Shown here: positions 1 through 44,936 of the stretch, piece by piece
How the letters are laid out: each line of letters starts with the position of its first letter
How positions within the stretch are numbered: the stretch's first letter is position 1
Source of the DNA: a virus
Virus record (IMG/VR): IMGVR_UViG_3300043425_000333
Location: 1 to 44,936 of that record
Direction: 5' to 3' (one strand)
Length of the DNA: 44,936 nt
The notes under the pieces: model-generated
The model's input: only the letters and a program-made list of their open reading frames with translations
The model's database searches: none
Told to the model about the DNA's origin: nothing
Translations under genes and position numbers: made by a program

Positions 1-1
1 T

Positions 2-736
2 ACCTCGGGCACCAGCACATTTAATCTTAACCTCAACGACCTAGTCGAAGAGGCTTTTGAGCGTTGCGGGGCAGAGCTTCGCACGGGTTACGACCTGCGC
101 ACTGCGCGTCGTAGCCTCAACCTGCTTACTATTGAGTGGGCCAACCGTGGTATTAACCTGTGGACCATTGAGCAGGGCTCAATCCCTATGGTGCAGGGGC
201 AGATTGTCTATGAGCTACCTGTAGATACAATAGACCTGCTTGAGCACGTTGTGCGCACCCAAACCGGGGAGCAGCAGACGGACATTACGATTAGCCGTAT
301 CAGCGTCGATACATACTCGACCATCCCGAATAAGAATGCGCAGGGTCGGCCTATCCAAGTGTGGATTAACCGCCAGTCAGGCGCGACCTACCCGGTGGGT
401 GGGCAGCCTGCAGGTACTAACTCGACCACAGGTGTCGATCATCCATCAATCAACGTATGGCCCGCCCCCGACCAGAGCAACTTTTACACTTTTGTCTACT
501 GGCGCTTGCGCCGCTTACAGGATGCTGGTGATGGTGTTACTACGCAGGATATACCGTTTAGGTTCCTCCCTTGTATGGTGGCTGGTCTCGCGTATCACTT
601 ATCCTTGAAGCTGCCCGGCGCGCTCGAGCGCTCTGCGGGCCTAAAGATGCAGTACGAAGAACTCTGGCAGCAGGCTGCTGACGAGGACCGTGAGAAAGCG
701 CCATTGCGCCTCGCGCCTCGCCAGTATTTCCGGTGA
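2..736 (+). CDS. Head-tail adaptor-like virion protein (5' end outside window)
   Basis: The reading frame is open from the first complete codon (position 2) to the TGA at 734-736, so the ATG at 188 is internal and the true start lies left of the window. The visible 244 residues begin with an alpha-helical stretch (LNDLVEEAFERCG, then an LRTARRSLNLL helix) followed by a beta-rich part. This layout is typical of P22 gp4/adaptor-like proteins that line the neck of podoviruses, and the neighbours fit (another adaptor at 1468, a gp10-like hub at 13564). The adaptor role is inferred from fold pattern and context; it could be another neck protein. Confidence 0.6.
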   Translation, partial: TSGTSTFNLNLNDLVEEAFERCGAELRTGYDLRTARRSLNLLTIEWANRGINLWTIEQGSIPMVQGQIVYELPVDTIDLLEHVVRTQTGEQQTDITISRISVDTYSTIPNKNAQGRPIQVWINRQSGATYPVGGQPAGTNSTTGVDHPSINVWPAPDQSNFYTFVYWRLRRLQDAGDGVTTQDIPFRFLPCMVAGLAYHLSLKLPGALERSAGLKMQYEELWQQAADEDREKAPLRLAPRQYFR

Positions 737-739
737 TTT

Positions 740-1132
740 GTGCCTAATCGGTTTGCTTCTGGCAAATGGGCAATCGCCCAGTGCGACCGCTGTAACTTTC
801 GGTATAAGCTGAAAGAGCTAAAGCGGCTCGTCATCAAGACCAAGAACGTCAACATCCTTGTGTGCCCCACTTGCTGGGAACCGGACCAGCCGCAGTTGCA
901 GCTCGGTATGTACCCCGTGGATGACCCGCAGGCTCTACGCAACCCACGTCCTGATAACAGCTACTACCAAGCGGGCCTCAACCCGAACAACAACCCAAGT
1001 GACGGTAGTCGCATAATTCAGTGGGGGTGGGCTCCAGTAGGACTAAATAATCCTTTGGGTTTATTTGGGCTTCCAAATACGCTATTAGGTAGTGGTCAAG
1101 TAGGGACCGTAACGATTGAGACGGAGAATTAG
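740..1132 (+). CDS. Small zinc-ribbon-like phage protein
   Basis: A 130-residue protein starting with GTG three bases after the previous stop. It has two CxxC pairs (Cys15/Cys18 and Cys42/Cys45) about 24 residues apart, a layout expected of a zinc ribbon. The rest is rich in Asn, Pro and Gly and looks extended. I do not recognise a named family. Its place between two neck-type genes suggests a virion or assembly role, but nothing in the sequence proves it. The four cysteines may bind zinc for structure rather than catalysis. Confidence 0.6.
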   Translation: MPNRFASGKWAIAQCDRCNFRYKLKELKRLVIKTKNVNILVCPTCWEPDQPQLQLGMYPVDDPQALRNPRPDNSYYQAGLNPNNNPSDGSRIIQWGWAPVGLNNPLGLFGLPNTLLGSGQVGTVTIETEN

Positions 1133-1134
1133 TG

Positions 1135-1326
1135 ATGGATAAGAAAGATTTGAAGCAGGATAAGGCTACCGCAGCGAAGGCCGTGCATAAGCACGAGCGC
1201 GCAATGCATAAGGGCAAGCCTATGACTAAGCTGGCCAAGGGCGGCAAGACCAACGCGCAAATGAAGGCGCTGGGTCGCAATCTCGCCAAAATCGCCAACC
1301 AGAAGAAATCTTCGCGGAGCAAATAA
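1135..1326 (+). CDS. Small lysine-rich basic protein
   Basis: A 63-residue, very basic protein with many Lys and no long hydrophobic stretch. A GTG at 1132 overlaps the previous stop, but ATG 1135 is preferred because GGAG lies about 7 bases upstream. It contains an MHKGKPMTKLAKGGKT segment. Proteins like this often sit among structural genes in marine podoviruses, where their role is unknown; binding packaged DNA is one possibility because of the charge. Function is not assigned. Confidence 0.65.
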   Translation: MDKKDLKQDKATAAKAVHKHERAMHKGKPMTKLAKGGKTNAQMKALGRNLAKIANQKKSSRSK

Positions 1327-1327
1327 T

Positions 1328-1468
1328 ATGGACTACAAACCCAAGACGGTGCCGATTGTGAAGAACAACTCGGGCTATCCAAACAACGTAGCTAACACTC
1401 AGACTGTGAAAACTCGCGGCACTGGCGCGGCTACTAAAGGTACGCATAGCAGCAAGAAACTGGCCTAA
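1328..1468 (+). CDS. 46-residue conserved-looking small protein
   Basis: A short gene in the gap between the basic protein and the next adaptor. ATG 1328 follows the previous stop by one base, and its TAA (1466-1468) overlaps the next ATG as TAATG, which strongly suggests coupled translation. The product holds the segment TRGTGAATKGTHSSKK. An R-G-T/A-G-A-A-T-K/R-G motif is, from memory, common in tiny proteins of marine phages. No function is known. The perfect packing between flanking genes is the main evidence that it is real. Confidence 0.65.
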   Translation: MDYKPKTVPIVKNNSGYPNNVANTQTVKTRGTGAATKGTHSSKKLA

Positions 1469-2148
1469 TGAACTACGCACAACTGTTCGAGACAATCAAA
1501 GGGTACGTCGAAAACGACTTTCCCAACACTTCGTGGACCGGCTCTGACGGCACCACTCCGGTGACTTTGACATCTACCGAGCAGATCAACACGTTTATCG
1601 AACAGGCTGAGCAGCGCATCTTTAACATGGTGCAGCTGCTTGACCTGCGTAAGAACGTGACGGGTAACATGACGTCAGGTAATAAATACCTCGCAGTGCC
1701 TTCAGACTGGCTGGCTAACTTTTCCATGGCGGTTATCGACGCTACTGGGCGTTATGAGTATATGCTCAATAAGGACGTCAGCTTTATCCGGCAGTCGTTT
1801 CCTAACCCAGATGACGAAGGTATACCCACGCACTACGCCTACTTTGACGAGAACTCGTACATCTTGGGGCCGACACCAGACGATAACTATGCAGTCGAAC
1901 TGCACTACTTCTACTACCCAGAGTCCATCGTAACCGCTGGTACAAGCTGGTTGGGTGATAACTTCGACAGTGTTTTGCTTTATGGCGCGCTGATTGAGGC
2001 GTATATCTTTATGAAGGGCGAGCAGGACATCAACGCCGAGTACCAGAAGCGGTACAACGAGGCGCTGGCGATGCTCAAACAACTTGGCGAAGGCAAAAAC
2101 CGTCAAGACATGTACCGGACGCCACAGGCGCGGTATCCGGTCGCATAG
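1468..2148 (+). CDS. Phage adaptor / tail nozzle-type protein
   Basis: A 226-residue protein. The N-terminal half is helical (EQINTFIEQAEQRIFNMVQ), followed by a beta-rich core with VPSDWLANFSMAV and the aromatic strand ELHYFYYPES, and a C-terminal helix with EYQKRYNEALAMLKQL. This order matches the phage adaptor family that includes SU10-type adaptors and P22 gp4/T7 gp11-like proteins. It would sit between portal and tail hub. It starts in a TAATG overlap with the 46-residue gene. The assignment rests on layout and characteristic motifs; the exact ring position is not determined. Confidence 0.7.
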   Translation: MNYAQLFETIKGYVENDFPNTSWTGSDGTTPVTLTSTEQINTFIEQAEQRIFNMVQLLDLRKNVTGNMTSGNKYLAVPSDWLANFSMAVIDATGRYEYMLNKDVSFIRQSFPNPDDEGIPTHYAYFDENSYILGPTPDDNYAVELHYFYYPESIVTAGTSWLGDNFDSVLLYGALIEAYIFMKGEQDINAEYQKRYNEALAMLKQLGEGKNRQDMYRTPQARYPVA

Positions 2149-2157
2149 GAGGCATAG

Positions 2158-2442
2158 ATGTTCGACCCCGTTTCAGGCACTATTGGCAACGTCATGGTTA
2201 TGGCTACCCAAGGACGTGGCTTCACGCCGGAAGAAGTTGCCGAGCGTGCGCTGGATAAAATTATCTATGTGGGCAGCAACGCACATCCTGCTATCCGTGA
2301 CCAAGCTGAAGCCTTCAAAGACAGCATCCGTGGGGTGCTAGTGCACTACATGCACGAAGCTGTGCGGTCGCATAACGTAACTCTGGTGAACAAATTTAAA
2401 CAGGCGGGGTATCCAGAGCTTACCTCGATACTCGATACATAA
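2158..2442 (+). CDS. Small helical virion-region protein, unknown
   Basis: A 94-residue protein with a strong ribosome site (AGGAGG, spacing about 6). It is mostly helical (PEEVAERALDKIIYV; DQAEAFKDSIRGVLVHYMHEAV) with no signal peptide, membrane segment or cysteine. It lies between an adaptor gene and a putative decoration or fiber-base gene. I do not recognise the family, though similar short proteins occur at this position in uncultured marine phage genomes. It could be a head-completion protein or a chaperone. Confidence 0.6.
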   Translation: MFDPVSGTIGNVMVMATQGRGFTPEEVAERALDKIIYVGSNAHPAIRDQAEAFKDSIRGVLVHYMHEAVRSHNVTLVNKFKQAGYPELTSILDT

Positions 2443-2454
2443 GGAGGCCACGAA

Positions 2455-2925
2455 ATGGCAATTACTCAAGCAATGACCACGTCGTTTAAGGCCGAGCTTA
2501 TGTTGGCTGTGCACGACTTCCGCGTAGGCGGCGATACTTTTAAGTTGGCGATGTACACCTCGTCGGCTGCGATTGACGCCAATACCGCCACATACACTAC
2601 GTCTAACGAAGTAACCGGCACAAACTACACCGCTGGCGGTGGTACGTTGACTAACCTTGGCGTTGTTACCTCGAACAATAACGCGTCTTCGGGTACGGGT
2701 TTCACAGACTTTGCCGACCTGACCTTCGCTAACGCCTCCATTACGGCTCGCGGCGCGTTGATCTATAACACAACGCCTTCAGCTAACTCGAACGCGAACA
2801 CCACGCTGACCAACGCTTCTGTTGCTGTATTGGACTTTGGTTCGGACAAGACTTCAACGGACGGTGATTTCACCATCATCTTCCCAACGGCCACTAACAC
2901 CACCGCTATCATCAGGATTGCATAA
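2455..2925 (+). CDS. Beta-rich virion structural protein
   Basis: A 156-residue protein, preceded by AAGGAGG. The start (MTTSFKAELMLAVHDF) is characteristic of a structural protein found in many marine phages. The rest is Thr/Asn/Ala-rich beta sequence with no cysteine. Its TAA overlaps the ATG of the long fiber gene as TAATG. Position and composition point to a surface or tail-base protein. A specific role (decoration, fiber connector) is inferred only. Confidence 0.6.
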   Translation: MAITQAMTTSFKAELMLAVHDFRVGGDTFKLAMYTSSAAIDANTATYTTSNEVTGTNYTAGGGTLTNLGVVTSNNNASSGTGFTDFADLTFANASITARGALIYNTTPSANSNANTTLTNASVAVLDFGSDKTSTDGDFTIIFPTATNTTAIIRIA

Positions 2926-5030
2926 TGGCACTTACCCTTGCGGATCGCGTACAGGAGACGACTGCTACCACAGGAACCGGCACGGTAACACTTGCTGGGG
3001 CTGTTGCTGGCTACCAATCGTTTTCGACTATCGGCAGCGGTAATACCACATACTATACAATCACTAGCGACTTTGCTTGGGAAGTCGGGATAGGCACCTA
3101 TACATCGTCGGGGACTACGCTCTCCCGTGATACCGTGCTGTCGTCTAGCGACGGCGGGGCTAAAATCTCGCTTACTGGCCTATCCAACGTATTCGTCACT
3201 TATCCGACTGAGAGAGCTATAACTGAGGGCTACGGCACTCTCCCCATTGCCAATGGCGGTACAGGCGCGACTGTGGCGGCTACGGCACGGACTAATCTCA
3301 GCGCAGCGGCTTCAGGTGCCAACACCGACATTACGTCTATCGCACTGACCACGGGTACAATTAGCACGACTCCGTCGAGCAGCAGCGACATCGCCAACAA
3401 ACAGTACGTAGACACTCAGACGTCTGCTGGTATCCACTTCCACCAACCGGTGCGGGTCGAAAGCCCCGTCAACCTGAACGCGACATATAACAACGGGACT
3501 GCTGGGGTCGGTGCAACGCTGACTAATGCTGGCACTCAAGTTGCGCTAGCTATTGACGGCGTGACGCTCAGCGTCGCTGACCGCGTCTTGATTTATACGC
3601 AGACCGATGAGACCCAGAACGGCATCTACGTCGTAACAAGCGTAGGTTCTGGTTCGACCAACTGGGTATTGACGCGTTCCAGCGATGCAGACACTTATGT
3701 CAACGCTAGCCCAGACGGGCTGAGCCAAGGCTCAACTGTCTTCGTCCAACAGGGCACGACCGGCGCAGGTGAGACCTACACCTGCAACACGCTGGGTACG
3801 ATTGTCTTCGGTACAACAGATATCACCTTTGCCCAGATATCGTCGGCACAGATTTATTCGGCGGGCACCGGTCTTACACTGACTGGCACTACGTTTAGCC
3901 TAACTGCCCCTGTAACTGTTGCTCTTGGTGGCACAGGAGCCACTGACGCGGCTACGGCGCTGTCTAACCTTGGTGCATACCCTGCGAGTAACCCTTCGGG
4001 CTATACGTCTAATGCGGGCACTGTAACCACTGTTGGCGGCACTGGCACGGTTAATGGTATCACACTAACAGGTAGTGTGACCTCGTCTGGCAATTTGACG
4101 CTGGGTGGCACACTTTCGAATGTTGACCTTTCTTCACAGATTACCGGTACACTTGGCGTCGCTAACGGCGGCACAGGCGTAACTTCACCCGGCACCTCAG
4201 GCAACGTCCTAACCAGCAACGGCACCATTTGGGTGTCTTCAGCACCCACCAGTATAACGTACACTGCGGTCAAGACATCTAACTACACCGCCGCCGCCAG
4301 CGAGGGCGTACAGACCAGCACTAGCGGCGGAGCCTTCACGGTTACGCTTCCAGCCACACCGGCTGTTGGCGCGCAAGTTGTTGTCGTTGATACCTCAAAC
4401 TCTTGGGCCACAAACAACCTCACGGTTGGTCGCAACGGCTCCACTATTGAAGGTTTGTCTGAAGACCTTGTCTGCAATATCTCTGGCGTCAGTGTCCAGC
4501 TTGTCTATAGCGGTACGACTTGGAACGTGTTCGCGCAGGTCGGCGGTGCAGGTGCAGGTGTTGTCTCAGTGGCAGGGGGCGGTACAGGCGCATCCACAGC
4601 AGCCGGTGCCCGCACAAACCTTGGCGCTGCCGCGTCAGGCGCAAACACGGACATAACTGCACTTGACCAAGACGTAACGATTACTGCGACTGGCACCATT
4701 GCCACGGATACCATCGGTTATCGTGGGTTGCCACAGAACAGCCAGACGGCGTCATACACACTGGCACTGGCAGATCAGGGTAAGCTGATTAACACCACAA
4801 CCGGTGGCGTGATTATTCCCGCAAACGGCAGTGTGGCGTTTCCGATTGGCGCTGCGGTATCTATCTTCAATAACAGCGGCAGCAACCAGACAATCAGTAT
4901 CACGACAGACACACTACGATTGGCTGGCACTGCCACCACTGGATCACGCACATTGGCTCAATACGGCCTTGCGACTTGCGTAAAAGTTACCTCTACGGCT
5001 TGGGCTATCTCAGGTGCGGGGGTCACCTGA
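2925..5030 (+). CDS. Long tail fiber protein
   Basis: A 701-residue fiber. The first 100 residues look like a virion-attachment domain (MALTLADRVQETT... FVTYPTERAI). The shaft has fiber repeats of the type NGGTGAT-x-AARTNL-x-AA, found near residues 108-130, 335-350, 410-425 and 550-575. The last 105 residues, from Gly598, form a domain that recurs almost unchanged at the end of the fiber encoded at 12056-12952. The protein likely carries host-binding parts at its C terminus. Its TGA overlaps the next ATG (TGATG), so the tip partner gene is coupled. Confidence 0.85.
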   Translation: MALTLADRVQETTATTGTGTVTLAGAVAGYQSFSTIGSGNTTYYTITSDFAWEVGIGTYTSSGTTLSRDTVLSSSDGGAKISLTGLSNVFVTYPTERAITEGYGTLPIANGGTGATVAATARTNLSAAASGANTDITSIALTTGTISTTPSSSSDIANKQYVDTQTSAGIHFHQPVRVESPVNLNATYNNGTAGVGATLTNAGTQVALAIDGVTLSVADRVLIYTQTDETQNGIYVVTSVGSGSTNWVLTRSSDADTYVNASPDGLSQGSTVFVQQGTTGAGETYTCNTLGTIVFGTTDITFAQISSAQIYSAGTGLTLTGTTFSLTAPVTVALGGTGATDAATALSNLGAYPASNPSGYTSNAGTVTTVGGTGTVNGITLTGSVTSSGNLTLGGTLSNVDLSSQITGTLGVANGGTGVTSPGTSGNVLTSNGTIWVSSAPTSITYTAVKTSNYTAAASEGVQTSTSGGAFTVTLPATPAVGAQVVVVDTSNSWATNNLTVGRNGSTIEGLSEDLVCNISGVSVQLVYSGTTWNVFAQVGGAGAGVVSVAGGGTGASTAAGARTNLGAAASGANTDITALDQDVTITATGTIATDTIGYRGLPQNSQTASYTLALADQGKLINTTTGGVIIPANGSVAFPIGAAVSIFNNSGSNQTISITTDTLRLAGTATTGSRTLAQYGLATCVKVTSTAWAISGAGVT

Positions 5031-5047
5031 TGACTGGGATTATGTGC
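4716..5047 (+). repeat. Fiber-tip junction module, copy A
   Basis: A 332-base segment covering the last 105 codons of the long fiber, its stop, and the first six codons (MTGIMC) of the next gene. Copy B is at 12638-12969 with the same length and the same overlapping stop/start arrangement. The protein parts align without gaps and share blocks such as IPAN-x-SVAFPIGAAV and GLATCVKV. The DNA is clearly diverged at third positions, so the duplication is old or each copy came from a different source. Confidence 0.8.
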
Positions 5048-5863
5048 GTTCTGGTTGGGATGGGCGGCGCTAAGGCGCCGTACTCTGCCAGTTACCTTGT
5101 AGTAGCAGGTGGTGGTGGTGCTAATTTCGCAGGGGGTGGCGCTGGTGGGTTCCTCACTGGTAGCCAAACTTTAACACCTAGCACTACATATACTGTTACG
5201 ATTGGGGCCGGAGGTGTCGGGGCCTCTGCCACTGTTAGTACAAACGGCGTAAATAGCGTGTTTAGCTCTGTTACTGCTACTGGTGGAGGTACCCTTAACA
5301 CCACTGGCGGGTCCGGTGGCGGCGGGTATCCGGGGAGTGGTGCTGGAGGTGTTTCTGGACAAGGTTACGGTGGGGGTGCTGGTGTTACTTACTCTTTTGA
5401 TAACCCAGACGGTTCATATGGTGGTTGGGACTCTGGTGGCGGCGGAGGCGGTGCGGGTGGCTCAGGTACTGCGGCTTATGATAGGTACGGAGGAAATGGC
5501 GGTAGCGGGGCATCGTCCTCTATAACCGGAACTTCCGTAGGCTATGCCGGTGGTGGCGGCGGAACTGGGTATGTTTACGAAAGCGACGGCTACCAATCTG
5601 GCTCCGGTGGTAGTGGTGGCAGCGGGGGCGGCGGTAACGGCGGAGGAGCATTTGCTTCAGCTACTGCGGGTACAGCTAATACTGGCGGCGGCGGAGGCGG
5701 TGCATTTTTAGGCGGACCCAACCGTCCGGGCGGTTCAGGAGTGGTAATACTTTCCGTTCCAACTGCCAGCTACAGCGGCGTAACGACAGGTTCGCCAGTC
5801 GTGACAACATCCGGCGCAAATACAATCTTGAAATTCAACTCATCGGGAAGCTACACGGCATGA
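5030..5863 (+). CDS. Glycine-rich adhesin / fiber-tip protein 1
   Basis: A 277-residue protein. The start is set at ATG 5030, which overlaps the fiber stop; an upstream in-frame ATG at 4976 would run back over the fiber gene. After the short MTGIMC leader comes SYLVVAGGGG, then a series of Gly-rich blocks with runs such as GGGGGGAGG, and a C-terminal strand set ending GSGVVILS...FNSSGSYTA. Glycine-rich domains of this kind form polyglycine sandwich tips in phage adhesins (T4-like gp38). A receptor-binding role is likely but inferred. The neighbour at 5860 is a tandem paralog. Confidence 0.75.
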   Translation: MTGIMCVLVGMGGAKAPYSASYLVVAGGGGANFAGGGAGGFLTGSQTLTPSTTYTVTIGAGGVGASATVSTNGVNSVFSSVTATGGGTLNTTGGSGGGGYPGSGAGGVSGQGYGGGAGVTYSFDNPDGSYGGWDSGGGGGGAGGSGTAAYDRYGGNGGSGASSSITGTSVGYAGGGGGTGYVYESDGYQSGSGGSGGSGGGGNGGGAFASATAGTANTGGGGGGAFLGGPNRPGGSGVVILSVPTASYSGVTTGSPVVTTSGANTILKFNSSGSYTA

Positions 5864-7095
5864 CCACTCTTTCAAGCATCCTTCCTCCGGTAAGTCTATC
5901 GACTGCTTCAGGCACACTACCTGCAAGCAGCGGTGGTACAGGGTTAATTTCACCCGGCGCTTCAGGCAACGTCCTTATTAGCGATGGCACAGGTTGGACA
6001 TCTGGTGCGGCAGCAACTGCGTACCCGCAGAACATCCAGAGCGGCAACTACACGCTGGTTCTGGGTGACGCAGGCAAGCAGATTTATTCAGCCAACACAG
6101 GCGCGCAGACAATCACGATACCAACCAATGCGTCGGTTGCGTTTCCGCTTGGGACGTTGATTACGATTGTGAATATGGGCACTAACAGTATCTTGCTTAG
6201 TGTTGCGGGAGTTTCTGTTTTTAATAACGGAAACGCAAGTGCGTTCAGCAGCCCACTAGTACCACCCGCTAATTCCGTGCAGATTTTAAAAACAGGCACA
6301 AACTCTTGGAATGCTACGTTTGGTACTTTCGTTGCCCCTACATTTACATACCTCATGGTTGCTGGCGGTGGTTCGGGTGGTTCTAGTAATGGCGGCGGTG
6401 GCGGGGCTGGCGGATACGTAACTGGCACAGCCTCCCAATCAGGGACTCTAACAATAACTGTTGGTGCTGGTGGGACAGGTGGCTCTACCGTAAGCACTAA
6501 CGGCACTAACTCATCTATAAGCAGCATTGGTACCGCAGCGGTAGGCGGCGGATACGGTGGGAATATTTACAACACTATCATTGGCGCAGTAGGTGGCTCT
6601 GGTGGCGGTGGCCGCGGAAGCTCTGTCGGTGGAGCGGGGACTGCTGGGCAAGGATTTGCGGGCGGTACTGCTTATTCAGGCTACGGCGGCGGTGGCGGAG
6701 GCGGCGCTAGTGCCGCAGGTGTTAACGGGGATTTTTATGCTGGCGGCAAGGGCGGCGATGGACTTTCTTCTTCAATTACAGGAACGGCGGTTACTCGTGG
6801 CGGCGGTGGCGGTGGCGGTGGCGGCTACTACAGCACCGCCACATCACTTGGAGGTGCTGGTGGGGGCGGAGCGGGTTATGGTGGAAACCTAGCCGACGGA
6901 ACAACCAATGCAGGTGTCGCAAATACAGGCGGTGGTGGCGGCGGGTGTAACTCCCCCGCCCAACAAGGTGGCTCTGGTGTCGTGATCTTGTCATGCCCTG
7001 TCGCAGCAACCTCAACCACAGGTTCACCGACCATAACCACTGTCGGAAGCAACACGGTTTATGTATTCAACTCATCCGGCACGATTACATTCTAA
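5860..7095 (+). CDS. Glycine-rich adhesin / fiber protein 2
   Basis: A 411-residue protein starting in an ATGA overlap with the first adhesin. Residues 1-45 carry a fiber repeat (SGGTGLISPGASGNVL). Next comes a domain (YPQNIQSGNYTLVLGDAGKQ to about residue 155) related to the tip module of the other fibers. From about residue 165 it is a Gly-rich region (YLMVAGGGSGG, several runs of 7 or more Gly), ending in GSGVVILS...TTGSPTITT...FNSSG, which matches the end of the 5030 gene. It reads as a fusion of fiber shaft and adhesin tip. Confidence 0.75.
   Translation: MTTLSSILPPVSLSTASGTLPASSGGTGLISPGASGNVLISDGTGWTSGAAATAYPQNIQSGNYTLVLGDAGKQIYSANTGAQTITIPTNASVAFPLGTLITIVNMGTNSILLSVAGVSVFNNGNASAFSSPLVPPANSVQILKTGTNSWNATFGTFVAPTFTYLMVAGGGSGGSSNGGGGGAGGYVTGTASQSGTLTITVGAGGTGGSTVSTNGTNSSISSIGTAAVGGGYGGNIYNTIIGAVGGSGGGGRGSSVGGAGTAGQGFAGGTAYSGYGGGGGGGASAAGVNGDFYAGGKGGDGLSSSITGTAVTRGGGGGGGGGYYSTATSLGGAGGGGAGYGGNLADGTTNAGVANTGGGGGGCNSPAQQGGSGVVILSCPVAATSTTGSPTITTVGSNTVYVFNSSGTITF
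6799..6825 (+). repeat. GGC/GGT trinucleotide tract in adhesin gene
   Basis: A short run of alternating GGC and GGT codons that encodes a polyglycine stretch of nine residues within the second adhesin. In-frame slippage would change glycine-run length without breaking the frame. Several shorter tracts of the same kind occur in both adhesin genes. Confidence 0.6.
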
Positions 7096-7104
7096 GGATA
7101 ACAC

Positions 7105-7464
7105 ATGGCACATTTTGCAAAAGTTATTGACGGCGTCGTCACCGAGGTTCTGGTCATCGAACAGGATGTTATTGATACAGGCGCGTTTGGTGACCCTGCG
7201 CTCTGGGTGCAGACCTCATACAACACATATGGCGGTCAGCACCCTGAAGGCCGTCCACTGCGTAAAAACTATGCTGGCATCGGCTTCACCTATGACGCAG
7301 AGCGCGATGCGTTTATCGCGCCGCAGCCATTCGCCTCATGGACACTTAACGAAGATACATGTCTGTGGGATGCGCCCGTCGCACAACCGGATGACGGTAA
7401 GCTGTATCGTTGGGACGAAGCCACATTAGCTTGGGTAGAAGTCATATTGACTGAGGAGGCGTAA
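7105..7464 (+). CDS. Conserved small phage protein in fiber cluster
   Basis: A 119-residue acidic protein with AAGGA just upstream. It begins MAHFAKVIDGVVTEVLVIEQ and has DAERDAFIAPQPFASW followed by LNEDTCLWDAP. This pattern (MAHFAK..., YD-x-x-x-DAFI-x-P-P-S-W, LNE-x-T-C-W-x-P) is one I recognise from many marine phages, where it sits near fiber or virion genes without known function. It ends in a TAATG overlap with the next gene. No catalytic motif is visible. Confidence 0.75.
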   Translation: MAHFAKVIDGVVTEVLVIEQDVIDTGAFGDPALWVQTSYNTYGGQHPEGRPLRKNYAGIGFTYDAERDAFIAPQPFASWTLNEDTCLWDAPVAQPDDGKLYRWDEATLAWVEVILTEEA

Positions 7465-8276
7465 TGTTTCGACGTGCTCTGGTAGGTATTGTGGCCACCG
7501 CTGGTGCGGCTTCTATGGTGCTCGCGCAGGCGGCACCTACGTCGTACGTCTATGACACGACGACCAACAGCACGTCGAATAACACCAACACCAACAACAA
7601 CACGTCGGCCAGCACGTCTACCAATACGAACGTGAACACCAGCACAAGTACCAATACGAACGTCAACCAGAACATCAACTCTGGGACCGTCACATCCATC
7701 AACCAGAATACGTCTGCCAGCACGTCCGACAACACGAACCGGAACATCAACACGGACACGAGCAACAGCACGATTAACCAAAGCGTGAACAGCACGTCCG
7801 ACAACACGAACCGGAATATCGACACAAGCACGGTCAACCAGACCAGCAACAACGTCAATCAGAACAATAACGTCAACGTGAATGATAGTAAGTCCACCAG
7901 CTACAGCGAGAACGTGTCGCGGCAGGTTATTGACCAGAATATCAAGTCGCCGCCACCCAGCGCCATTGCGCCATCCATGATGTCGTATAGCCAAGACCTG
8001 TGCACCACTGGCCAGTCTGGTGCAGTGCAGACGCAAATCATTGGTCTATCGGCGGGCCGCACTGTGCGCGACCAGAACTGTGAGCGGATGAAGCTGTCGA
8101 AGACCCTGTACGACATGGGTATGCGCGTTGCTGCTGTAAGCCTCCTGTGCCAAGACACCCGCGTCTTCAAGGCTATGGAAATGGCCGGTACACCGTGCCC
8201 GTTCATGGGTTTGATTGGCGAGGAAGCCCGCGCCGCGTGGACCGAGAACGCCGAGCTTCGCCCTGTTAAGGATTAA
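7464..8276 (+). CDS. Secreted Asn/Thr/Ser-rich repeat protein
   Basis: A 270-residue protein with a convincing signal peptide (MFRRALVGIVATAGAASMVLAQA, cut near residue 22). Residues about 30-150 are nearly all Asn, Thr, Ser, Val and Gln in alternating patterns, with the unit SDNTNRNI occurring twice 24 codons apart. The last 100 residues change to an ordinary domain with four cysteines (DLCTTGQ, DQNCERMKLSK, SLLCQDTRVF, GTPCPFMGL). It may be a periplasmic or surface-exposed protein, or a virion fiber whose leader is not processed. No repeat family was recognised with certainty. Confidence 0.7.
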   Translation: MFRRALVGIVATAGAASMVLAQAAPTSYVYDTTTNSTSNNTNTNNNTSASTSTNTNVNTSTSTNTNVNQNINSGTVTSINQNTSASTSDNTNRNINTDTSNSTINQSVNSTSDNTNRNIDTSTVNQTSNNVNQNNNVNVNDSKSTSYSENVSRQVIDQNIKSPPPSAIAPSMMSYSQDLCTTGQSGAVQTQIIGLSAGRTVRDQNCERMKLSKTLYDMGMRVAAVSLLCQDTRVFKAMEMAGTPCPFMGLIGEEARAAWTENAELRPVKD

Positions 8277-9672
8277 GCCATACGTCTTGCAGGCTATCCT
8301 GCTTGCTTGCGCAGCACCTGTGTGTGCGCAGACCTACGAACCTGCCCTAATAACTCCGCAAATAAACGGCACGCCCACCACAATGACGCCGCTTAACCTT
8401 GGCGACGATAACACGCAAAACGTGGCTCTAGGCTTTGAGTTTGAATATTGGGGTCAGACGTTCACCGACGCGTGGGTGTCGTCCAATGGCTTTGTGTCAT
8501 TTCAAAGCGGCGCGCATCTCTGCTGCAACGGCCAGCCCATCGAAATGGCGCAGCGCAACACCATCTACGCCTACTGGTCCGACTTAATCAGCTTCACCGG
8601 CAACCCATATTATCGCCGCGACGACGGCTCTATTCTCTTTGGTTGGTACGGCGTGAACGAGTACGGCACGAACAACAGCAGCACCTTTGAGATTGGCCTC
8701 TTTGCCGACGGTAAGATACAACTGAATTACGGCAATTTGGGCTTTACTGGGGGTCACACCTTCACCGCCGGTATCACAGGCCCCCGCGCAGACGATAACA
8801 TACCCTTATTTTTCGGGCAGAACGCACAGTACCTTCAGAACCAGTCCGGCATATTGTCGTGGGTTGCGCCCGCCGCGACTGTTGACTGTGACGTGACGCC
8901 TATGGACCCAAGCTGCCCACCGGCCAGTGTCGATGCCATCCCAGACCCCGTAGAAGCGATTGCCGAAGCCGTTGAGCAAAGCGTGACGCTTGAGCCAGAA
9001 GAGATGGAGGAAGTCCGCGAAGCAGCTGCAGCTGCGCTGGAGCGGGCGGAAGAAGCAGAAGTGGCTACTGAAGTAACAGAAGAACCTGAAGCTACGGTGG
9101 AAACGACTGTGCGGGAGGCCGACACGGTTGAGCGTCTGGAACCCGACCAAGTCGCTGCGTTGGCCGCAAGCACGCCTAGCATGGAAGACAGCGCGCAGTC
9201 TCAAGACGCCGCTGCACAAGAGACACAAGACGGCTCGTCGTCAGGTACGTTCACAACACAGATGCGGTTCGATAACTCGTTCGGTGGCTCGTTCGTGCAG
9301 GGACCAAGCGTTTCTTCTGCGCAGAGCGCGTCACCATTGGATATGGCAATCTCGGCAAGCAGCCCTATGTCTATGGCTAACACGGCTGAAGTTCTGGGCC
9401 TTGGGTCGCCCGCACCTGCATCATCTGGCGGAAACGCGCCTCAGACCGATAGTGGAATATCTGAGGGTGAGGGCGAAACAATCGCAGCTATGGGTGCCGT
9501 TCCGGGCTTCGCTGCGTACACGCAGGCGTCCTTGCAAGATAGGGCTGACTTTTACGCAATACGTGATATATACCGCAGACGTAGGCTGCAGGACGCAAAC
9601 TTTGAAATGTATCGCATGATGCAGACAAACGATGCCCGTTGGCAGGAGATGGTAGATGAGCAGTACAGATGA
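8215..9672 (+). CDS. NIDO-like domain protein with signal sequence
   Basis: The open frame allows 485 residues from TTG 8215, overlapping the previous gene by 62 bases. A start near 8272 (ATT, overlapping the previous TAA) or TTG 8287 would give a shorter secretion signal ending at PVCAQ. Residues about 60-190 look like a nidogen-type (NIDO) beta domain, with VSSNGFVSF, NTIYAYWSDL and FEIGLFADGKIQL. Residues 240-310 are an acidic coiled coil (EEMEEVREAAAAALERAEEAE), and the C terminus is helical. NIDO-like domains are usually extracellular adhesion modules. The start codon is unsettled. Confidence 0.65.
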   Translation: MARKPAPRGPRTPSFALLRIKPYVLQAILLACAAPVCAQTYEPALITPQINGTPTTMTPLNLGDDNTQNVALGFEFEYWGQTFTDAWVSSNGFVSFQSGAHLCCNGQPIEMAQRNTIYAYWSDLISFTGNPYYRRDDGSILFGWYGVNEYGTNNSSTFEIGLFADGKIQLNYGNLGFTGGHTFTAGITGPRADDNIPLFFGQNAQYLQNQSGILSWVAPAATVDCDVTPMDPSCPPASVDAIPDPVEAIAEAVEQSVTLEPEEMEEVREAAAAALERAEEAEVATEVTEEPEATVETTVREADTVERLEPDQVAALAASTPSMEDSAQSQDAAAQETQDGSSSGTFTTQMRFDNSFGGSFVQGPSVSSAQSASPLDMAISASSPMSMANTAEVLGLGSPAPASSGGNAPQTDSGISEGEGETIAAMGAVPGFAAYTQASLQDRADFYAIRDIYRRRRLQDANFEMYRMMQTNDARWQEMVDEQYR

Positions 9673-10177
9673 AGAACCCAAGGTCTCTTTCGACGAGAGT
9701 GGCTTTAGTTTCAACATTGGTGGCCTAAGCAGTGGCAAGATTGCCATTATCTTTGCCGCGTTCTCAACGGTCCTTGGTGGTCTCTGGGCTGGCTTCCAAG
9801 TGTACCAGCAGTTCTTGACCATGCAGGAAGTTACGGCTGCGTATGTGCCGCCAGACCTATCTGGTATTGAAGGCCGCATTTCTGTACTGGACGAGCGCGT
9901 CACGAGCGTCGAGCGTCTGACCAAGGGCAACAGCGAAGCGCTGAACTACCTGACTGGTTCAATCTCTAGTAGCGTAGGCGCAACACGGCAAACAGTTGAC
10001 GCTGTGTCGAGCAGCGTTAGAAACAGTGACGCGCAGAACATGTCAATGCAGCGCGCTATTATAGACCAACTGCGCGAGCAGGACAGGGAACAACAGCGTC
10101 GGATCAAAGAACTTGAGACTGAGACCGCTGCACGTATTCAAAAGACGCTGGCGAACCCGCTGGCCGGGAAGGACTAA
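9656..10177 (+). CDS. Single-pass membrane coiled-coil protein (lysis block)
   Basis: A 173-residue protein that overlaps the preceding gene by 17 bases. It has one membrane segment at residues 28-50 (IAIIFAAFSTVLGGLWAGF) and a long coiled coil afterwards (IEGRISVLDERVTSVERL; REQDREQQRRIKELETE). It is the first of three genes leading into the endolysin. A spanin-like or holin-accessory role fits the position and the N-in membrane-anchor layout, but no lipobox protein is visible beside it. A virion role is also possible. Confidence 0.6.
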   Translation: MSSTDEEPKVSFDESGFSFNIGGLSSGKIAIIFAAFSTVLGGLWAGFQVYQQFLTMQEVTAAYVPPDLSGIEGRISVLDERVTSVERLTKGNSEALNYLTGSISSSVGATRQTVDAVSSSVRNSDAQNMSMQRAIIDQLREQDREQQRRIKELETETAARIQKTLANPLAGKD

Positions 10178-10179
10178 AG

Positions 10180-10647
10180 ATGGAAGATAAATTACTAGAT
10201 GCGCGCATCAAGGCGCTTTGGCTCGCTGCCCGTACAATGGCGTTCGTCATTGTCGCCATTACCTGTGCCATGATTGCAGGCCTGTTCGTTAGCAACGAAG
10301 TTATAGATAACAAGGATGTCTTCGGTTTGCTGTCATACGTCATGACTTCGGTTGTCGGCGCGGTCGCGGGGTCGTATGCCACGCTCATGGGCATGAAGGG
10401 CGAGTTGGTTCCACCAGCGCCAGAAGACCGCAACGACCCTGAGCCTGAGCCAGAACCTGCTCCGCTGCCGCCTGCACCACTCGACCTGACACCAGAAGCA
10501 GAGTTAGTTGAAGCGGCTGAAGAAGACGATGATGACGATGACATGGAGCCTTGGGAAAAGTATCGCAACGACATGCGCTACGACATCAACGGCGACGGCG
10601 TGGTTGACGAAAATGACTTTCCAGATTGGCGGAGTGCTGGCAAATGA
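10180..10647 (+). CDS. Holin-like protein with dockerin/EF-hand loop
   Basis: A 155-residue protein starting two bases after the previous stop. It has two membrane segments, residues 20-38 and 50-70, a Pro/Glu linker (PEPEPEPAPLPPAP), an acidic run (DDDDDD near 116-121), and then DINGDGVVDEND at 135-146. That loop has Asp/Asn at EF-hand positions 1, 3, 5, 9 and 12 with Gly at 6, and resembles one dockerin repeat. Its stop overlaps the endolysin ATG, which together with the membrane topology supports a holin. The calcium loop is unusual for one. Confidence 0.65.
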   Translation: MEDKLLDARIKALWLAARTMAFVIVAITCAMIAGLFVSNEVIDNKDVFGLLSYVMTSVVGAVAGSYATLMGMKGELVPPAPEDRNDPEPEPEPAPLPPAPLDLTPEAELVEAAEEDDDDDDMEPWEKYRNDMRYDINGDGVVDENDFPDWRSAGK

Positions 10648-11258
10648 GCTTAATTAATCTTCAAGGTAAATGTGGGTGTCATGCAGATGGTGCGTTCGGT
10701 CCGGGTACTTGTAAGTCGGCTGCGGCTCTTTATAAATTATCACCTAATCGGGCTGCGCATTTCTTTGCTCAAACGGCGCATGAGTCGGGCAACTTCAAGG
10801 CGTTCAGCGAAAACCTGAACTACAGCGCCAAGGGTCTGCGCGGCATATTCGGTAAATACTTCCCGACGGATGCACTGGCCCGTGCTTACGAGCGCCAGCC
10901 ACAGAAGATTGCTAACCGCGTGTACGCCAACCGCATGGGTAATGGCCCTGAGAGCAGTGGCGACGGGTGGAAATTTCGCGGGCGCGGCCCGCTCCAACTC
11001 ACTGGCAAGGACAACTACCGTGCGTTCGGTAAGTATATTGGGCGTGAACAGGAAATTTTGGATAACCCAGACCTTGTGGCTACCGAACTGGGCTTTGAAA
11101 GCGCCTTGTGGTTCTTTGACGCAAACAAGCTGTGGTCCATCTGCGACCAAGGCATCAACGATGCTGCTATCCTTGCGCTGACAAAGCGGATTAATGGTGG
11201 TACACACGGTCTCGAAGACCGCAAACTGAAAACCAAGAAATATGCTTCTTGGTTGTAA
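10644..11258 (+). CDS. Endolysin, GH19 (chitinase class I-like) lysozyme
   Basis: A 204-residue endolysin that cleaves peptidoglycan glycan strands. ATG 10644 overlaps the holin stop as ATGA and has GGAG nine bases upstream, so it is preferred over TTG 10626. Residues 1-35 resemble a short wall-binding or domain-start region (GAFGPGTCKSAA). The GH19 signature includes FFAQTAHESGNF with catalytic Glu47, and FSENLNYS with Glu56, followed by FRGRGPLQLTG and the helix ELGFESALWFF. There is no signal peptide, so export would depend on the holin. Confidence 0.9.
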   Translation: MSLINLQGKCGCHADGAFGPGTCKSAAALYKLSPNRAAHFFAQTAHESGNFKAFSENLNYSAKGLRGIFGKYFPTDALARAYERQPQKIANRVYANRMGNGPESSGDGWKFRGRGPLQLTGKDNYRAFGKYIGREQEILDNPDLVATELGFESALWFFDANKLWSICDQGINDAAILALTKRINGGTHGLEDRKLKTKKYASWL

Positions 11259-11269
11259 GGAGAACGATA

Positions 11270-11437
11270 ATGGATTGGAAAAGCACACTAAAGCGCAAGG
11301 GTGACGAAGCCGCAGGCAAAATCTTGCCGATGGTTGACGACATTCCTTCACGCGTAGGAGTAAAGGTGCGGGTAGCAGTTGCCGTTGTAGGTATCGCTGT
11401 AGCCCTAGTACTAATCTGGAAATATCTCGGGGGCTAA
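11270..11437 (+). CDS. 55-residue membrane protein after endolysin
   Basis: ATG 11270 is preceded by AAGGAG at a good distance; a longer frame from GTG 11249 would overlap the endolysin and lacks this site. The product has a basic amphipathic N-terminal half and one membrane segment at residues 34-51 (RVAVAVVGIAVALVLIW). As a small membrane protein directly after the endolysin it may be a second holin, an antiholin or a lysis regulator. None of these can be told apart from sequence alone. Confidence 0.6.
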   Translation: MDWKSTLKRKGDEAAGKILPMVDDIPSRVGVKVRVAVAVVGIAVALVLIWKYLGG

Positions 11438-11479
11438 ACCCTAACAACGCTAACCTAGCCGGAAGGAGGGGGCTTACAT

Positions 11480-12046
11480 ATGTTTGGTTTTACCCCCTTC
11501 GCAGGCGCTCCATTTGCTGATGTCGGGGCTGCGCTTAACAGTGATGTTAACGTAGCTGGCGTCTTAGCTACGGGGTCTGTCGGTACTGTTACATTCTCCC
11601 TTGGTATGGGAGTTACCCTTACAGGTGTTTCGGCCACCGGCTCCGTAGATACAGTCGCCGTAACTGGTACAGCTAACACCATCCCCATAGGCGTTTCGGC
11701 CACCGGTTTCGTAGATGTAGCTACAGTAGCCGGTAAAGTTACTGTATCCGTAACAGGCGTTTCAGCCACTGGCTCTATCGGCACTACTACTGTTAAGATC
11801 GACCAAAGCGCAACACCCGCAGGTGTATTCGCCACTGGATTTATTGGCACTACTAGTTTAAAGCTTGGAGTTACGATATATCCAACAGGAGTTTCGGCTG
11901 CCGGGATTATAACTAGCGCACTTGTCTGGGGTCAGATTAATGATAACCAAACACCTAATTGGGTACCCGTCGATGATAGCCAGACGGGAGCATGGGTGCA
12001 AGTTAATGATGGGAATACAGTAGTCTGGACTCAGATACCGACGTAA
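11480..12046 (+). CDS. Repeat-built fiber protein (GVSATGSVG type)
   Basis: A 188-residue protein preceded by GGAAGGAGG. Residues 20-165 consist of about six imperfect units of 18-28 residues built on (T)GVSATGSV-x-TVTV. The last 40 residues switch to a Trp/Asp-rich end (NWVPVDDSQTGAWVQV). This two-part layout is familiar from marine phage structural proteins of the fiber region. The repeats should form a beta structure. Its exact place in the virion is unknown. Confidence 0.7.
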   Translation: MFGFTPFAGAPFADVGAALNSDVNVAGVLATGSVGTVTFSLGMGVTLTGVSATGSVDTVAVTGTANTIPIGVSATGFVDVATVAGKVTVSVTGVSATGSIGTTTVKIDQSATPAGVFATGFIGTTSLKLGVTIYPTGVSAAGIITSALVWGQINDNQTPNWVPVDDSQTGAWVQVNDGNTVVWTQIPT

Positions 12047-12055
12047 GGAACGAAG

Positions 12056-12952
12056 ATGCCAAGTACATATAGCAGCCTTAAAATTCAGCTAATGGCAACT
12101 GGTGAGAACAACACCTCATGGGGTGACGTCACCAACACTAACTTAGGCACCGCTATCGAAGAGGCTATTGTCGGCTCTGCCGATGTTACTTTCGCCAGTG
12201 CCAACGTCACACTAACTCTTAGCAACACCAACGCATCTCAGACGGCGCGTAACATGCGCTTACGCTGCACAGGCACTACTGGAGGTTCAACTCGCAACCT
12301 CGTGGTGCCCGCTATTGAGAAGCCGTACATCGTCCAGAACGATTGCGCCGACAGCGTTGTGATTAAAACTCCTGCTGGAACTGGCGTCACTGTACCTGCC
12401 GGTGCGACTATGTGGGTATACAACGACGGTGTTAACGTCATTAGCGCTATCTCGTATGCACCATTCATAGGCGCTTTGGATTTTGCTTCGGTTAACGCGG
12501 TAGTCGGAACTCTAGTCGCTACAAACCTGACGGCTACGAACCTAACGACTACAAACCTGACGTCTACGAACGCCACGAGCACAAACTTGACGGCTACTAC
12601 AGTGTTAGATGCAGGCACCATAGGTGCTGCGGCTCCCGGCTTCCGTGGCCTGCCCCAGAACGCCCAGACCGGCGCTTACACACTGGTGCTTTCGGATATT
12701 GGTAAGCAGGTCTCCAATACGACCGGCGGCTGGGTCATCCCTGCCAACGCCTCTGTCGCGTTCCCTATCGGGGCAGCGGTCGTCCTCTTCAACAACAGCG
12801 GCAGCAGCCAAACGGTGTCCATCACTTCAGATACTATGTATCTTGCTGGCACTGCGAACACAGGCACCCGTACACTGGCACAACGTGGCCTCGCAACATG
12901 CGTCAAAGTTGCCTCTACTACATGGGTAATCAGCGGCACAGGTGTCAGCTAA
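12056..12952 (+). CDS. Short tail fiber with duplicated tip domain
   Basis: A 298-residue fiber. The N terminus (MPSTYSSLKIQLMATGENNTSWGDVTNTNLG) is a common attachment domain of marine phage fibers. Residues about 157-183 contain a five-residue periodic tract with Thr-Asn-Leu-Thr units, likely a thin trimeric stalk. The last 105 residues, from Gly195, match the tip domain of the 2925 fiber over their whole length. The TAA overlaps the ATG of the next gene, repeating the arrangement at 5030. Confidence 0.8.
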   Translation: MPSTYSSLKIQLMATGENNTSWGDVTNTNLGTAIEEAIVGSADVTFASANVTLTLSNTNASQTARNMRLRCTGTTGGSTRNLVVPAIEKPYIVQNDCADSVVIKTPAGTGVTVPAGATMWVYNDGVNVISAISYAPFIGALDFASVNAVVGTLVATNLTATNLTTTNLTSTNATSTNLTATTVLDAGTIGAAAPGFRGLPQNAQTGAYTLVLSDIGKQVSNTTGGWVIPANASVAFPIGAAVVLFNNSGSSQTVSITSDTMYLAGTANTGTRTLAQRGLATCVKVASTTWVISGTGVS

Positions 12953-12969
12953 TGACTGGTATTATGTGC
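12638..12969 (+). repeat. Fiber-tip junction module, copy B
   Basis: Second copy of the 332-base module described at 4716-5047. It again ends with an overlapping stop/start and the six codons MTGIMC. After that point the downstream proteins differ completely: a glycine-rich adhesin after copy A and a beta-rich protein without glycine runs after copy B. This makes the module boundary easy to see. Confidence 0.8.
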
Positions 12970-13383
12970 TCACTAACTGGCGGGGGTGTAGGGTACGCGG
13001 GTTCCGCGACAATGACCGTTGGGTACCAGACCTTTGACATAGATAGTGGCGGAACAAGGTATGTTGGATACCGTGCAGGGTATTATCCCACGACGGGTAT
13101 GGGTGCTATGTCCAACACCGTTTTTGGCGGTACGGTTGATATAACTGAGCTGTATTACACTAGTTTTGATGTCTACTACAGCGGTGTTTATTCAAATACC
13201 GTACAGGCATTCATACTGGGTACAGACGAGAATATACCCAATGAAGGCTGGACTAGCTTGGTAGCGAATGGGACAACATTCACACGTGTTAGCGCCAGCT
13301 ATAGCACTGGTGATTGGCAGTGGAGCTTTGTTACCACCAACCCTCTAGGCACGAGCGGCACCGTTCCGATAACGTGGAGTTAG
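12952..13383 (+). CDS. Fiber-tip partner protein (MTGIMC type)
   Basis: A 143-residue protein whose start at ATG 12952 overlaps the fiber stop; the frame could extend back to 12898 only by crossing the fiber gene. It begins MTGIMCSLTGG like the adhesin at 5030, then becomes a Tyr/Thr-rich beta protein (RYVGYRAGYYPTTGMG; SFDVYYSGVYSNTVQAFILG). It likely forms an alternative tip or cap that works with the fiber encoded just before it. No enzyme motif is visible. Confidence 0.7.
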   Translation: MTGIMCSLTGGGVGYAGSATMTVGYQTFDIDSGGTRYVGYRAGYYPTTGMGAMSNTVFGGTVDITELYYTSFDVYYSGVYSNTVQAFILGTDENIPNEGWTSLVANGTTFTRVSASYSTGDWQWSFVTTNPLGTSGTVPITWS

Positions 13384-13387
13384 CTGC

Positions 13388-13564
13388 ATGGTCTTGACAC
13401 TCTTCTACCCAGCAAACGAAGCTGAATGGTACGCCAAGGGCACGCTTGAGGGCGGCGTCTATTTCGAAGTGCCTGCTACGTTTAACCCTGACGGTACTTG
13501 CGACACAGCGGCTACAGACGCCAGTGTGCAGCAGTTAATCCTTGTACTGAGTATGAAAAGCTAA
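13388..13564 (+). CDS. 58-residue protein between fiber tip and tail hub
   Basis: ATG 13388 follows the previous stop by four bases, and its TAA (13562-13564) overlaps the ATG of the tail-hub gene as TAATG. The product (MVLTLFYPANEAEWYAKG...) has an aromatic start and a beta-type pattern with one cysteine. No family is recognised. The tight coupling on both sides and the absence of any other use for this stretch argue that it is a real gene. Confidence 0.6.
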   Translation: MVLTLFYPANEAEWYAKGTLEGGVYFEVPATFNPDGTCDTAATDASVQQLILVLSMKS

Positions 13565-15495
13565 TGCCATTCATCAAGCTCCAGTTTAAGCCCGGTGTGA
13601 ACCGCGACCAGACCGACTACTCCAACGAGGGCGGCTGGTACGAGTGCGACAAGATACGGTTTCGCTCGGGCTATCCTGAGAAGATGGGTGGCTGGCTGCG
13701 TTCGGCTCCTAACGACTTCATCGGCTACTGCCGACAGATGCTAAACTGGATCACGACTTACTCCGACGACATGCTCGCTATGGGCACTAACGTCAAAGTC
13801 TACATCGAGATTGCTGGTAACTTCTACGACATCACACCGTTACGTGATACCGACCCAGTGCTTTCTACGCCGGATACCGACAACTGCATAAACACAACCG
13901 ACACTTCAACTACGATTACCGTAGACCTTGGAGCCGTTGCGCACGGTGCGCAGACTGGCGACTATGTAGTTATCTTAGGCGTGACCGGTTCGGGTAGTCC
14001 TTCCGCTATTGGCGGTATCCCCATCACCGAGATTAACGGCACATACGAAATAACTCGCGTAGACAACTTTATCTTCACCTACACAGTTAGCACGACTGCT
14101 ACGTCAACCGTTTCTGCTGCGGGTGGTATCCTTATAGACTTGTCTTTCCAGATTAGCCCCGGAAACCCCATAACAGTTGGTGGCTACGGGTGGAACGTCG
14201 GTACATGGGGTCGCGGTGAGTGGGGCACAGGTACCATTACTCCGGTGTTCTTGCCGCAGCGCGACTGGTGGTTTGATAACTTCGACAACGACCTTGTTAT
14301 GAATATCCGTAACGGTGAAGGTTACTGGTGGGTGCGCGGCACGCTTGAAGACCCCGGCCCTGCTTTGTCTACGCCAGCTATTCGCCTTGCGGACTACGCC
14401 GATGGTGAAGGGTTTGACCCCGACGCCGTCCCAGCGCAGATTATGCAGTTGCTGGTCTCTCAGCAGGACCGCCACTTGATTGCCTTTGGCGCAGTGCCGT
14501 TTGGTTCTACGAGCACAGCAGACTTTGACCCACTGCTCATCCGCTGGGCTGACCAAGATACTCCGGGCGACTGGACGCCTACACAGACTAATACGGCTGG
14601 TGACCTTCGGGTTTCACGTGGCTCGCGTATCGTACGGGCACTGCCTACTCGGCAGGAAATTCTTGTATGGACCGACACGCACCTTTTCACACTGCAGTTC
14701 CTTGGCACTACGGATGTCTTCGGGCTTCAGGAGTATGCGGACAGCATATCCATTATGTCGCCCCGTGCCGTAACTACCGCGTCTAACATTACCTACTGGA
14801 TGGGGCAGGATAAGTTCTATGCCTATACGGGTCGCGTCGAGACGCTGCCATGCTCACTGCGTAACCACGTGTTCAACGACTTCAACATCAACCAAGCAGA
14901 CCAAGTGGTGTGTGGTACTAACGAACGTTGGAACGAGGTGTGGTGGTTCTACCCTACTGCGCAGAGCGACTATAACGACGCCTATGTTGTCTATAACCAC
15001 CTTGAGCGCATCTGGTACTACGGCACGATTGACCGTACTGCATGGCTAGACACAGCGTTGCGGGAGTATCCGCAGGCTACAAACACTCCGGGCGGCACAA
15101 ACGGTGGTGCCCTGTATATCCACGAGTTTGGTGTTAACGACGACACCCTGCCTATGGAGAGCTACATCCAGTCATCGGACTTTGATCTTGATGACGGCGA
15201 CAACTTCATGCTGACGCGGCGTATACTGCCCGACATTAACTTTAGTGGTTCTGTGGCTGCTGAGCCAGAAGTCACCCTTAGCGTCCGCCCACGCAACTTC
15301 CCCGGCGCTCCGGTCTCTATCGACCCTGCGGATGCCCAGCGCGTTATAGAAACGTCGGTAAACCAGTATACAGACCAGATATTTGTCCGTGCTCGTGCAC
15401 GCCAGATGGCTCTTAAAATCCAGTCGGATACTCTCGGTGTTAACTGGCAGCTTGGCGCACCGCGTTTGGATGCTCGTCCGGATGGACGTCGCTAA
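13564..15495 (+). CDS. P22 gp10-like tail hub / packaged-DNA stabilization protein
   Basis: A 643-residue protein. The start is placed at ATG 13564 (TAATG overlap), because the 22 extra codons back to 13498 belong to the 58-residue gene. It begins MPFIKLQFKPGVNRDQTDY, then has GGWYECDKIRFRSGYPEKMGGW and a long set of beta strands with repeated Trp/Tyr motifs (WWFDNFDNDLVMNIRNG; ITYWMGQDKFYAYTGR; NEVWWFYPT). This is the usual pattern of P22 gp10/T7 gp12-like nozzle proteins that close the tail channel. Its presence is a main reason for the short-tailed phage call. Confidence 0.75.
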   Translation: MPFIKLQFKPGVNRDQTDYSNEGGWYECDKIRFRSGYPEKMGGWLRSAPNDFIGYCRQMLNWITTYSDDMLAMGTNVKVYIEIAGNFYDITPLRDTDPVLSTPDTDNCINTTDTSTTITVDLGAVAHGAQTGDYVVILGVTGSGSPSAIGGIPITEINGTYEITRVDNFIFTYTVSTTATSTVSAAGGILIDLSFQISPGNPITVGGYGWNVGTWGRGEWGTGTITPVFLPQRDWWFDNFDNDLVMNIRNGEGYWWVRGTLEDPGPALSTPAIRLADYADGEGFDPDAVPAQIMQLLVSQQDRHLIAFGAVPFGSTSTADFDPLLIRWADQDTPGDWTPTQTNTAGDLRVSRGSRIVRALPTRQEILVWTDTHLFTLQFLGTTDVFGLQEYADSISIMSPRAVTTASNITYWMGQDKFYAYTGRVETLPCSLRNHVFNDFNINQADQVVCGTNERWNEVWWFYPTAQSDYNDAYVVYNHLERIWYYGTIDRTAWLDTALREYPQATNTPGGTNGGALYIHEFGVNDDTLPMESYIQSSDFDLDDGDNFMLTRRILPDINFSGSVAAEPEVTLSVRPRNFPGAPVSIDPADAQRVIETSVNQYTDQIFVRARARQMALKIQSDTLGVNWQLGAPRLDARPDGRR

Positions 15496-16166
15496 TGGCA
15501 CTTACTAGGTTCAAAGCGGCACCGCTACCGAATGCTCCTTCAGAGTATGATGCGCAGTATATACGGCAGGTTATCCGCGTAATAGAAACGTACTTCTCGC
15601 AGCTTGACTCCAATACACCCAACTACGCCCAGACCTACACAGCCGACTATTTCTACGGCAGCGGCATCCATATAACACTTCCTTACGGGCAGTTTCAAAG
15701 CCAGTCCGACCAGACCGCCGCTGCAATCGACACTGCTTATGCTGTTACTTACGATGCGTCAGACTTCTTGGATGGGGTTACACTAAGTAGTGGTTCTCGT
15801 CTCACCGTGCCAGACGCAGGCGTGTACACCGTTAACTACAGCCTTCAGTTCAAGAATACGACCAATGACGTGCAAGACATTGATATCTGGCTGCGCAAAA
15901 ACGGAACCGATATCCCCGATACTAATAGTCGGTTTTCTATTTCAGCACGTAAAAGCACCGGCAACCCATCGCACTTAATTGTCACGACGCCCATCATGGT
16001 TGAGCTAGCTGCAAACGACTACATCCAAGTTATGTGGCATGTCACGAGCACGGGCGTATCTCTAGAACATTTCCCTGCGGTTACATATTCGGTAGGGGTG
16101 ACACCCGCTATCCCAGCTACTCCGTCTGCAATCGTGCAGGTTGAATTTATGTCGGAGATTGCATGA
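15495..16166 (+). CDS. Fiber protein with C1q/TNF-like C-terminal domain
   Basis: A 223-residue protein starting in a TAATG overlap with the tail hub. The N terminus is a short helical attachment part (AQYIRQVIRVIETYFSQL). From about residue 80 the pattern resembles a C1q/TNF-type jelly roll: GSRLTVPDAGVYTVNYSLQF, DIWLRKNGTDIPDT, and ELAANDYIQVMWHV. Domains of this kind trimerise and bind surface ligands. It is likely a short fiber or head fiber. The fold call is by pattern and would need structure prediction to confirm. Confidence 0.65.
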   Translation: MALTRFKAAPLPNAPSEYDAQYIRQVIRVIETYFSQLDSNTPNYAQTYTADYFYGSGIHITLPYGQFQSQSDQTAAAIDTAYAVTYDASDFLDGVTLSSGSRLTVPDAGVYTVNYSLQFKNTTNDVQDIDIWLRKNGTDIPDTNSRFSISARKSTGNPSHLIVTTPIMVELAANDYIQVMWHVTSTGVSLEHFPAVTYSVGVTPAIPATPSAIVQVEFMSEIA

Positions 16167-16222
16167 TGTGTAAGGGCTTTAGTTTTAATCAGATTGCCGC
16201 TATAAGCGTAGGTACAAGGTAG
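16166..16222 (+). CDS. Possible 18-codon ORF in structural gap
   Basis: The ATG at 16166 overlaps the preceding TGA (TGATG) and the frame runs for 18 codons (MCKGFSFNQIAAISVGTR) to TAG at 16220-16222, eight bases before the next gene. The coupling is like that of proven neighbours, but the peptide is very short and has no recognisable feature. It may be a leader peptide or chance. Confidence 0.25.
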   Translation: MCKGFSFNQIAAISVGTR

Positions 16223-16230
16223 GATACGAG

Positions 16231-17757
16231 ATGATGGACGTACAGATGGCTCCGCCACCATATGCAGCAGCAGGTAATTTTGCTCCTCCTGTTGGCAGGC
16301 CTCCTGTGCTCGGCTCACAAATACCCGGTACGACTGGCGGTCTTCCTGCGGCAGCGGGCTTGAGTGCAACTGCTAACCCAATGGCTAACCAACTGCAGAG
16401 CATGGGTCGCGGCGAAGACTCAATGCTCGTCCACATGACTCCCGGCGAGGTTAACAGCCTTCAGGGTCTAGCCATGGCAAACGGTGGCTCACTCACGATT
16501 AACCCAGAAACAGGTCTGCCTGAAGCGGGCTTCCTTAAGAAGTTGCTACCCACTATTCTTGGCGCTGGCCTTATGCTTATTCCGGGCGTGAACGCACTCG
16601 CTGCGGCTGGTATGGTCGCTGCTGGCTCCGTCGCTAAAACAGGTAGCCTCAAGAAAGGTCTGATGGCTGGCCTCAGTGCATATGGTGGCGCTTCACTTGC
16701 TGGTGGTTTGGGTGCTGGCAATGTTTTTGGTGAAGGGCTTAAAAACGCAGCGCCCGCTGTTAATGCTGGGTCATCCGCCGCTGCTGACATGGCGCGTGAA
16801 ATTGCAGGCACTACTGCTGTGAACACTGCTGGCCAAGCTGCCGGTCAAGCTGCGGCTAAAACTGGTCTTGCTGGTCTTGCTCAAAACTTCGGTGACGCTG
16901 CAAAAGCTGGTCTTCCGGGTGGTATCATCGGTAAAGCTGCTCCTAGGCTGGCTGCTATGGGTCTTATGCAGGGTGTTAGCGGCGCAATGACACCTTCGGG
17001 TGGTGGGTCGGTAGCGCCAGATGGCCGGATTGATAACTCGTTCCAAGGCCCGTACTATGCGCAGCCACGGAAACAAATATTTTCAGGGACGACCGAAGAT
17101 ATCCTTGCAGGTAATGGCGGGCAGCAGAGGTACTTCGATGTAGATATGCCTGAAATCTATAACACTATGGGTCAGGTCGTGCAGCCCGGTTCTCACACAG
17201 TCCGTGGTACGCAGATAATGCAGCCGGTGCTGAACCCTAGCGCTAAGAAAGCTAAGGACGACAAAGGCAAGCCGATGTACAGCTTCCAACCCGTTACCTA
17301 CATGGGCGGCGTTGACCCAAATCCGGGCATGGTTGCCCCCAATCAAGCTATGATCGCTCCCGAGCAGTATGATATGTATGGCTACACCGGCTATGCTGGT
17401 GGTGGTGAAGTCGAGTTGTCTGACGGAGCCTTTGTGCTCGACGCCCGCACGGTATCTGAAATTGGTAACGGCAGCAGCAATGCTGGTCTTGAGGCGCTTC
17501 GCCGTATCGGTGGCCGTCCTGTCGAGGGTATGGGTGACGGAGTAAGTGACAGTGTCCCTGCCCGCATCGGGCGTGACCAGCCTGCTCGTGTAGCACGCGA
17601 CGAAGCCATTATCCCTGCTGACGCTGTAAAGCGTATCGGTAACGGCAATGCCAAGCGTGGGGCTGACAAACTATACTCGCTTATGAACAAAGCTCATAAG
17701 GCACGGAAGAAGGCAGGGCGCGGTCAAGATACCAAGCTACGCCATGGGTTAGGATAA
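16231..17757 (+). CDS. Internal virion protein, hydrophobic Ala/Gly-rich
   Basis: A 508-residue protein. The N-terminal 60 residues are Pro-rich. Next comes GEDSMLVHMTPGEVNSLQGLA, a motif I recognise from marine phage virion proteins. Residues about 100-260 are Ala/Gly-rich with hydrophobic stretches (LLPTILGAGLMLIPGVNALAA) that could insert into membrane. The C-terminal part has YAGGGEVELSDGAFVLDART and a basic tail. It begins the block of large proteins ending at 27313 and probably belongs to the set injected with DNA. This role is inferred from position and composition. Confidence 0.6.
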   Translation: MMDVQMAPPPYAAAGNFAPPVGRPPVLGSQIPGTTGGLPAAAGLSATANPMANQLQSMGRGEDSMLVHMTPGEVNSLQGLAMANGGSLTINPETGLPEAGFLKKLLPTILGAGLMLIPGVNALAAAGMVAAGSVAKTGSLKKGLMAGLSAYGGASLAGGLGAGNVFGEGLKNAAPAVNAGSSAAADMAREIAGTTAVNTAGQAAGQAAAKTGLAGLAQNFGDAAKAGLPGGIIGKAAPRLAAMGLMQGVSGAMTPSGGGSVAPDGRIDNSFQGPYYAQPRKQIFSGTTEDILAGNGGQQRYFDVDMPEIYNTMGQVVQPGSHTVRGTQIMQPVLNPSAKKAKDDKGKPMYSFQPVTYMGGVDPNPGMVAPNQAMIAPEQYDMYGYTGYAGGGEVELSDGAFVLDARTVSEIGNGSSNAGLEALRRIGGRPVEGMGDGVSDSVPARIGRDQPARVARDEAIIPADAVKRIGNGNAKRGADKLYSLMNKAHKARKKAGRGQDTKLRHGLG

Positions 17758-17763
17758 ATTGTA

Positions 17764-19107
17764 ATGGCTAGTAATACCACACAGAACGTTATTCAGACCA
17801 CATCGAATATCGGTGCGGCTCAACAGCCATATTATAACATGGCGATGCAAGGTGCAGCGAGTCTACTTAATACCCAGACTCCACGGTATGTGTCCACGGA
17901 CCCAGTTACCGGTGCACAAACTCCGATTGCACGTATCGCCGGGTTCACTGACCAGCAGAAAAACATACAGAACGAAGTTGCTGGTATGCAGACGCCGGGC
18001 CAGTTTGGTGATGCCAGCACGCTTGCTGCCGCTGCGGGCCTTGGCTCTTTAAGGGCAGGGCAGTATACACCGGGTCAGTTTGGTGCACAGCAGATTAGCG
18101 GGCTGGGCAATGTGCAGGCTCAACAGTACGACTCACCTCAGATGACCGCTGCGCAATCGGGCTACAACCCGAACCTTAATTACTTCCAGATGCAGGGTCC
18201 ACAGCAGTTTGGGGGTCAGCAGGCGCAGCAGTATATGTCGCCGTTTATCCAGCAGGCGCTGGAACCCCAGATGCGCGAAGCGATTACAAGTGCGCGGCGT
18301 GGACAGGTTGCTCAAGACCTTGGCTCTGCACGTCAGGGCACATATGGCGGTAGCCGTCAGCTTCTTGCCTCTTTAGAGCGCGAGCGTAACTTAGGTCAGC
18401 AGCTTGGCGATATCCAGTCACGCGGTATGCAGTCGGCATATGAAAGTGCGCAGCAGCAGTTCGAGCGTGACCGCGCAGCGGGTATGACCACAGCGCAGCA
18501 GAACCAAGCGGCTGCATTGCAGACACAACAGTTAGGCACCCAGACTGGGTTGCAGGTCGCACTAGCTAACCTCGATGCTAATTCGCAAGCTAACGTCCAG
18601 AACTTGGCGGCTAAGCTTCAAACGCAGGGTCTTAATGCCGAGCAAGCGATGCGCGCTGCGTTGGCTAACCAGCAAACTGGCCTTGCCGCACTTCAATCGA
18701 ACCAGCAGGCTGACCTTGATAGGCAGCGTATGGCGGAGCAGTCTCGCCAGTTTGGTTCGCAGCAGGGACTTGCAGGCTTGTCACAAGCTGGCCAGATGGG
18801 CCAGACACTCTCTAACATTGGTTCGGCACAGCAGCAGGCGGATGCTCAGCGTCTCGGCCTACAGACTTCCACAGCTGCGCAAGAGCAGGCACTTAACCAG
18901 CAGAAACTGGATATGGCCTATTCAGACTTCCAGAGAGAGGCTGATAATCCATATACACAGCTACAGCGGTATATGAGCCTAATGAGCGGCGTACCGCAAG
19001 CTACAAGCACTACACAAACGTCAAGCGCCCCGGCACCGGGCATTGCACAGCAGATTATGGGTGCTGGTCTTGGTGCCCTAGGCATGTATAAGACGCTAGG
19101 TAGTTAA
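17764..19107 (+). CDS. Gln/Ala-rich internal virion protein
   Basis: A 447-residue protein with about one Gln in six residues and almost no cysteine. It has a long helical middle (SARRGQVAQDLGSARQGT... REAITSARR; ESAQQQFERDRAAGM) with heptad-like Ala/Gln repeats. A hydrophobic end (GIAQQIMGAGLGALGMYKTLG) closes the protein. The composition resembles podovirus ejection proteins such as T7 gp14/gp15 that form the trans-envelope channel. The family is not certain. It lies directly before the transglycosylase gene, which supports the ejection-protein view. Confidence 0.6.
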   Translation: MASNTTQNVIQTTSNIGAAQQPYYNMAMQGAASLLNTQTPRYVSTDPVTGAQTPIARIAGFTDQQKNIQNEVAGMQTPGQFGDASTLAAAAGLGSLRAGQYTPGQFGAQQISGLGNVQAQQYDSPQMTAAQSGYNPNLNYFQMQGPQQFGGQQAQQYMSPFIQQALEPQMREAITSARRGQVAQDLGSARQGTYGGSRQLLASLERERNLGQQLGDIQSRGMQSAYESAQQQFERDRAAGMTTAQQNQAAALQTQQLGTQTGLQVALANLDANSQANVQNLAAKLQTQGLNAEQAMRAALANQQTGLAALQSNQQADLDRQRMAEQSRQFGSQQGLAGLSQAGQMGQTLSNIGSAQQQADAQRLGLQTSTAAQEQALNQQKLDMAYSDFQREADNPYTQLQRYMSLMSGVPQATSTTQTSSAPAPGIAQQIMGAGLGALGMYKTLGS

Positions 19108-19118
19108 GGAGATATACG

Positions 19119-20741
19119 TTGGCCAAACCATTCAGCATCCAAGCGCCAGAGGATATCGCCAAGGAGTACGCTGGTAATAAGCAGATGATTGCGCAGGCTG
19201 CGCAGATGGGTGTCGTTGACCCCACAGCAGCCGTGCTCGCTGGTATGTTTATTGACCGCATGCGTTCCGCGCAGATTATGGAAGGTGGGCAACAGCCTAC
19301 TGTAGCACAGCAGGTTCTTGGCGCTCCACAGCCAGCGGCTCCTGCTCCCGCAGGGCTTGGCGCTACGCCACAAGCTGCGGCCATGCCGCCTATGGGTGCG
19401 GCACCTCAGATGGGTATGCCTCCACAAGAAATGGCTCCGCCGCAGATGGAGATGCCCGCTGAAGAAATGCCTATGATGGCTGATGGCGGCATGGTGCCCC
19501 CCTACGCTTCTGGTGGTGGTCTATCTGATGTCCCACTGCCCGACGGCATGTTCGATGAGCCAAGCAATGGCGGCTTCGGTGACGGCTACGCAGGTGGCGG
19601 CATGGTTGCGTTTTCTGGTGGTGGCCCTGCCGGTGGTATATCTAATCTCTACGACGACGTCGAATACTGGGAGAGTGGTGGTAAGCAGAGCGCTGTAAGC
19701 AAGGCTGGTGCGCGTGGCGTTATGCAGCTTATGCCCGGTACTATGAAAGACCCCGGTTTTGGCGTAACCCCTATGCGCGACGACAGCGAAGCGGAGAACC
19801 GCCGTGCGGGTCGTGAGTACCTTGATGCCATGTACCGTCGCTACGGCGATGAAGCTACTGCACTAGCTGCGTATAACTGGGGGCCGGGCAACGTCGATAA
19901 GTGGCTGAAGAAGGGTGGTGACCCCGAGAAGCTACCTGCCGAGACGAAGAAATACATCAGCAATATCCTAGGCGGTAAAGCTAACCCTAAACTACCTGAG
20001 CGTGATATAAATACCGCCCAAGGCCAAATAGAAGGCGTGGAAGATATATTCGGCAGGTTGATGAGTAGGTTCGGCCCTTCAGAAAAAGAGCGGGAAATAG
20101 ACGCCACGCGCATGGCCCGTGCCGAAGAGATGGCTTCGCCCGAATACTATGAGAAGCAGCGTAAGGACTCCATGTGGGAGACTCTTGCGAGCATAGGCTT
20201 TAACATGGCAAGCTCTAAGGCTCCTACCTTGCTTCAGGCTATTGGCGAAGCGGCGTCCGCTGCCCTGCCCGGTGCGCAGGCAGACAAGAAGGAGCGCAAA
20301 GCGCTTAAAGACCGCAGTCTCGACCTCATGGTTCAGCTTGGTGCTAAGGACCGTAAGGAAGCTCTACCGCTATATAACATGGCAGTGGAAATGAAGAAGA
20401 ACGATATCGCGCAGAAGAACTTCAACAAAGAGATTGATATCAAAGAGGCGACGCTCGCTATCCAGACTGCCGAGGTTAATAACCAACTCGCTAAAATAAT
20501 TGCCGATAGCCAAGGTAAGGAAAATACCAAGGAGCGGTTTATAGAGACGTTCTATAACGTGCTGAAGAGGAAAGGGTATTCAGAGAATGCCGCTAGGCAG
20601 TTTGCGTACATAGCCGCAGAGAAGCGGCTTGCTGAGATAAAGGGTACCAGTGAAGGGCTCTTTGGTGAGCAAGAAACAGGTGGCACTACCGGCCAGAAAA
20701 GCGTAGACCAATATGAAGGTTTTTCAGCTACGCGTAACTAG
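19119..20741 (+). CDS. Virion lytic transglycosylase (SLT-like domain)
   Basis: A 540-residue protein starting at TTG 19119, supported by AAGGAG seven bases upstream; no nearby ATG fits. Residues 60-170 are a Pro/Met/Gly-rich linker. Residues 175-285 form an SLT-type lysozyme domain: VEYWESGGKQ with catalytic Glu185, SKAGARGVMQLMPGT, and ALAAYNWGPGNVDKW. The remaining 250 residues are helical and charged (ERKALKDRSLDLMVQLGAKD). This enzyme would open peptidoglycan locally during DNA entry, as T7 gp16 does. It is separate from the endolysin at 10644. Confidence 0.85.
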   Translation: MAKPFSIQAPEDIAKEYAGNKQMIAQAAQMGVVDPTAAVLAGMFIDRMRSAQIMEGGQQPTVAQQVLGAPQPAAPAPAGLGATPQAAAMPPMGAAPQMGMPPQEMAPPQMEMPAEEMPMMADGGMVPPYASGGGLSDVPLPDGMFDEPSNGGFGDGYAGGGMVAFSGGGPAGGISNLYDDVEYWESGGKQSAVSKAGARGVMQLMPGTMKDPGFGVTPMRDDSEAENRRAGREYLDAMYRRYGDEATALAAYNWGPGNVDKWLKKGGDPEKLPAETKKYISNILGGKANPKLPERDINTAQGQIEGVEDIFGRLMSRFGPSEKEREIDATRMARAEEMASPEYYEKQRKDSMWETLASIGFNMASSKAPTLLQAIGEAASAALPGAQADKKERKALKDRSLDLMVQLGAKDRKEALPLYNMAVEMKKNDIAQKNFNKEIDIKEATLAIQTAEVNNQLAKIIADSQGKENTKERFIETFYNVLKRKGYSENAARQFAYIAAEKRLAEIKGTSEGLFGEQETGGTTGQKSVDQYEGFSATRN

Positions 20742-20752
20742 GAGTATCTAAG

Positions 20753-23700
20753 GTGCCTTCATACACAGTAAAGGGCCCGGATGGCAGGAGCTATACTGTC
20801 AATGCTCCTAAAAAAGCTACCGAGCGCGATGCAATAGCCTATGTTGCGAAGACGTACTACCAAGGCGGCAAGTCAAAACAGGGGGCAAGCCCTATTGAAA
20901 ATATCCCGCTAGTAGGCGGATTGATTGCGCCTGTTGCAGACATACCTTTGAGTGCTGTTGAAGGTCTGAGCGGTACCGTTAAGTCTATCTCAGATGTCTT
21001 TGGTGCTGACAATGCTGTGTCTGATGCAGCTGAGTACGTCTCTCAAGCTGCCGCTGCTTTGAAATCTGCTGGGTCTCGTGAAGATGCAGAGATTGCCCGT
21101 AAAATCCAGAAGGACGCCGAAGGCAAGGGCGTCTGGGAAGAAGTTAAGGCTGCTGCTCGTGCGTTCACTTACGCCCCGTTGGAAAACATTGCTAGCGTAG
21201 CAGGCTCAGCGGTGCCCTTTGTCGGTGCAGCTGTTGCTACTGGCGGTACTGGGGCTGTTCCTCTTGCTACTATGGCTGGGCTTGGCACAGCGTCGGGCGT
21301 AGGTACCATAAAAGGTGCGGTGTACGACGCCGTGTACGACGAGTTCGTAAAGGGCGGTGCGTCTAAACAAGATGCCGAAGCTGCAGCTGAGAAGGCGCAG
21401 GAGTACGGCGGCAAGAACATGGACCAGATTGCACTTGGCGGTGCAATAGGCGCGCTCGCTTCGGCTACTGGTTTCCCACCACAGTTCGCACGTAGTATAG
21501 GCTCGAATGCAGCCAAGAACGTTGCCGCTAGGGTAGCAGCGCGTGAGGCCGTAGAAGTCGGTGCTAAGCGTAGCGTGTTAGGCGGAGCCGCTAAAAGCGC
21601 GGCGATAGAAGCTGCACCAGAAGCTGTACAAGGTGGGCAAGAACAGTTGTCCCAGAACCTAGCGCTGCAGCGTGAAGGTTTCGGTGTAGATACGTGGAAG
21701 GGTGTAGCCGGTCAGGCTGCGTCTGAAGGTATCGCGTCCCTATTCCTAGGTGGCTATGGGGGTGCGCGTGAGGCGCGTGCAGAAAACCGTGAGATGCTCT
21801 CGAAAGAAGTCGCTCAAGAACTCGATGCGATGCCCGAAGAGCCGACTGAAGAAGCTGTATCCGGTGCAGTTGAGCGGTTCACTAAGCGCGGGTTCCCGCT
21901 GGAGAAAGCCCAGCAAGTCGTAGACACCATGGTGAAGCAGAAGGCCGCTATCGAGAAGCAGGCTGCAGAGCTAGAGCAAGCACGTGCCGAGCGGATGGCG
22001 CAAGCCGATGCTGAAGCGACAGCTGAAGAAGGTACAGGACCTAACTTCACTGGGCCACCTCCAGTGGATACCGAAGAAGAAGCCGTCATGCAGCGTATGC
22101 GCGAGGCCGAGGCTACGGGTGTTGAACCACTTGATATTGAGGAAGATATTCAGGCTCCACCTGCTGGGGCTCCGTACCAGCGTGGTGTTAAACAGCCCAC
22201 CATTGTTACTCCCGCACGAGCGGCGACTATACTAAACAACCCGGATACAGCGGGTAACTACAATACAGTAAGTGACTTTGCTGCAACCACAGGCATGGAC
22301 ACAAGGGAAGCTGAGTCCGTCCTAGACGACATCGCCAACGAAGTGCCCGGTGCACCCGCAATCAAGTACTCGCGTAGGGGACGCCCACCAAGTGCGAGCA
22401 CGGTAGAAGCCGCAGGTCAAGAAGGTCTGTTTGGCGCACTGCCCACGCAGGAAGAAAACCGCCTCGACAAGTTTGAGGAAATCCAGCAGCGCAAGCTGGA
22501 GCAGGGTGCGCTCGCACCGGAGCAGCGTGAAGCCGAGCGTCAGGCACAGGCTGACGAGTTTGATAGGCTGCAGCAAGAGCGCGCAGCGAAGGACGAGGAA
22601 TATAAGGCCCAGTTCGTAAAGAACATCGAGGACGCCATTCGTCGTGCTAATCCTGCTAACGAAGCCTATAGTGTGCAGGTCGATGAAACCAGCCCAAAAC
22701 CCTACCGGGTAGTAGGCCCAGACGGCGAGTTGTTTGCAGCTGCAGACACCCTGAAGGACTTCGAAGAGCAGGCTATGGACCTCATGCCATACGTTGCTCC
22801 CGCTGCGGCTATACCAGATACGGACTCCGCAAAGCCCACTGTAGCTACGTCGATGGTGCAAGAGCTTACTGCAGAGATTGATGCTGCACGTGAGCGCGGT
22901 GAGATAGACAACAACCAGCGTACAGAGCTTATCCGCCAGCTAGAGCGTCCCGATGCGTACGACAAGTTCGGTCGCCCGCAGGACAACATCGCCAAGGCTG
23001 AAGAAGAAGCACGGGCAGCAATGTCCAAGTTCCGCAACACCACAGGCGTTGAGGCTAAAGCCGCTGAAGCAGAACTGGCCGTCGCCAACGAGAAGCTGAC
23101 TAAGCTCGTAAACAACCGCATGCTGAACCCGATCCGGTCGCGGCTACGCTCCATGTCAGAGATGCGCAAAGACGAGCAACTTGGTGCCAAGATACGCATT
23201 AAAGATGCGTTGCAGGAGGGCGACCAAAAGGAGCTACGCGATGCCAAAATTGACCTAGCTGAAAGCCGTGTATCAAAGTACCGTAGGGGTGAAACGCAGC
23301 CGGGCCAAGTCAAGACCGACGTATCCAAGGTCCGTGCAGCGGTAGATGCTATCGTATCGGTGTGGAAAGGCCCACCCGTAGTTGAGGTGGTACAGTCAGT
23401 TAGCGACATAGCTGACGCTAAGATACGCCGGGCTGTCATGCAGGACAACGCCACTAACGCAGAAGGCTTCGTGGCTCCTGATGGCGCAGTGTATCTGATT
23501 GCCGACAACCTTGAGTCCGTAGAGCGCGCTAAGGCGGTGCTGTTCCATGAAGCTCTTGGTCACGTTGGCCTTGAGAAGCTGTTCCGTGGCGAGCTAGACG
23601 GCGCTTTGACCGCGCTATACAAAAGCAATGGTAACATACGGACGCAAACCGACGCGTGGCTAGCTGCTAACCCAGAGGCATACGCAAAAGACACTGACCG

Positions 23701-26700
23701 GGTCGCCCGTGCAGTAGAAGAAGTCCTAGCTGAAATGTCCGAGACCGGACAAATCCGGCCAAATATGCTCAAGCGCATTGCAGCTATTATACGTAACTTT
23801 GCACGTAAGCTGGGTATCAACCTAGCAATCAGCGATGCGGATGTAGAGGCTATACTGGCCGCAGGCCACGAGCGTGTCGTAAGCGGTGCACAAGAAAGCA
23901 CGCTGGTTAAGGGCATGCGGTATATCAGTGGGTGGGACACCACCGCACCACGCGCTACAAAATACTCCCGGCCTAAGACCACCAAGAAAGACAAGGAAGC
24001 GCTGGAAGAAACCTCGGCCTCGATGAGCGATGGTCTGCGGCGTGCCAAGAAGTCTACGTCCACTAACGGCATAGCTGACGGCATAGGTAAAGCCGTGGAG
24101 GGGCGTTCGTTCAGCGCCTTCCTTAACGCGTTCAAAGACAACTCCGACGGCATGGGTCCGCCTACGTTAAAGGCTATACTGAAGACTATACCGACGTCCG
24201 GCATCTTAAACTGGTTTGGCCCAGACCTGCCTAGTATCCGTGAGATTGACACGCTGGTGCAGAAGATGTCGGCCATGAAGGCTAACATTATCAAAGCCTC
24301 TGAGGATATAGGCCGTGAGCTGGACGAGTTTCTTCTGGCCGACAAAGACAAAGTGCTGGCTACGACCATGAGCACTGCCCGTATAAACGAATACTCCCCT
24401 GACGAGTTTAAGTCTGCTGATGAGGCGCTTGCTAATCATCCTGCGATGAAGGAGATTGAGGCTCGCGTACTGAAGAACTCGAACGACAAAGCGCTAGCCG
24501 CCCGCATAATAGCCGAGATGAAGGCTCTAACTATGCAGGGTAAGGAAGTAGTGGGGGTAAAGGGCGACAAGGTAAAAAGGTCTGACGACATGCGCAAGCT
24601 GTTAGCGGACCTATCTAAAACTGCTATCGACCGCCAAAAGACGAGTGCCCAGACAGACCAGATTGCAGAACTTACCCGTCGTATCCGTGACGTGCATAAG
24701 CTGTGGGACGAGCTGGCCGAGATTAAGAACGGCCACAAGCTGTATAAAGAGATACGCGCCTACTACAAAGACATGTTCGAAGCAGAGCTGGCGCTACTAG
24801 ACGGTCGCATTTCGACTATTGCTGGTGAGGCAGAAGCTAAGCGCCTGCGCGACCTACGTGCAGACATGATGCGCGAAGTGATGAACCCGGATGAAGCGAA
24901 GAAGAGCGGGGACATATTCCACGACCTCAACTCCGACCTGTTCACCAAGGACTACTTCCCATTCATGCGCGCTGGCCAGTATTATGTACGTGTAGCAGCG
25001 GCAAAAGACGGTACGCGGGAGCGGGAGTTCTACCAGTTCACTACTGCCAAAGAAATGCAGGATGCCCAGAAGGCCATAGCTAAGCGCTTGGGTGTGAACC
25101 CCGAGGACAGCGACGTGATAACCATAGGGTACGATATCGCTCAACTGCAGGAAAACCTGAAGTCTGACGACCAGATGATGCAGAAGATATTCGACCTAGT
25201 TAGCAAGGCTAAGGCTGAGTTTGCTGGTACCAAGGGTATCGACGCTAACAGTTTCAAAGACCTTACGGACAGCATCTACCAGACGTGGTTGCTATCTACG
25301 CCAGAACGGTCGGTGCGCCGCCGGTTCATGCACGCCCAAGAAGTAGTGGGTTTCCAGCAGGACCTGCTGCAGCACTTTGCGTCGCAAGCTAGTAACTATG
25401 CTAACCAGCTAAGCAAGTTGGCCTATGCCGGGGACATTCGCCTCAAGATAGGGGAAGCACGGGACAACGTATCTGACCGCGACGCAACCCTACGGGCGAA
25501 ATACAACTCGGTTATAGATGAGCTTGAGGAACGGGCAGAGGACGAGATAAACCCAAGCCCGCAGTCTGCTATGATAAACCTGCTGAACCGTGCGTCATAC
25601 TTCTACTACCTGACAGCGCCAGCGACAGCCATGCTGCAGCTTACCTCGATACCCATACGCGTTGTGCCCCGCCTGTGGCGTGATTACGGTGTCGCTAAGG
25701 GTACGGCGATTTGGTTTAAGTACATGCGGGTATGGGACACATTAGGTAAAGCTAAGGTGCAGACTACGCGTACCGGCCTAGCCGGTGTGGGCGATGAGCT
25801 TGATGTGCTGATGCCAGATGTGCTGAGTTCAAAGCTGGTTAACGCAGATACTCCACGTGGTAAGCTTCTACGCAAGGCTATGGCGGCGGGTATGGAGCGC
25901 AACGTGCTCGAGACCGTGCAGGACACTCTAATCCAGAACGAGCGGGAAACGGCTAAGAAGCACCGTACGGGTGCAACGCGCACAGCGGTAGAGGCCGCTG
26001 CACTTACTGGTAAAGCCATGGGCGTAATGTTCCAAGGTATGGAAAATATCTCGCGCCAAGTATCGTACTTCATGGCATTTGAGCTGGCGTATGACGCTGA
26101 GAAGGCGAAGAACCCGAGCCCCGAAGCTGAACAGGCAGTATTCGATAAGGCCGTTACAACTGCGCTAGATACAGTGCGTGATACACTAGGTGACTACTCC
26201 AACTGGGAGCGATCTAGCATTATGAAGAAAGACTGGACTCGTGCCTTATTCCTCTTCAAGATGCACCCCATCCTGCAGACCAAGTTCTTAGTGGGGGCGA
26301 TGCGGGATATCGGTCGTGGGTTGTACCCCGGAGCTTCGCCAGAAGCAAAAGCTGCACGTGCTGGCGCTATGAAGGAATTAGGCGGCGTCTTGATGATGGC
26401 GGGCGTATTTGGTGGTATTCTTGGCATGCCGCTATACTCGGTCATGGCATTGGCGTTGGCCGAGAGCTTCGATGAAGAAGATGACGAGGACGTGCGCAAG
26501 CTCATGGGTCTCGACCCGCGTGTCGCTTACGACTCTGACATTATGTTTCGTGCATGGATAATGGACAAGTTCGGAGAGCCGGTGGTCGGTGACGTGTCGA
26601 TGGCTGACATTCTTATACACGGTCCGCTTGGCGCTTTATCGAACACTGAACTGTCTAGCCGTACATCGCTTGACCTCAAGAATATGTGGTTCCGTGAAGC

Positions 26701-27313
26701 GGTTACAGGTGACTCGACCTCAGACACCATAATAAAAACTGCCTTGGCTAACATCGCAGGTGGGCAAATGCTTATTCAGGCGCTCAACGCAAAGGACAAC
26801 TTTGCTGACGGTGACATGTACGGCGCTATGAAGAAGATGGCACCTGCGTTTATCCGTTCGTGGGTAGCCGCAGAGCAGGGTGAAGCCGAAGGCATTGTTA
26901 GCGGTAAGGGCGACACTATTATCGCCAAGGACGACATATCCGCACTGGATACGCTTCGCACTATATCTGGCTTCCGCCCGATGCGTCTTGCCCGGTGGCA
27001 GGACTATTACATTACACGCGGCAAGAATGAAAAGAAGATTGAAGCGGAGAAGACCCAGCTGCTATCTACCTTGGATAGGAAGATACAAGAGGGCGAGATA
27101 AGCTCTATGGAGCAGCTGAAGGAGTTTGTTGCTGACGAGATTGTCCCGTTCAACCGTACATACCCAGACCCTAGCTTCATAATTACTGAAGAGACCATCA
27201 TGCGGTCACTCAAAGGTCGTGCAGAGGTCCGGTCGCGCACTGTACAAGGCATGCGGCTTGAAAAGAAGACTGCAAAGAAGGACATTGGGATGGCAGAAAA
27301 GTTCCGCCCATAA
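20753..27313 (+). CDS. Giant 2186-residue internal virion / polyvalent protein
   Basis: Starts at GTG 20753, with AGGAG about eight bases upstream. It begins MPSYTVKGPDGRSYTVNAP. Residues 142-240 are Gly/Ala-rich and hydrophobic, 385-435 a coiled coil. HEALGHVGLEKLF at 932-944 resembles the zincin-like motif of phage polyvalent proteins, but spacing is HExxxH (His932, Glu933, His937), not HExxH. KYSR occurs at 538 and 1070, near apparent domain borders. Residues 1873-1903 are hydrophobic (LGGVLMMAGVFGGILGM). The end is helical and basic. It is probably injected with the DNA, like other giant podovirus core proteins. Enzymatic activity is not shown. Confidence 0.75.
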   Translation: MPSYTVKGPDGRSYTVNAPKKATERDAIAYVAKTYYQGGKSKQGASPIENIPLVGGLIAPVADIPLSAVEGLSGTVKSISDVFGADNAVSDAAEYVSQAAAALKSAGSREDAEIARKIQKDAEGKGVWEEVKAAARAFTYAPLENIASVAGSAVPFVGAAVATGGTGAVPLATMAGLGTASGVGTIKGAVYDAVYDEFVKGGASKQDAEAAAEKAQEYGGKNMDQIALGGAIGALASATGFPPQFARSIGSNAAKNVAARVAAREAVEVGAKRSVLGGAAKSAAIEAAPEAVQGGQEQLSQNLALQREGFGVDTWKGVAGQAASEGIASLFLGGYGGAREARAENREMLSKEVAQELDAMPEEPTEEAVSGAVERFTKRGFPLEKAQQVVDTMVKQKAAIEKQAAELEQARAERMAQADAEATAEEGTGPNFTGPPPVDTEEEAVMQRMREAEATGVEPLDIEEDIQAPPAGAPYQRGVKQPTIVTPARAATILNNPDTAGNYNTVSDFAATTGMDTREAESVLDDIANEVPGAPAIKYSRRGRPPSASTVEAAGQEGLFGALPTQEENRLDKFEEIQQRKLEQGALAPEQREAERQAQADEFDRLQQERAAKDEEYKAQFVKNIEDAIRRANPANEAYSVQVDETSPKPYRVVGPDGELFAAADTLKDFEEQAMDLMPYVAPAAAIPDTDSAKPTVATSMVQELTAEIDAARERGEIDNNQRTELIRQLERPDAYDKFGRPQDNIAKAEEEARAAMSKFRNTTGVEAKAAEAELAVANEKLTKLVNNRMLNPIRSRLRSMSEMRKDEQLGAKIRIKDALQEGDQKELRDAKIDLAESRVSKYRRGETQPGQVKTDVSKVRAAVDAIVSVWKGPPVVEVVQSVSDIADAKIRRAVMQDNATNAEGFVAPDGAVYLIADNLESVERAKAVLFHEALGHVGLEKLFRGELDGALTALYKSNGNIRTQTDAWLAANPEAYAKDTDRVARAVEEVLAEMSETGQIRPNMLKRIAAIIRNFARKLGINLAISDADVEAILAAGHERVVSGAQESTLVKGMRYISGWDTTAPRATKYSRPKTTKKDKEALEETSASMSDGLRRAKKSTSTNGIADGIGKAVEGRSFSAFLNAFKDNSDGMGPPTLKAILKTIPTSGILNWFGPDLPSIREIDTLVQKMSAMKANIIKASEDIGRELDEFLLADKDKVLATTMSTARINEYSPDEFKSADEALANHPAMKEIEARVLKNSNDKALAARIIAEMKALTMQGKEVVGVKGDKVKRSDDMRKLLADLSKTAIDRQKTSAQTDQIAELTRRIRDVHKLWDELAEIKNGHKLYKEIRAYYKDMFEAELALLDGRISTIAGEAEAKRLRDLRADMMREVMNPDEAKKSGDIFHDLNSDLFTKDYFPFMRAGQYYVRVAAAKDGTREREFYQFTTAKEMQDAQKAIAKRLGVNPEDSDVITIGYDIAQLQENLKSDDQMMQKIFDLVSKAKAEFAGTKGIDANSFKDLTDSIYQTWLLSTPERSVRRRFMHAQEVVGFQQDLLQHFASQASNYANQLSKLAYAGDIRLKIGEARDNVSDRDATLRAKYNSVIDELEERAEDEINPSPQSAMINLLNRASYFYYLTAPATAMLQLTSIPIRVVPRLWRDYGVAKGTAIWFKYMRVWDTLGKAKVQTTRTGLAGVGDELDVLMPDVLSSKLVNADTPRGKLLRKAMAAGMERNVLETVQDTLIQNERETAKKHRTGATRTAVEAAALTGKAMGVMFQGMENISRQVSYFMAFELAYDAEKAKNPSPEAEQAVFDKAVTTALDTVRDTLGDYSNWERSSIMKKDWTRALFLFKMHPILQTKFLVGAMRDIGRGLYPGASPEAKAARAGAMKELGGVLMMAGVFGGILGMPLYSVMALALAESFDEEDDEDVRKLMGLDPRVAYDSDIMFRAWIMDKFGEPVVGDVSMADILIHGPLGALSNTELSSRTSLDLKNMWFREAVTGDSTSDTIIKTALANIAGGQMLIQALNAKDNFADGDMYGAMKKMAPAFIRSWVAAEQGEAEGIVSGKGDTIIAKDDISALDTLRTISGFRPMRLARWQDYYITRGKNEKKIEAEKTQLLSTLDRKIQEGEISSMEQLKEFVADEIVPFNRTYPDPSFIITEETIMRSLKGRAEVRSRTVQGMRLEKKTAKKDIGMAEKFRP

Positions 27314-27347
27314 AAAACCCCCGCCGGGGAGTAGCGCCAGCGGGGGT
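27312..27347 (-). terminator. Intrinsic terminator for the leftward operon
   Basis: A perfect 7-bp stem (CCCCCGC at 27318-27324 with GCGGGGG at 27340-27346) is flanked on the left by A6 (27312-27317). Read on the minus strand this is a GC-rich hairpin followed by six T, a standard intrinsic terminator. On the plus strand no T tract follows, so the hairpin mainly stops leftward transcription just before it would enter the giant virion gene. Confidence 0.8.
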
Positions 27348-27391
27348 AGTATCAACCAAACGGAAGGAGCATCTTCCGGTGTCATGCATAG

Positions 27392-27592
27392 TCATATTCG
27401 CCAGATACGTAAACCCCTAATACCAGATTTGGTGTCCACTACGCTCCGATACACTACTTTTAGCTTCAGCCTGCGTAGCACGGGGCGTATCTCTCGCTTA
27501 GCAGCTTTAGGGTCTAGGCACGGGAAAAAGAGTGACGCGCCCTTGGTAAAGGCGCGCCAGTTTATATCGTAGCTGACCCCAGCTACCTTCAC
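27392..27592 (-). CDS. 66-residue conserved-looking basic protein
   Basis: Starts at GTG 27592, overlapping the TGA of the primase-helicase as GTGA, so it is the last gene of the leftward operon. It is basic, with INWRAFTKGASLFFPCLD in the first third and RGLRIWRI at the end. I recognise the pattern W-x-x-F/M-x-K-G-x-S-x-F-x-P-C-L ... GxRxWR from small proteins of other phages. Its role is unknown. Basic charge and aromatic residues would suit a nucleic-acid-binding protein. Confidence 0.7.
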   Translation of the reverse strand: MKVAGVSYDINWRAFTKGASLFFPCLDPKAAKREIRPVLRRLKLKVVYRSVVDTKSGIRGLRIWRI

Positions 27593-30423
27593 TCTTCGTC
27601 GGAGTCCTGCTTCGCGGCAGACACTACGTTATTAAACAGGTCCGTAATGCCGCTGAAGTCTGGGTGGTTCGCGTCAAAGATTAGTGCTTGTACGGGCACT
27701 GTGTTTACCTTCATGCCCTTTGACATGCGCTTGTTTTCCGCGTCGAGGTACAGACCCTTGGCCTTCATAGCGTTAATCGTAGAGCGGTAAGCAATGTTAC
27801 GTGCACCACAATACTCACGGAACGAGCTAGCAGTTATGTACACCTTAGCTGTGTCAGGCTCGTAGCGTATCATAAGCTCCTGCTTAGGCTCCAACCCCGG
27901 CACTTCTGCCATCTTACTGCGACGGTCTACCCCATCGTTAACGATGAGAATGTTCCCTAGACGGGCGTTCATAAACTCACCCAGTATCTGCTGGTCGCCT
28001 TCAGGCGGTGGGGTCATGGTGTTGCGTAGGTTGAGCACCATCTTGCACGTCCACTTAAAGATAGCAGCAATGTCCCAGTTACACAGGCCCAGATGCAGGG
28101 CAATGTAGATGCCCGTTATGTTAGCAGCCGCTGTTGCCGACCAGAAACGCTCACGCTGTGTTAGCTTAAGCTTGGTGTCGATGCGCTGTTGGACCGTAGC
28201 GTAGAGCGCCTTCACCTCATCATAGTGCGTAATCAGGTACCGTGCGTAGATGTCACCTGCATGCCCGTAGTTCTCAAGCAGCTGGTGGTCGAACATCTTC
28301 TTGCCATACTCGATGTCAATCGCGTCAGAATAGTCGATGCTGTATTCGATGATGCGCATGGTTTCACCGTCAGGCGAACCCTTATTGATTTCCAACTTCT
28401 CGTAGAACGAGTGGTTAGACGAGCACAGCGCGATGGTCTGCCACGACGTCAGGTTTGCCCGAAGCTCGTTGGCGGACGCCTTCATGCGGTCCTTGCCGGT
28501 GCCCTGTGTAATCAGGTAGGCAAGCTCACTCAGCTGCTTGGGTTCAGTGTTGGACATTTCGTCGAAGCTGATATGCAGGTTGCAGAACACGCCTATCTTG
28601 AACACCTTCGAGTTGAACGTGTCGTCCTTCTTCGCGCAGAGCGCCACAGGGTCACCATACACGCTGTTAGCCATCTGTAGGGCTGTTGTCTTACCCGTGC
28701 CCGACTTAGGGTGCACCACGTTGATAATCGCCCCACGCTGGCCAGAGAAGCGTAAGAGAGGCGCACCGAAGGCGGTGGCTGCTGCAAACGCATGCCCTTC
28801 AAGGCCCGGACGTCCGTACAGATCGAACACTTCGCGCCACTTATCCAGTGTACCCTTAGCTGTCATGTGCTCCGCTACTACCTTGGTGACGGAAGACGGT
28901 GGGCTATGGTACGTCCCCTCCGCGCTTATCTCACGGTCACCAATGATAAACTTACTGTCGTTATCGACCCATCCAAATTGATTTCGCATTTGCTCTACCT
29001 TCTCGTTATGAAAAAACTGTGCCACTGATTTAACTATGTAATCGACTAGATATGCGTAGTCGGTCTTTGAACTCAACATCACGTGCTTAGAGGCGAGAAG
29101 CTTCTTCAGCTCGGTACCGTCCGCCATCTTGGAATTGTGCACCGTGAACTCTTTGACGCCGTCCTGCGGTGTGTGCAGTCGGATAAGGGCTACGCCACCC
29201 TCAACAGGGTCATCCATCCGCTTGGCCACGTAGATGTCGTACGGATACACAAGCGCAACGTCCTCGACGCTTTCTTCTTCGTCCTTGGGCGTAACCTTGC
29301 GCCATACGCCCCCATGCTTGCCACGCACGTAGGGGAAGGGAAACTCGGGTATGTGGAACTTTATCGCCCCCAGCTTCGTCTCTTCTATGACTACGTTGTC
29401 CTCCGGAGTCGCCTCCTTCAGCTCTTTACCTAGCGTAATAGGTGAGCGTATCTTGCCAGCGTGCGGACACTTTCCGCATCCGCCGGGATTGTTCTTCTCG
29501 AACTCTACGCAGGTGTGCGGCCCGAGTATGTGCCCTATCTTCTGCTCGACCTTGTCAGGGTCGTAGTCCGGATGGTCTGCAGATAACTTGTGTATCGCCC
29601 TATTACGGTCCTTACAGAACTTTGCGATTGACAACGCCGAGAACCAACGCGGCTCGGATATATGCTCCCGGTCTTCGTAACAGGAGTTAAGCTGTGCGCA
29701 GCCTTTGTCCCCACGGTTCATAATCTTAGTGAAGCTGGACTCCATGCTAGCCTGTATGACTTTGGATAACGGGCTAGGTGCGAACACCGGAAGGTCGCCT
29801 AGGGGCGACGGCTTAGTCTCTTTAACGCCAAGTATGTCACGTATCTCTGCCATGGGCGTCGGCTTGCCGACCACCAGAACCTCTACGCGCAGCGGCACAT
29901 CACCCTTAAAGTTAAAAGTGCCGGGAATACGCAGGATGCGCGCTGCCTCGAAGCAGCTGTTATCTACACGTAGCCCCTTGGTGGCGCAGACTTCTTTCAG
30001 CCGTGCACATACCGGCTCCCATTCTTCGCGTGTAACTTCTTCGGTTAGCGGCCAGTATACGTGCAGACCGCGCCCCGAGTTAACCACGATAGGCTTGGGC
30101 ATACCTACGGTCTTACAGAAGGCACGAAGAGCCGTGAAGCCTTCGTCCTGTGTATCGTAATCCTTCTCTGGTCCGCAGTCTATGTCGAGCCAGAGCGACT
30201 TAAGCGCCTTCACGTTCTCTTTCTTGCGGCTCTTACCGTCAGTATATTTAGCTACACCAAAGAATACGTTCTTACCTTGGTTGAGGAAGGTCTTTGCCCA
30301 TTCGTCCGCTTCCTCGCGGGTCTCTACTAACTCCTGCTGTTTATTGTCTGGGCTAAGCCCGACGATAGCGTACCAACCCTCTTGAGGCTGCACCGCTGAT
30401 AAAAGGTCAAATTCCTCCGCCAC
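27589..30423 (-). CDS. Fused primase-helicase (AEP-like primase plus DUF927-type ATPase)
   Basis: A 944-residue replication protein from GTG 30423. Residues 1-200 look like an archaeo-eukaryotic type primase: LWLDIDCG with the metal-binding pair Asp80/Asp82, SGRGLHVYW with His121, and RILRIPGTFNFK. A cysteine cluster (Cys305, Cys316, Cys319; NPGGCGKCPH) follows. The C-terminal half is a DUF927/SF3-like ATPase with Walker A KSGTGKTT at 573-580 and Walker B ISFDEMSN soon after. It should prime and unwind DNA for the polymerase at 37215. No TOPRIM or DnaB-type motifs are seen, unlike T7 gp4. Confidence 0.85.
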   Translation of the reverse strand: MAEEFDLLSAVQPQEGWYAIVGLSPDNKQQELVETREEADEWAKTFLNQGKNVFFGVAKYTDGKSRKKENVKALKSLWLDIDCGPEKDYDTQDEGFTALRAFCKTVGMPKPIVVNSGRGLHVYWPLTEEVTREEWEPVCARLKEVCATKGLRVDNSCFEAARILRIPGTFNFKGDVPLRVEVLVVGKPTPMAEIRDILGVKETKPSPLGDLPVFAPSPLSKVIQASMESSFTKIMNRGDKGCAQLNSCYEDREHISEPRWFSALSIAKFCKDRNRAIHKLSADHPDYDPDKVEQKIGHILGPHTCVEFEKNNPGGCGKCPHAGKIRSPITLGKELKEATPEDNVVIEETKLGAIKFHIPEFPFPYVRGKHGGVWRKVTPKDEEESVEDVALVYPYDIYVAKRMDDPVEGGVALIRLHTPQDGVKEFTVHNSKMADGTELKKLLASKHVMLSSKTDYAYLVDYIVKSVAQFFHNEKVEQMRNQFGWVDNDSKFIIGDREISAEGTYHSPPSSVTKVVAEHMTAKGTLDKWREVFDLYGRPGLEGHAFAAATAFGAPLLRFSGQRGAIINVVHPKSGTGKTTALQMANSVYGDPVALCAKKDDTFNSKVFKIGVFCNLHISFDEMSNTEPKQLSELAYLITQGTGKDRMKASANELRANLTSWQTIALCSSNHSFYEKLEINKGSPDGETMRIIEYSIDYSDAIDIEYGKKMFDHQLLENYGHAGDIYARYLITHYDEVKALYATVQQRIDTKLKLTQRERFWSATAAANITGIYIALHLGLCNWDIAAIFKWTCKMVLNLRNTMTPPPEGDQQILGEFMNARLGNILIVNDGVDRRSKMAEVPGLEPKQELMIRYEPDTAKVYITASSFREYCGARNIAYRSTINAMKAKGLYLDAENKRMSKGMKVNTVPVQALIFDANHPDFSGITDLFNNVVSAAKQDSDEE

Positions 30424-30486
30424 GCAGACACTACTCCATAGGGCAACTCATACGCCCACTTCTAAAAGAAAATGCTCCCTACTCCG

Positions 30487-30729
30487 CTACGAAGTAGAAC
30501 TCTCCAGACTCGCCATATATGAAGCTATAAGCGCCACGGCAGTGCCCTGTGGGATGGAAGTCCCACAGAACCAATTATATACTGTCTGCCGTGTTACGCC
30601 TGTGCACTTAGCGACTACGGCTACAGGAATGTCCTGCGCAATGCAGAGCCTACCTAGGCGAACACCCAACTTGTGTTTGCTCGCCTTGGCGTTTGCCTCC
30701 TGTACCCGTAAGCTATAGCCGCTACTCAT
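30487..30729 (-). CDS. Small HTH (XRE/Cro-like) DNA-binding protein
   Basis: An 80-residue protein. ATG 30729 overlaps the stop of the SSB-like gene (TAATG); a longer frame from 30759 begins with an Arg run that is the antisense of that gene's acidic tail and is rejected. Residues 34-56 form a helix-turn-helix (IPVAVVAKCTGVTRQTVYNW) followed by GTSIPQGTAVALIASYM, as in Cro/XRE repressors. It may control the leftward operon. A 15-bp palindrome at 32124 is a candidate target, but the link is only inferred. Confidence 0.75.
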   Translation of the reverse strand: MSSGYSLRVQEANAKASKHKLGVRLGRLCIAQDIPVAVVAKCTGVTRQTVYNWFCGTSIPQGTAVALIASYMASLESSTS

Positions 30730-31655
30730 TAGTCGTCGTCTTCTTCGTCGTCGCCCCACTGGCTTACTACAGCAGCAATAGTGCCGGTAGGTTCAGCGGT
30801 GGCCTTCTTGGATGGACGCTTTACTGGCTCGGGAAGGTCTTCTTCCTCTTCGTCTTCGTCATCAGCGTCTAAGAACGATGGCTTCTTCGCCTTCGGCTCG
30901 GCTTGTGCTGCAAGCTTAGCAGGTTCTTCTGCGGCAGCAGCCTTCACGATGTCGAAGCTAATCAGGCGGGTCGTGGCAGCGTTCTCTTGTGCCTCAGTGA
31001 CGCGCTCCAGCTCTTCTGGGGTAATAAACCGGTCAGCAGTAAAGTTAAGCTCCATAGTCTCTGCGTCGAGGTTATATGCAACCGTGGTTACCACGCGGTC
31101 AGGCGCTGCACCGTTAGATACTAGATGGCGGCAGTACTGCTCGAACGGGAGGGTGTTGCCCGTGCCCTTACCAAATAGCGACTTAGCTGGGATGTTGAAC
31201 TGGTACACGTCGCCGGACTCGTCACCGTCTAAGAACAACGCGACCTTGCGGCTGAAGCGACAGGCTTTACCCTTACCGTTCTTACCCGAACCGTCTATGT
31301 TCTTAGGGCAGCTGGCACAGTTGGATGCCTGACGGTTGGAGGCAGATGCCTCTGGCTTGTCACTTAGGTTAGAGAAGCAGTCAGGTGCGGTGCCCTTAGC
31401 GTCGAGGTCGTAGTCACTAGCGTAGTAGCTACGGCTTGGCTTCTCTAGCATAGCAAGGATGATGGCGTTGAACTCACCACGGATGGCTTTACCGACCTGC
31501 TCACCGTTTACGATACGCTTGAACGTGCCGTTGGTGTTGGTGGCGATACGGTTATAACCGCCCATGCTCGAAGCAATCTGCGCACCCATCTTCGATGGTG
31601 GTAGTGCCGATGCGGCTACGGCGTTAGGGTTTTTAAAGATGGTCAAATTAGTCAT
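30729..31655 (-). CDS. Putative single-stranded DNA-binding protein
   Basis: A 308-residue protein. ATG 31655 is chosen over GTG 31667 because a GAGAG site precedes it. The central region holds four cysteines (Cys93, Cys113, Cys116, Cys132), with CASCPKNIDGSG and KACRFSRKVALFL, which suggests a zinc-binding loop. The C-terminal 80 residues are disordered and acidic (DADDEDEEEEDLPEP) and end in GDDEEDDD. Such an acidic tail is the mark of phage SSBs, which use it to contact other replication proteins. The location next to helicase and polymerase genes agrees. A canonical OB fold is not obvious. Confidence 0.6.
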   Translation of the reverse strand: MTNLTIFKNPNAVAASALPPSKMGAQIASSMGGYNRIATNTNGTFKRIVNGEQVGKAIRGEFNAIILAMLEKPSRSYYASDYDLDAKGTAPDCFSNLSDKPEASASNRQASNCASCPKNIDGSGKNGKGKACRFSRKVALFLDGDESGDVYQFNIPAKSLFGKGTGNTLPFEQYCRHLVSNGAAPDRVVTTVAYNLDAETMELNFTADRFITPEELERVTEAQENAATTRLISFDIVKAAAAEEPAKLAAQAEPKAKKPSFLDADDEDEEEEDLPEPVKRPSKKATAEPTGTIAAVVSQWGDDEEDDD

Positions 31656-31663
31656 TGTTTCTC

Positions 31664-32065
31664 TCACTTGGTTGTTGGTTTGCGAACCGAAAGCACATAC
31701 TTGGTATCTGCATTGAGGCCGACAGGTAGACTATCGGGGTTCTCCTCTAGGTAATTGCGCATGTTGCCATTGTGTATGCGCTGTTCGAGAAGATGCATCA
31801 CATCATTCTCCTTAAGAAACTTGTACATGGACTCCCAATCGCTCGTCCAGTAGCGGGTAGCAGCGCGCCTAGTTATCGTACCTTCTTTGGTACGCAGGCT
31901 GTCCACGTTCTGTGTGTTGCAGACCTCAAGTAGCTTGGCGCTAACTAGGTCCATCTGCCCCTTAAGCTCTGCAATCTCGGCTTTGTGGGCGTCTTCCTTA
32001 GCCTGCACGACATCACGTATCTTGCGATAGACGCGCACAAGCTGGTCTACGGGTAAATCATCCAT
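31664..32065 (-). CDS. Conserved helical replication-region protein
   Basis: A 133-residue protein from ATG 32065, with the GGAGCAA ribosome site. It begins MDDLPVDQLVRVYRKIRD, has a coiled coil (AEIAELKGQMDLVSAKLLEV), then SLRTKEGTITRRAATRYW, LLEQRIHNGNMRNYLEENP and a final VRKPT. I recognise this arrangement from genes directly upstream of SSB-like genes in other aquatic phages. Its stop overlaps the SSB region by GTGA. Function is unknown; a replication accessory role is likely from context. Confidence 0.7.
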   Translation of the reverse strand: MDDLPVDQLVRVYRKIRDVVQAKEDAHKAEIAELKGQMDLVSAKLLEVCNTQNVDSLRTKEGTITRRAATRYWTSDWESMYKFLKENDVMHLLEQRIHNGNMRNYLEENPDSLPVGLNADTKYVLSVRKPTTK

Positions 32066-32123
32066 ATGCTTGCTCCTTCTTGGTTGTGATTGTGGTTTGT
32101 TATATTGTTAGCTACCACTAATC

Positions 32124-32138
32124 TTTGACAGTGTCAAA
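32124..32138. promoter_or_regulatory. 15-bp perfect palindrome, possible operator
   Basis: TTTGACA-G-TGTCAAA, a perfect inverted repeat of 7-bp half sites around one base, lies in the 75-base gap between two leftward genes. This is one of the few noncoding gaps in the leftward operon. Each half contains a TTGACA hexamer, but I see no good -10 hexamer at 16-18 bases on either strand. It looks more like a repressor site than a complete promoter. Confidence 0.5.
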
Positions 32139-32140
32139 TA

Positions 32141-33685
32141 CTATATTTCCATAACTTCCTTATACAAGTCAATAAGTTTTTTGTGGTTGGTGATATTGTT
32201 CTGGAGCATACTATACAGCCGCTCCTCTACCGGACTGCCCTTGATATGCACGATGGTCATGGCGTTCTTCTGGCCGGGACGGTCGATACGGGCGTTAGCC
32301 TGCAAGTATGTTTCCACGCTGGTTACTGGCGCATACCAGATGATTGTATCCGCTTCCGTTAGGGTCAGACCGTGCGATGCAGCCTGTGGCTGGATGATAA
32401 GCACGTGTGGGTCTTTGCTCGTCTGGAACCGCTCGATGATGTCGCTGCGCTTATTCAGTGATACCTTGCCGTTGATGACGCCGCACGAGATGCCTTCCTT
32501 CTCCAGCCTAGCGCGAAGTATCTCAATAGTGTGCGTGAACGGCACGAAGACCAGCACCTTGTTGCTGGCTTCCTCTATGACTTCAAGTACGACGTTAACC
32601 CGGTTAGACACATCGAACTCCAGCACCTCGCCAGTGTCCGTATAGACCGCGCCTCCGCTTATCTGCAGCAGCTTGTTTATCTGTGTAGCTGCGTTGACCG
32701 CACTGACTTCTTCGCCGCCTGTCTCAATCAGCAGCTGGTCCTTGAGCATCTTGTAGTACTTGCTCTGCTGCGTTGTCAGCGGCGCGTCACGCGACACGTG
32801 CGTAACTTCGGGTAGGTCCAAGCAGTCTTTCTTTTCGAACCGGATGGCTGGCTGCAGTATGTTATGCACGTACTCAGCTGCGTGTGGTTTCGGTGCCCAT
32901 TTAAAGTGGGTCACCTTGTGCATGATAGAAGCTCGGAACTCGGTGTAGTATTTAGGGCAACCCGCTGGGTTAACCAGCTTAGCTAAGCCATACGCATCTA
33001 TGGGAGACTGCGCAGCGGGTGTACCTGTCATCATCCAAAGCCGTGGGTCAGTGATGTTCACAATCTGGCTGAAAATCTTCCAGCGGTTGGTCTGCACGTT
33101 CTTATATGCGTTCGCCTCGTCCACCACGATAAGGTCGAAGCCGCCTGCAATTATCTCGTCCTTGACGATAGCTAGACCGTCGAAGTTAATGATGACGAAC
33201 TCTGCCCCTGCTTCGATAATCTTCTTGCGTTGTGGGGCTGCACCGTGCGCAACGCTGCATGAGCGGTGCATAGCAAAGGTGAATAGGTCGCGCTGCCAAG
33301 CCGACTTCATGATCGACAATGGGCATAGCACCAGTACGCGCTTAATCTTGCCCTTCTTCATCAGGTAATCAGCCGTCCAGATGACGCTAGCCGTCTTGCC
33401 TGTGCCCTGCTCGTTGAAGCAGAAGGCACGTCTGCGAATAGACAAGAACGAAGCTGTCTCTTTCTGGTGGTCGAACGGTGCGTACTTACCAGTCCATTGG
33501 TAGTCGCGGAGCATAGGGGACGGCACGCCGTCGTAACCAAGCTGAGCTAAGCGCGTAGCCTCATGTAGCCCCCAGTGTACGGCTACGGCTCCACCTTCAA
33601 CCACGGCGCTCTTTGTAATGTATTGGGGTATAGTGTGTGCGTTCGGCGCTGTGATTAGCAGCGCCTTGTTATCAATTATCTGCAC
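32141..33685 (-). CDS. SNF2-family helicase / DNA-dependent ATPase
   Basis: A 514-residue protein. GTG 33685 is chosen because it follows GAAGGAGCA and begins after the preceding gene; a frame from 33757 would overlap that gene. Motifs are in order: Q-type FDHQKETASFL near 71-81, Walker A NEQGTGKT at 91-98, DEAN at 189-192 in place of DEAH, TGTP at 220-223, then the second RecA domain with QANARIDRPGQ. This is the small phage SNF2 type that remodels or translocates on duplex DNA, often in recombination. No nuclease domain is fused. Confidence 0.88.
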   Translation of the reverse strand: MQIIDNKALLITAPNAHTIPQYITKSAVVEGGAVAVHWGLHEATRLAQLGYDGVPSPMLRDYQWTGKYAPFDHQKETASFLSIRRRAFCFNEQGTGKTASVIWTADYLMKKGKIKRVLVLCPLSIMKSAWQRDLFTFAMHRSCSVAHGAAPQRKKIIEAGAEFVIINFDGLAIVKDEIIAGGFDLIVVDEANAYKNVQTNRWKIFSQIVNITDPRLWMMTGTPAAQSPIDAYGLAKLVNPAGCPKYYTEFRASIMHKVTHFKWAPKPHAAEYVHNILQPAIRFEKKDCLDLPEVTHVSRDAPLTTQQSKYYKMLKDQLLIETGGEEVSAVNAATQINKLLQISGGAVYTDTGEVLEFDVSNRVNVVLEVIEEASNKVLVFVPFTHTIEILRARLEKEGISCGVINGKVSLNKRSDIIERFQTSKDPHVLIIQPQAASHGLTLTEADTIIWYAPVTSVETYLQANARIDRPGQKNAMTIVHIKGSPVEERLYSMLQNNITNHKKLIDLYKEVMEI

Positions 33686-33701
33686 GATTGCTCCTTCGTG
33701 G

Positions 33702-33980
33702 TTACTTTTTACGCTCTCGTTTGCTGCGCTCCGACACGAGGTTACCCTTCTTATCACGGAGAAACGAGCGGTTGGTTGACTTGCTTTCTACACGCAACCC
33801 TGTCTTGTTGGTGCCACCCTTGTCAAATGCTTTTACGTGGGCAACGTCTTTACCGTCGCCCTTATGCACCTTACCGGCTTTAGTCATCTTGGCACGGGCC
33901 GCATTGCGCGAAGCACGGTTCTTCTTCTGCTCTGGGCGAGCGTGGTATTTATCGTACTCGGCTTTGTAATCCCTTGCCAT
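33702..33980 (-). CDS. HNH-like small basic protein
   Basis: A 92-residue, strongly basic protein. ATG 33980 overlaps the stop of the Cas4-like gene (TGATG), so it is preferred to ATG 34001. It begins ARDYKAEYDKYHARPEQ, and the middle has GKDVAHVKAFDKGGTNKTGLRV followed by STNRSF. This resembles the HNH-type DVDH...N...NLR...NRS pattern of a common small phage protein, with His48, Asn58 and Asn70 retained but an Ala in place of the usual second Asp at 47. It may be a nicking nuclease or only a DNA-binding relic. Confidence 0.65.
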   Translation of the reverse strand: MARDYKAEYDKYHARPEQKKNRASRNAARAKMTKAGKVHKGDGKDVAHVKAFDKGGTNKTGLRVESKSTNRSFLRDKKGNLVSERSKRERKK

Positions 33981-34651
33981 CAATGCCTCCGTGGTTTCCA
34001 ATGCTCACAGCTTTTAACTGGGCACCAGCCACATAACGGGCTGGTCTTTGCGTTCCATACACCATTATCCATGCTGGCCTCAAGCTGTTCTAACTGATTA
34101 TCAAACACAGATAGGTACGTATCCAAGTGCTCACGCCTGTGGGTCTTCTTAGGAAACTCGTTGGACACCACGAAAGCTAGCCCCGACTTAACCTTGGTTA
34201 TCTCTGGGTAGTGCACGAACACCGCGCCAGCCATCAGGTCCAGCTGCTTCATGTCCGCATACTTGGCGTTCTTGCCTGTCTTGTAGTCCACCATGTGGGC
34301 AGTCTTGCCGTTCGTGATGAGCAAATCGACGATGCCGCGCCACCATACGTCCTTATCGAAGAAGCCGCATGGCTCGTAGCCAGTACCCGTTTTCTTTACG
34401 CCTAGCTTCAGCTCGGTGTGCTTCTCGCCCGGAAACTGGGCCAGCACTTCCACGACGGGCCGCATGATGCTGAACTTCTCTGGTATGGGTGTGCCGTGCT
34501 TGATGTAGTGCTCGGCTGCTTCGTGCGCGTTGGTCCCATAGATAGCTGCTTCGCCGGGGTCGTCCTTTACGTCCTTAATCACCTTGAGGTGAAAGTACTT
34601 CTTCGGACACTGGTCGAAGGTCTTGATGCTACTATAGGACCACGCTGTCAT
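33980..34651 (-). CDS. Cas4/RecB-like PD-(D/E)XK exonuclease with Fe-S cysteines
   Basis: A 223-residue nuclease. It starts SYSSIKTFDQCPKKYF (Cys15), then YGTNAHEAAEHY (His43), RGIVDLLI (Asp109), VDYKTGK (Asp122, Lys124), QLDLMAGAV (Gln136) and ends with CGWCPVKSC (Cys207, Cys210, Cys215). This is the full set of RecB-type motifs with the four cysteines of an iron-sulfur cluster, as in Cas4 and AddB-like nucleases. It is probably a recombination or host-DNA degradation enzyme. No CRISPR gene or array is near it. Confidence 0.88.
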   Translation of the reverse strand: MTAWSYSSIKTFDQCPKKYFHLKVIKDVKDDPGEAAIYGTNAHEAAEHYIKHGTPIPEKFSIMRPVVEVLAQFPGEKHTELKLGVKKTGTGYEPCGFFDKDVWWRGIVDLLITNGKTAHMVDYKTGKNAKYADMKQLDLMAGAVFVHYPEITKVKSGLAFVVSNEFPKKTHRREHLDTYLSVFDNQLEQLEASMDNGVWNAKTSPLCGWCPVKSCEHWKPRRH

Positions 34652-34652
34652 G

Positions 34653-35162
34653 TTATCTTGTTTTCCCTTGGAGACGGTCAGCCACTAACGTAGCATATCC
34701 GGCTATATCAATCCAGCTATCTAGGTGGTTCGGGTTGCCGTGCACGATGCGACTTATCTTAGTCGCAATCATATCCAGCGCCTGTAGTTGGTCAGGATAT
34801 AAGTGTAGTGCGTTACGGGCGACCGCATTGTGCATGATACCTTTAATCCTAATGGTCGTGTCCGAAGACTGCATGAACGAACCATATTGCTCCGCCCTTG
34901 CGTCTAAGATATTACCCACCCCACTGACTTCGGGTTCAGGTTTCGGTCCACAGTCATTAGTGCAGGGCGTACCAAGAACTGCTTCCGCCTCCGCTAGCGC
35001 CGCTTCCTCTGCCGCTACTAACGCCGCTTTCTCTAAGTCCTTCTTCAGCTTCCAAGCGTAGTTGTAGCTTACCGCCATACGTTGGGTAACTTCGCTAGGC
35101 GAATAGCCCTGCTTCAGCAGCTTTATAACGTTATCTGCTATGACTTTCTTTCTCATACTCAT
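34653..35162 (-). CDS. HTH plus DUF6378 domain protein
   Basis: A 169-residue protein. Residues 18-42 form a helix-turn-helix (GYSPSEVTQRMAVSYNYAWKL). An Ala/Glu-rich coiled linker follows, then residues 84-165 with NILDARAEQYGSF, LQALDMIATKISRIVHGN and DSWIDIAGYATLVAD. The last part matches DUF6378, a family common in phages and thought to resemble all-alpha NTP pyrophosphatases (MazG-like). The metal-binding EExxE pattern is not obvious, so activity is uncertain. The GGAGCAA site precedes the start. Confidence 0.75.
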   Translation of the reverse strand: MSMRKKVIADNVIKLLKQGYSPSEVTQRMAVSYNYAWKLKKDLEKAALVAAEEAALAEAEAVLGTPCTNDCGPKPEPEVSGVGNILDARAEQYGSFMQSSDTTIRIKGIMHNAVARNALHLYPDQLQALDMIATKISRIVHGNPNHLDSWIDIAGYATLVADRLQGKTR

Positions 35163-35175
35163 TTCATTTGCTCCT

Positions 35176-35934
35176 TCACTTTAGATTGCCGCCGCTCTTC
35201 AGGATGTCACCACCAAACACATACGTGCCTACATGATGTAACTTGATGAACGGGTGGGCGTGTATTTTGCCACCGTGGTTGCGCCACAGTTCACAAAAAT
35301 GGTAATCTTCGCTTAGCAGTGCACCGGTATCGTCGATGCTGGTAGCGAAAAACTCATGGGTTAGAGGCTTCTGGTACTCGCCTGTCTCTGGGTCTTTGAA
35401 CGACGATGTACGGTAGGTCGGCACATGCGGTATTAACTGCTCGAATACCCCCCGCTTGATTAGCATGAAGCCTGTGCCGCCATGCCGCACTTCGATGCAG
35501 CCTGTCTCGTCTGTATGTACGTCAGCACCACCTACCATGTTGAACACAAAGGCTCCGGCATGGTCCGCAAGGTCAGCCTTACCTTCAAGGGCAGCGCGAT
35601 TGACACTGTCCCAGTTCACTTCCTTCTTAGGGTAGATGCCGCATGCGATGTCCTTGTCGGCCAGCATCAGGTGCGCGATAGCCTCACCGTCAAAGCCAAT
35701 GTCAGCGTCGATGAACATGAGGTAGTCATGGTCACTCTCAAGGAACACCCGTGCCAGATCGTTACGTGCCCGTGTGATAAGGCTCTCGTTCATAATCTGA
35801 CACCATGCCACGTTGACGCCAATCTCACGCATCTTAGCCATGGTCATAAGCAGACCTTGCACATAGTGCCCTGTGCACATGCCACCGTACATGGGGGTGG
35901 CAATCATCAGGCTCGGTCGTTTCTCTTCAGTCAT
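35176..35934 (-). CDS. GT-A glycosyltransferase-like protein
   Basis: A 252-residue protein that starts in an ATGA overlap with the small membrane gene upstream. The pattern is PSLMIATPMYGG, then LITRARNDLARVFL, YLMFIDADIGF with the DxD pair Asp76/Asp78, a sugar-binding part, and LLSEDYHFCELWRNHGGKIHAHPF. These are the marks of a GT-A fold family 2-like glycosyltransferase. In a phage early region it could glucosylate DNA bases, modify host surface sugars or act on virion proteins; the target cannot be read from sequence. Confidence 0.8.
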   Translation of the reverse strand: MTEEKRPSLMIATPMYGGMCTGHYVQGLLMTMAKMREIGVNVAWCQIMNESLITRARNDLARVFLESDHDYLMFIDADIGFDGEAIAHLMLADKDIACGIYPKKEVNWDSVNRAALEGKADLADHAGAFVFNMVGGADVHTDETGCIEVRHGGTGFMLIKRGVFEQLIPHVPTYRTSSFKDPETGEYQKPLTHEFFATSIDDTGALLSEDYHFCELWRNHGGKIHAHPFIKLHHVGTYVFGGDILKSGGNLK

Positions 35935-36122
35935 TTCTTACCCCCTGTGAAGCGACCCTTGGAGTCGCGGGTGTTGTGCCTATAAAGTTTCTGGTTAAGT
36001 AGCTCGTTCTCGCGCTTGAGGGTAAGGACCTTCCCGTCCGCGCTACCCTTACCAAGCATGTAGCTAAAGTAGACCAGTACAAATACCGCTACCGTTGCTG
36101 TAAATGTCCAACTTATTTCCAT
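35931..36122 (-). CDS. Small single-pass membrane protein
   Basis: A 63-residue protein with AAGGAGGAG upstream. Residues 5-24 form a membrane segment (WTFTATVAVFVLVYFSYML), followed by a charged coiled stretch (VLTLKRENELLNQKLYRH) and a basic tail (DSKGRFTGGKK). It overlaps the glycosyltransferase start. It could anchor that enzyme or another partner at the inner membrane. The tail resembles general phage 'SKGRFT' endings found on small proteins. Function unknown. Confidence 0.65.
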   Translation of the reverse strand: MEISWTFTATVAVFVLVYFSYMLGKGSADGKVLTLKRENELLNQKLYRHNTRDSKGRFTGGKK

Positions 36123-36124
36123 TT

Positions 36125-36673
36125 CTACTCTCCTCCTTTTAAAGCCCTAATCACTGACCGCACGTATATCATGTCGTCCCTGAGACCTGCACGTGTCGCG
36201 TTCGCAAGTTGGAAGTCACCGCAAGCCAGCGCCTCCGCAGCCACAAGCTCCCGCGCTTGAAGCACTACTGGGTCTGCGCTTAACTCTGGGTAGCGAACTA
36301 TTGCAGCTCGTTTCCACTTCTCCAAAACGTCAATCTCGGCCTTCATCGTCTTGATTAGGTCGTTCAGTATATCAACCTGCAGCGTTGATTGCGGCTTCGC
36401 CTGCGGCGACTTTACACTCTCTTCTTTCTTGTACTTTACGGAGTACGCACGGTGTGTCGTAATCCGGCCCGATGGACCCTCTTCGCGCTTCTTACCTGTC
36501 ACGAACACTATGTCCTTATTCGCCATCGAACTGATAGCGTGGGATATGTGGTCTATGTCCAAATGAGGCATCAGGGCGGAGAGTTCTTTAGTCGTGCTGT
36601 TGGCGTTACGCCGCAACATGTTTAAGACTTCTTCTTTCCGGGTGTTCGGACGTATAATAGCTGTGTTATTCAT
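36125..36673 (-). CDS. Winged-helix-type DNA-binding protein
   Basis: A 182-residue protein. Residues 10-75 look like a winged helix: TRKEEVLNMLRRNANSTTKELSALM, HISHAISSMANKDIVF, a wing (GKKREEGPSGRITTHRAYSV). After a Lys-rich linker comes a helical part (LNDLIKTMKAEIDVLEKWKRAAIVRYPEL) that could dimerise. It may be a phage transcription regulator. The ATG 36673 has the GGAGCAA site. No specific family is assigned. Confidence 0.65.
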   Translation of the reverse strand: MNNTAIIRPNTRKEEVLNMLRRNANSTTKELSALMPHLDIDHISHAISSMANKDIVFVTGKKREEGPSGRITTHRAYSVKYKKEESVKSPQAKPQSTLQVDILNDLIKTMKAEIDVLEKWKRAAIVRYPELSADPVVLQARELVAAEALACGDFQLANATRAGLRDDMIYVRSVIRALKGGE

Positions 36674-36700
36674 GGTACTTGCTCCTTCTTTGGTTACTAC

Positions 36701-37225
36701 TTACGAAACTAATTTTCTCAACGCACCCACAATACCGTTATTTTTCATATCGGTAGACGTGGGGTATCTGGCTGCAGTGGTGGTGCCGGTGTTGACGTGC
36801 TCATCCAGCCAAATGCTGCTTGCAGACGTACCAACAATCGTGCTGTGGTACGGGCTTGTGTTAACTGGTAAGCTAGCACCACCACCACCACCACCACCAC
36901 CACCGCCACCCTGCTGCATGGTGGTGTTCCGTGCCTTCTGCATAATCAAGTTACGCTCATACTCACGGTCTTCCTCTGCCTTGCGGCGGCGGTCTTCACC
37001 GTTAAGCATTTCGTCCATCACCCGCTCGTGAATTTCATCCAGCCGGATGTCGCGCAGCTTTGCGGCGATTGCAGCCTTGTCAGCCTCGTTCCCGTAGGCG
37101 TGTATCCCGTTTATGGGTTCATACCATCGGTCGTGAAACGGCGCGTGTGCAACCCTAAACTCTTCAGGATGACTCTCCATCCGTGCGAGGAGTAGCTTCA
37201 CTACCTCATGTGGCTCATCCACCAT
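36701..37225 (-). CDS. Helical protein with polyglycine linker
   Basis: A 174-residue protein preceded by GGAGCAA. The N-terminal 95 residues are helical and charged (EADKAAIAAKLRDIRLDEIHERVMDEM; RRRKAEEDREYERN). A run of 11 Gly (encoded by the tract at 36877-36910) then links to a Thr/Ser-rich C terminus with TSPYHSTIVGTSASSIW. The family is not recognised. The start overlaps the end of the DNA polymerase gene by 11 bases. The linker length may vary among relatives because of the repeat. Confidence 0.6.
   Translation of the reverse strand: MVDEPHEVVKLLLARMESHPEEFRVAHAPFHDRWYEPINGIHAYGNEADKAAIAAKLRDIRLDEIHERVMDEMLNGEDRRRKAEEDREYERNLIMQKARNTTMQQGGGGGGGGGGGASLPVNTSPYHSTIVGTSASSIWLDEHVNTGTTTAARYPTSTDMKNNGIVGALRKLVS
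36877..36910 (-). repeat. Trinucleotide (GGT)n polyglycine tract
   Basis: About 11 near-perfect triplets, CAC/ACC-type on the plus strand, encode 11 Gly on the minus strand. One triplet is CGCC. It is the longest simple repeat in the window and keeps the reading frame if it gains or loses units. Confidence 0.8.
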
Positions 37226-39077
37226 AACTTGCTCCTATCTTGCTCTCACAGTTCAACGGTAATGTCGGTGCCCACTTGGGCCGTATACGCATACACGCCT
37301 CAACGAACGCACGGGCTTTGTCAGCTTCTTCTATGGGTGCAATCACCCCCACGGCGTCGTGCACGGTCATCACTACGCGGTAACGACGCGCAACCATCAG
37401 CATCTGCTCACCTATGATGATACGGGCGACTGCCTGACACACATTCTCTATGAGCTTCCCGCCGTATATGCGGGTAGGGATAACTGCCCGGCCCTTCTTA
37501 ACGTCGTAGACGAACTGGTCCCGGCCCGACTTCTTGTCTGGCTCCTTGCGTAAGTTATCGTACCGCAGGTACATACCGTTGGGTAACCTGATACCAAACA
37601 TATCCACTAGCAGTGCTTCGTGCTCACCCAGTTGTGCGGTCCTAGTGGACATAAGCGCCTCTAGCGCCTTATCCCCTTGCTCCCACAGCTTTGGTATCAT
37701 GGGGTAAGCGTTACGGTACACCGTAATAATGTGCTTACACTCCTCGATTGGCATATCGACGTTGAAGGTCTTTAGCTGCATCTGGAACTTAGTCGCACCC
37801 ATGGCATAGCCTGCACCGAGAATAGTGGTCTTACCTACAAACCGCTGGTCGTCTACTATGTCACCTACGGCTACACCGTATATCTCTGACGCCATGATTT
37901 TGTACGGGTCGTACTGCATGTCCGCCTTCTCCACACCCGCTGCGACTTCTGCGTTGTTCTTGTCAAAGAACTCTACAAGGTCATCCTGCCCAGCTAGCCA
38001 CGCCAAGGTCCGCGCTTCAATCTGTGATGAGTCACAGTCGATAAACACATAGCCCTCCGGTGCCAGCATAGACTTCTTGAGCGGTGACTTGCGCGGTAGG
38101 TTCTGCAGGTTGACCTTGTCGTCGCCACCCCATCTGCCTGTATGTGCTGCGTAGTAGCGTAGTGGAACTGGTAGTAGTCCCCGGTCAGCAATAGCTACGA
38201 ACCGCTCGGTCCGCGTCTCCTCAAGTGTAGACTTCACGCCCAGACGCGCAGCGACGATGGCTTGTACTTGTGGATTGGGGTGGTCGAGCAGTGCCTTGAA
38301 CCCCTCGTCACTCTTGGCGAACGCGAATGCTGCCTTACCTGTCTTGGCGCTCACCTTCATGGGCGGGGACACACCATGAAACTCCAACAGTTCCGCTAGC
38401 TTCGGATTGCTCATCAACTCCGACTTGTCGTAGTTAAGCTTAGCCATAAGCTCTTCTTTTTTGGCTTGTACGTTATCCAAATGCGCAGCCAAGATACTCT
38501 TATCCAACACCAGCACCGGCTCGGTGAACATCCGGATGGTCAGGTCAATCAGACGCAGCTCGGACACAGGCATGAGTGGGGCCAAGACAGTAAACAACTT
38601 CTGCGTCAGCTCTACGTCGTTAATACAGTAGTCGCCATACCGGGCTAGGTCTTCGTCAGTGAAGTCCAGTCGCCGCTTACCTAGCGCGTTGATAACCTCG
38701 TCGCCCTTCTCGCCCAGACCGTAACGCTCAACTGCTCTGGCTAGGCTGTTACCAGCATGCGGTCCATCAATAGCACGGAGCATAGACAGGGTGTCAGCGA
38801 TGCGCTTAGGCCGGATGTCGTAACGCCAGTTAAGGATTGCCATGTCGAACATGGCGTTATGGGCCACAGCTATGCTGTTATCCCAGTCCCACTGTTGTAG
38901 CCACCGCTTGGTTTGCGCGTTGGTACCGGTGAACCATACAGTCTCTTCTTCGTTGCGCTTAACGGCAACGCCGATGGTCTCGAACTGCGGGTCACGGATA
39001 TACTCCTCCGTCGTCATTTTGGAGAGCGAGAAGGCGCGGTCGTAGTAGGTCTCGAAGTCGATGTTCAAGATGTCCAT
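37215..39077 (-). CDS. Family A DNA polymerase with 3'-5' exonuclease
   Basis: A 620-residue replicative polymerase. ATG 39077 overlaps the previous stop (TGATG); the TTG one codon before is not needed. The exonuclease domain has ExoI NIDFET (Asp7, Glu9), ExoII AHNAMFDM and ExoIII YGDYCINDVELT. Polymerase motifs are A, FIDCDSSQIEAR (Asp347 or Asp349, Glu354); B, RFVGKTTILGAGYAMG; and C, MTVHDAVG. Motif C has HDA where HDE is usual in Pol I and T7. No 5' nuclease domain is present, as is normal for phage types. It works with the primase-helicase and SSB-like proteins. Confidence 0.92.
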   Translation of the reverse strand: MDILNIDFETYYDRAFSLSKMTTEEYIRDPQFETIGVAVKRNEEETVWFTGTNAQTKRWLQQWDWDNSIAVAHNAMFDMAILNWRYDIRPKRIADTLSMLRAIDGPHAGNSLARAVERYGLGEKGDEVINALGKRRLDFTDEDLARYGDYCINDVELTQKLFTVLAPLMPVSELRLIDLTIRMFTEPVLVLDKSILAAHLDNVQAKKEELMAKLNYDKSELMSNPKLAELLEFHGVSPPMKVSAKTGKAAFAFAKSDEGFKALLDHPNPQVQAIVAARLGVKSTLEETRTERFVAIADRGLLPVPLRYYAAHTGRWGGDDKVNLQNLPRKSPLKKSMLAPEGYVFIDCDSSQIEARTLAWLAGQDDLVEFFDKNNAEVAAGVEKADMQYDPYKIMASEIYGVAVGDIVDDQRFVGKTTILGAGYAMGATKFQMQLKTFNVDMPIEECKHIITVYRNAYPMIPKLWEQGDKALEALMSTRTAQLGEHEALLVDMFGIRLPNGMYLRYDNLRKEPDKKSGRDQFVYDVKKGRAVIPTRIYGGKLIENVCQAVARIIIGEQMLMVARRYRVVMTVHDAVGVIAPIEEADKARAFVEACMRIRPKWAPTLPLNCESKIGASYGG

Positions 39078-39277
39078 CAATATAGCCTTGTGACGTGGAT
39101 GGTGTCGCCCTTGGTGCGGGTCATGTAGTGACGGTCTGTTCGCTCGTTCTGGTTATGCGCAGCCCTGCGGACAAGGTCCTTGTCCCGCTCCGTTGGTGCT
39201 TCAAATATCTTAACCTCGCCCACCTCCATCGCATTGAGGCCGTACTTGGACTTCCGTACGTTAGAACCTGATGTCAT
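39077..39277 (-). CDS. 66-residue protein upstream of polymerase
   Basis: ATG 39277 is chosen because GGAG lies seven bases upstream; ATG 39292 lacks a site. The product is charged: NAMEVGEVKIFEAPTERDKD, then VRRAAHNQNERTDRHYMTR and a final TIHVTRLY. The pattern RRAAHNxNxRxDRxYxTR is one I associate with small DNA-binding proteins of marine phages, where it may be a regulator. Its stop overlaps the polymerase start. Confidence 0.65.
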   Translation of the reverse strand: MTSGSNVRKSKYGLNAMEVGEVKIFEAPTERDKDLVRRAAHNQNERTDRHYMTRTKGDTIHVTRLY

Positions 39278-39338
39278 CTTCACTCCAATCATAAATGTCC
39301 CAGCCGAAGTTGTCGTGTAGGAATTGTCTCAGGGTCAT
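39261..39338 (-). CDS. Possible 25-residue acidic peptide
   Basis: ATG 39338 overlaps the previous TGA (ATGA), and the frame ends with TAA at 39261-39263, inside the start region of the next gene. The peptide (MTLRQFLHDNFGWDIYDWS...) is acidic and aromatic. The double overlap is the same kind seen between all genes in this chain, but its length makes it uncertain. Confidence 0.4.
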   Translation of the reverse strand: MTLRQFLHDNFGWDIYDWSEDDIRF

Positions 39339-39463
39339 TTCATCAACCATATCATGATGGCGTCGTACAGGTCGTACTTGCTGTCGCCAAAGTTCCAGAA
39401 GAGGAGGAAGCAGACACCAAAAAAGTCCATCCCAGTGCGTACTGTTACCGTCTTATCATCCAT
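39335..39463 (-). CDS. 42-residue membrane-type peptide
   Basis: ATG 39463 overlaps the end of the upstream gene by eight bases, and TGA (39335-39337) overlaps the next ATG. The centre is hydrophobic and aromatic (MDFFGVCFLLFWNFG), followed by DLYDAIMIWLMK, so it may sit in the inner membrane. No gene otherwise fills this space. Membrane peptides of this size in early operons can act on host functions, but no activity is known here. Confidence 0.5.
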   Translation of the reverse strand: MDDKTVTVRTGMDFFGVCFLLFWNFGDSKYDLYDAIMIWLMK

Positions 39464-39701
39464 TTGCGTCATCCTCCGGCTCAAACACATAGCCAATCAT
39501 GCTATGCAGTGGGCGCAAGATTGTTTTCTTGGTCGGGTCAATCTTGAACGTGTGCATCGGGTTGCCGTCGGCTGTGCTCACCACGGTGAACGTGACAGTC
39601 TTGGGCTGACGCAGTCGCTCGTTCTCGGCTTCCAGTTCAATAACGTGGACCATGTAGGCTTGAAGTTCATTCACATAATTCAGTGTAGTTTCGTCAGTCA
39701 T
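39456..39701 (-). CDS. Small coiled-coil protein
   Basis: An 81-residue protein with AAAGGAG before ATG 39701. Residues 8-32 form a coiled coil (YVNELQAYMVHVIELEAENERL), followed by a beta part (KTVTFTVVSTADGNPMHTFKI) and a Pro/Gly-rich end. It overlaps the gene upstream by eight bases and the next by eight. No family is recognised. The coil suggests a dimer or binding to a partner. Confidence 0.6.
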   Translation of the reverse strand: MTDETTLNYVNELQAYMVHVIELEAENERLRQPKTVTFTVVSTADGNPMHTFKIDPTKKTILRPLHSMIGYVFEPEDDANG

Positions 39702-40059
39702 CGTTCTTCTCCTTTATCTCAAAGCCAAGCGCGTCCAGTATGGTGCGGAGTTCTTCGGCCACGCTGAAATCCCAACATAACGCATTACACGCATCCACCA
39801 GCGGGTCAGGCTTGGGCGCAGGGATGATGAACTCAATCAGATGTTTGCTGGCATACACTACCGCTTCTGCATGGCCGGTGTTTTTAAGTACAGACAAAGC
39901 GCCTTTCGCCGCATCGCTGAACTTCTTTTTGAATTCTTCCAACTCCAACTCTTTGGTTTTCAATTTGGCCTGAAAATCCTGTGCGCGGCCCTGCCATCTC
40001 ATGGCTTCCAAATACGGGTTATACTCAGTAGGTGGAATTTTTTGTTCAATGTCGGTCAT
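39694..40059 (-). CDS. Coiled-coil early protein, unknown
   Basis: A 121-residue protein starting in a 4-base overlap. It has a charged coiled coil (AKLKTKELELEEFKKKFSD) in the first half and a more ordinary helical end with two cysteines (DACNALCWDFSVAEELR). No recognised domain. It is part of a chain of overlapping small genes between the VRR-NUC nuclease and the polymerase, a place where phages often keep host-takeover proteins. Confidence 0.6.
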   Translation of the reverse strand: MTDIEQKIPPTEYNPYLEAMRWQGRAQDFQAKLKTKELELEEFKKKFSDAAKGALSVLKNTGHAEAVVYASKHLIEFIIPAPKPDPLVDACNALCWDFSVAEELRTILDALGFEIKEKNDD

Positions 40060-40244
40060 TTCAAATGCTCCCCTGCTTCGATGGCGTCGATCAAAACGGA
40101 TTGAGTTTTGCTGGTTGTCAAAGTTTCAATGACGCGGATGGGGCATATCCCTGCTTTATGTCGGCGTAGCCACGCCACAATGTGTTTGCGTTCTTCTATT
40201 GCGCCTTCGAATAACCCTTGGCGGTATGCTTGCAATTCGCTCAT
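40056..40244 (-). CDS. Small helical early protein
   Basis: A 62-residue protein in 4-base overlaps on both sides. Residues 1-35 are helical (ELQAYRQGLFEGAIEERKHIVAWLRRH), followed by a short hydrophobic helix. No cysteine pair or membrane segment of note. No family is recognised. It may bind a host protein, but there is no direct evidence. Confidence 0.55.
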   Translation of the reverse strand: MSELQAYRQGLFEGAIEERKHIVAWLRRHKAGICPIRVIETLTTSKTQSVLIDAIEAGEHLK

Positions 40245-40531
40245 TTGCTTTCCCCCAGTCGGCGCTTCTCAAAGAACTCAAGCAGTGCCGCGAGTAGCTG
40301 GGCCGAACCTTCCCTTGCGTCGGCGTTCCACCTACGCTCGGAGTCGCTGTTCATACCCGAAGGTGCGGTCTTCTCGCTGACGTATATCGCCTTCGCCACC
40401 CGCTCTTTGTGTTCGCTTACCTGCTTGCGTAGGGCGGTGACGCGCCTGACATCCACACCGTGGTAAGATGCAATATACCTATCGTCCGTTATGTACCCAA
40501 TCGTCCGGATAATTTCTGGGTCACTGCTCAT
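40241..40531 (-). CDS. Small early protein with mixed helical pattern
   Basis: A 96-residue charged protein. ATG 40531 lies within the VRR-NUC gene, with GAAGGAGCAG upstream. Residues 1-40 (EIIRTIGYITDDRYIASYHGVDVRRVTALR) resemble an HTH-type segment, and the C terminus is a helix (GSAQLLAALLEFFEKRRL). The HTH idea is weak. It overlaps the next gene by 4 bases. Confidence 0.55.
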   Translation of the reverse strand: MSSDPEIIRTIGYITDDRYIASYHGVDVRRVTALRKQVSEHKERVAKAIYVSEKTAPSGMNSDSERRWNADAREGSAQLLAALLEFFEKRRLGESK

Positions 40532-40832
40532 TCTTCTGCTCCTTCATCTTGCGCACCAGCCCTCGCACCATGTCCCAGTTCTCGTCGTTAGCTACCACGG
40601 CTACGCCATTACACCGACGTATCGCTTCAATCTCACGCACTTGTAGGGCGGTTGGTTTGTTGGTCCCTGCCTTGACTTCGATGGCCAAGAAGTAGCCGTT
40701 CACACAGCATATTATGTCAGGGACGCCGCTACGGCCAAAACCATGGGTGGCGGGGAAGAAGTAGTAAACTCCTTCCTCCTTCAACACCTTGACGATTTTT
40801 TCTTTGACTCTTTTTTCTGGCGTTGACGCCAT
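40521..40832 (-). CDS. VRR-NUC domain nuclease
   Basis: A 103-residue protein with the GGAGCAA site. The VRR-NUC motifs are visible: HGFGRSGVPDIICCVNG (Asp39), FLAIEVKAG (Glu52, Lys54) and Gln64 in TALQVREIEA. It is close to the minimal length of stand-alone phage VRR-NUC enzymes, which cut branched or Holliday-type DNA. It likely resolves replication or recombination intermediates, in step with the SNF2 and Cas4-like proteins. Confidence 0.9.
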   Translation of the reverse strand: MASTPEKRVKEKIVKVLKEEGVYYFFPATHGFGRSGVPDIICCVNGYFLAIEVKAGTNKPTALQVREIEAIRRCNGVAVVANDENWDMVRGLVRKMKEQKNEQ

Positions 40833-40857
40833 GTTGTTTGCTCCTTCTTATGAGTGT

Positions 40858-41739
40858 TTATCCCTCTTCGGGTGGTACGTCAACTGGGTTGTATAAAATA
40901 AAGAAAGTGTCCACGTCGGTGCGTACACCTATGTCGTTAATCAACGTGTCCTTCTCAGTCATCTTGAGTAGACCTAGCGCCATCTTCACTTGGTCAGGCA
41001 TGGACTCCAGACTGCATGCGTATGCTTCTTTACCCACCGGCTGCACGATAAAGTCTCGTGGACGCTCAACCACCACCCAGTGTGGGCTGTTTGCAAGCAC
41101 CTTGGCTGCTTCTGCGTTATCACGTAGCTCGAAGAACTTTTCTTTGGCTTCGTCCACATGGAGGTTGCCCGTCGGGACGGCCATAAACGCGTCCCACTGC
41201 GATGATAGAAACTTTAACGCTGGCGCTGCCAGCCTCTCAATCGCACGGATGTGAAGCTGTCTAGCCCTGTAGCTGGCGCTCTGCGCGGAGCTATGGCTCG
41301 CCTTGTACTTGGCATCTGCTATCTCTGCGACTGTGTGTGGGTAGACGTTCTTGAGTATAACTGCGGTTATGTCTTTGAGGTTCTTGCGGTTTGTCCATAG
41401 CCCACGCTCACGCGCTGCAACAAGGCGGTGGTTCTTAACTGCATACACATGCCCGTTGCCTTTGAACTCCTTGTCTATGCTGGCCAGCTTCTCCCCGTTA
41501 TCGTAGATGTCAAAGGATGAGTGGAGCACTTGAGCAATATCGCCGCTGTGGTTAACAGTGCCGTAACCAGAAGCCTCGAACTCCCAGTTTGGGCGCTTGA
41601 CTTGTAGTGCCTCGATTAGCTGCGCCATGAACGGATGCACCTTGGACCGCTCAGCACGGTCTTTTGAGACTGCATCGTCGTAGCTTGGCCAGTACGTATT
41701 GTGTACGTCTAGCGGGTAGTTAACTTTTTCCTGTGGCAT
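40858..41739 (-). CDS. Unknown protein of the AAA+/VWA cassette
   Basis: A 293-residue protein from ATG 41739 with GAAGGAGCAA upstream. Its N-terminal part is mixed (FEASGYGTVNHSGDIAQVLHSSFDIYDNGEKLASI), the middle is helical (AQLHIRAIERLAAPALKFLSS-like), and the end returns to beta with VVVERPRDFIVQPVG. No known motif is seen. It lies immediately after the DUF3150 gene in the same direction, and nothing separates the two but 14 bases, so it may be a fourth member of that system. Confidence 0.65.
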   Translation of the reverse strand: MPQEKVNYPLDVHNTYWPSYDDAVSKDRAERSKVHPFMAQLIEALQVKRPNWEFEASGYGTVNHSGDIAQVLHSSFDIYDNGEKLASIDKEFKGNGHVYAVKNHRLVAARERGLWTNRKNLKDITAVILKNVYPHTVAEIADAKYKASHSSAQSASYRARQLHIRAIERLAAPALKFLSSQWDAFMAVPTGNLHVDEAKEKFFELRDNAEAAKVLANSPHWVVVERPRDFIVQPVGKEAYACSLESMPDQVKMALGLLKMTEKDTLINDIGVRTDVDTFFILYNPVDVPPEEG

Positions 41740-41753
41740 TGTATTGCTCCTTC

Positions 41754-42605
41754 TTACCAGTCAAATTGTCCAAGCACCGAGTCCACGCTAGCCTTGAGGT
41801 CGCTACGTGCCATCTCGTCCTTGCGTATGTTATCGACGTCTACGCCGCGAATGGCCTTCTCCAGTGCTTGCCTAGCTGACTCTAGCTCCGGGTCTTTAGT
41901 TATGTTCAGGTGCGTTAGTAGCTGACACATCTCTTGGGCGTTGGTTACGAACGTAGACCGGAACTGCTTGGTCTCTTCGCCCTCTGGCTCGGTCAGCTTC
42001 TCGCTCATGGTCAGCAGTGTAGAGTGCAGCTTGTTCCATGTGGTCTTCATCGCGTCACCCACACGGTCTGTGTATGCCGCTTCGTATTGGTTACGTAGAT
42101 GGGCCAGCTCGTCGCTTGCTACGTCGATACGGAAGTCACCCACCTCTGGCACAGGACTGAACACCAGACGGAACGCGAACTTGGACTCCACATCATCCGC
42201 GCTTGGGTAGTCACCTGCATTGAATAGGTCACCAAGGTTATGCCGCGCAGCCTCAACTAGATTGGGATACTCAGCTACGAACTTAGTCACCTTCGAGTTA
42301 AAGTAGCTCGCCCGTGCGTCAGCTTCGCGCTTATACTCTAGAAACATAGACGTAGGCAGTAGCCTCACGCCCTTGTCAGACCAAGGCAGTGTGCGTCCGT
42401 TGTGCCACGTGCGACACAGCGCAGCGTAGTCAGCTATGTCCTTACGCAAGCTAGTGCCCGCCATAAGGTTTTTCCTGAACTTACCAGCGTCAGCCACAGC
42501 GTGTGCGTCTAGCGTTGCTTTGTCGGTTGCCTTGCGGTCGATGATTGCTGCTGTCCATACGGAGATGTTCATCTCCACCAGCATTGATGAACTTGAGATA
42601 CTCAT
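41754..42605 (-). CDS. DUF3150 family protein
   Basis: A 283-residue protein. ATG 42605 has TAAGGAGCAA upstream; the frame to 42680 would overlap the VWA gene. The family pattern is present: EMNISVWTAAIIDRKATDK, then AGKFRKNLM, TWHNGRTLPWSDKGVRLLPT, EYPNLVEAARHNLGDLFNAGDYPS and FRLVFSPVPEVGDFRIDV. The second half is helical. DUF3150 genes are usually found beside MoxR-like and VWA-domain genes in phages, as here. Their function is not known. Confidence 0.85.
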   Translation of the reverse strand: MSISSSSMLVEMNISVWTAAIIDRKATDKATLDAHAVADAGKFRKNLMAGTSLRKDIADYAALCRTWHNGRTLPWSDKGVRLLPTSMFLEYKREADARASYFNSKVTKFVAEYPNLVEAARHNLGDLFNAGDYPSADDVESKFAFRLVFSPVPEVGDFRIDVASDELAHLRNQYEAAYTDRVGDAMKTTWNKLHSTLLTMSEKLTEPEGEETKQFRSTFVTNAQEMCQLLTHLNITKDPELESARQALEKAIRGVDVDNIRKDEMARSDLKASVDSVLGQFDW

Positions 42606-42616
42606 TGGTTTGCTCC

Positions 42617-43813
42617 TTAGTCGATATGTATTGTCTTGCCTGTTGATGCGGTCATCCGCCCACCGCCTGTGATTACCCACAGTATCGGTGCGCCGTTCCA
42701 GTCCGAACCCCAGTTAGGCACGTAGCCATCTGTGAACATGATGATGCAGTCGGCCTTGATGTCCTTCTCCTTGAGGTATGCCTCCATGCAGCTTGGGTCT
42801 GTGCCGCCACCACCGCGTGGTTTGGTAGACGTGCGGAACGAACCGCGTGTCGAGTCGTCATACACCTCGTGCCCAGCCATCGTGTGGTCCCAGTAGATGA
42901 TGTGCAGCTTGTCAGGCGTAACCACCGATAGGATAGCGTCAGTCTCCGACAGGTTCCGTGCGTGGTCCTCGTTGGTGATTGAACCAGACGTGTCGCAGCC
43001 AATGATGATGTTGCCCACACGCTCGCCCGTAAGGCTCGGCATGATGATGTCCGATGATAGAAACCTACGGCTAGGCTTGCGCCATGATGAGTAGTCACGT
43101 CCAGCGCACGTGGCGTTGACGAACTCACGTAGCTGCTCACGCCAGTCTACCTTGGGCTCGAGGATGTCGGTCAACTCACGCGACATACCACCCGCACCTT
43201 TGCCGTGCATCTTCTGTGCAGCAATCATCCCCTGCCGTATGGCTTGGTCTACCTGCTTAACCAGCTCTTCCTTCTCCTCTTTGGTCAGGTCGTTCGCGCC
43301 TTCCCAGTCGTGCTGGTCGATGCCTTCGCCATCACCACCGCCTCCGCCACCGTCGCCTTCTTCCTGCTCCTGCTTGAGCATATCGAAGACCTGCTTGGTG
43401 TTCATGCCTGCGAACCTGCGGTCGATAAGACCTACGGGCTTGCCATCTTTCTGCGGCATAGCCACCACAGTGCGGTTCGGGTCACGGGTGACAATCTCTA
43501 GGTTAATGACGTAGTCACAGGCCATGTTGGCTAGCCGTGGGTCTTCATCCCACAGCTTCTTCCACGTAGTCAGGTGGCGATACATCTTGTGGAATGACTC
43601 GTGCACCACGACGAAAGCTACCTCCTGTATGGATAGCGCGTCGATGAACTCACGCCCATACACCTCATCACGCCCGTTGGTATGCGCAGTTGGCACCGTA
43701 TCGCTCACTTGCTTCGTGCCCATCATAAAGATACCGGACATGTCTGCGAACAACGGGTTGCGCATGAGGTCAATCACGACCTTACTTAGTTTACGCTCGG
43801 CTGTTAGTGCCAT
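42617..43813 (-). CDS. Zincin-like plus VWA domain protein (DUF2201 type)
   Basis: A 398-residue protein with AAAGGAGCAA before ATG 43813. Residues 60-110 hold VVVHESFHKMYRHL, a true HExxH (His71, Glu72, His75), then MACDYVINLEI as in the PF13203 metallopeptidase-like domain. After a Gly-rich linker (GDGGGGGGDGEG), residues 265-390 form a VWA-like domain with a complete MIDAS: CDTSGSI (Asp274, Ser276, Ser278), GGTD (Thr338) and FTDGY (Asp362). Its stop is near the DUF3150 start. It likely partners with the AAA+ protein. Confidence 0.88.
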   Translation of the reverse strand: MALTAERKLSKVVIDLMRNPLFADMSGIFMMGTKQVSDTVPTAHTNGRDEVYGREFIDALSIQEVAFVVVHESFHKMYRHLTTWKKLWDEDPRLANMACDYVINLEIVTRDPNRTVVAMPQKDGKPVGLIDRRFAGMNTKQVFDMLKQEQEEGDGGGGGGDGEGIDQHDWEGANDLTKEEKEELVKQVDQAIRQGMIAAQKMHGKGAGGMSRELTDILEPKVDWREQLREFVNATCAGRDYSSWRKPSRRFLSSDIIMPSLTGERVGNIIIGCDTSGSITNEDHARNLSETDAILSVVTPDKLHIIYWDHTMAGHEVYDDSTRGSFRTSTKPRGGGGTDPSCMEAYLKEKDIKADCIIMFTDGYVPNWGSDWNGAPILWVITGGGRMTASTGKTIHID

Positions 43814-43976
43814 TAGCTTGCTCCTTTAGTTTGTTAGTCGCGTATACGTACGCGGATAGCTCGTCGGGGTGGTCGAAGGCTGAAACGTGCATGACTTTGC
43901 CGTTGGACAGATTGACCTGCCATATCGACACAGGCACCACACGCTTCACATCCACGACGTGAAGCTCCTCGGTCAC
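43791..43976 (-). CDS. Small protein between AAA+ and VWA genes
   Basis: A 61-residue protein from GTG 43976, which overlaps the AAA+ stop (GTGA); its own end overlaps the VWA start by 23 bases. It has a beta-type start (ELHVVDVKRVVPVSIWQVNLSNGKVMHVSA) and a helical end. No family is recognised. The overlaps on both sides imply that it is made along with the two large partners and may be an adaptor. Confidence 0.65.
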   Translation of the reverse strand: MTEELHVVDVKRVVPVSIWQVNLSNGKVMHVSAFDHPDELSAYVYATNKLKEQANGTNSRA

Positions 43977-44936
43977 AGGATATCTACGTTAGCCAATGCC
44001 CAGTCACGGAACTTGGTGGACGTGTAGCCAATCTGCTTCTTGTCTGGGTTCTTGGACAGGTTGATTGCAAACACAGCTTGCCACTCGGACGCCATGCGCT
44101 CGACATACTCCATGAACGGCGTGATTGTGTTGCGCTCAATCTTGGCGATAGCACCGAAGACCATAACCGCGCATGCGCCGGGGCTATCGGGTAGCTTGGC
44201 TTTGGCTGGGTCTTTGATGACCTCGTCCCACGTAGGTAGCTGGTCCTGATACTCAACGAAGGCATGCATGTCCCGCGCAGCGGACTCACCGATTGTGCCT
44301 ACCATGGCCGCGAGTAGCGCGTTGGCCGTGAGCTTATCACGCTGCTTGAGTACGTCGTTAGACGCAAGCTGCAACGACCGGCCTGATACGAAGCTACCCT
44401 GCATCCGCTTGGGGTTGAAGATGTATGGGTTACTCTCTTGGTCACCGTCCATGTAGGACGCCATCGCATGCGGGAACTGGTTAACCCACGCCATAACCAC
44501 AGGGTCGATGTCGTTAGTAACTGCCCATGCCAACCACTCGTCTGCGTCTGGCTTGCGCACCGTAACCGTAGTTACGCGATTGCGTGTATGTGGCTTGACT
44601 GTATCGCCAAGACCTTCGCCTGCCATGTTGCCAGTCATAAGCACGATGGAACCATCGCGCAGCACGTTGTTACCTAGCCGTGGCTTGCGCGACTCCAGTA
44701 GGGGGTGGAGCATATTCTGCACAGGCTGCGGTGCCTTGGTGAACTCGTCTAGCATGATAACCACAGGCTTGCCTGATTGTATCTGGAAGATAGCGTTAGC
44801 GAAATACTCGGTTATCTGCTTGTCACGGTTGATACTCGGCATGGCGATGTCGCCAAGGTCGGCTTGTGCGCAGTCGAAATACGCATAGGCATACGCATCA
44901 CCGAAGTGCCGCTCCAGTGCGCCCATGATAGAAGAC
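43973..44936 (-). CDS. MoxR-like AAA+ ATPase (N-terminal part outside window)
   Basis: The frame is open to the window edge. ATG 44926 is probably internal, because the codons upstream read Ser-Ser-Ile directly before MGALERHFG, as expected just after a GK[S/T] P-loop. Visible motifs, numbered from that Met, are Walker B VIMLDEF (Asp60, Glu61), sensor 1 LMTGN at 96-100, and an Arg-rich HTRNR at 113-117. The rest (VNQFPHAMASY... EYQDQLPTWDEVI) is the MoxR/CobS-type helical lid. It resembles CobS, but no cobalamin genes are present; pairing with a VWA protein is the MoxR pattern. Confidence 0.85.
   Translation of the reverse strand, partial: SSIMGALERHFGDAYAYAYFDCAQADLGDIAMPSINRDKQITEYFANAIFQIQSGKPVVIMLDEFTKAPQPVQNMLHPLLESRKPRLGNNVLRDGSIVLMTGNMAGEGLGDTVKPHTRNRVTTVTVRKPDADEWLAWAVTNDIDPVVMAWVNQFPHAMASYMDGDQESNPYIFNPKRMQGSFVSGRSLQLASNDVLKQRDKLTANALLAAMVGTIGESAARDMHAFVEYQDQLPTWDEVIKDPAKAKLPDSPGACAVMVFGAIAKIERNTITPFMEYVERMASEWQAVFAINLSKNPDKKQIGYTSTKFRDWALANVDIL

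Follow-up and report, generated by a model that had tools for sequence, protein, structure and literature searches.

Phage N4 encodes an AAA+ protein, gp24, and a vWFA protein, gp25. Both genes are core genes of the N4-like phages (Schitoviridae) and are read from middle transcripts (PMC4193335). No function for gp24/gp25 was found in the literature, and the main text of the CRISPRi-ART study mentions N4 once, as a propagated phage. A similar pair was reported in 2021 for group 2.2 jumbo phages: a MoxR AAA+ ATPase with a cochaperone that joins a metallopeptidase domain, at its N-terminus, to a vWA domain (Iyer et al., 2021, PMC7824862). Outside phages, NorQ/NorD, CbbQ/CbbO, RavA/ViaA and Midasin combine an ATPase of the same class with a VWA partner or domain that carries a MIDAS. 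A zincin domain of the type described below is not reported for these partners in the literature found, and such clients of theirs as are known differ. The structure of NorQD shows NorQ with its VWA partner NorD, which inserts a 46-residue finger into the NorQ pore (PMC13036017). Finally, multicellular bacteria have ternary conflict systems built on MoxR and a VWA protein that is sometimes fused to a peptidase; their variable third component is VMAP, FtsH or iSTAND and not DUF3150 (PMC7159879, PMC12839542).

The window, i.e. the whole stretch of 44,936 nt of viral DNA analysed here, contains a related locus. All five ORFs named in the sequence-only reading are present at the position given there, and they lie on the minus strand: those for an AAA+ ATPase, a 61-aa protein (S61), a zincin-VWA protein, a protein of the DUF3150 family and U293, which has 293 aa and no assigned family (Table 1). 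Neighbouring genes overlap or are separated by short gaps. The cassette shares one arm of the window with the genes for Hjc, PolA, an exonuclease, a helicase and a primase. A further gene, U299, is located just upstream of the ATPase gene in related contigs. The gene order U299-AAA-(S61)-VWA-DUF3150-U293-HJC-PolA is repeated in tens of contigs, in which core proteins can be as little as about 50% identical to those of the window and U293 as little as 20%. Because the order recurs in so many contigs at such low identities, the arrangement is not due to chance. VWA was present in 60/60, AAA+ in 45/46 and the Hjc nuclease gene in 70/72 loci, and PolA holds the downstream position in most relatives extending far enough. 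U293 comes after DUF3150 in 82 of 83 loci and is therefore part of the block; the suspected link of this gene to the cassette, which its absence from most relatives would have contradicted, has thus withstood this check. Membership of the five-gene cassette holds for AAA+, VWA, DUF3150 and U293. It is not supported for S61, which is confined to the subclade of the window.

Table 1. Coordinates of the cassette, its motifs and adjoining replication genes in the window.
Feature	Coordinates	Strand	Basis or remark
MoxR/Midasin-class AAA+ ATPase	43973..44936	-	5' end cut by window; residues 38-357 of 357 inside
S61, 61-aa ORF	43791..43976	-	GTG start; overlaps AAA+ 4 nt (GTGA), VWA 23 nt
Zincin-VWA protein, 398 aa	42617..43813	-	N4 gp25 family, phrog_1314 (Pfam, PHROG)
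Zincin motif HESFH, residues 71-75	43589..43603	-	HExxH
NxAxDxxxN, residues 96-104	43502-43528	-	downstream of HESFH
MIDAS DTSGS, residues 274-278	42980..42994	-	with T338, D362
MIDAS T338	42800-42802	-	
MIDAS D362	42728-42730	-	
DUF3150 protein, 283 aa	41754..42605	-	predicted mostly helical; homology to MinM2/plasmid proteins
U293, 293 aa	40858..41739	-	phage-lineage orphan family; synteny
Hjc/VRR-NUC-like nuclease	40521..40832	-	next gene of block; Pfam Hjc 5.9e-6
Family A DNA polymerase (PolA)	37215..39080	-	replication arm; Pfam DNA_pol_A 6.9e-25

The window edge cuts the AAA+ gene directly after the Walker A lysine. A complete protein of 357 aa is encoded at L001:2988-4061 on a contig that is 100% identical to the window, and Walker A was taken from there. 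The full protein matches Pfam AAA_5 (3.3e-8) and, in profile searches, Midasin (3.6e-32), NorQ (2e-8) and CbbQ (1.3e-6), all of which operate with VWA domains or partners. Clp ATPases match at about 1e-10 to 1e-7 over a shorter stretch, and NorQ and CbbQ do not rank above them by score. The profiles clearly point to the Midasin/NorQ/CbbQ type rather than to other AAA+ proteins as the top group, in agreement with the earlier call of a MoxR-like ATPase. Walker A K37, Walker B D100, sensor-1 N140, R157 and R223 are kept in 63/63 sequences of the lineage alignment. The same residues (Walker A, Walker B, sensor 1, arginine finger, sensor 2) are found in 16/16 diverse members.

The zincin-VWA protein matches Pfam DUF2201_N, a putative metallopeptidase (7.5e-28), and DUF2201, a VWA domain (1.1e-11). 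PHROG 1314 is matched at 3.4e-86 and N4 gp25 at 3e-16. The PHROG label 'HNH endonuclease' was rejected in favour of these metallopeptidase and VWA domains. H71, E72, H75, N96, A98, D100 and N104 are kept in 70/70 zincin-VWA sequences and H80 in 65/70. In a more diverse set of 19 proteins from phages and plasmids, N4 gp25 included, HExxH is present in 19/19. Likewise, the MIDAS residues are kept in all 70 lineage sequences, and all five MIDAS positions in the 19 diverse proteins. This means, a single protein does join HExxH with a complete MIDAS, as had been proposed, and both sites are nearly invariant. Such near-invariance from N4 to plasmids is hard to explain unless both are in use, and the zincin site probably cuts a client. 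Counted from the MIDAS to its C-terminal end, the VWA domain has about 125 residues, with no insertion the size of the NorD finger in the alignment. Since there is no room for a 46-residue finger entering the AAA+ pore, the docking mode must differ from that of NorD, and a NorD-like filing of the protein was rejected.

NorQD has this architecture for metal insertion (PMC13036017), and the AAA+ protein of the window is close to NorQ. The sequence-only reading had named a chelatase-like machine, with a metal enzyme among its possible targets. Metal insertion into a phage or host metalloenzyme is nevertheless very improbable: the invariant HExxH and NxAxDxxxN suggest a peptidase-like site and not a chelatase subunit, and no conserved metal-enzyme gene adjoins the cassette in the annotated neighbourhoods. 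Metal insertion by a MoxR-VWA-type architecture is also known from BchID and CobST. For the cassette, positive evidence of such a role was not obtained.

The N4 pair and that of the window are homologous; they agree in their catalytic and MIDAS residues, and in both the AAA+ gene is upstream of the VWA gene. Several N4-like phages also carry the pair beside replication genes: in EcP1, VCO139, K479 and Ab09, a helicase and then a DNA polymerase follow soon after VWA. These phages probably belong to a different group with a different polymerase. Unlike in the window, U293 and U299 were not found in their loci; DUF3150 was not detected by profile in Ab2712 and K479 and is not annotated adjoining the pair in the others examined. 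Near the pair of Rhizobium phage RHph_TM3_14A, DUF3150 and U293 were not found either. The pair can therefore work without both proteins.

DUF3150, not mentioned in the literature searched, accompanies the pair in separate backgrounds: the phage lineage of the window, cyanophage MinM2 and Burkholderiales plasmids. The window gene starts at ATG 42605 (283 aa) and not at GTG 42680. Its product has no direct PF11348 match. It shows homology along about 280 aa with DUF3150-annotated proteins of MinM2 and plasmids, and two of these proteins do match PF11348, one at E=1e-8 and the other at E=1e-4, which is below the Pfam cut-off. The MinM2 protein was found by tblastn (2e-25). Relatives of it accompany the AAA+/VWA pair in at least 575 uncultivated phage contigs of IMG/VR, 80 of which were examined. 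A scan of cellular genome contigs, which reaches close relatives of the window lineage only, yielded no relative of the phage DUF3150. The AF2 model (pLDDT 57) was too poor for a structure search and was discarded. On Burkholderiales and Rhodovastum plasmids and in MinM2, the genes for AAA+, DUF3150 and VWA lie close together on one strand, and the VWA proteins have intact zincin and MIDAS motifs. In contrast to the window, with AAA-VWA-DUF3150, these triads have the order AAA-DUF3150-VWA; no U293 was found in them, and they are not one clade with the proteins of the window. Overall, triad carriers are not a single clade in AAA+ or VWA trees, and the order varies (AAA-D3150-VWA, VWA-AAA-D3150) while the set remains together. 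On a Manganitrophus plasmid, a DUF2997 protein is encoded between AAA+ and DUF3150. The persistence of the set in several backgrounds, plasmids included, argues against the idea that the AAA+/zincin-VWA pair acts alone and that DUF3150 and U293 merely share its transcript. Loci with the pair alone in N4-like phages and RHph_TM3_14A, and the failure to find U293 in MinM2 and plasmid loci, are in keeping with this idea, which is quite doubtful on balance.

The overlap of S61 with both its neighbours had been recognized correctly. S61 is probably coding, as a dN/dS of about 0.35 was obtained for its two most distant pairs. It has no Pfam or NCBIfam family, and profile searches link it to nothing outside its own subclade; an assignment to DUF2997 is not claimed.

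Searches of Pfam, PHROGs, NCBIfam and PADLOC with U293, by itself or together with 53 relatives, gave no consistent family. The AF2 model of U293 (pLDDT 82.6) gave nothing below E=0.03 against PDB folds, PDB sequence profiles gave weak matches in the helical region only, and significant BFVD matches were solely to uncharacterized uncultured-phage proteins. A 300-aa gene after VWA in MinM2 and a 257-aa gene in RHph_TM3_14A were considered as counterparts, and no homology was found. The adjacency of U293 could reflect operon linkage only. With dN/dS values of 0.17-0.41, U293 and U299 evolve 2-5 times faster than the core genes, for which 0-0.19 was obtained. In addition, dS between the U293 allele of the window and the sister subclade is 1.7-2.0, compared with 0.3-0.75 for the neighbouring genes, a sign of allele exchange. 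Such a pattern would suit counter-defence or host takeover, in which a host protein of defence, nucleoid or transcription would be unfolded or cleaved and U293 and U299 would be quickly changing specificity factors. The triad also occurs on plasmids, and several of these are conjugative; like phages, plasmids must survive host defences. In addition, the next gene in EcP1 is annotated as Lar-like restriction alleviation. Against this, AAA+, VWA and DUF3150 are slow-evolving and near-universal in the lineage and resemble a core function rather than a patchy gene, and dN/dS of U293 (0.17-0.37) stays below 1. PADLOC, which lists defence and not counter-defence proteins, returned matches to the AAA+ domain alone, all of them weak (best 1.9e-5, PDC-M37B), and none for the other cassette proteins, a further difference from the cellular MoxR-vWA conflict systems. 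Altogether, counter-defence is a serious candidate, though an unlikely one.

For the jumbo-phage pair, virion assembly was proposed, with the MoxR/VWA proteins of Acidianus two-tailed virus as archaeal precedent; a DUF3150 or U293 partner is not mentioned in the parts of that paper dealing with the pair (Iyer et al., 2021, PMC7824862). The window lineage differs from jumbo phages in that contigs of its relatives have about 60-69 kb. A chaperone for virion assembly or processing would be compatible with S-TIM5, where the pair is flanked by Hsp20 on one side and, on the other, by a gene with a virion structural/packaging annotation. However, the DUF3150 triad is also present on plasmids, which make no virions, so that virion assembly is unlikely to be the general role; for phages it may still apply. 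Furthermore, in the window and in most N4-like phages examined the genes are located in the replication region and not among late genes, and N4 gp24/25 belong to middle transcripts. This role appears rather improbable for the cassette. RHph_TM3_14A, the nearest isolate found to possess the pair, has it shortly before PolA, in one block with this polymerase, and SCTP-2 has it near PolI. A replicative context is not universal: besides S-TIM5, phages G and 4MG have the pair elsewhere, with its two genes apart. The polymerase of the window is of the same PolA type as those of RHph_TM3_14A and KPP25. KPP25 has no cassette within the 26 kb examined. N4-like phages are marked by a giant virion RNA polymerase and an N4-type DNA polymerase. 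A scan of the large proteins of the window, which is only part of a genome, showed no virion RNA polymerase.

The best explanation, with a probability of about 0.4, is an ATP-driven remodelling and probably proteolytic machine that acts in DNA replication or host takeover. AAA+ would build a MoxR-type ring driving zincin-VWA as partner subunit. The VWA domain would dock onto the ring, and the MIDAS or the zincin-bearing N-terminal part would grip a client, which ATP turnover would remodel and the zincin site probably cleave. DUF3150 may be a third helical subunit or adaptor and U293 a fast-changing, lineage-specific partner or client-specificity factor. The machine would be produced along with the replication genes, be active in DNA synthesis or host takeover and target a phage replication or recombination protein or a DNA-bound host protein, without being part of the virion. 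A bolder extension of this remodelling machine is speculative: AAA+, DUF3150 and zincin-VWA might constitute a distinct ternary ATP-driven metallopeptidase of phages and plasmids that serves the establishment of incoming DNA, where it would either remove a host protein from replication or disarm a defence. Within one large uncultivated phage lineage, U293 would be its exchangeable specificity subunit.

The recurrence of the AAA+/VWA pair in phages without a known role is borne out by the phage loci and the literature. Since the pair itself is N4 gp24/gp25 and was reported again from jumbo phages, the term 'undescribed system' in the sequence-only reading was too strong for it (PMC7824862, PMC4193335). 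That reading holds for the AAA+ class, zincin plus MIDAS, recurrence and the U293 link, and is not supported for S61 and a chelatase role. New are DUF3150 with the pair, U293 in the block and the fast-evolving U299 upstream of the ATPase. The U293-bearing block belongs to one large uncultivated phage lineage, whereas DUF3150 is also common to plasmids and is likely the third part of the machine. N4 gp24 and gp25 belong to the core genes of a family of phages that has been studied intensively. The question of their role is narrowed by a near-invariant peptidase-like site and MIDAS, by the frequent location of the pair with replication genes and by the DUF3150 form on plasmids, and it can be tested with N4 on E. 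coli K-12.

The window, a 44,936-base virus record, comprises a plus-strand arm with tail, structural and ejection-type genes and a minus-strand arm with replication genes that extends from ~27.6 kb to the window end. The latter encodes a primase-like 944-aa protein, a helicase, an exonuclease, the family A DNA polymerase PolA and an Hjc-like nuclease. The cassette lies in the upstream part of this arm and is transcribed in the order AAA+, S61 (a 61-aa ORF), zincin-VWA, DUF3150, U293 (a 293-aa protein), Hjc-like nuclease (see table). The AAA+ gene is cut at the window end. In L001, a 15-kb contig whose cassette proteins are all identical to those of the window, the complete AAA+ protein has 357 aa with GEPGIGKS. 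Upstream of it, L001 carries U299, a fast-evolving unknown gene with the motif PIRGxxxGxKPxGRR. Between the Hjc-like gene and PolA (39077-40531), small ORFs vary among close relatives, making this a variable spot in the replication arm. A 2186-aa protein (20753-27313) matches PHROG 10089 (DarB-like antirestriction; E=1.9e-34) over a long stretch but not in full.

Positions and spacing of the cassette genes and their neighbours
Feature	Position	Packing
U299	L001:1959-2858	directly upstream of AAA+, beyond the window end
S61		GTG start; overlaps AAA+ stop by 4 nt and VWA start by 23 nt
Zincin-VWA	window 42617-43813	
DUF3150	true start ATG 42605	11 nt behind VWA
U293	window 40858-41739	14 nt behind DUF3150
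Hjc-like nuclease		25 nt behind U293

At least 575 IMG/VR contigs were matched by the DUF3150 profile, and 80 were kept. Presence was counted in loci with enough sequence; as some contigs are near-duplicates, the counts denote loci, not independent events. VWA was present in 60/60, AAA+ in 45/46, Hjc in 70/72 and U299 in 29/34 lineage loci. The majority of loci have the order AAA-VWA-D3150-U293-HJC-POL, and a few have AAA-D3150-VWA or VWA-AAA-D3150. The block is real and conserved, and a functional link among its genes is very likely. The sequence-only reading had joined all five proteins into one cassette, a candidate chelatase-like system; for AAA+, VWA, DUF3150 and U293, co-occurrence and order bear out the grouping. 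U293, whose link had been a conjecture, is a true block member within this lineage, because it lies behind DUF3150 in 82 of 83 loci, and even the most divergent relatives (L027-L030, L057) keep the gene order. It was not found at the cyanophage MinM2 and plasmid loci. S61 as part of a general machine is unsupported: It occurs in about ten loci, all within the window's own subclade. It is truly absent from four relatives, since AAA+ and VWA are separated by <30 nt (L006, L028) or overlap (L029, L030). A dN/dS near 0.35 outside the overlap in two distant pairs indicates that S61 is probably translated, and its role may lie in coupling or regulation.

The expected ATPase and HExxH/MIDAS protein were both confirmed. 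The AAA+ profile matches the solved structures of Midasin (3.6e-32), NorQ (2e-8) and CbbQ (1.3e-6), which by homology assigns the protein to the MoxR/Midasin group. None of the 63 lineage sequences lacks Walker A, Walker B, sensor 1, the arginine finger or sensor 2. Zincin-VWA (398 aa) contains the Pfam domains DUF2201_N (putative metallopeptidase) and DUF2201 (VWA). These contradict the label 'HNH endonuclease' (PHROG 1314), a name repeated in many phage records. H71, E72, H75, N96, A98, D100, N104 and all five MIDAS residues occur in 70/70 lineage sequences. In a comparison of 19 diverse proteins, ranging from N4 gp25 to pSYSA, a jumbo phage of Bacillus and four more plasmids, every protein has HExxH and the complete set of five MIDAS positions; at the remaining sites, only VCO139 (H80) and SCTP-2 (N96 and A98) deviate.

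U293 evolves faster than the core. By Nei-Gojobori, dN/dS is 0-0.12 for AAA+, 0.03-0.19 for VWA, 0.03-0.12 for DUF3150 and 0.03-0.16 for Hjc, compared to 0.17-0.37 for U293 and 0.27-0.41 for U299. Between the window's group and its sister subclade, U293 dS is 1.7-2.0, far above the 0.33-0.75 of AAA+, VWA, DUF3150 and Hjc in the same pairs. The simplest reading is therefore that a U293 allele was swapped through recombination, which would fit, but not prove, a specificity or host-contact role. The AF2 model is fair (pLDDT 82.6, pTM 0.60) and predicts an alpha/beta N-terminal part, long helices and a beta C-terminal part. It had no PDB match, and significant matches were confined to uncharacterized proteins from uncultured phages.

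How might the machine work? In NorQD, the VWA partner is seated on the AAA+ ring and rotated by ATP turnover, and remodelling of the client falls to a linked part (PMC13036017). Most likely, the phage machine would act analogously, with a ring-seated VWA, ATP-driven, and its linked part remodelling a client. Docking would have to differ, as the VWA domain of the phage protein is not long enough to hold a NorD finger; the conserved zincin-VWA C-terminus (G392, near the protein end) might provide a contact comparable to the NorD C-terminus. Strict conservation of the zincin site suggests cleavage of the client in addition. The replication-gene setting of the AAA+/zincin-VWA pair in several polymerase backgrounds and the middle expression of N4 gp24/gp25 (PMC4193335) point to a possible role in DNA synthesis or host takeover; the exceptions S-TIM5, 4MG, phage G and phiFa leave this the leading reading, yet somewhat less likely than not. 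Virion assembly was proposed for the MoxR-vWA pair in a jumbo-phage survey (PMC7824862), but copies of the triad AAA+, DUF3150 and VWA on plasmids disfavour it as a general role.

DUF3150 connects these phages with plasmids. The window protein (283 aa) had no match reaching PF11348 itself in the Pfam search. Its homology to a MinM2 protein (2e-25) spans the whole length, and the same holds for plasmid proteins, of which two match PF11348. DUF3150 adjoins a VWA-like gene on the Burkholderia, Cupriavidus, Simplicispira and Rhodovastum plasmids examined, with an ATPase directly upstream in three of the four. Ten accessions are common to the DUF3150 and VWA plasmid match lists, and in these the two genes are direct neighbours. 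A Manganitrophus plasmid (L044:4872-7894) carries AAA+ followed by DUF1257, DUF2997 and DUF3150; no VWA is annotated beside DUF3150. In MinM2, the order is MoxR, a 90-aa ORF, DUF3150, three small ORFs, VWA. A profile search did not detect DUF3150 in the Ab2712, K479, phage G, phiFa and RHph_TM3_14A loci. Neither the AAA+ nor the VWA tree places the triad carriers in a single group, so that DUF3150 appears to have been gained or lost more than once; deep support is modest and the trees are read only in this sense.

The pair recurs in phages, as had been supposed: tblastn found VWA relatives in 638 phage records, the bulk from N4-like phages, others from jumbo phages, Seunavirus 4MG, cyanophage S-TIM5 and more. 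N4 gp24 and gp25 belong to the core gene set of N4-like phages (PMC4193335; PMC7650795) and are listed as an AAA ATPase and a vWFA protein without known function (PMC2784036), and the jumbo-phage survey describes a MoxR-vWA pair in which the vWA protein carries a metallopeptidase domain at its N-terminus (PMC7824862). The core pair is therefore not new, and to call it an undescribed system goes too far. In the literature searched, no description was found of DUF3150 as a recurrent third part common to phages and plasmids, or of the fast-evolving U293 as a companion present at nearly all loci of a very large uncultivated lineage.
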